This document shows positions 1 through 32,248 of a DNA stretch of 32,248 nt, piece after piece. This DNA comes from Desulforadius tongensis (GTDB taxonomy: Bacteria > Bacillota > Desulfotomaculia > Desulfotomaculales > Desulfohalotomaculaceae): contig NZ_JAFBCW010000030.1 in assembly GCF_016907915.1 (NCBI RefSeq), forward strand, positions 1 through 32,248. The letters run 5' to 3'. Numbering within the stretch: the first letter of the stretch is position 1; every line of letters begins with the position of its first letter. A model generated the notes under the pieces. It made no database searches, had not been told where the DNA came from, and saw only the letters and a list, made by a program, of their open reading frames with translations. A program made the position numbers and the translations under genes.

Positions 1-87
1 CGGACACCCTTGCCTTAAGCTAACGTTTACTGCTACCTTCAACGTTCGGGACTTTCACCCTATAGACATTGCCCATGCCGGGCACAC
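1..87 (-). mobile_element. Group II intron 5' end (partial, runs off window start)
   Basis: On the minus strand the segment starts with GTGTG, the bacterial group II intron 5' consensus, followed by a short GCCC/GGGC hairpin and a GGGTGAAAGTCCC block, as in domain I of bacterial group II introns. The 5' boundary at 87 lies two bases after the T-tract of the terminator at 97-120, which is the classic insertion site of class C (terminator-targeting) introns. The rest of domain I, the reverse transcriptase gene and domains V/VI would lie beyond base 1 and are not visible. The family call rests on recognising the 5' sequence and the terminator context. A truncated intron is equally possible. Confidence 0.75.
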
Positions 88-89
88 AT

Positions 90-120
90 AAAAAAACAAA
101 GGAAGCCTGTGCTTCCTTTG
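90..120 (-). terminator. Rho-independent terminator of rpsF-ssb-rpsR
   Basis: A perfect 10-bp stem (CAAAGGAAGC / GCTTCCTTTG, 97-106 with 111-120) has a 4-nt loop and is followed on the minus strand by seven T's (96-90). It lies just after the rpsR stop. A T-run on the other side (125-130) could let it also work for plus-strand transcripts. It is also the apparent target of the group II intron. Confidence 0.9.
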
Positions 121-133
121 CTGCTTTTTTATA

Positions 134-358
134 TTAATCTATGGTGTAGGGCAATAGTGCCATCACACGGGCTCTTTTAATTGCTGTGGTAAGCATCCGC
201 TGGTGTTTGGCACAGTTGCCGGAAATACGGCGGGGCAGTATTTTGCCGCGCTCGGTGATATATTTCTTAAGACGGGGTACGTCTTTGAAATCTATTTCTT
301 CTTTTTTATCTACGCAAAAGCTGCAGATGCGCTTTTTTCTGCGACGGTCTCTGGCCAT
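134..358 (-). CDS. rpsR: 30S ribosomal protein S18
   Basis: The 74-aa product matches S18 in length and pattern: a basic N-terminus (ARDRRRKKR), a Cys pair at residues 12 and 15 (CSFC), the central [15 protein letters not shown] segment and the [12 protein letters not shown] block. S18 binds the platform of the 30S subunit as a heterodimer with S6, whose gene is the first of this operon. The ATG at 358 is preceded by a strong GGAGGG ribosome-binding site. It is the last gene of rpsF-ssb-rpsR and is followed by a terminator. The two Cys residues keep the zinc-type character of some S18 proteins. Confidence 0.97.
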
Positions 359-373
359 GATTTCCCTCCTTTT

Positions 374-802
374 CTAAAACGGAACATCGTCAGCATCATC
401 GGAGAAACTGATTTCACTGGCAAAACCGCCCGCATCGGCATTACTGTAACTTTCCTGCCCGGCAGGCGCATCGGCCCTCTCTTTGGCCCGGTCTAAGAAG
501 CGCACATTATCCGCCACCACTTCGGCAGCTTTACGCCTTATTCCCTGATTATCGTCATAGGAACGAATTTGCAGGCGACCTTCCACAGCCACTAACCGGC
601 CTTTACTCAAATTGTTAGCACATATTTCAGCCAGTTTCTGCCAAGTAACTACGTCTATAAAGTCAGTTTCTCTTTCGCCCTGTCTGTTTGCAAATGGCCG
701 ATCCACAGCCAAGGTGAACTTGGTTACAGCCACTCCGCTTGTGGTGTAACGGGGTTCGGGGTCGCGTGTTAATCTTCCGATTAAAATTATTTTATTTAAC
801 AT
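374..802 (-). CDS. ssb: Single-stranded DNA-binding protein
   Basis: The 142-aa protein has an N-terminal OB fold (MLNKIILIGRLTRDPE at the start, then TKFTLAVDR and TDFIDVVTW, within about residues 1-105). A Gly/Ala-rich, acidic tail ends in DDVPF, the conserved C-terminal tip that recruits SSB partner proteins. It coats single-stranded DNA in replication, repair and recombination. It lies between rpsF and rpsR, the usual Firmicute arrangement. The ribosome-binding site before the ATG is weak (GGGGTGA with long spacing), which may mean coupling to rpsF translation. Length is slightly short for Bacillus-type SSB but complete at both ends. Confidence 0.97.
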   Translation of the reverse strand: MLNKIILIGRLTRDPEPRYTTSGVAVTKFTLAVDRPFANRQGERETDFIDVVTWQKLAEICANNLSKGRLVAVEGRLQIRSYDDNQGIRRKAAEVVADNVRFLDRAKERADAPAGQESYSNADAGGFASEISFSDDADDVPF

Positions 803-834
803 ATTAATTTAATCACCCCGACATAAATAAAAAA

Positions 835-1122
835 TTATTCCTCTTTACGAATAACCACGTGGCGCAGTACTTCGTCAGTAATCTTCAGCACACGCTCTAA
901 CTCATGGGAAACAGCCGGTTCAGCTTTAAAGTTCACAATTACATAAAATCCATCGTTCTGCTTTTGAATGCTGTAAGCCAGGCGGCGTTTGCCCCATTTT
1001 TCAACTTCGGTTACTTCCCCACCGTTGTTTTTAATGAGGCCGGTAAACTTATCAATCACCGCATCAATGGCTTCTTCTTCCAAATCAGCACGTACGATGA
1101 ATGTTAATTCGTAATTACGCAA
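835..1122 (-). CDS. rpsF: 30S ribosomal protein S6
   Basis: The 95-aa product has the S6 ferredoxin-like fold pattern: MRNYELTFIVRADLEEE at the start, the VTEVEKWGKRRLAY segment and a C-terminal ITDEVLRHVVIRK strand. S6 partners with S18 on the 30S platform. The start is a TTG at 1122, set by an AGGAGGTGA ribosome-binding site 6 nt upstream, and the product aligns with the usual S6 N-terminus. It is the first gene of the operon, with a promoter at 1208-1236 and a GC-rich hairpin in the leader. Confidence 0.97.
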   Translation of the reverse strand: MRNYELTFIVRADLEEEAIDAVIDKFTGLIKNNGGEVTEVEKWGKRRLAYSIQKQNDGFYVIVNFKAEPAVSHELERVLKITDEVLRHVVIRKEE

Positions 1123-1134
1123 GCCTCTTCACCT

Positions 1135-1177
1135 CCTCCCTCGGTCTTTGGCCCCACCCCCTGGGTGGAGCGGGAGA
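1135..1177 (-). promoter_or_regulatory. Candidate rpsF leader operator hairpin
   Basis: In the rpsF 5' leader a 9-bp GC stem (1151-1159 with 1163-1171, one G-U pair, 3-nt loop) can be extended by UCUCCC (1172-1177) pairing with GGGAGG (1135-1140). The lower stem overlaps the edge of the Shine-Dalgarno. There is no T-tract, so it is not a terminator. Autoregulation of rpsF leaders by the S6:S18 complex is known in bacteria. Assigning this hairpin to that mechanism is inference. Confidence 0.4.
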
Positions 1178-1207
1178 GAACATAACATAGTTCTTTCCAG
1201 TTACGGT

Positions 1208-1236
1208 AGTATATCATATTTGACATGCTATGGCAA
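1208..1236 (-). promoter_or_regulatory. Sigma-A-type promoter of rpsF operon
   Basis: On the minus strand TTGCCA (1236-1231) is separated by 17 bp from TATACT (1213-1208), reading toward rpsF. Spacing is optimal and no coding sequence intervenes. Confidence 0.7.
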
Positions 1237-1238
1237 GG

Positions 1239-1439
1239 TTATGAATTATTTTTTGAGTTTTCGCTAATAATAGCTTTAAGACTTTTTTCAAACTTTGGAC
1301 GGGGCAGCATTAAAACTCTGCCGCAGGTTGTACATTTAATCCGGATGTCCACACCGGTGCGCATAATTTCCCACTGGTCACCACCGCAGGGGTGACTTTT
1401 ACGCATTCTCACAATGTCTCCCACACTGTAACGCATCAT
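1239..1439 (-). CDS. DUF951 family small protein
   Basis: A small basic protein of about 66 aa (MMRYSVGDIVRMRKSHPCGG at the start) with a Cys in HPCGG and a CTTCG pair, followed by GRVLMLPRPKFEKSLK. This matches the DUF951 family, which in Firmicutes sits near rpsF/ychF in the origin region. The Cys residues suggest a small zinc-ribbon or SH3-like nucleic-acid-associated fold, but function is unknown. I chose the ATG at 1439 because GGAGGTGGTGG lies directly upstream. A TTG 15 bp further upstream would overlap that ribosome-binding site. The next ATG codon (1436) is an alternative start. Confidence 0.85.
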   Translation of the reverse strand: MMRYSVGDIVRMRKSHPCGGDQWEIMRTGVDIRIKCTTCGRVLMLPRPKFEKSLKAIISENSKNNS

Positions 1440-1584
1440 GTCCACCACCTCCAAACATTAGGTCAGCGACAGCAATAATCAAGCAGCTTATACATCATAC
1501 CGGTTACTTTATAAATTACACATATTATACCAAGAAGTCAAAGCATTCCGGAAAAGTTGAATAGTGAAACTGGCAAAAGCAGTT

Positions 1585-1622
1585 ACACCGGCATTTCTGC
1601 TGCTTACAAAAATGCCGGTGTA
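1585..1622 (-). terminator. Hairpin after M18 aminopeptidase gene
   Basis: An inverted repeat ACACCGGCATTT / AAATGCCGGTGT lies 20 bp past the aminopeptidase stop. The stem is strong but the T-run on the minus strand is poor, so it is either a weak intrinsic terminator or an RNA-stabilising hairpin. The rest of 1440-1584 shows nothing recognisable. Confidence 0.55.
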
Positions 1623-1641
1623 CTTTACTGGCGGTATTTTT

Positions 1642-3051
1642 TTAATTGGTCAAAAAGGCCTTATAGGCCTGGTAGGCGGTATAAACATCCAATTTGCTGG
1701 CTACTTCAAAGGGCGAGTGCATTCCCAGTATAGGTACACCGCAGTCAACCACATCCATGCCGTATACCGCCATCAGGTAGGCAATGGTGCCGCCACCACC
1801 TTCATCCACTTTGCCAAGCTCCCCGGTCTGCCAGGGTATGTTGTTTTGGCTGAATATGCTGCGTATATAACCCATAAATTCTGCATGGGCATCATTGGCG
1901 TGTACTTTTCCCCGGGAGCCGGTGTATTTGGTGATCACCACACCGCGGCCCAATTTACAGGCATTCATTTTTTCCAATACTTCTTCGTAGTTGGGATCCA
2001 AGGCGGCATTAACATCGGCCGATAAAGCCTTTGAATTGGCCAGGCAGCGGCGCAGCGCCAGTTCACTGTACGCGGGTAAAATTTTAGCCACCAGCTCGGC
2101 CATGAAGTTTTCAAAGGTTCTGGCCGCCATACCGGTGTTTCCGCTGGAACCTATTTCTTCTTTATCCATAAATATGGTAACTGCGGTATGCTTAGGAACA
2201 TTGATATCCATTATGGCCCTTAGGGAAGTGTATACGCATACCCGGTCATCCTGACCGTACGAACCGATCATGCTGCGGTCCAATCCCACGTCCCTTGCCG
2301 GCCAGGCCGGCACCACTTCAAACTCGGCACTGATAAAATCCTCTTCGGTCATGCCGAATTGTTGATACAATTTCTCTAAAATTGCCAATTTGACGGGGTT
2401 TTTTATCTCCTCACTGTGCTGCAGCGGAATACCGCCGATGATTATATTTAATCCTTCTCCCGTTACTGCTTCCAGCATTTTTTTATTCATTTGTTTTTCG
2501 GCCAGGTGAGGCAGTAAATCGGTGATTGTAAAAACCGGGTCGCTGCTTTCTTCCCCCACAACCACTGATATTGTTGAACCGTTCTTCAGGCAGACCACTC
2601 CATGCAGTGCCAGGGGAATACCGAGCCACTGGTATTTTTTTATTCCCCCGTAATAATGTGTTTTTAACAGTGCTAAGTCTTCTTTTTCATAAAGTGGATT
2701 CGGTTTTAAATCCAATCGGGGGGAATCACTATGGGAGCCAATAATGCTGCAGCCCTGGTCAATGGGGTTGGTTCCCACCACGGCCATCATTACCGCTTTA
2801 TTACGGTAATTAAGCATAACCCTGCTTCCCGGCTGAATTTTGTCAATCTCGTTGATGGGAGTAAACCCGTTTTCCCTGGCCATCGATACCACTTGTAATG
2901 ACGTTTCCCTTTCTGTTTTAGCCATGTTAAGAAAGGTTTTGTACTGCTCATTAAAGGAAAAAATATGGGACATTAAGCCGTTATCCATTTGATACCAGGC
3001 ACTTTCTTTTTTATAAGCTAAGTTTTCGGCGGGATGTTTCGGTTGTTTCAT
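1642..3051 (-). CDS. M18 family aminopeptidase
   Basis: This 469-aa protein belongs to the M18 zinc aminopeptidases (yeast aminopeptidase I/DAP family), which remove N-terminal residues from peptides in the cytoplasm. Visible motifs are GSHSDSPRLDLKP (metal-ligand His near residue 107), the SYGQDDRVCVYTSL region, DKEEIGSSGNTG with the catalytic/metal acidic pair, and HANDAHAEF near the C-terminus with a further metal His. Length is normal for bacterial M18. No signal peptide is present. The ATG start is preceded by a G-rich stretch (GGGGGTTAGCT). It is probably a single-gene unit; the upstream CvpA gene is 44 bp away and could be cotranscribed. Confidence 0.93.
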   Translation of the reverse strand: MKQPKHPAENLAYKKESAWYQMDNGLMSHIFSFNEQYKTFLNMAKTERETSLQVVSMARENGFTPINEIDKIQPGSRVMLNYRNKAVMMAVVGTNPIDQGCSIIGSHSDSPRLDLKPNPLYEKEDLALLKTHYYGGIKKYQWLGIPLALHGVVCLKNGSTISVVVGEESSDPVFTITDLLPHLAEKQMNKKMLEAVTGEGLNIIIGGIPLQHSEEIKNPVKLAILEKLYQQFGMTEEDFISAEFEVVPAWPARDVGLDRSMIGSYGQDDRVCVYTSLRAIMDINVPKHTAVTIFMDKEEIGSSGNTGMAARTFENFMAELVAKILPAYSELALRRCLANSKALSADVNAALDPNYEEVLEKMNACKLGRGVVITKYTGSRGKVHANDAHAEFMGYIRSIFSQNNIPWQTGELGKVDEGGGGTIAYLMAVYGMDVVDCGVPILGMHSPFEVASKLDVYTAYQAYKAFLTN

Positions 3052-3095
3052 AGCTAACCCCCTGTGTAATTGAAATTTTAAAATTTATTATACCC

Positions 3096-3830
3096 TTAAA
3101 TCGATTTTAAATATATTTCTAAGTCTTTCGGTTTTAACCAGTTTCCTGCCGGGCTCCAGTCAGATATAGTAAGCACCTGCCAAAACATTTTGGCCAGTTG
3201 TGAATTTTCTAAGGCCTGGGTCAGTGATGTTTCTCCCCCTAAAATTGCAACCGGTATTTGTAAAGGCATTATTACGGCTAAAATTATCCATACTATCAGC
3301 AGTCCCCGCAGGATGCCGAATAATGCCCCGCCCAGGCGGTTAAACGGGGCAAATATACCCCAATCCACCAGGTTGTGCAGCACACTGCCGGTAAATTTTA
3401 TCAGCAGATCTGTCAATAAGAGCAGTGTTATAAATGATATTACACTGAGTACTCCCTGGGCCAGTACCAGGCTGACCGCCTCTCCTATGGTGGTGCTGTC
3501 ATTTAAAGCAGCGCTGTGCAGTATTTTTAACAGCAGCGGTGATACCGCACCAGCCAGCTGTTCCACCTGGCTTACGGTCATTAAAGTGGTGCTGTATGCA
3601 TCAGGCGGCAAAAAGAAACTCAGCAGCGGTTTAAACATGGGAGCTATTTTTTCATTTACATGCCACCTAACTATTAAATAATCGGTGAGCATGGAATGGT
3701 ATTTATATGCCACCAGCAGTCCCACTACAAAACCAAGCAGCCCGGTTAGTGATTTTATTAAACCGGTTAAAAATCCCCGGAATGCAGAATAAGCTACAAT
3801 TATGATAATTACAATGTCAATCCAGTTCAG
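3096..3830 (-). CDS. CvpA family membrane protein, apparent CTG start
   Basis: A polytopic membrane protein with CvpA-type features: an N-terminal hydrophobic helix followed by FRGFLTGLIK, and the later FNRLGGALFGILRGLLIVWI segment. CvpA homologues are linked to colicin V production and envelope processes, with unknown biochemistry. The first ATG/GTG/TTG in frame is the GTG at 3725, but it lies inside the first membrane segment. The frame stays open upstream, encoding NWIDIVIIII, typical of the CvpA N-terminus. The only plausible initiator is CTG at 3830, six bases after a strong GGGAGGTGG ribosome-binding site; a stop lies 21 bp upstream of it. With CTG the protein is 244 aa. The alternative is a lost start codon (decaying gene). 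Confidence 0.8.
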   Translation of the reverse strand: MNWIDIVIIIIVAYSAFRGFLTGLIKSLTGLLGFVVGLLVAYKYHSMLTDYLIVRWHVNEKIAPMFKPLLSFFLPPDAYSTTLMTVSQVEQLAGAVSPLLLKILHSAALNDSTTIGEAVSLVLAQGVLSVISFITLLLLTDLLIKFTGSVLHNLVDWGIFAPFNRLGGALFGILRGLLIVWIILAVIMPLQIPVAILGGETSLTQALENSQLAKMFWQVLTISDWSPAGNWLKPKDLEIYLKSI

Positions 3831-3892
3831 ATTTTTCCACCTCCCATTCTACCCCGAAAAATGGTATCGACTATATATACAATAACACAAAA

Positions 3893-3923
3893 AAACCTTC
3901 TAATGACAGGCATTCGAAGGTTT
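3893..3923 (-). terminator. Terminator of YkvI-like gene
   Basis: A stem of AAACCTTC-AATG with CATT-GAAGGTTT (one mismatch) is followed by T's on the minus strand, immediately after the stop of the transporter gene. Confidence 0.8.
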
Positions 3924-3925
3924 AA

Positions 3926-4981
3926 TTACTTTTTTAAACTAAATCTCAATACCGGTATCACCAGTAAAGCAGCTAACAGTATTAAACCGGCATACCCAAA
4001 CATGGGGTACAGTTTCTGTACCAGCTGAGCAAAGTCCAGTTTTGTTAGAGGCAGCACCGCCACACAGATACCGGTGCCAACAAGTTTATACAGTTTACCT
4101 CCCCCCGGAGCTATCCTGCTGGCAAAGCCGTGGGCGTCGGCAATGGCGGTGGTTAAGATGGCCACCCATATCAGTAAAGCAAATACTGTTTTTAACACCG
4201 GGGCAATGGTTTCTGCCAGGTATAACATCGGTACCGGGTAATTGGTTATTTCCGGGTAGTAACTTAACCCGGCCATGGTAATAAGGCCGGTGGTTAAACC
4301 CAATACAGCGCCGCCGGTTAATCCTGCCAATATACCAATTTTCGGCGTTACTATTCTGCCCACAGAAGATAATGCCGCCAGCGGCACCACCATGTTGTAA
4401 GACACATACAAAATACTGGCCCACAACCAGTGGGAGGCAACCAACGGTTTTGTTACCGGTACCACCGGTGCCGGTATAAGCGCTGTTTGGTTAGCAATGG
4501 CCATTATCGCTATAACGCATACAACCAGTAATTTAATGGGTACAAGTATTAAATTAGCCGCAAGAACTCTCTCTACCCCGCCCAAGATAACTATTATTGT
4601 TACAGCAGCTGCTGCCAAAATTCCGGCATAGTTCGGCAGGCCCAGGTACTGATTTATCACCGCTCCGCTGCCTGCCAGCATAATCCCCAGGCCGCCCACC
4701 AGCATAATCAAACTTAAAACATCCATTATTCGCGATGTGGGTCCCATTAAGAAGGGCAAAATTTCCTGGTAACTTCCTGATTTAAATTTAGTGGCCATAT
4801 ACATGATAATCATACCCAAGTATGAAAAGCAAACGGTAACCACCACCACTCCCCAAATTCCTTTGGTTCCGTAGTTGATAAAAAATTGTAAAACTTCCTG
4901 GCCGGAAGCAAAACCGGCTCCAATAACAGTACCTATATATAAGGTCAGCACCTTTAAAAACATGAGTATATTGTTATACAT
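3926..4981 (-). CDS. YkvI-like multi-pass membrane transporter
   Basis: A 351-aa integral membrane protein with about ten hydrophobic segments. The N-terminus (YIGTVIGAGFASGQEVLQFF) is the hallmark of the YkvI family within the APC/LeuT-fold superfamily, where the unwound GAGFASG in TM1 forms part of the substrate site. The family is annotated as putative amino-acid or cation-coupled transporters; no substrate can be assigned. The ATG at 4981 has a GAGGTG ribosome-binding site. It is flanked by its own terminator downstream and faces away from yyaC across a 145-bp divergent intergenic region. Confidence 0.82.
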   Translation of the reverse strand: MYNNILMFLKVLTLYIGTVIGAGFASGQEVLQFFINYGTKGIWGVVVVTVCFSYLGMIIMYMATKFKSGSYQEILPFLMGPTSRIMDVLSLIMLVGGLGIMLAGSGAVINQYLGLPNYAGILAAAAVTIIVILGGVERVLAANLILVPIKLLVVCVIAIMAIANQTALIPAPVVPVTKPLVASHWLWASILYVSYNMVVPLAALSSVGRIVTPKIGILAGLTGGAVLGLTTGLITMAGLSYYPEITNYPVPMLYLAETIAPVLKTVFALLIWVAILTTAIADAHGFASRIAPGGGKLYKLVGTGICVAVLPLTKLDFAQLVQKLYPMFGYAGLILLAALLVIPVLRFSLKK

Positions 4982-5126
4982 AAATTCACCTCTTTAATAG
5001 GTTCTCATTATCGATTACTATGCTCTAAGCTGCAAATGCTGACCAAAAAAATATTTACAGAAGGCATATTTTACTGCCGGAATGGGAATAAATATACTAG
5101 CTGACTTAATTCAAGGAGGATAACCA

Positions 5127-5729
5127 ATGGCTATCATTAACCAGTTAGAACAACATACAGCCGTTCCCAAAACCAGGATAAACTGCAGTGACCCGCTGGC
5201 AGTAAAAAAATTCAGCTGGGATTTAACATATAAGTTGTTAAAGTGCGGGTTAAAGCCCGGCAGACCGGTGGTGCTGGTGTGCATCGGAACCGATCGTTCA
5301 ACGGGAGATTGTTTGGGGCCGCTGGTGGGAAGTAAGCTCAGTGAAATCGGTCAGGATTTTTTTGAAGTGTACGGAACGCTGGAAAACCCGGTTCACGGCG
5401 GCAACTTAGAAGAAAAACTGGATGAAATCAATAAATGTTATCATAATCCCTTAATAATTGCAGTGGACGCTTCTTTGGGCCAATTAGACAATGTGGGCTG
5501 TGTAAATATAGCCACCGGAGCCCTTAAACCGGGGGCAGGGGTGCATAAAAAATTGCCCGCCGTGGGGGACATTCATATCACCGGGGTGGTTAATGTTGGT
5601 GGTTTCATGGAATACATGGTGCTGCAGAACACCCGTTTAAACCTGGTAATGCAGTTGGCAAATTTAATTAGTGACGGTCTGCTGGCCACAATTGTGGAAT
5701 ACAAACAAACCAAAGCCCAGGGAATGTAA
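5127..5729 (+). CDS. yyaC: Spore protease YyaC (DUF1256)
   Basis: A 200-aa protein with the YyaC/DUF1256 pattern: CIGTDRSTGDCLGPLVG near residues 52-68, NPVHGGNLEE, an AVDASLG motif and GDIHITGVVNVGGFMEYMVLQ toward the C-terminus. The fold is related to the GPR spore protease and hydrogenase-maturation proteases. YyaC is a sporulation-associated protein conserved in endospore formers, so this gene is the clearest evidence that the organism sporulates. AAGGAGGATAACC before the ATG gives a strong start. It is the only plus-strand gene in the first 9 kb and ends in a terminator shared with the convergent YkuS gene. Confidence 0.92.
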   Translation: MAIINQLEQHTAVPKTRINCSDPLAVKKFSWDLTYKLLKCGLKPGRPVVLVCIGTDRSTGDCLGPLVGSKLSEIGQDFFEVYGTLENPVHGGNLEEKLDEINKCYHNPLIIAVDASLGQLDNVGCVNIATGALKPGAGVHKKLPAVGDIHITGVVNVGGFMEYMVLQNTRLNLVMQLANLISDGLLATIVEYKQTKAQGM

Positions 5730-5746
5730 CCTGGGCTTTGCTTTTT
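5711..5746 (+). terminator. Terminator of yyaC (convergent region)
   Basis: An 11-bp stem CAAAGCCCAGG / CCTGGGCTTTG (5711-5721, 5730-5740) overlaps the end of yyaC and is followed by CTTTTT. It reaches the stop of the convergent YkuS-like gene and may stop both transcripts. Confidence 0.88.
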
Positions 5747-5990
5747 ACTGCAGCTGCAGCTTATTTTCTATTTTTTGTAATATTTCACCGGTTGTTAATC
5801 CCCTTGCTTCAATTACAGGGGCAGAGGATGTTATCCCCATCATACCCATAATATTTTCATCCATCCCCGTTATCACCATTGCCGCAGCATCTTGACCCTG
5901 CTGCGGTGAAACCACTTGATAACCCCGCTGTTGTAATGCCTGTTTAACATCAGTTAAATTATCTTCCACAGCTATTTTTTTATTCTGCAT
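5745..5990 (-). CDS. YkuS/UPF0180 family small protein
   Basis: An 81-aa protein (MQNKKIAVEDNLTDVKQAL at the start, then a GYQVV segment, VITGMDENIMG and SAPVIEARGLTTGEIL). This is the UPF0180/YkuS pattern of spore-forming Firmicutes, function unknown. The first part resembles a receiver-like alpha/beta arrangement. I chose the ATG at 5990 because GGGAGGTG lies 5 nt upstream; an ATG 15 bp earlier is part of that ribosome-binding region. Confidence 0.85.
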   Translation of the reverse strand: MQNKKIAVEDNLTDVKQALQQRGYQVVSPQQGQDAAAMVITGMDENIMGMMGITSSAPVIEARGLTTGEILQKIENKLQLQ

Positions 5991-6053
5991 GATAACACCT
6001 CCCAATTTATTCGCTTATATTATTTGGAAGGCATTATCATATTATCCGCATCC

Positions 6054-6542
6054 TTATGGAATTTTATATTCTTCCAATATTATTTTTTCTTCCGGGGAAA
6101 GATTTTGTTCTGATTTTCCTTTATTTATCCTTTTAGCATAAAATCTCGACTCATCTCTACCGTATATACTGGTTAATATCAAGCCGTTATATTCATTATC
6201 CAGCAGGGCCATTGAAAAGCTGAGGTTGCTTCCCATATCTTCAAAGGCGTTGTACTTTAATATTTTTGGGGTTTTAATACATGTTTTCATCTGTTGTGAT
6301 AACTGTTCCTGTTCTTTTTTTAATTGATTTAAGTCCTTATTTATCTGTTCAACCCGGTCGGTAAAAACCAGGACAAGCTCTTCTATGCTTTTTACATTAA
6401 TACCCCTGGTAAGGCGTTGATAATTCTTTTTTAATTTTTTTATTTTAGCCCACATTACAATTTGAATAATTAAGCTGAACATTAATAGTGCTGTTAAAAT
6501 TAAAAGTATGTATAAACTGTATTGTTCTACTTGCTGAAGCAT
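6054..6542 (-). CDS. DUF4446 family membrane-anchored protein
   Basis: A 162-aa protein with one N-terminal membrane segment (about residues 10-32), then a Lys-rich coiled-coil region (about 35-90), and a C-terminal beta-rich domain with the FEDMGSNLSFSMALLD and NGLILTSIYGRDESR motifs typical of DUF4446. The family is common near parA/parB in Clostridia and has no known function. The C-terminal domain should face the cytoplasm if the membrane helix is a simple anchor. It sits 22 bp downstream of the DUF554 gene, suggesting cotranscription. Confidence 0.85.
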   Translation of the reverse strand: MLQQVEQYSLYILLILTALLMFSLIIQIVMWAKIKKLKKNYQRLTRGINVKSIEELVLVFTDRVEQINKDLNQLKKEQEQLSQQMKTCIKTPKILKYNAFEDMGSNLSFSMALLDNEYNGLILTSIYGRDESRFYAKRINKGKSEQNLSPEEKIILEEYKIP

Positions 6543-6564
6543 GTTAATTACCCCCAGTTATAAC

Positions 6565-7260
6565 TTAGTGCATGTTAAAAAATATTTCTTTTAGCCATAC
6601 AAAAATTACAGCAAATATTACGGCCGGCAGTAAATTGGCAACTTTAATTTTTTTGATACCCAAAATATTAATACCAATACCAATTATCAAAATCCCGCCG
6701 GTGGCGTTCATCTCGGTTATCATGTTTTCTGTAAAAAAAATTTTTACATATTCAGCCAGTAATGTTATGGAACCTTGATATATAAATACCGGTATGACTG
6801 AAAAAACCACACCAATACCCATGGTTGAGGTAAATATTACTGCTGATATGCCGTCCAAAGCGGATTTAACCTGCAAAATGTTAGTTTTTCCGGTTAAACC
6901 ATCTTCCATGGGCCCCATTATGGCCATGGCACCAATACAGTACATTAGGCTTGCTGTAACAAAGGCCCTGGCCACATTATCATGATTACTGCCCACTTTG
7001 GATTCCAGCCATCCACCCAGTTTATTTAGTTTATCTTCGATGGCTAAATATTCGCCCACCACCGCCCCCAAGGCCAGGCTTAATACTGGTATCAATTCAT
7101 TTTCTGTCTGCCATGCTGTTTTAAAACCAATTAACAGCACAGCTAACCCCAAACCCTGCATAATTGTATTTTGAATTTTTGCTGTTATTCCGCGCTTAAA
7201 AATCAGTCCGATGGAAACGCCGGCCGCAATAGCCGCTGCATTTATAATAGTACCTAACAA
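6565..7260 (-). CDS. DUF554 family membrane protein (YdfK-like)
   Basis: A 231-aa multi-pass membrane protein with about seven hydrophobic segments. The N-terminus (MLGTIINAAAIAAGVSIG), the central FVTASLMYCIGAMAIMGPMEDG and the downstream ALDGISAVIFTSTMGIGV blocks are the DUF554/YdfK signature, putative transporters of unknown substrate. The start is TTG at 7260, six bases after GGGGTGA. The gene begins directly next to the parS cluster and precedes the DUF4446 gene. Confidence 0.88.
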   Translation of the reverse strand: MLGTIINAAAIAAGVSIGLIFKRGITAKIQNTIMQGLGLAVLLIGFKTAWQTENELIPVLSLALGAVVGEYLAIEDKLNKLGGWLESKVGSNHDNVARAFVTASLMYCIGAMAIMGPMEDGLTGKTNILQVKSALDGISAVIFTSTMGIGVVFSVIPVFIYQGSITLLAEYVKIFFTENMITEMNATGGILIIGIGINILGIKKIKVANLLPAVIFAVIFVWLKEIFFNMH

Positions 7261-7279
7261 GTTTATTCACCCCAGTTAA

Positions 7280-7317
7280 TTAAGGATTAATGTTTCACGT
7301 GAAACATTAATCCTTAA
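7280..7317. promoter_or_regulatory. parS site 1 within a 38-bp perfect palindrome
   Basis: The core TGTTTCACGTGAAACA (7291-7306) is the canonical Spo0J/ParB parS. Here the dyad continues perfectly for 11 bp on each side (7280-7317), far beyond what ParB needs. It lies in the parB-DUF554 gap. The flanking arms lack a T-tract on the minus strand, so a terminator role is doubtful. Confidence 0.95.
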
Positions 7318-7410
7318 CTATTATACCGCCCCGGAAAAATGGTATCCTGCTCAAAAACGACCGTTCCTGTAATGGCAGCTAATTTTAGAGTACTGCCGCA
7401 GCCATAAAAA

Positions 7411-7426
7411 TGTTTCACGTGAAACA
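7411..7426. promoter_or_regulatory. parS site 2
   Basis: Perfect 16-bp parS TGTTTCACGTGAAACA, 104 bp from site 1, downstream of the parB stop. ParB loads here and spreads as a CTP-dependent clamp. Confidence 0.96.
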
Positions 7427-7437
7427 TGACCCCTGAA

Positions 7438-7453
7438 TGTTTCACGTGAAACA
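7438..7453. promoter_or_regulatory. parS site 3
   Basis: Third perfect 16-bp parS, 11 bp from site 2 and adjacent to the parB stop codon (7455). Confidence 0.96.
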
Positions 7454-7454
7454 T

Positions 7455-8309
7455 TTAATCAGTATTTAAAAGGATATCCATTATCCTGGCCAGGTCATCT
7501 TCGCTGTAAAATTCAATTTCCAATTTTCCCTTACCCTTTTTATTGGTTTTTATCTGCACTTTGGTGCCAAATACGCTTTGTAATTGATCTTTTAAATCTT
7601 CCAGTTCCGGTGAGCAGCTTTGAAACCGCCTTGATTTCTCTTTTTTATTCTCCAGATTTTTAACCAATTTTTCAGTCTGCCGCACCGACAGCTGTTTTTT
7701 TACAATTTCTCTGGCCGCCGTTATTTTTTTTCTGTCATCTTTAATTGCTAACAGCGCCCTGGCGTGTCCCACCGACAGCCGGCCGCCGCTTAACATGGCC
7801 AGCACTTCATCCGGCAGGGAAAGCAATCGCAGCATGTTAGTTATGTAAGACCTACTTTTACCCACCCGCTTGGCCAGTTCTTCCTGGGTTAAACCAAACT
7901 CATTAATCAAACTTTGATAAGCAACGGATTCCTCCAGTGGATTTAAATCTTCCCTCTGTAAATTTTCAATTAAAGCCACCTCTGCGGCCTCAACATCTGT
8001 ATATTCCGTTACCACGGCAGGAATTGTATCTATATTGGCCAGCTGGCAGGCCCTCCACCGGCGTTCGCCGGCAATTAACTGGTATCCACCCTCAGGAAGT
8101 TCACGCACAACCACCGGTTGAACAACACCGTGTTCTTGAATAGAATCTGCCAATTCCTGAAGTTTTTCTTTGTTCATATCCTGGCGAGGTTGTTTCGGAT
8201 TGGGTTTTATGTCAGCAACCAAAATATTGCGCAGTGTTTTTTTATTCTCCTTATTATAAGAAGGTATCAACGCCTGTAAACCTTTGCCTAAACCCATTTT
8301 TTTACTCAA
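7455..8309 (-). CDS. parB: Chromosome partitioning protein ParB (Spo0J)
   Basis: A 284-aa ParB/Spo0J. The N-terminal CTP-binding domain carries GERRWRA (about residues 81-87) and ENLQRE (115-120), followed by a helix-turn-helix (LTQEELAKRVGKSRSYITNM, about 140-159) that reads parS. A C-terminal dimerisation domain follows a Lys-rich linker. The start is TTG at 8309 (MSKKMGLGKGLQAL), downstream of a GGAGGAAGTGA ribosome-binding site. It follows parA by 6 bp, and three parS sites lie immediately after it. It loads on parS and forms a clamp that recruits SMC and drives origin segregation with ParA. Confidence 0.97.
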   Translation of the reverse strand: MSKKMGLGKGLQALIPSYNKENKKTLRNILVADIKPNPKQPRQDMNKEKLQELADSIQEHGVVQPVVVRELPEGGYQLIAGERRWRACQLANIDTIPAVVTEYTDVEAAEVALIENLQREDLNPLEESVAYQSLINEFGLTQEELAKRVGKSRSYITNMLRLLSLPDEVLAMLSGGRLSVGHARALLAIKDDRKKITAAREIVKKQLSVRQTEKLVKNLENKKEKSRRFQSCSPELEDLKDQLQSVFGTKVQIKTNKKGKGKLEIEFYSEDDLARIMDILLNTD

Positions 8310-8315
8310 TGAACA

Positions 8316-9131
8316 TCACTTCCTCCGCCTGCCGGCAACAAACTTTATTTTTGGGGGTTTTTGCTTGTTTTGATGTTTTCCCATTACTTCCCTGGCCAGT
8401 TCCCGGTATACTTCGGCCCCTCTGGATCTGGCAGCATATAAAATTACCGGTTTCCCATGGCTCGGTGCCTCACTCAACCGCACATTGCGGGGTATTATTG
8501 TTTTGTACACTTTATTTTTAAAATAACTTTTAACCTCTTCAACCACCTGAATGGAAAGATTAGTTCGGGCATCAAACATAGTTAATAAAACACCTTCTAT
8601 ATCAATCCTGGGGTTGATATGTTCTTTTACCAGGTTATACGTGTTCATTAACTGGCCTAATCCTTCCAAAGCATAATATTCACATTGAATTGGAATAAGC
8701 ATAGTGTGGGCAGCAGTTAAAGAATTTATTGTTAACAAACCAAGGGAGGGAGGACAATCTATTAAAATATAATCATATATTTCTTCGACAGGGGTAAGGG
8801 CTGTACGTAAAACATGCTCCCTTTTATTTTTAGAAACCAATTCAATTTCAGCACCGGCCAGCTGCATAGTGGCAGGTATATTATCTAAACCCTGTACCGG
8901 GGTTTTTTCTCTTACTTCCAGTAACGGTATTCCATCAATTAAAACATTATAAATACATTTTTGCAGTTTATCTTTATCAATTCCCAATCCGCTGGTGCTG
9001 TTACCCTGGGGATCCATATCCACCAGCAGTACCCTGCTGCCTTCCATGGCTAGGCACGATCCCAGGTTGACGGCGGTGGTAGTTTTTCCCACACCACCCT
9101 TTTGGTTAGTAATAGCAATAATTTTTCCCAA
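8316..9131 (-). CDS. parA: Chromosome partitioning ATPase ParA (Soj)
   Basis: A 271-aa deviant-Walker ATPase. [19 protein letters not shown] opens the protein, with the signature Lys at residue 11 and the P-loop Lys at 16. The DMDPQGN and DCPPSLG motifs follow. Start chosen as TTG at 9131, seven bases after AGGAGGG, because it gives the standard Soj N-terminus; an upstream in-frame extension of 14 residues overlaps that ribosome-binding site. ParA dimers bind DNA and are stimulated by ParB to move origins; Soj also regulates DnaA. Unlike the usual rsmG-parA-parB order, about 7.4 kb of accessory genes separate it from rsmG here. Confidence 0.96.
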
Positions 9132-9282
9132 ACAATCAACCCTCCTAAAATTAAAATTACGGGTTTTTGTCAATTATCTATTTATTTTTTCCACATAAAA
9201 ATTGATAGTTCCTGCCAGCGGTAAAAATTAAAAGGATATCAAACCGGTTCACAGAATACTAAATACAAAACAGCGAAGGGAA

Positions 9283-10482
9283 ATGGTTTTTTTGAAAAAA
9301 ATTAAAGTTCTAACGGCAGTGTGCATTTTATTGTTAATAACTGTAATAGGTTGTACAAATCAACCTCCTCACATAGTAAAAAATTCCCCCTCACCCTCCC
9401 CGAAAAAACCGGAACCAGTAATAATTGAGGTGGCGGCGGTGGGAGACTTTTTAATGCACATGCCGGTTATATATGCTGCCTGGAACTCAAATACCGGTAA
9501 TTATGACTTTGCTTCTCAATTAACGGATGTCAAAGATTATTTAACCAGCCCGGATTTAACCATTGCCAATTTGGAAACACGGCTGGCAGGAAAAGAAAAC
9601 GGTGGTTTTACAGGCTATCCAAAATTCAACTGTCCCGAACAGCTGGCCTTTGACCTTAAAAAAGTTGGTGTTGACGTGGTAACCACAGCTAACAATCACA
9701 GCTTAGACCGGGGATTTAAAGGGCTGGTAAAAACACTGGAGCACTTGGAAAGGGCAGGTTTAAAACCGGTGGGAAATTATAAAACAGCGGAGGCCAGAAA
9801 ACCGCTAATGGTAGATGTAAGGGGAATCAAAATTGGAATATTAAACTACACTGAAACCACCAACGGAATACCGATACCCAAAGGCAAAGAATTTGCTGTG
9901 AACATGATAAACATAGATAACATCGCCGCAGACATAGAACAACTGCAAAAGCAGAATGCCGATATAATAATCGCTTACCTGCATTTTGGCATGGAATACC
10001 AGCGATATCCCAGCAAACAGCAGAAGGAATTGGTAAACCAGCTCTTTAACCTCGGCGTGGATATTATATTTGGTGACCACGCCCATGTTATTCAACCAAT
10101 GGAAAAACAACGGGTGATGTATAACGGAAAAGAAAAGGAAACCTTTGTTATTTATTCTTTAGGCAACTTTATTTCTAACCAACGCTGGCGTTACTCTGAC
10201 AGCGGTGTAATTGTTAACGTACAGCTGGAAAAAGACTGGGAGAAAAACATCACCAGAATTAAAAAGATAGACTACATTCCCACCTGGGTGCATGTCTATT
10301 GGGCTGAGGGAAGGAAAAAATACCGAGTTGTTCCGGTGGAAAAAGCAATAAGTGATTATGAACAGCAGCTGGACAGCACCATCTCCGCCGGAGATTACAG
10401 CAGACTCAAGCAGGTTTGGCAGGAAACTACGCTGCACCTCACCAAAGAAGAACAAAACATTTACCCGCGGGCGGTTCAATGA
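9283..10482 (+). CDS. CapA-family lipoprotein (PgsA-like)
   Basis: A roughly 400-aa protein with a lipoprotein signal (hydrophobic segment ending VIGC, Cys near residue 24) and a Pro/Ser-rich linker. A CapA/PGA_cap metallophosphatase-like domain follows: VGDFLMH, NLETRL, TTANNHSLDRG, AYLHFGMEY, GDHAHVIQP and YSLGNFIS, in the usual order. CapA/PgsA proteins take part in poly-gamma-glutamate or capsule synthesis, but many stand-alone homologues have no known role, and no pgsB/pgsC partner is visible here. The ATG at 9283 is very close to the GAAGGGA ribosome-binding site. A TTG at 9292 has better spacing and would remove three residues. A hairpin terminator overlaps the stop. Confidence 0.9.
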   Translation: MVFLKKIKVLTAVCILLLITVIGCTNQPPHIVKNSPSPSPKKPEPVIIEVAAVGDFLMHMPVIYAAWNSNTGNYDFASQLTDVKDYLTSPDLTIANLETRLAGKENGGFTGYPKFNCPEQLAFDLKKVGVDVVTTANNHSLDRGFKGLVKTLEHLERAGLKPVGNYKTAEARKPLMVDVRGIKIGILNYTETTNGIPIPKGKEFAVNMINIDNIAADIEQLQKQNADIIIAYLHFGMEYQRYPSKQQKELVNQLFNLGVDIIFGDHAHVIQPMEKQRVMYNGKEKETFVIYSLGNFISNQRWRYSDSGVIVNVQLEKDWEKNITRIKKIDYIPTWVHVYWAEGRKKYRVVPVEKAISDYEQQLDSTISAGDYSRLKQVWQETTLHLTKEEQNIYPRAVQ

Positions 10483-10488
10483 ACCGCC
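10470..10488 (+). terminator. Terminator of capA-like gene
   Basis: Stem GGCGGTTC / GAACCGCC with a 3-nt loop overlaps the stop codon and is followed by a TTAATTATTTT tract. Confidence 0.75.
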
Positions 10489-10567
10489 TTAATTATTTTA
10501 AAAAGTTTACATGCTCAACATCGAGCAGCGCCCGCACCATTGCGAAGCAATTAATTATTTAATTAAA

Positions 10568-10744
10568 TTAATTAATATCCACTGCCTTGGCCAATGCCTC
10601 GGCCAGCTGATCCAACTTCTTCTGCATTTCAGAAACTTGAATTTCCAATACTTCCAGCTTTTTAACCGCTTTACCCGGATAACAGTTACTGCTGTAAATA
10701 CACTCCTGGCAGGTGCTGCTGTAAGCCAGCGGACAACTGTTCAC
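10568..10744 (-). CDS. Small Cys-rich protein (58 aa)
   Basis: A short gene. GTG at 10744 is preceded by AAGGAGGAAG at good spacing and opens a 58-aa frame ending at 10568. The N-terminal third has four Cys (residues 4, 12, 15 and 21: CPLAYSSTCQECIYSSNC), likely a zinc or Fe-S site. The rest is a predicted amphipathic helix or short coiled coil (about 26-55). I do not recognise a family. The strong ribosome-binding site and the Cys spacing argue that it is real. It stands alone between convergent capA and divergent yjbQ. Confidence 0.7.
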   Translation of the reverse strand: MNSCPLAYSSTCQECIYSSNCYPGKAVKKLEVLEIQVSEMQKKLDQLAEALAKAVDIN

Positions 10745-10843
10745 ATATACTTCCTCCTTTCAGATTTTTATTTTTATTATACTAAAATCAGCTTATAAAT
10801 TTAACCATTGTAAGAAAATTTAGATAACTATTTTCAATAAACT

Positions 10844-10871
10844 TTCGACAGCCGGCTTTTAGTTGTATAAT
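10844..10871 (+). promoter_or_regulatory. Probable yjbQ promoter
   Basis: TATAAT at 10866-10871 is preceded at 16 bp by TTCGAC (10844-10849). It lies 53 bp before the yjbQ start. Confidence 0.55.
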
Positions 10872-10924
10872 ATAGCCATAGGGTATACATTTTAAAAGCC
10901 CAAAAACACAAGGAGGTAAATTCG

Positions 10925-11326
10925 TTGACCAAAATAATAGAACTAACTGTTAAAACCGGTGAACGCACGCAAATGATCGACATAACGGGTGATATCCTAA
11001 AATTAGTACAAAACAGCGGAATATCCCACGGTCTCTGCCATGTTTACTGTCCTCACACCACGGCGGGAATTACTATAAACGAAAATGCCGACCCCACTGT
11101 AATAACAGATATGTTAAACACCCTGAACAAACTGATACCGGTTGATAAATCGTACCTGCACAGGGAAGGCAATTCCGACGCGCACATTAAAGCTGCTTTA
11201 ATAGGTGCATCGGAAACATTATTTATTCAAAACGGCACACTCAGGCTGGGAACCTGGCAGGGAATATACTTTTGTGAGTTTGACGGTCCCAGAAACCGCC
11301 GGGTATGGATCAAATTGAGTACGTAA
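10925..11326 (+). CDS. YjbQ family protein (secondary thiamine-phosphate synthase type)
   Basis: A 133-aa YjbQ/UPF0047 protein. It shows the YCPHTTAGITINENAD block with conserved His, the HREGNSDAHIKAAL block with further His residues, and a C-terminal GTWQGIYFCEFDGPR segment. The family forms small trimeric beta-barrel-like proteins, with weak thiamine-phosphate synthase activity shown for the E. coli member; the physiological role remains unclear. The TTG start at 10925 lies after AAGGAGGTAAATTCG, a strong ribosome-binding site. Length matches the family (about 130-140 aa). Confidence 0.93.
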   Translation: MTKIIELTVKTGERTQMIDITGDILKLVQNSGISHGLCHVYCPHTTAGITINENADPTVITDMLNTLNKLIPVDKSYLHREGNSDAHIKAALIGASETLFIQNGTLRLGTWQGIYFCEFDGPRNRRVWIKLST

Positions 11327-11430
11327 TCACTATAAAAAAATTTCTTCATAATATAACTTTATGAGGATGTTCGTGTCTATCGTGCTCCTTTTCGAACACT
11401 CACTTTATATGTTAAGGAGTGGTGGGTAAC

Positions 11431-12129
11431 ATGTCAAAAAAAACAATTGTCATTGACCCCGGGCATGGGGGCAGAGACCCGGGCGCTGTGGGTTACGGGC
11501 TTACAGAAAAAGAAATAAACCTGGACATAGCCAGGAAAGTAAGTAATTATCTAAAAAAATACACTGCAGAAATACATCTCACCCGCAACAACGATATATA
11601 CGTATCCTTGACTGAACGGGCAAATATTGCCAACAGGTTTAATGCAGACTATTTTATTTCTATCCACAGCAACGCCGGAAGAGGCAGCGGTTTTGAAAGT
11701 TATATTCACACCACGGAAAACCCCGTTACAGCCGAACTGCAGCGGGTAGTGCATAACAAAATTATGGATTACCTCAGCACAAAAGGAATTCGCAACCGGG
11801 GAACAAAATCTGCCAACTTTACTGTGCTGCGGGAAACAAATATGCCGGCACTTTTGGTAGAAAATTTATTCATCGACAATCCCAGCGAAGTAACTTTATT
11901 AAAAGATGAAAAGTTCCGTTCCGGCCTGGCTGAAGCCACTGCCAACGGCATCGCCAAAGCCCTTTCCTTAACTGTAAAAGAAACTGCAGATCCTCCTTAC
12001 GACTCCGCGGAAGAAATCAACAAACTTAAAGAAGCCGGTCTAATAAACAGCGACCACCCGCCGGAAAGCAACGTCAGCTGGGGAGAATTTGCCGCAGTGA
12101 TAAACCGGCTGCTGGAACAAATAAAATAA
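11431..12129 (+). CDS. N-acetylmuramoyl-L-alanine amidase (Amidase_3), no signal peptide
   Basis: An Amidase_3 zinc amidase that cleaves the lactyl-L-Ala bond of peptidoglycan. The catalytic domain starts at once: VIDPGHGGRDPGA (zinc His), EKEINLDIARKV (Glu), YFISIHSNAG (second His) and the LLVENLFIDNPSE block (catalytic Glu), within about residues 4-180. A short C-terminal tail with an EEINKLKEAGLI...WGEFAAVINRLL pattern resembles part of an SLH-type or cell-wall-associated helix pair. No signal peptide or membrane segment is seen, as in the mother-cell-lysis amidases of sporulation (CwlC type) and phage endolysins. Start chosen at the ATG after AAGGAG; an in-frame GTG 12 bp upstream overlaps it. 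Confidence 0.92.
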   Translation: MSKKTIVIDPGHGGRDPGAVGYGLTEKEINLDIARKVSNYLKKYTAEIHLTRNNDIYVSLTERANIANRFNADYFISIHSNAGRGSGFESYIHTTENPVTAELQRVVHNKIMDYLSTKGIRNRGTKSANFTVLRETNMPALLVENLFIDNPSEVTLLKDEKFRSGLAEATANGIAKALSLTVKETADPPYDSAEEINKLKEAGLINSDHPPESNVSWGEFAAVINRLLEQIK

Positions 12130-12168
12130 CATCACAAAATCTTTATAATATATTTTGAGGTGAAAGCA

Positions 12169-13086
12169 TTGAACACAACACTACTTAAAACCTTCGTCAC
12201 CGTAGTAAACAAAAAAAGCCTTTCCCTGGCAGCGCAGGAAATTCACATTACACAACCTGCAGTCAGCAAGCACATCAGCGCCCTGGAGGAATATTTTGGT
12301 GTCGGGTTAATTGAACGACGGGGACGCCGGGTTACCCTTACTCCTGCAGGTGAAGTGCTTTACCAGCATGCCAATGAAATACTAAATTTATTACATAAAA
12401 CAGAATGCGAAATAAAAGAGTTATGCGCCACCGTTAAAGGCAAACTGGTGATATCAGCCAGTTCAATTCCCGGCCACTTTATACTGCCTTACATTATAGG
12501 GGCATTCAAAAAACAATACCCGGATGTTCACATTTCCTTACAAATTTCAGATTCCAAAAATGTAATAAAACATCTCCTTGACGAAAGCGCCCACCTGGGA
12601 GCAGTGGGCAGAGAGCCGAATAATAAAAAACTTAACATCACTAAATTTTTAACCGATAAACTGGTTGTAATAACACCACCCTCTCATCCCCTGGCAGCCA
12701 ATAAAACCATCACCCTAGAACAGCTGGCTTCAGAGCGATTAATATGGCGCGAACTGGGTTCCGGTACCAGGTCAGTGCTGGAAACAAAACTCACCCAGAG
12801 AGGATTATCCTTTGACGAATTAAACATAACAATGGAACTGGGCAGTACCGGCGCGGTGGTCAATGCGGTAGAAGCAGGATTGGGTATTTCAATAGTATCC
12901 CAGTGGGCAATATATAAAGAAAAACAGTTGGGAAGAATTGCAGTACTGAACATCGAAGACTTTAACATGGAGCGGGATTTGTATTTAGTATATCCTAAAA
13001 AACGCTATCAAAATAGAACAGTACAGGCCTTTTTGGAATTTGTGCAAAACGGTAATTATACCTTACCGCAGTTTACAAATGATTAA
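12169..13086 (+). CDS. LysR-family transcriptional regulator (CysB/CysL-like)
   Basis: A 305-aa LysR-type regulator. The N-terminal winged helix-turn-helix (SLSLAAQEIHITQPAVSKHI, then LEEYFGVGLIERRGRRVTLTPAG) is followed by the effector-binding domain with KLVISASSIPGHFILPYIIG and a C-terminal SIVSQWAI/YPKKRY region. The SSIPGHFILP motif recalls CysB/CysL-type regulators and the LysR group found with selenium-metabolism genes in Clostridia, an association by resemblance only. Start chosen as TTG at 12169 after GAGGTGA; a GTG 9 bp upstream is part of that site. It is convergent with the UGA-containing NifU genes and 39 bp after the amidase gene, so cotranscription with the amidase is possible. 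Confidence 0.9.
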   Translation: MNTTLLKTFVTVVNKKSLSLAAQEIHITQPAVSKHISALEEYFGVGLIERRGRRVTLTPAGEVLYQHANEILNLLHKTECEIKELCATVKGKLVISASSIPGHFILPYIIGAFKKQYPDVHISLQISDSKNVIKHLLDESAHLGAVGREPNNKKLNITKFLTDKLVVITPPSHPLAANKTITLEQLASERLIWRELGSGTRSVLETKLTQRGLSFDELNITMELGSTGAVVNAVEAGLGISIVSQWAIYKEKQLGRIAVLNIEDFNMERDLYLVYPKKRYQNRTVQAFLEFVQNGNYTLPQFTND

Positions 13087-13110
13087 GCCCCCGGTGGGGG
13101 CCTATTTTTT
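13087..13110 (+). terminator. Terminator of lysR gene, touching the nifU-like stop
   Basis: GCCCCC / GGGGGC stem (13087-13092, 13096-13101) follows the LysR stop directly, then CTATTTTTT. Its T-run contains the stop codon of the convergent NifU-like gene. Confidence 0.88.
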
Positions 13111-13330
13111 AAACCTGCACAACTTCTTTTACTTCCGGTACCGCCTGCTTGAGCACCCGCTCAATCCCCAATTTCAGGGTCTGTGCAGCACCGGGTCAGC
13201 CATGACATGTTCCTTTCAGCTTTACTTTAACCACACCATCATCGGTAATATCCACAAGCTCAACATCCCCGCCGTCACGCTGCAAAAACGGGCGCACTTT
13301 TTCCAAAGCTTCTTTTACCTTTTCACGCAC
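13109..13330 (-). CDS. NifU C-terminal-domain protein with in-frame UGA (selenocysteine), copy 1
   Basis: Reading through one UGA gives an intact 73-aa NifU/Nfu-type Fe-S domain: [20 protein letters not shown] (start), [18 protein letters not shown], then [17 protein letters not shown] and a [10 protein letters not shown] end. The family binds and delivers Fe-S clusters through a CxxC motif. Here the motif is Cys42-His-Gly-UGA45, so the UGA (13196-13198) stands where the second Cys belongs. The full domain reads on without any other stop or frameshift, and the neighbouring paralogue has UGA at the identical codon. I read it as a CxxU selenoprotein. The start is GTG at 13330, five bases after a G-rich ribosome-binding site. 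The UGA makes it invisible to standard gene callers. Confidence 0.85.
13156..13195 (-). promoter_or_regulatory. Candidate bacterial SECIS element, copy 1
   Basis: Directly after the UGA the mRNA can form CAGACCCU-GAAAUU-GGGGAUUG (13183-13162), seven pairs including two G-U, with one A/A mismatch. The apical loop begins with G 20 nt past the UGA. An outer CCCG/CGGG stem can close it. A G at the start of the apical loop at this distance fits the loose bacterial SECIS rules. Paired by eye, no energy computed. Confidence 0.55.
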
Positions 13331-13395
13331 AAACACCCCCCCTTTCTCTTGAAATTAGGCTAACCAAAAAGGAAGGGTATCAGTCATTTTTTCTA

Positions 13396-13548
13396 TAAAA
13401 TTATCGGCTCAATTCCAAACGTTTTCGTATGAAAGATCTGTTAAAAGGCCTGTCAAAAAATACCGTTGACTGGGGTCTTCTTTGTGCTGCCCACAATTTG
13501 AAAAAATGGCAAAAACATCGTCAAGAAGAACAAAAAGTGAAGGGATAA
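13396..13548 (+). pseudogene. Transposase C-terminal remnant (IS1182/IS4-like)
   Basis: A short frame ends at 13548 and encodes KRFRMKDLLKGLSKNTVDWG followed by LLCAAHNLKKWQKH. This is the usual C-terminal pattern of IS1182/IS4-type DDE transposases (R-F-x-x-R-G-L-x-K-V-x-x-E-W-x-L-I-C-x-A-H-N-L-K). Everything N-terminal, including the DDE residues, is missing, so it is a degraded fragment. It separates the two NifU-like genes. The left limit is approximate because there is no clear junction. Confidence 0.75.
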
Positions 13549-13615
13549 AACAGAAGAATATACCCTATTCCGGGCTAAATTATCCGTTAAATGTAAATCA
13601 ACTGACAAAAAGAAA

Positions 13616-13666
13616 GAGCTGACTCAAAAAAGATCATTTTTACGAATGACCTTTTGAGTCAGCCTC
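13616..13666. repeat. IS right-end inverted repeat / long hairpin
   Basis: GAGCTGACTCAAAA (13616-13629) is mirrored by TTTTGAGTCAGCCTC (13652-13666), and the inside (GATCATT/AATGACC) also pairs, giving a nearly continuous hairpin. It lies about 70 bp after the transposase remnant stop, where IS ends of this type carry a GACTCAAAA-like terminal repeat. No intact left end is visible. The gap 13331-13676 otherwise holds only this and the remnant. Confidence 0.7.
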
Positions 13667-13676
13667 ATTTAAAAAA

Positions 13677-13901
13677 TTAGTTAACCTGCACAACCTCTTT
13701 TACTTCCGGCACCGCTTGCTTGAGCACCCGCTCAATCCCCAATTTCAGGGTCTGTACGGCACCGGGTCAACCATGGCATGCTCCTTTCAGCTTTACTTTA
13801 ACCACACCGTCATCGGTAATATCCACAAGCTCAACGTCCCCACCGTCACGCTGGAGAAAGGGACGAATTTTATCCAGAGCTTCTTTTACCTGTTCTCGCA
13901 T
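13677..13901 (-). CDS. NifU C-terminal-domain protein with in-frame UGA (selenocysteine), copy 2
   Basis: A paralogue of the gene at 13109-13330, identical at 68 of 73 positions (changes at residues 4, 10, 12, 41 and 49) with one extra C-terminal Asn. The NifU motif is [13 protein letters not shown] with UGA at codon 45 (13767-13769), and the rest of the frame is open. The clean start (ATG with GGAAGGAGGG nine bases upstream) and a promoter candidate upstream argue for expression. Role as copy 1: Fe-S cluster scaffold or carrier with Cys-x-x-Sec instead of Cys-x-x-Cys. Most of its nucleotide differences from copy 1 are silent third-position changes, which suggests both proteins have been under selection since duplication. 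Confidence 0.87.
13727..13766 (-). promoter_or_regulatory. Candidate bacterial SECIS element, copy 2
   Basis: Same hairpin as in copy 1 (stem 13733-13754, loop starting with G 20 nt after the UGA). All stem and loop bases are identical between copies. The two copies differ only in the unpaired spacer just after the UGA and outside the stem. Confidence 0.55.
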
Positions 13902-13947
13902 ACTGCACAACCCTCCTTCCAAAATTGTCTAATTCACATCTCCTGCT

Positions 13948-13976
13948 ATTTTACCTTTTTTTATACCGGTTAGCAA
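13948..13976 (-). promoter_or_regulatory. Probable promoter of nifU-like copy 2
   Basis: On the minus strand TTGCTA (13976-13971), 17-bp spacer, TAAAAT (13953-13948), 47 bp before the ATG. Confidence 0.5.
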
Positions 13977-13992
13977 TAATTTGGATGAAATT

Positions 13993-14025
13993 AAAGCCTG
14001 CCAAAACAACTAATTGGCAGGCTTT
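13993..14025 (-). terminator. Terminator of the ECF sigma/anti-sigma operon
   Basis: Stem AAAGCCTGCC / GGCAGGCTTT (13993-14002, 14016-14025) lies 15 bp after the anti-sigma stop, followed on the minus strand by AATTT. Confidence 0.75.
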
Positions 14026-14039
14026 ATTAAAATCTTAAT

Positions 14040-15176
14040 CTAATCTGCAGAAACAAACTCAACTTTAATATCTACATATCCAGCGTTATTCTCTATTAAT
14101 TTCATTTTAGCTGTTAACTCTTGAATATCATTTCGCACAGCAGCTAATTCCTTTTCCAGCTGCGCGGAATCATTTTCCTTCTCAATTTCCTGCACTAACT
14201 CCGCTTCCCGCTGCTGCTTCTGCCTTAAATCTTTAACCAAAGCATCATATTCTGCATTAAAGTCCTGCTGACTTGATTTCGCTACCAATCCTTCATCAAT
14301 ACTGCCCAGCTCAGCCAGAACAGATGAATAATTTTTCACCGGCACCCTAATATTCAGCGGATTTTTATTCACCACCGTCCCGTCATATTTGGGAGCCAAA
14401 GACAGAATCTTTTCCGCAGCAGCAGCGGTATCTGCTGCAGAGATTTTAATTAATACCGATGTAGCTATTAAATTAGTGCGGTTCATCTTACTGATATTGG
14501 ACACTGTAGTTAAATTCACAGATTCCGGTAACACAGCGGGTGAAGTTGATTTGCCAGCTGCTGTACTGCCACCGGTGCCGGACTGCTCCGGTACTTCTTG
14601 ATACTGTTGATTGTTTTGTACAACAGCCGCCTCATGCTGGTTAACTGCCGCTGCAGCACCTGTTTGCTGTACCCTTTGTCCGGCATCACGGGCATCATCA
14701 TTTGATTGTTTACCGACTGCCTCTTTCGTTTCCTTCCCTGGCGCCTCTGATTGATGTACGGCACTGGGATAATTATTTTTAGCTATTTCAGGATGGTTAA
14801 CAATATCAACATTACCACCATCCCACAGCGAAGTAATACCCAACGTCATGCCAAACACGGCAGCAACTGCAGCAACCTTATACCATGAAGAACCTGCCAC
14901 TTTACGTACTTTTTCCCAAAACCCGTATTTATTTTCACTGCCCACTGCAGGTTTAGGCATTGAGTATAATTTTTCACGTAAAGAGCTTCTAAATTGCGGC
15001 GGGGGAACTACCTCCGGCATATGACGCAGTAGGGAACTGGCCCTCTTCAACTCTTCCCACTGGGTCCGACAGTGATGACATACCAGTAAATGCTCAGCTA
15101 TATGACGGGCTTCCTCTTTACTTAACTCGTCATCAAGATAAGCAGATAAATTATCGCTTACATCCTGGCAGTTCAT
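14040..15176 (-). CDS. Anti-sigma factor with zinc-finger and DUF4349-like domain
   Basis: A 378-aa protein. N-terminal ZAS (zf-HC2) domain with His29-x3-Cys33-x2-Cys36 (HLLVCHHC), the anti-sigma zinc motif. One membrane helix at about 97-118 and an extended Gln/Ala-rich linker (about 125-225) follow. The C-terminal DUF4349-type domain has a long coiled coil (about 310-355) after NIRVPVKNYSSVLAELG. It should hold the partner ECF sigma at the membrane, and the outer DUF4349 region probably senses the envelope signal. The start ATG overlaps the sigma stop by four bases, so they are translationally coupled. DUF4349 usually ends in a membrane helix; none is seen here. Confidence 0.88.
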   Translation of the reverse strand: MNCQDVSDNLSAYLDDELSKEEARHIAEHLLVCHHCRTQWEELKRASSLLRHMPEVVPPPQFRSSLREKLYSMPKPAVGSENKYGFWEKVRKVAGSSWYKVAAVAAVFGMTLGITSLWDGGNVDIVNHPEIAKNNYPSAVHQSEAPGKETKEAVGKQSNDDARDAGQRVQQTGAAAAVNQHEAAVVQNNQQYQEVPEQSGTGGSTAAGKSTSPAVLPESVNLTTVSNISKMNRTNLIATSVLIKISAADTAAAAEKILSLAPKYDGTVVNKNPLNIRVPVKNYSSVLAELGSIDEGLVAKSSQQDFNAEYDALVKDLRQKQQREAELVQEIEKENDSAQLEKELAAVRNDIQELTAKMKLIENNAGYVDIKVEFVSAD

Positions 15177-15799
15177 AATATCATCCCCTCTTTAACTCTT
15201 TGACGAGGTTCAGATGAAGAATGTTCCAATATTGTGGTCATTTTTTGCTTAAAAGCCATTCTTGCCCTGCTTAACCTTGATTTTACCGTTCCCAAAGAAC
15301 AGCCCAGCACTTTTGCTATTTCATCGTAAGATAACTGCTGCATTTCCCTCATAATTAAAATAAGGCGGTGCTCATCAGACAGCATATTCAAGCACTGCTG
15401 CACCTGCTCACGCAATTCCATACGCTCTATTTCTTCTTCCGGACCCGGTTTATCACTGGAAAGACTTAAAATAAGCGGCAAATTATCCTTATCTTGAAAA
15501 TCATCATCTAAAGAAATGGTCTGCTTTTTCTGCCGCCGCCGCAGTTCATCACGGCACACATTGGCAGTTATGTGATATATCCAGGTCATGAAGCTGGAAT
15601 CTCCCCTAAAACTTCCCAATGCCTGGTATATTTTTATAAATGCCTCTTGAGCCAAGTCACTGGCATCAGCATGATTACCTACAAAACGATAGGCTACATT
15701 ATACACTTTATTCTCATAACGGCGAACAAGTTCTTCAAAAGCTATGTAATCACCAGATTTACTTCTTTCAATGAGCTGCTGGTCATCCATTGAAGACAA
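15173..15799 (-). CDS. ECF RNA polymerase sigma factor (SigW-like)
   Basis: A 208-aa sigma-70-family ECF factor. Region 2 spans about residues 24-93 (FEELVRRYENKVYNVAYRFV, DASDLAQEAFIKIYQAL, SSFMTWIYHITANVCRDELR). Region 4 includes MREMQQLSYDEIAKVLGCSLGTVKSRL, the helix-turn-helix for the -35 element. This is closest to SigW/RpoE types that answer envelope stress. TTG at 15799 chosen because AAGGGGGA lies six bases upstream; the ATG three codons later would be too far from it. It overlaps the anti-sigma gene by 4 bp. The 194-bp gap upstream holds only the hairpin at 15936-15972. Confidence 0.93.
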   Translation of the reverse strand: MSSMDDQQLIERSKSGDYIAFEELVRRYENKVYNVAYRFVGNHADASDLAQEAFIKIYQALGSFRGDSSFMTWIYHITANVCRDELRRRQKKQTISLDDDFQDKDNLPLILSLSSDKPGPEEEIERMELREQVQQCLNMLSDEHRLILIMREMQQLSYDEIAKVLGCSLGTVKSRLSRARMAFKQKMTTILEHSSSEPRQRVKEGMIL

Positions 15800-15935
15800 A
15801 TTTAGTCCCCCTTACATAACAAAAAAAGCTATAAAAGCTTTATACCGGCAATCAAATTTTAAAAGTATGTGTTTGCGTGTCACAATAAAGATAAAGATTC
15901 GACAGCACCCTCTTAAACTCCTCCAGAAAGAAAAA

Positions 15936-15972
15936 GGTCCCAAAAGTTAACTACCTTGTAAGTCCCTGGACC
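15936..15972 (-). terminator. Possible terminator of the 43-aa membrane peptide gene
   Basis: GGTCC/GGACC arms around a 27-nt loop are followed on the minus strand by TTTTTCTTTC. The long loop makes the stem weak, but the T-tract and position, just past the small gene, fit. Confidence 0.4.
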
Positions 15973-15993
15973 AAAACAATGCTTCACTATTAG

Positions 15994-16125
15994 TTAGTTA
16001 GATACCGAACCAATGCCAATGGCAAAGGAAATTACTACCAGCACAACCAATCCAACAATAATGTACTTTTTAACCTTCGGATCATCTAACTGAAATTTGG
16101 TAGTTTGTTTTTTACTCTTTGCCAT
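15994..16125 (-). CDS. Small single-pass membrane protein (43 aa)
   Basis: ATG at 16125 with GGAGGGG upstream opens a 43-aa frame: a Lys-rich N-terminus (MAKSKKQTTKFQLDDPKVKK) followed by one hydrophobic helix (YIIVGLVVLVVISFAIGIG, about residues 21-39) and a short SVSN end. The positive-inside rule puts the N-terminus in the cytoplasm. I do not recognise a family. The layout resembles short membrane peptides of Clostridia near the origin. It is flanked by its own possible terminator, so it appears monocistronic. Confidence 0.65.
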   Translation of the reverse strand: MAKSKKQTTKFQLDDPKVKKYIIVGLVVLVVISFAIGIGSVSN

Positions 16126-16234
16126 TAAGCACCCCTCCATTATTATGTAAATTATATAAATTTGTTATATACAATATTATGAGCCTTTTAAGACGGTTTG
16201 TCTATATAATTTTAAATTTTTCTTGAATCAGTTA

Positions 16235-16263
16235 TTGACTTTAAAACAACATTATGCTATCAT
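16235..16263 (+). promoter_or_regulatory. tRNA-Leu promoter
   Basis: TTGACT (16235-16240), 17-bp spacer, TATCAT (16258-16263), 32 bp before the tRNA 5' end. Confidence 0.65.
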
Positions 16264-16295
16264 AAGGTGTGCTAGCGACAGAAAAATAGAATCAT

Positions 16296-16384
<89 letters not shown>

Positions 16385-16452
16385 AAGTTTAAACTTACAG
16401 GGTTTTAAGTGTTTTTAATCGGCTTAAAGCTCTTTTTTTATGTGATTTAAAA

Positions 16453-16508
16453 TAAAAAAACTGCCGAATTTATCGACAGTCCGGGGGGCTTGATAAAATC
16501 AAGCCCCC
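16453..16508 (-). terminator. Two tandem hairpins ending the rpmH-rsmG side operon
   Basis: Just past the rsmG stop the minus strand has GGGGGCTTGA / TCAAGCCCCC (16484-16508), then CTGTCGA / TCGGCAG (16461-16479) followed by seven T's. The second is a textbook intrinsic terminator and the first a likely backup or stability hairpin. Confidence 0.85.
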
Positions 16509-16511
16509 AGT

Positions 16512-17234
16512 TTATTTTAAAGGTTTTTTAGCGGGCACCCCGGCTCTCCGGGGATATTTATCCGGCGTAGGCAGCACTTTTTTAATTTCAACTATCGTTC
16601 TTTTATTCCCGGTAACGGGCAGTTTTAATTCTTTAATATCAACAATTCTCCCACCCAGAATACTAACAGCGTTTTTCGCTTCCTCTATTTCTTTTTCCGC
16701 CTTTGATCCCTTCATAGCAACAAAGGTACCGCCCACTTTAATAAGGGGTAAACAATATTCCGAGAGAACTGCCAGGTGGGCCACGGCCCTGGATACCACC
16801 AAGTCGTACCGGGCACGGTAATCCTTGTCTTTACCGAAATCCTCAGCCCGACCATGTACCGCTTTAATATTTTCCAGCTGCAGCTTTTCCACCAGCCGGT
16901 TTAAAAAATCAACCCTCTTTCGCAGCGAATCCAATAACACCACCGAAGCGCTGCTGCATATCTTCAACACCACCCCGGGAAAACCGGCCCCGGTGCCCAC
17001 ATCAATAATTCGAGCATTTTCATACTTATTTACAATACTTAAACAGGTCATGGAATCTAAAAAATGTTTTACTGCCACCTCTTCAGGCTCTGTGATAGCA
17101 GTTAAATTAATATACTTATTGGTCTCTATTAAAAACCGGTAATAATCATTAAACTGCTTTAATTGATTATCAGTAAAACTATAACCTAACTCCCTGCCTC
17201 CAATAAGCATTGTAGATATCAATAACTCATCCAT
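16512..17234 (-). CDS. rsmG: 16S rRNA (guanine527-N7)-methyltransferase
   Basis: A 240-aa RsmG (GidB). The SAM-binding motif is DVGTGAGFPGVVLKI, with the preceding KHFLDSMTCL block and the later SRAVAHLAVLSEYCLPLIK segment typical of the family. It methylates G527 in the 530 loop of 16S rRNA. I chose the ATG at 17234: it has GGGGGA eight bases upstream and starts MDELLISTML. An upstream in-frame ATG would overlap mnmG. It lies four bases after mnmG and ends the operon. Confidence 0.97.
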   Translation of the reverse strand: MDELLISTMLIGGRELGYSFTDNQLKQFNDYYRFLIETNKYINLTAITEPEEVAVKHFLDSMTCLSIVNKYENARIIDVGTGAGFPGVVLKICSSASVVLLDSLRKRVDFLNRLVEKLQLENIKAVHGRAEDFGKDKDYRARYDLVVSRAVAHLAVLSEYCLPLIKVGGTFVAMKGSKAEKEIEEAKNAVSILGGRIVDIKELKLPVTGNKRTIVEIKKVLPTPDKYPRRAGVPAKKPLK

Positions 17235-17238
17235 CCGC

Positions 17239-19131
17239 TTAATCCCCCGCATTCTTTTCCCTGCGCCGCTGCTCTAACCAAATTAACAGCACAGATATAT
17301 CAGCAGGGCTGACACCGGAAATACGGCTGGCTTGTCCCACCGACCGGGGTTTAATTTCATTCAGCTTCTGCCTGGCTTCATTCCGCAAACCGGATATACT
17401 GCTATAATCAATATCTTCAGCTAACAGCTTATTCTCCATTTTCTTAAACTTTTCCACCTGCGACATCTGCTTCTTAATATATCCCTCGTACTTAATCAGT
17501 ATTTCTACTTCTTCCTGTACATCGCTCGGTATTTCATCTTTGTTGATATTCAGCTTCTTTAATACTTCATAATTAACCTCCGGCCTTTTAAACAGCGTGA
17601 TTAAAGGGGTTTTTTGATCAATGGGAGAAGTGCCAACAGCGGTTAATACACTGTTAACCTCTTCCGAAGGCGAAAGGGAGTTATCTTTCAACCACCGGAT
17701 TTCCTGGTCAATTAACTGCTTCTTCCGGTTAAACTTTTCCCATCTTTCGTCATCAACCAGCCCTATTTTCCTGCCCTTTTCAGTTAATCTTAAATCAGCA
17801 TTATCCTGTCTTAACAGCAGTCGATACTCCGCCCGGGATGTTAATAATCTATACGGCTCATTGGTACCCTTAGTTACCAAATCATCAATCAAAACTCCGA
17901 TATAAGCATCGGAACGGCTGAGTATAAACGGTTCCATATCTTTTACATAACAGACGGCATTTATACCGGCTATCAAACCCTGGGCCGCCGCTTCTTCATA
18001 TCCCGATGTACCGTTAATCTGCCCGGCCATAAATAAACCGCTGATTTCTTTTAACTCCAATGTGGGCTTTAATTGAGTGGGTACAATACAATCATATTCA
18101 ATGGCATAGGCCGGCCTCATAATTTCAACATTTTCCAGGCCTTTCACAGTTCGCAGCATATCATACTGCACGTCCTCCGGTAAACTGGTGGACATACCCT
18201 GTACATACATCTCATAGGTATCCAATCCTTCCGGTTCAATAAATACCTGGTGCTTGGGTTTATCGGCAAACCGCACTATTTTATCTTCTATTGACGGGCA
18301 GTAGCGGGGGCCTACCCCCTCAATTATCCCGGCATATAAAGGCGAACGATGCAGGTTATTTCTTATAATCTCATGGGTGCGCTCATTGGTATAAGTCAGC
18401 CAGCACGAAACCTGCTTTCTATGCTTAATATCAGACATAAAAGAAAAATTATAAACCTTTTCATCACCAGGCTGTTCAACCATCTTACTAAAGTCCACGG
18501 TGCGGCGGTCAATCCTGGCCGGCGTTCCCGTTTTAAACCTGACCATCTTTATACCCAAGTCTTTAAGACTGTGAGATAAATTAACGGAAGAAAACTGGCC
18601 GTTGGGTCCCCCTGCAAAACTCACATCACCAATTATTATTTTCCCTTTTAAATACGTCCCCGATGTAATTATTACCGCCGGAGCGTGAAACGCGGCCCCG
18701 GTCCGGGTGGTTACGCCAACAACCCTTCCCGCCCTGGTGATAATGCTCTCCACCAGCAATTGTTTAATATCTAAATTTTTCTGCCCTTCCAGCACCTGTT
18801 TCATATTACTTTGATATCTTTTTTTATCACATTGAGCCCTTAAAGCATGCACCGCCGGACCCTTACCGGTATTAAGCATGCGCATTTGAATGGCATTGCG
18901 GTCGGTGTTGAGAGCCATTTCCCCACCTAAAGCATCAATTTCCCGCACCAAGTGGGATTTTGCCGGGCCGCCAATAGCCGGGTTGCAGGGCATTAACGCA
19001 ACATTATCCATATTCAATGTCAGCACCAAAGTACGGCAGCCCATTCTGGCCGCTGCCAGAGCCGCTTCACAACCCGAGTGTCCCGCACCAACCACTATCA
19101 CATCATATTTATCACTGTAATAACTCAACAT
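17239..19131 (-). CDS. mnmG: tRNA uridine 5-carboxymethylaminomethyl modification enzyme MnmG
   Basis: A 630-aa MnmG/GidA. FAD-binding [17 protein letters not shown] near residue 14, then the [22 protein letters not shown] block with the conserved Cys, [14 protein letters not shown] and the C-terminal helical domain ending with [19 protein letters not shown]. With MnmE it makes the cmnm5/nm5 modification of wobble U34. Start chosen as ATG at 19131 after GAGGTG; an ATG 12 bp upstream is inside that ribosome-binding site. It follows mnmE by 8 bp. Confidence 0.97.
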
Positions 19132-19139
19132 CCAACACC

Positions 19140-20528
19140 TCATTTACCAATGCAAAAGTCTTCAAATATTTTATCTATTAAATCTTCACTAACAGTACTG
19201 CCTGTGATTTCTCCCAAAGCTTCCCACGCGTTTTTTATGTCAATGGAAACCAAATCTCCCGGTACTCCGGCCTCAATGCCGTTTTTAACCTCCACCAGAT
19301 GCAGCTTTGCCTTTTCCAAAGATTGCTTGTGCCTCATATTCGTAATCAATATTTGGTCATCAACACTAACTTGTCCACCCATCACCAGTTTAACAATTTC
19401 CTGTTCCAGCTGTTCTAAACCCCTTCCCTGCAGGGCTGATATTTCTATTACCGCTGTATCGTTAAACTTATCTTTTAACTCCCGAGCATTAATTTTACTG
19501 TTCTCAACATCTATTTTATTGACAATAACTATAATATTATTATTTTTCGGCAGCAGTTTGATTATTTTGTAGTCGTCAGCGGTAACCCCCTCTGCGGCAT
19601 CCAACACAAACAAAATTAAATCTGCTCGGCTTATTAATTCTTTAGACCGCTCCACCCCTATTTTTTCCACAACGTCTTCAGTTTCTCTCAAACCCGCTGT
19701 ATCCACAATCTTCAGGGGGATACCCCCTATGTTTATAAACTCTTCAATAATATCCCTGGTGGTACCGGGTATATCAGTGACAATGGCCCTATTTTCTTTT
19801 AATAGCGCGTTTAACAATGAAGATTTACCAACGTTAGGCCTGCCAATAATTACTGTACGTACCCCTTCCCGGTATATTCTGCCGTTTTCTGCCCCGGCAA
19901 TCAATTTATTTACTTCCTGCAGCATTGCTTCGCTGCGCCGGCAGATCTGTTTTAAAGAGGCCTCTTCAATATCATCTTCAGGAAAATCTATGTTGGCTTC
20001 AATTTGAGCCAGCATACCTAAAAGTTCACTTTGCATTTCATTTACTTTGGCAGACAATCGCCCCTGCAGCTGGCCCATGGATATTTTCAATCCCGTATCT
20101 GTTTTAGAACGTATAATATCTATTATTGATTCGGCCTGGGCCAGATCCAGCTTACCATTTAAAAAAGCCCTCTTGCTAAATTCACCCGGCCCAGCTAAAC
20201 GGGCCCCGTTTTTTACAGCCAGTTCAAGGGTTTTTTTAAGCGGCAGCATACCCCCATGGCAATTAATTTCCACCACATCTTCCCCGGTAAAACTCTTCGG
20301 TTTACGCATTATTGAAAGCAGCGCTTCATCAACAATTTCTCCCGTTTCTTTATCATGCACATGGCCATATATCAGGCGAAAACCGGGTCCATTATACCAT
20401 TCTTTGTTATACTTGGCTTTAAATATTTTTTGTCCCACCTCAATGGCCTCCGGTCCACTGATACGAACAATACCAATTCCCCCTTCACCTAAAGGGGTGG
20501 CAATGGCAGCAATGGTGTCTTCTATCAA
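19140..20528 (-). CDS. mnmE: tRNA modification GTPase MnmE
   Basis: A 462-aa MnmE/TrmE: N-terminal tetrahydrofolate-binding domain ([21 protein letters not shown] at the start, then NCHGG), a helical region, the G domain inserted at about 220-370 (GRPNVGKSS at 229-237, [14 protein letters not shown]) and a C-terminal FCIGK with the catalytic Cys. Start chosen as TTG at 20528 because AAAGGAGG lies directly upstream; the ten or so upstream codons run through the jag terminator. It is the first of mnmE-mnmG-rsmG after that terminator. Confidence 0.97.
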
Positions 20529-20547
20529 GGTAAATCCTCCTTTTAAA

Positions 20548-20576
20548 AAACCCAGCAACAAAAAGTTGCTGGGTTT
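20548..20576 (-). terminator. Intrinsic terminator between jag and mnmE
   Basis: A perfect 12-bp stem AAACCCAGCAAC / GTTGCTGGGTTT (20548-20559, 20565-20576) with a 5-nt loop is followed on the minus strand by TTTT. It separates the rpmH-jag unit from mnmE, although mnmE starts within 20 bp of it, so partial readthrough probably feeds mnmE. Confidence 0.85.
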
Positions 20577-20641
20577 TTGATGCTCACATCTAAATTAGCC
20601 CGCTGTGCTTTCTCAATAAAACACTCCAGTGATAATATATA

Positions 20642-21262
20642 CTATTTTTTAGGAGTAATTACAATTTTACGGTAGGGTTCTTCCCCTTCGCTAAAGGTAT
20701 ATATATCATTACGGGATTGAAGAGCGGTGTGAATTATACGCCTTTCGTGTGAATTCATCGGCTCCAGCACCACACTTTTACCCCGTCTTTTTGCTTTATC
20801 AGCCAACTTATAAGCAAGCTTATACAATGTATTTTCTCTACGTTTGCGATAACCCTCTACATCTAAAATAATTTTCTGCCTTTTTTCCATATTTTTGTTA
20901 ACAGCCAAATTAACTATATACTGCAGGGCATCCAGAGTTTCTCCCCTGCGTCCTATCAAAACCCCTAAATCTTCTCCCTGCATGTTAACTTTTATCATTT
21001 CTCCACTGTCATCAATTTGCAGATTCACAGATAAACCCATGGCGGTAATGATTTTATTCAGTAATTCAGCTGTTTTTTCTGCAGGCTTTTCTTTTACTGT
21101 AACTTTAATTTTTGCCGGTTTAGCACCAAATATTCCTAAAAAACCCTTGGACGGCTCTTCCAACACTTCATATTCCACATCTTCCATGGAAACACCTAGT
21201 TCACTCAAAGCCTGCTTAAGAGCATCATCGATGGTTTTACCGGATACCTCTATAGTTCTCAA
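20642..21262 (-). CDS. jag: Jag/KhpB RNA-binding protein (SpoIIIJ-associated)
   Basis: A 206-aa protein with Jag_N (about 1-50: RTIEVSGKTIDDALKQAL, then EEPSKGFLGIFG), a KH domain (about 80-145, VLIGRRGETLDALQYIVNLAVN) and an R3H domain at the end (VVLEPMNSHERRIIHTAL). This is the KhpB/EloR RNA-binding protein that works with KhpA and the YidC insertase, influencing cell elongation and sporulation. The TTG start at 21262 overlaps the yidC stop by four bases (translational coupling). Confidence 0.95.
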   Translation of the reverse strand: MRTIEVSGKTIDDALKQALSELGVSMEDVEYEVLEEPSKGFLGIFGAKPAKIKVTVKEKPAEKTAELLNKIITAMGLSVNLQIDDSGEMIKVNMQGEDLGVLIGRRGETLDALQYIVNLAVNKNMEKRQKIILDVEGYRKRRENTLYKLAYKLADKAKRRGKSVVLEPMNSHERRIIHTALQSRNDIYTFSEGEEPYRKIVITPKK

Positions 21263-21918
21263 TTCTCAGCTACCCCCTTTTCTGTAGCCAAGACTTGCTT
21301 ATTGATATGGTACTGCTGTATCGTACCCACAACGTTAAATGACACCCAGTATAAAGCCAAACCCGATGGCACAGTGGCAGCTATCCATCCAAGAAAAAGA
21401 GGCATGGTGTACAACATGGTTTTCTGCGTTTGATCAGCAGTATTGGTAGTCAACTTAGACTGTAAAAAAGTTGTCACCGCAGCTAATACCGGCAATATAA
21501 ATGTGGGATCTTTTTCAGCTAAATAAATACCAAATAGATACGCATGCTCATGATTGATAAAATCATAGTTCAGCAGCGCCCGGTACAGGGCTATCAAAAT
21601 AGGCATCTGAATTAGTATGGGTAAACACCCGGCTGCCGGGTTAACATTATGCTGTTTATACAGCTCCATAATCTTCTGCTGCATTTTCTGCGGGTCTTTA
21701 TTTTTATACTTATCCTGTATCTCTTTAATTTTAGGAGCTAATTGCTGCATCATTTTCATCGATTTCATCTGCTTTTTACTTAAAGGGTATAACGCCACTT
21801 TAACAACCACCGTTAACAATACAATGGCCAGGGCATAACTGGGCACTCCTATGACGGCGGTAAAAGCATATAATGAGTCGATAACAATCCTCATTCCATC
21901 AACAAGGGCTTGCCACAA
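21259..21918 (-). CDS. yidC: Membrane protein insertase YidC (Oxa1 family)
   Basis: A 219-aa YidC/SpoIIIJ of the short Gram-positive type. The N-terminal hydrophobic segment is followed by PLSKKQMKSMKMMQQLAPKIKEIQDKY, the cytoplasmic hairpin, then NPAAGCLPILIQMPI and later membrane segments with LALYWVSFNVV. It inserts membrane proteins with or without SecYEG. A lipobox Cys is not obvious near the N-terminus, which differs from Bacillus SpoIIIJ. Start is TTG at 21918 behind AAGGAGG with 8-9 nt spacing. Its stop overlaps jag. Confidence 0.95.
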   Translation of the reverse strand: MWQALVDGMRIVIDSLYAFTAVIGVPSYALAIVLLTVVVKVALYPLSKKQMKSMKMMQQLAPKIKEIQDKYKNKDPQKMQQKIMELYKQHNVNPAAGCLPILIQMPILIALYRALLNYDFINHEHAYLFGIYLAEKDPTFILPVLAAVTTFLQSKLTTNTADQTQKTMLYTMPLFLGWIAATVPSGLALYWVSFNVVGTIQQYHINKQVLATEKGVAEN

Positions 21919-21951
21919 AACTCACGCCTCCTTATAAAACTGCAGGTCAAA

Positions 21952-22161
21952 TTAAACTGGATCATAACCACCAGGGTGAAAGGGATGGCACTTCAAAAGC
22001 CTTTTTACTGTTAACCACAAGCCTTTACATACTCCGTATTTTTGTACAGCCTGTATCGAATACTCGGAACAAGTAGGGTAAAATCTACAAGTGCGCGGTT
22101 TTAACGGTGAAATTATCCTTTGATACACCCACAGGCATATCAGCACCGCTTTTTTAATCAA
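21952..22161 (-). CDS. yidD: Membrane protein insertion efficiency factor YidD
   Basis: A 69-aa YidD: short hydrophobic start, then [20 protein letters not shown] and [12 protein letters not shown], ending [13 protein letters not shown]. The conserved CRFxPTCS motif is present. It assists YidC-dependent insertion. TTG at 22161 has GGAGATG upstream; the rnpA stop is four bases before it. Confidence 0.95.
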
Positions 22162-22165
22162 TTTT

Positions 22166-22519
22166 TCATCTCCTATTTTTCTTTAACTTTTTTAATACAT
22201 TAAATACACTGTACTCCAGCTGTTTGTAAGTACACTCCCGGGCGGGTATCCTGGCAATAATCACATAATCATATCCGGCATCAAATTTTTCTACATTTAA
22301 CCGGCATATTTCTTTTAATTTTCTTTTGATTTTATTTCTTACTACAGCCTTACCTAATTTTTTACTGATTGTAAAACCAACACGTACCAAATCACTGCCG
22401 GATTTCAACTTATAAATAACCAGGTATTTATCCGCAGCAGAATACCCGTATTTATATACCCTTCTAAATTCTGTATTTCTTTTTAAATTTACAAGTTTCT
22501 TACTATTTGTATTATTCAT
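22166..22519 (-). CDS. rnpA: Ribonuclease P protein component
   Basis: A 117-aa Rnp[15 protein letters not shown] start, [26 protein letters not shown] core with the RNxxKR RNA-binding motif, and an Arg/Lys-rich end. It is the protein subunit that helps RNase P RNA process tRNA 5' ends. It follows rpmH by 88 bp in the standard rpmH-rnpA-yidD-yidC order. The ribosome-binding site upstream is poor. Confidence 0.96.
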
Positions 22520-22606
22520 ACTATTTATTATGTGCCTTTAATACTAGGTTTACCAACTTTAATAACTGTTATACAAAATTGGAAAAGGCCACCAGATGAA
22601 GCGGCC

Positions 22607-22741
22607 TTAAGCTGAGAGTCTCTTTCTACCTTTTTGTCTTCTCCGCTTTAACACGTTCCGTCCGCCCGGGCTGGACATTCTTTTCCTAAAACCATGCAGC
22701 TTCTGACGTTTACGTCTTTTAGGTTGATATGTTCTTTTCAT
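22607..22741 (-). CDS. rpmH: 50S ribosomal protein L34
   Basis: A 44-aa frame: [20 protein letters not shown] followed by [20 protein letters not shown] and RLSA, the universal L34 pattern. The ATG at 22741 is preceded by AAGGGGGGG. It is the first gene of the minus-strand operon running away from oriC. Confidence 0.98.
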
Positions 22742-22781
22742 TTCTGCACCCCCCCTTAATATTTATCACCATATTAACAAC

Positions 22782-22868
22782 TTCCCATGGCTAAAAACCA
22801 GGGAATTCTTGGTTCTGCTGTTCCAGCAATTTAGTACAGTTCCCAAGCTAACACCGTGTGTCCCACGG
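22782..22868 (-). promoter_or_regulatory. Structured rpmH leader
   Basis: About 190 nt separate the promoter at 22940-22968 from the rpmH start. The leader can form three hairpins: CCGTG/CACGG (22854-22868), TGCTG/CAGCA (22816-22828) and TTCCC/GGGAA (22782-22805). Two similar TTTAGCC(G/A)TGGGA stretches also occur. No known RNA family is recognised. Confidence 0.4.
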
Positions 22869-22939
22869 CTAAAGGCCTATTTTTTACCGCCTGCCTAGTT
22901 TCACATTTCACCAGTAAAAAATTACGGACATACGCATTA

Positions 22940-22968
22940 ATTATATATAAATGATAATAAAACGTCAA
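22940..22968 (-). promoter_or_regulatory. rpmH operon promoter
   Basis: Minus strand TTGACG (22968-22963), 17-bp spacer, perfect TATAAT (22945-22940), reading toward rpmH. Confidence 0.85.
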
Positions 22969-22981
22969 GAAAATAGCAACC

Positions 22982-23103
22982 TGTGAATAACTTTATTGGT
23001 TGTTAAAAACCTGTTGATAACTTATAGTAGTTCTGTTATTATTGTGTTGCCGTAAATTATTTTTTTGTTTTTATACACAGCCTGTGAATAAATCTGTGTA
23101 TAA
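22982..23103. other. oriC: DnaA-box cluster upstream of dnaA
   Basis: The rpmH-dnaA gap carries perfect DnaA boxes: TGTGAATAA at 22982-22990 and 23083-23091, TTATACACA at 23071-23079 and TGTGTATAA at 23095-23103, plus a weaker TGTTGATAA at 23012-23020. Orientations are mixed and three boxes crowd within 35 bp. AT-rich DNA surrounds them. This is the standard position of a Firmicute oriC part. An unwinding element is not obvious here and may lie between dnaA and dnaN. Confidence 0.9.
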
Positions 23104-23167
23104 GTGTGTTGACAGGTGTTAAAAAGCTTGGAAAAGTAATATGATTACTTATTTTCTGGAGGTAACC

Positions 23168-24520
23168 ATGTTAAAACATGAGGTTGTGGAAAACTGGCAG
23201 CGTGTTCTTTCTTTACTGGAAAAAAGATTAAATAAGCAATCTTTTGAAACGTGGGTATCATCCCTAACTCCCCTGGGCTGGTATAACGGTTCAATACTGG
23301 TAGAAGTACCAAACCATTTTTCAAAGGATTGGTTAGACGAACGCTATACACCATTAATAAAGCAGGCCTTTGCAGAAATACTACATAAAGAAATCAATGT
23401 ACAGCTGATATTAGCAAGCGAAGTTCCCGAAGCAATGATGGGAACTTCTGATGTTAATAATGTTAATAAAAGAACAAGTGAACATGTGGATAACAGCGCC
23501 ACCCCCCTAAACCCTAAATATACATTTGATACCTTTGTGGTGGGTAACAGCAACAGGTTTGCCCACGCCGCTTCACTGGCAGTGGCAGAAACACCGGCCA
23601 AAGCATATAACCCTTTATTTATATACGGCGGTGTGGGATTGGGTAAAACCCACCTCATGCATGCCATTGGCCATTACATTAAAAACAATAACAATGACCT
23701 TAAAATTTCTTATGTCACTTCCGAAAAATTCACCAATGAACTAATAAACTCTATTAGAGATGATGACCCAGCTTCATTTAGAAATAAGTATCGAAAAATA
23801 GATGTATTACTGATAGACGATATTCAATTTTTAGCCGGTAAAGAAAGAACACAGGAGGAGTTTTTCCACACTTTTAACACCTTATACGAAGCAAACAAAC
23901 AGTTGATCATTTCCAGTGATCGACCGCCAAAAAGTATCCCTACATTGGAAGACCGCTTGCGCTCCAGGTTTGAATGGGGTCTTATTACCGATATTCAACC
24001 CCCTGATTACGAAACCAGAATAGCAATTTTACGCAAAAAAGCACAGCTGGAGGGGCTGAAAGTACCCGATGACACAATATCTTACATAGCAGACAAAATA
24101 CATTCAAATATCCGCGAACTGGAAGGAGCATTAATAAGAATTATCGCCTATGCCTCCTTAACTAACAGTCCGATAACGCCGGAAGTGGCAGCGGATGTTT
24201 TAAAAGATATCTTACCGCCAAGCAAACCAAAACCGATAACGGTAGATTTAATTCAGCAGGTTGTGGCCAAGCATTACAAAATACGTCCCGAAGATTTAAA
24301 AGCCAAAAAACGAACCCGTGCCGTAGCCTTTCCCAGGCAGATAGCCATGTATCTATGCCGGGAGCTCACCGATATGTCGCTGCCTAAAATAGGCGAAGAT
24401 TTCGGCGGAAGAGATCACACAACGGTGCTGCACGCTTATGAAAAAATCACCGGTGAAATGAAACAGGATACGGAACTGCAGAATACCATCAATGCCTTAA
24501 TTAAAAAAATCAAAAATTAA
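23168..24520 (+). CDS. dnaA: Chromosomal replication initiator DnaA
   Basis: A 450-aa DnaA. Domain I ([20 protein letters not shown]), a short variable domain II (about 95-115), AAA+ domain III with Walker A GGVGLGKT (154-161) and Walker [10 protein letters not shown], and domain IV with the DNA-binding signature [13 protein letters not shown] (411-423). It binds the boxes at 22982-23103 and opens oriC. ATG at 23168 chosen because GGAGGTAACC lies directly upstream; an upstream in-frame ATG at 23141 would overlap the leader. Confidence 0.98.
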
Positions 24521-24636
24521 TCACAGTGGTGCAATTTAAACTGAATAATTTGTGGAGCACCATGGGGATTAATCTAAAATAACCCTGAAAACACATAACC
24601 AAGAGTAAAAATCATAAACCAGTGTTCAAATTTCAT

Positions 24637-24677
24637 CACCAGGTTTAGCAACAATACAAACGTTGATTTACCTGGTG
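24637..24677 (+). promoter_or_regulatory. Hairpin in the dnaA-dnaN gap
   Basis: An 8-bp stem CACCAGGT / ACCTGGTG (24637-24644, 24670-24677) has an inner CAAC/GTTG pairing (24649-24652, 24662-24665) and is followed by TCTTT. It may terminate dnaA or be part of the second half of oriC. The flank TTATTTCCACATAAACACA (24688 on) only partly resembles DnaA boxes. Confidence 0.55.
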
Positions 24678-24754
24678 TCTTTAGCTTATTTCCACATAAA
24701 CACACTCTCTATTACTATTACTACAATAAAAATCTTATTATTAAGGAGATTGCT

Positions 24755-25855
24755 ATGAAAATAAACACCACGAAAGATCAATTATTCCATGGTGTACAGA
24801 TGGTTCAAAGGGCGGTTTCGCTCAAAAACCCACTGCCGGTTTTATCAGGTATTATGTTTAAAACTGAAAATGACACCCTGAAAATGACGGCCACAGACTT
24901 GGAGATCGGTATAGAATGCAGTGTGCCGGTAACTACTATAGAAGAGGGAGCTGTCGTAATACCGGCCAGGTACATAGCTGAAATTGTGCGCAAGCTGCCG
25001 GACGTGCCGATAGATTTAAGCTCCGATGCCAGCAGCAACACGGTGGTTATAAAATACGGCGCTTCGGAGGCTAAATTGCATGGTTTCAACGCCGATGACT
25101 TTCCCTCTTTTCCCACGGTGGAAAAAGAAGTATCTTTTGAAATTTCTGCCCAGATTTTAAAAGAAATACTAAAACAAGTATTATTTGCCACCGGTTCAGA
25201 TGAAAACAGGCCTGTTTTTACCGGCGTTTTATTTGAAATATCAGAAAAAGGTTTAACTGTTGTGGCCACCGATACCCACCGGCTGGCATTGAAGAGAATC
25301 AACCTTTCGGAGGACCTGCCCGGTACAAAGGTAATAATACCCGGCCGCACCCTGGGAGAACTGGTTCGTGTAATGGCGGCCAATGAAGAAGCGGTAAAAA
25401 TTACCCTGGGCGGCAACCAGGCGCTGTTTACTCTAAAAGACACTGTGCTGGTTTCCAGGTTAATTGAGGGGCAGTTCCCGGCCTATGACCAGGTAATACC
25501 GAGGAGTTATAAATCAAGATTAAGGGTTAAAGTTAAGGATCTGCTTGAATCAACGGAAAGGGCAGCACTGGTAACCAGGAGCGGTAACCAAACGGTAAAA
25601 TTAGATGTTCAACAGGAATTGCTGCTGGTTACTGCCAACACCGAGATCGGCGGTATACACGAGGAAGTAAACTGTTACTTGGAAGGCGACGCCATGCAGA
25701 TTGCCTTCAATGCCCATTATTTAACAGATGTTTTGCGCAGCATAATGGCGGAAGAAATTTATTTTGAGTTAAACGGGCCCCTCAGCCCCGGTGTTATTAA
25801 ACCCGTTGCCAAGGATGATTACCTGTCGCTTATTTTACCTGTACGAACCGCTTAA
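24755..25855 (+). CDS. dnaN: DNA polymerase III beta subunit (sliding clamp)
   Basis: A 366-aa beta clamp with the three repeated clamp domains. The N-terminus reads MKINTTKDQLFHGVQMVQRA; VVATDTHRLALKRI in domain 2 and a C-terminal YLSLILPVRTA (usually LILPVR) are diagnostic. It tethers polymerase III and many repair proteins. The ATG is preceded by AAGGAG. It is likely to head the dnaN-yaaA-recF-remB unit. Confidence 0.98.
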   Translation: MKINTTKDQLFHGVQMVQRAVSLKNPLPVLSGIMFKTENDTLKMTATDLEIGIECSVPVTTIEEGAVVIPARYIAEIVRKLPDVPIDLSSDASSNTVVIKYGASEAKLHGFNADDFPSFPTVEKEVSFEISAQILKEILKQVLFATGSDENRPVFTGVLFEISEKGLTVVATDTHRLALKRINLSEDLPGTKVIIPGRTLGELVRVMAANEEAVKITLGGNQALFTLKDTVLVSRLIEGQFPAYDQVIPRSYKSRLRVKVKDLLESTERAALVTRSGNQTVKLDVQQELLLVTANTEIGGIHEEVNCYLEGDAMQIAFNAHYLTDVLRSIMAEEIYFELNGPLSPGVIKPVAKDDYLSLILPVRTA

Positions 25856-25867
25856 GAGGTGACGCCG

Positions 25868-26080
25868 TTGATAAAAGAAATAAACATAAAAGAAACAATA
25901 AAACTGGATCAATTTCTAAAATGGGCAGGTATTGCCAGCACCGGCGGCCAAAGTAAAATGCTTATTCAATCAAATCTTGTCAAAGTAAACGGGGAACGGG
26001 AAAATAGACGGGGAAGAAAACTTGTTCCCGGGGATGTAGTTGAAGTTGACGGGGTTGGAAAATTTAAAGTAACCGGTTAA
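25868..26080 (+). CDS. yaaA: S4-domain RNA-binding protein YaaA
   Basis: A 70-aa S4 domain protein (TIKLDQFLKWAGIASTGGQS, then a VKVNGERENRRGRKLVPGDVV segment). YaaA-type proteins lie between dnaN and recF in Firmicutes; they resemble RlbA, a possible ribosome assembly factor. I chose TTG at 25868, which has GAGGTGA upstream; a GTG at 25859 lies within that ribosome-binding site. The dnaN stop is 12 bp away. Confidence 0.93.
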   Translation: MIKEINIKETIKLDQFLKWAGIASTGGQSKMLIQSNLVKVNGERENRRGRKLVPGDVVEVDGVGKFKVTG

Positions 26081-26093
26081 GAGGTGTTCCTGA

Positions 26094-27203
26094 TTGCACA
26101 TTTTAAAAATCAGGGCGGAATGGTTTCGCAACTATAACTGTTTGGAATTTGAGCCCCATAGAAACCTGAATATTATTACCGGCCTTAATGCCCAGGGTAA
26201 AACAAACCTGTTAGAAGCCATTTTTTTTAATTTAAGCGGCCGTTCATTTCGCACCAACAACTTAAAAGAAGTAATAAGCTGGCAGAGCGACTACTGCAGT
26301 GTAGCCAATGTGGTGGCAATGGAAAACAGGCAGTGGAAGCAGTCGGTGGCAGTTAATAAGGCGGGAAATAAAAAAATATTCATTAACGGAGTGGAAAAGA
26401 AAAAAAAAGACCTCCGTCATTCCGGAGTAATACTGTTTACTCCGGATGATCTTGCTTTAATTAAAAACTCACCGGCGGAAAGACGCAAATTTTTAGATCA
26501 AGAAATAGGATCGTTTTACCCTGCCCATGCGCGTTCCATTCAACAGTATGCCAAAGTATTATCCCATCGTAACCGGTTATTGAAAAATGCAAGAAATAAA
26601 AGCAACTTAGATACAGCAATGCTGGAAATCTGGGACCAGCAGCTGGTAACCAGCGGGACAAGCGTGCTGCTGGGAAGGCTGTTAATCTTAAAAAAATTGG
26701 CTCCGCTGGCTATAAAATGGTATAATTTAATGACAGGTGGAAAAGAAAACCTGGAAATACGCTATATGTCTTCTCTAAAAATTGAAATACCGGTGGATAA
26801 TAAAAAATTAAAAGAGAGATTTTATCAGGTATTAAAAGAGGTGCGCGGGGAGGAAATAAAAAGGTGCCAAACGCTGGCGGGGCCTCACCGTGATGACGTA
26901 ATTTTTTTTATTAACGGTAAAGATGCCAGAATTTTTGGTTCGCAGGGTCAGCAGCGCACGGTGGTACTTAGTTTAAAACTGGCTCAAGTTACGCTGTGGA
27001 CAAGGGAATATCAATCAAAACCGGTACTGCTTTTAGATGACGTTCTTTTTGAACTTGATAAAACCAGGCAGGAGATGCTGCTGACAAAGGCGAGAGAAGG
27101 AATACAGACTTTTGTTACCACAAGTCAATTTAATAGCCACGATTTAAATCAGCAGTATAGATTGTTCACAGTGGAAAACGGTAGGTTAATATCATCTTAC
27201 TGA
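26094..27203 (+). CDS. recF: DNA replication and repair protein RecF
   Basis: A 369-aa RecF, an SMC-like ATPase of recombinational repair. Walker A is GLNAQGKTNLLEAI (about residue 30), the signature is GSQGQQRTVVLSLKLAQ, and Walker B is LLLDDVLFELD. It helps load RecA at gaps with RecO and RecR. Start is TTG at 26094, preceded by GAGGTG. The yaaA stop lies 13 bp before it. Confidence 0.96.
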   Translation: MHILKIRAEWFRNYNCLEFEPHRNLNIITGLNAQGKTNLLEAIFFNLSGRSFRTNNLKEVISWQSDYCSVANVVAMENRQWKQSVAVNKAGNKKIFINGVEKKKKDLRHSGVILFTPDDLALIKNSPAERRKFLDQEIGSFYPAHARSIQQYAKVLSHRNRLLKNARNKSNLDTAMLEIWDQQLVTSGTSVLLGRLLILKKLAPLAIKWYNLMTGGKENLEIRYMSSLKIEIPVDNKKLKERFYQVLKEVRGEEIKRCQTLAGPHRDDVIFFINGKDARIFGSQGQQRTVVLSLKLAQVTLWTREYQSKPVLLLDDVLFELDKTRQEMLLTKAREGIQTFVTTSQFNSHDLNQQYRLFTVENGRLISSY

Positions 27204-27228
27204 TTAAGTAAAAAAAGGGGGGGCAGTA

Positions 27229-27489
27229 ATGTTTATTCATCTAGGCGGCGACGTTATGGTTTTAAAAAAAGATATTATAGCCATACTTGATACAAAAACA
27301 AAGCAGGCATCATCAACAAGGGAATTTCTGGCAGTAGCCCGGGATGAAGGGTTTGTAAAAAATATATCCAGCGAGGAAAAAGAAAAAACCTTTATCATAA
27401 CCAATAAAGAAGTTTATCTATCCCCGATATCCTGTAATACTTTAAAAAAGAGGTCGCAAAACGTAATATTTTTAAGCAGTGAAAGGTGA
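27229..27489 (+). CDS. remB: Extracellular matrix regulator RemB-like (DUF370)
   Basis: An 86-aa DUF370 protein: MFIHLGGDVMVLKKDIIAIL start and a C-terminal VYLSPISCNTLKKR segment, the YaaB/RemB type. RemB is linked to matrix/biofilm gene control in Bacillus. It follows recF by 25 bp, with AAGGGGGGG as ribosome-binding site, in the conserved recF-remB-gyrB order. The terminator follows immediately. Confidence 0.9.
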   Translation: MFIHLGGDVMVLKKDIIAILDTKTKQASSTREFLAVARDEGFVKNISSEEKEKTFIITNKEVYLSPISCNTLKKRSQNVIFLSSER

Positions 27490-27495
27490 AAGTAC

Positions 27496-27521
27496 AACCG
27501 TGGTTTAGCACGGTTATTTTT
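27496..27521 (+). terminator. Terminator of dnaN-recF-remB unit
   Basis: AACCGTG / CACGGTT (27496-27502, 27509-27515), then ATTTTT, just after the remB stop. Confidence 0.85.
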
Positions 27522-27539
27522 ATGTAAAAGGGGTATAAC

Positions 27540-29511
<1,972 letters not shown>

Positions 29512-29529
29512 TTATTATGAGGTGAAAGA

Positions 29530-31968
29530 ATGCCTGAATTGACCGGAAAAGTTTTACCAATAGATATTGATAAAGAGATGCGGCAGTCATACCTGGATTA
29601 CGCCATGAGTGTTATTGTGGGCAGGGCGCTGCCGGATGTAAAGGATGGTTTGAAACCTGTCCATCGCCGCATTCTCTATAGTATGTACGAGTTGGGTTTG
29701 TATCCTGGTAGGCCGCATCGTAAGTGCGCTAACATTGTTGGTAAAGTAATGTCTGATTTTCACCCCCATGGTGATGCAGCCATTTATGACACTCTGGTAA
29801 GGTTGGCGCAGGATTTTTCCTGCCGCTATCCCCTGGTGGACGGGCATGGTAACTTTGGTTCGGTGGACGGGGATGCCGCTGCAGCCATGCGTTATACCGA
29901 GGCTAGAATGGCTGAAATATCCATGGAAATGGTTAGGGATATTGACAAGGATACTGTTGATTTTGTTCCCAACTACGATGAAAGAAAAAAAGAACCGGTA
30001 ATACTGCCTTCAAGAATACCAAATTTGTTAATAAACGGTTCTGCCGGTATTGCTGTGGGAATGGCTACCAACATTCCTCCCCATAACCTGGCTGAAGTTG
30101 TGGATGGGGTTAAAATGTTGATAAAGAATCCCGATACAACTATAGATGAGCTGATGACGGTAATCAAGGGGCCGGATTTTCCCACCGGGGCAAAAATTTT
30201 AGGCCGGAAGGGGATAGAATCAGCATACCGCACAGGCAGGGGTTCGATAACAATTAGAGCCAATGCTGTTATTGAAGACATAGGGAAGGGTAAAAAGGCA
30301 ATTATTATTGACCAGTTACCTTATCAGGTCAATAAGGCACGCTTGATTGAAAAAATTGCTGATTTAGTTAAAGATAAGAAAATAGATGGCATAACAGACC
30401 TGCGTGACGAGTCTGACCGCACCGGTATGCGTGTGGTTATTGAGCTGCGCAGGGATGCCAATGCCAAAGTAATTTTAAACCGGTTATATAAGCAAACCCA
30501 GCTGCAGGATACTTTTGGTGTAATTATGCTGGCGCTGGTTGACGGAACTCCCCGTGTTTTAAATCTTAAAGAAGTATTATTTTATTACCTGGAGCACCAA
30601 AAAGAGGTAATTGTAAGACGTACCAAATATGAATTAGACAAGGCTGAGGCCAGGGCTCACATAGTGGAGGGTCTGCGCATTGCAGTGGCCAATATTGATG
30701 AGGTTGTTCAAATTATTAAATCTTCAAAAACAACTTCCCAGGCCAAGGAAGGGTTAATTAAGAGATTTGAGTTAAGTGCTAAACAGGCTGAAGCCATTGT
30801 GGAAATGAGATTGCGCAGCCTTACCGGTTTAGAAATAGAAAAATTGGAGGCAGAGTATAAAGAGTTACTGGAAAAAATTGATTATTTAAAATCAATACTG
30901 GCAGATGAAAAGAAGGTTTTAGGAATAATTGACGCTGAAATAACTGAGATCAGTAAAAAATATGCTGACAAACGCCGTACTATTATCGTCAATGAAGAAA
31001 CTGATTTTGAAGATTATGATTTAATACCTAAAGAAGATGTGGCAATTACACTGACGAACTACGGTTATATAAAACGTATTCCTTTGGATACATATCGCAG
31101 TCAGCGCCGCGGCGGGCGCGGTATAAGCGGTATGGTGACCAAGGAAGAAGATGCTGTAAAACATGTATTTGCCACCACCACCCATCACTTTATTTTATTC
31201 TTTACCACTAAAGGTAAAGTGTACCGGTTAAAAGCCCATGAAATACCGGAATCCGGCCGCCAAGCCAAAGGAACGGCCATTGTCAATTTATTATATTTGG
31301 ATAGTGATGAACAGATTAACGCCGTAATACCTGTACAGCAGTTTGATGATAAGCATTTCTTGTTTATGTGTACCAGTCACGGGATAGTAAAAAAGACCTC
31401 TTTAATTGAGTTTGACACGTCAAGAAGGGACGGTATCATAGCTATTAAACTTGATGAAGGGGATTGCTTAGTAAATGTATTGTTAACCCATGGAAATGAA
31501 GAGGTAATACTGGGAACTAAAAATGGATTGGCTATTAGATTTTTCGAATCCGATGTGAGGGCAATGGGCCGTGCTTCAAGAGGGGTTAAGGGAATCAACT
31601 TGGCTGCTGATGATTTGGTTGTAGGCATGGACAAGGTGAGAAAGGATGCCTATATGCTGGTGGTAACCGCTAACGGTTTTGGTAAGCGCACGTCCATTGA
31701 TGAATATAGAAGCCAAACCAGGGGCGGTAAAGGGATAATTAATATTAAAACTAACCAGCGCACAGGAGAAACGGTGGACCTTCATGTTGTACGGGAAGAT
31801 GAAGAAATTTTACTGGTCAGCTCAGACGGTGTTATTATCCGGTTGGAAACAAAATATATACCGGTAAAAGGAAGAGCGACCCAGGGTGTTACCTTAATGA
31901 GACTGGCACCGGGCGATAAAGTGGTGGCCATGGCTAAATTTCATCCCGAGCCCAAGGTGGAAAATTAA
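29530..31968 (+). CDS. gyrA: DNA gyrase subunit A
   Basis: An 812-aa GyrA. The catalytic Tyr122 lies in AAMRYTEARM, and the QRRGGRGI GyrA box in the C-terminal beta-pinwheel confirms gyrase rather than topoisomerase IV. In the quinolone-determining stretch (HPHGDAAIYDTLV) Ala is at the position of E. coli Ser83, seen in some other bacteria. The ATG is preceded by GAGGTGAAAGA, 18 bp after gyrB, so gyrBA is one operon. Confidence 0.98.
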   Translation: MPELTGKVLPIDIDKEMRQSYLDYAMSVIVGRALPDVKDGLKPVHRRILYSMYELGLYPGRPHRKCANIVGKVMSDFHPHGDAAIYDTLVRLAQDFSCRYPLVDGHGNFGSVDGDAAAAMRYTEARMAEISMEMVRDIDKDTVDFVPNYDERKKEPVILPSRIPNLLINGSAGIAVGMATNIPPHNLAEVVDGVKMLIKNPDTTIDELMTVIKGPDFPTGAKILGRKGIESAYRTGRGSITIRANAVIEDIGKGKKAIIIDQLPYQVNKARLIEKIADLVKDKKIDGITDLRDESDRTGMRVVIELRRDANAKVILNRLYKQTQLQDTFGVIMLALVDGTPRVLNLKEVLFYYLEHQKEVIVRRTKYELDKAEARAHIVEGLRIAVANIDEVVQIIKSSKTTSQAKEGLIKRFELSAKQAEAIVEMRLRSLTGLEIEKLEAEYKELLEKIDYLKSILADEKKVLGIIDAEITEISKKYADKRRTIIVNEETDFEDYDLIPKEDVAITLTNYGYIKRIPLDTYRSQRRGGRGISGMVTKEEDAVKHVFATTTHHFILFFTTKGKVYRLKAHEIPESGRQAKGTAIVNLLYLDSDEQINAVIPVQQFDDKHFLFMCTSHGIVKKTSLIEFDTSRRDGIIAIKLDEGDCLVNVLLTHGNEEVILGTKNGLAIRFFESDVRAMGRASRGVKGINLAADDLVVGMDKVRKDAYMLVVTANGFGKRTSIDEYRSQTRGGKGIINIKTNQRTGETVDLHVVREDEEILLVSSDGVIIRLETKYIPVKGRATQGVTLMRLAPGDKVVAMAKFHPEPKVEN

Positions 31969-31975
31969 ATATTAA

Positions 31976-31989
31976 CAAGTGATTTATAT
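31976..31989 (+). repeat. 14-bp direct repeat, left copy
   Basis: CAAGTGATTTATAT, repeated exactly at 32100-32113, flanks the palindrome at 32018-32084. Confidence 0.8.
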
Positions 31990-32017
31990 TAGCATCAATA
32001 TACTGGCCATGATATAT

Positions 32018-32084
32018 TAACACTGCTGCTTTCGGTTGGTAGTTTTTTAAAATTAACTATTGACTGAAAGAATAAGCAGTGTTA
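32018..32084. repeat. Imperfect 67-bp palindrome downstream of gyrA
   Basis: Outer arms TAACACTGCT / AGCAGTGTTA, then CTTTCGGT / ACTGAAAG and TAGTT / AACTA, converge on a T-rich centre. The arms could form a long RNA hairpin or a DNA cruciform. It may end gyrBA transcription or be a small mobile or regulatory repeat. Confidence 0.7.
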
Positions 32085-32099
32085 TATTATTGTTTGTGC

Positions 32100-32113
32100 C
32101 AAGTGATTTATAT
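32100..32113 (+). repeat. 14-bp direct repeat, right copy
   Basis: Exact copy of CAAGTGATTTATAT (31976-31989). Confidence 0.8.
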
Positions 32114-32145
32114 GTTGGCAGTAAGTGAAAGTAAAAAAATACCAG

Positions 32146-32174
32146 TTGACATCAAGGGACAAAGATGTTAAACT
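32146..32174 (+). promoter_or_regulatory. rRNA-operon-type promoter
   Basis: Perfect TTGACA (32146-32151), 17-bp spacer, TAAACT (32169-32174). Downstream are a GCCGC/GCGGC hairpin (32182-32199) and CCTTGAAAACTAAAC (from 32218), a boxA-like leader common before 16S rRNA in Firmicutes. No rRNA sequence is inside the window. Confidence 0.65.
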
Positions 32175-32248
32175 AAATCCTGCCGCTGAACCAGGCGGCC
32201 CAAAAACTGGCAGCGATCCTTGAAAACTAAACAGTGAGAGATGGATGT

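Follow-up and report, generated by a model that had tools for sequence, protein, structure and literature searches.

The rpsR terminator of Desulforadius tongensis as a probable insertion site of a multi-copy group IIC intron

Group IIC (class C) introns are self-splicing, mobile RNA elements. Robart et al. reportedly described, in 2007, bacterial class C introns inserted after intrinsic terminators. Group II introns are bounded by GTGYG at the 5' end and AY at the 3' end, and IIC introns target intrinsic terminator motifs for insertion, as stated in the excerpt available from PMC4424553. An excerpt of PMC8919778 places bacterial-C introns immediately after terminators, with coding sequence spared, and gives the same position for the g6, U1 and U2 types. 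In the excerpt of PMC10190682, the IIC particle is bound to a DNA stem-loop and its IBS1 pairing is short. Here we compare with these systems an insertion at the end of a ribosomal protein gene cluster in D. tongensis. "The window" refers throughout to the whole stretch of DNA analyzed (32,248 nt), which is the entire contig C30 of a 61-contig genome.

The junction behind rpsR

With little doubt, a multi-copy group IIC (class C) intron begins at the rpsR terminator, and bases 87 to 1 of the window (minus strand) are its 5' end. A sequence-only reading of this DNA had placed a group II intron right after that terminator, and its proposal is supported by the repeated 5' end, by domain V/VI on a syntenic contig (C40) and by a full-length relative. 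In minus-strand order, the terminator hairpin (120..97) is followed by seven T (96..90), an A and a T at 89 and 88, and then GTGTG from 87 (87..83), which agrees with the 5' boundary motif GTGYG; the coordinates and the two-base gap from T-tract to intron that had been read here are exact. Repetition of the intron in the genome is the reason why the contig breaks off within it.

Rfam at gathering scores reported tRNA alone over the whole window. The missing intron match carries no weight, because a shortened intron scores below the cut-off: RF02003 on the 87 nt gave 19.2 bits against a cut-off of 49, a weak score since only 87 nt are present.

The ribosomal protein operon had also been taken to be unbroken, and rpsF, ssb, rpsR and the terminator are indeed all intact (Table 1). 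The three genes are spared because the intron sits behind the terminator. As a separate observation, the rpsR terminator hairpin (window 97-132) has a T-tract on the plus strand too, ending in TTTTAT near base 132; the terminator looks bidirectional, though the intron occupies one side only.

Table 1. Positions of the features at the window edge, all on the minus strand.
Feature	Position	Strand	Basis
Very probable group IIC intron, first 87 nt	1..87	-	intron base 1 = window base 87, GTGTGCCCGGCATGGGC...
TTTAT, probable IBS1 (exon-binding target) directly upstream of insertion	88..92	-	TTTTAT at 13 of 15 5' ends
T-tract of intrinsic terminator, seven T	90..96	-	sequence
Terminator hairpin, perfect 10-bp stem and 4-nt loop	97..120	-	-18.6 kcal/mol folded with flank
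rpsR, ribosomal protein S18, intact	134..358	-	Pfam Ribosomal_S18, 97.6 bits
ssb, single-strand binding protein	374..802	-	Pfam SSB
rpsF, ribosomal protein S6	835..1122	-	Pfam Ribosomal_S6

The other side of the insertion and a full-length relative

The rpsR gene was detected in 57 of the 60 genomes searched in the order, D. tongensis included. Loci from 30 of these 57 genomes were compared, one being our own and 29 coming from relatives, one of which has just 102 nt downstream. DNA 3' of rpsR in the 29 relatives was matched against the 30 loci of D. tongensis that hold an intron 3' end: 13 relatives gave a match, every one of them to the same locus (L033, at which contig C40 ends), and for the remaining 16 nothing matched any of the 30.

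On C40, the intron 3' end reads CTACTCGAT, with the AY motif at its boundary. It is followed by sequence resembling the rpsR-downstream interval of the same genus, then by a MazG-like gene (PF12643, 106 bits) and a gene for a DUF2232 membrane protein (178 bits). C40 carries the gene found after rpsR in relatives and is therefore taken as the other side of the insertion; identified in this way by synteny, it is the putative mate of the window copy, the two ends being joined by synteny and not by sequencing reads. The sequence-only reading had pointed past the window edge for domain V/VI, which is present on this contig.

Only four relatives were examined in detail, G003 and G002 (same genus) and G006 and G001 (same family); each has a hairpin after rpsR, and none of the four has an intron there. 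Most simply, the intron arrived after the split from these four lineages. The DNA flanking the junction is too diverged from that of the relatives for a base-exact insertion site.

With only partial matches to PF00078 in the family (three, in a search of 7 genomes), the full-length form of the intron was drawn from the order. A copy in G003 holds part of a reverse transcriptase (RT) and is ended by a contig end. The full-length intron of G016 (L229) is 1888 nt long; the D. tongensis 5' end has 89.5% identity to its first 85 nt, and the C40 3' end has 94.5% identity to its last 91 nt. Because both ends match this one intron, the 5' end in the window can be tied to the domain V/VI at 19 contig ends of its own genome. 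Rfam matches of L229 are group-II-D1D4-3, D1D4-1 and Intron_gpII, with RF02001 at 135.1 bits.

A 473-aa frame is present in the G016 intron and in five copies in G079. The G016 protein contains RVT_1 and GIIM (RT and maturase) and has no further Pfam match at E 0.001, hence no detected endonuclease domain. Its best PDB matches are the GsI-IIC RT (579 bits) and a further IIC protein, 7uim (377 bits), whose intron organism we take to be Eubacterium rectale (E.r.); LtrA scores far lower (159 bits). Searches of the readable D. tongensis assembly with RVT_1 and GIIM found no RT or maturase domain; RT traces in this genome are two fragments of 26 residues each, of which one lies in C16. Repeated bodies are often missing from assemblies. 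Of the earlier expectation of an RT gene, then, the part concerning the readable genome itself failed, and what stands is an RT in the G016 intron, which matches both own ends and whose protein is closest to a IIC protein. We infer the RT-carrying body of the rpsR copy and, by synteny, the linkage of its two ends.

Copies, contig ends and alternative readings

At an E value of at most 0.1, a 95-nt query from the 5' end matched the D. tongensis genome 17 times. Fifteen of these matches lie at contig ends, that of the window among them; of the other two, one is a degenerate copy within C16 and one a weak match of 26 nt. The 15 contig-end copies agree over 86 nt without a difference. When all 122 contig ends were sorted, 15 were the 5' end of the IIC family and 19 its presumed 3' end, 10 and 10 were 5' and 3' ends of a second group II intron family (type A), 52 had other sequence, and 16, belonging to eight small contigs, read as N, which leaves 106 readable ends. 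Contig breaks fall 86-95 nt within the introns, with the exception of two 3' ends at 133 nt. Among readable ends, 3' ends of the IIC family are commoner than 5' ends (19 vs. 15), and copies without a normal 5' end, or ends in unreadable contigs, may lie behind this surplus. RF00029 (domain V/VI) exceeded its Rfam cut-off at 30 genomic positions, of which 29 are contig ends, C40 among them, with one additional match under the cut-off. A scan of genome contigs with the 5'-end pattern found 8 stretches, all in one MAG, Desulfotomaculum sp. GB_MAG20_002.

Of the 106 contig ends that are readable, 54 belong to the two intron families, so introns drive much of the fragmentation of this assembly. For readers of genomes, this means that two such families can break up an assembly and, in doing so, hide their own reverse transcriptase genes.

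Among other readings, the one that survives best is that the rpsR copy is a dead or internally deleted remnant and not a full RT-bearing intron. Deleted forms do occur, as the degenerate copy in C16 keeps both ends of the IIC family in order with most of the middle lost, and G006 carries two remnants of ~100 nt; the readable D. tongensis assembly, moreover, is without an RT. We nevertheless consider this reading unlikely: the 86-nt identity among the 15 contig-end copies speaks for recent spread, breaks 86-95 nt inside both intron ends (133 nt at two 3' ends) are as expected of long near-identical repeats, and the assembly would have read across a remnant that was short and unique. It is very improbable that the junction is an assembly chimera, with the intron not beside rpsR in the living genome; although the junction lies only 87 nt from a contig end, its geometry equals that of 14 others, and the predicted other half was found in C40, which ends in the intron 3' end and bears the genes expected after rpsR. 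The end of an insertion sequence or other DNA transposon would, like IS elements, give a multi-copy, assembly-breaking repeat, but the GTGYG start, the 89.5% identity of the 5' end to that of a full-length intron bearing domain V/VI and RT/maturase, and the one-sided insertion after hairpins leave practically no room for it.

Several derivatives and repeats were seen beside the IIC family ends. In the C16 copy (C16:49166-50370), AT-rich sequence has taken the place of the intron middle; it contains repeats of TCTCAAATTA-like motifs and may be an inserted element. The two G006 remnants (L099 and L101) each lie behind a hairpin; in both, a common CCGAACGGT repeat joins the initial ~45 nt of the intron to the last part of domain V and to domain VI. 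A search for their junction pattern, with up to 3 mismatches allowed, gave 1 genome of 113, a count that more diverged junctions would escape. G006 also holds a derivative of about 500 nt. At the far edge of the window, bases 32119-32248 form a repeat common, by eye, to contig ends of C48, C13, C17 and C37, which by resemblance is probably an rRNA operon leader. Another repeated end, AACCCGTCAGGGTTACGATGAAGC...GGGGTAGTTCAC, is found at contig ends of C8, C28, C29, C31 and C51 and recalls the right end of IS605-type elements. At contig ends of C16 and C35, direct repeats form an array that resembles a CRISPR array.

Hairpin targets, a second family and known systems

Folding gave a hairpin upstream of the junction at 15 of 15 5' flanks; the class C preference for sites just after an intrinsic terminator hairpin, which had been proposed from the rpsR junction, thus holds at all 15 of these sites. 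TTTTAT is present at the junction in 13 of the 15 (exceptions C23, TTGTTGT, and C24, TTATTAT). With the window's own site left out, the 45-nt upstream flanks of the other 14 sites have a mean of -21.9 kcal/mol (weakest -16.1), compared with a mean of -5.4 kcal/mol for 94 controls, comprising every TTTTAT site in the window whether in coding sequence or outside it (Mann-Whitney p = 1.1e-9). A value of -15 is reached by four of the 94 controls. Of these, only the rpsR site, itself a member of the control set, goes to -16.1 or lower, and another is the rpsR terminator hairpin on the plus strand. The -18.6 kcal/mol of the window flank was equalled or passed by 13 of 2000 random windows. The test shows that insertion sites are hairpin sites; it says nothing of every terminator being a target.

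Pairing between EBS1 and IBS1 in relatives was considered by eye and without a control. Six G079 copies combine the flank CTTT with the loop AAAG; G016 combines TTTGT with ACAAA, and G011 combines ACTT with AAGT. In the G006 copy L098, flank and loop do not fit. These matches are suggestive only, and fixing EBS1 by eye was dropped, given the A-rich loop and the ease of four-base matches.

The second family, type A, starts with GTTTGCCTGGCATG and lies at contig ends of C10, C29, C35, C36, C38 (both ends), C42, C43, C44 and C53. Eight of its 10 flanks end in TTATT, and the flanks fold with a mean of -18.5 vs. -5.0 for 230 TTATT controls from the window (p = 5e-7); two of the 10 are weak (C10, -9.9; C35, -7.0). 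Of 113 genomes in the order, 42, our own among them, have matches to the type A 5' end. Three related copies were examined, two of 2095 nt with a 449-aa frame and a third with a 455-aa frame, the 3' end of which was not located by the script. The one type A protein tested against PDB gave 336 bits with the GsI-IIC RT, 284 with 7uim, 168 with 6me0 and 167 with LtrA, and the type A RNA matches RF02001. The idea that type A might be a surprising non-C intron was dropped on these grounds, its best protein match being the GsI-IIC RT and its RNA matching RF02001; insertion of other types after terminators had, besides, already been reported, according to the excerpt of PMC8919778. A possible home for type A is among the g6, U1 and U2 introns. 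One might further imagine that the two families share out the terminators of their host by a few junction bases (TTTAT vs. TTATT), with at least 25 operon ends, that of rpsR included, carrying a retroelement whose transcription terminator read-through would gate; this idea is tentative, and on balance we doubt it.

For the group IIC intron at rpsR, the steps of insertion would be those of published IIC biology. A ribonucleoprotein of intron RNA and reverse transcriptase/maturase would recognize the DNA of the terminator hairpin together with a short T-rich IBS1, the RNA would reverse-splice into the strand just past the T-tract, and reverse transcription would complete the copy. At rpsR, the intron would thereby come to lie downstream of the terminator and ahead of the MazG-like gene, which the gene for the DUF2232 membrane protein follows. 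Splicing and mobility of the rpsR copy itself are likewise what we infer.

Our literature search returned no paper uniting a group II intron, rpsR and a terminator, and group II introns are absent from the literature matches listed for Desulfotomaculum/Pelotomaculum; neither result has a bearing on novelty of kind. The IIC intron at rpsR is alike to class C introns after terminators in its GTGYG start, in the hairpin and T-tract directly upstream, and in the unharmed host gene, and the RT/maturase of its relative is likewise without a detected endonuclease domain. Among the features tested there is no difference; the target here is the rpsR terminator. The G016 protein aligns over nearly the whole chain with GsI-IIC (6ar1) and 7uim (579 and 377 bits), and a DNA stem-loop target with a short IBS1 is shared with these systems as far as the excerpt of PMC10190682 describes them, whereas the IBS1 sequence differs from that in the E.r. 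structure. Insertion after terminators is also shared with the g6, U1 and U2 introns in the available part of PMC8919778. The intron at rpsR is a further copy of the published class C target choice, real but ordinary, and offers a clean added example of IIC terminator targeting, behind a ribosomal-protein gene cluster that it leaves unharmed.
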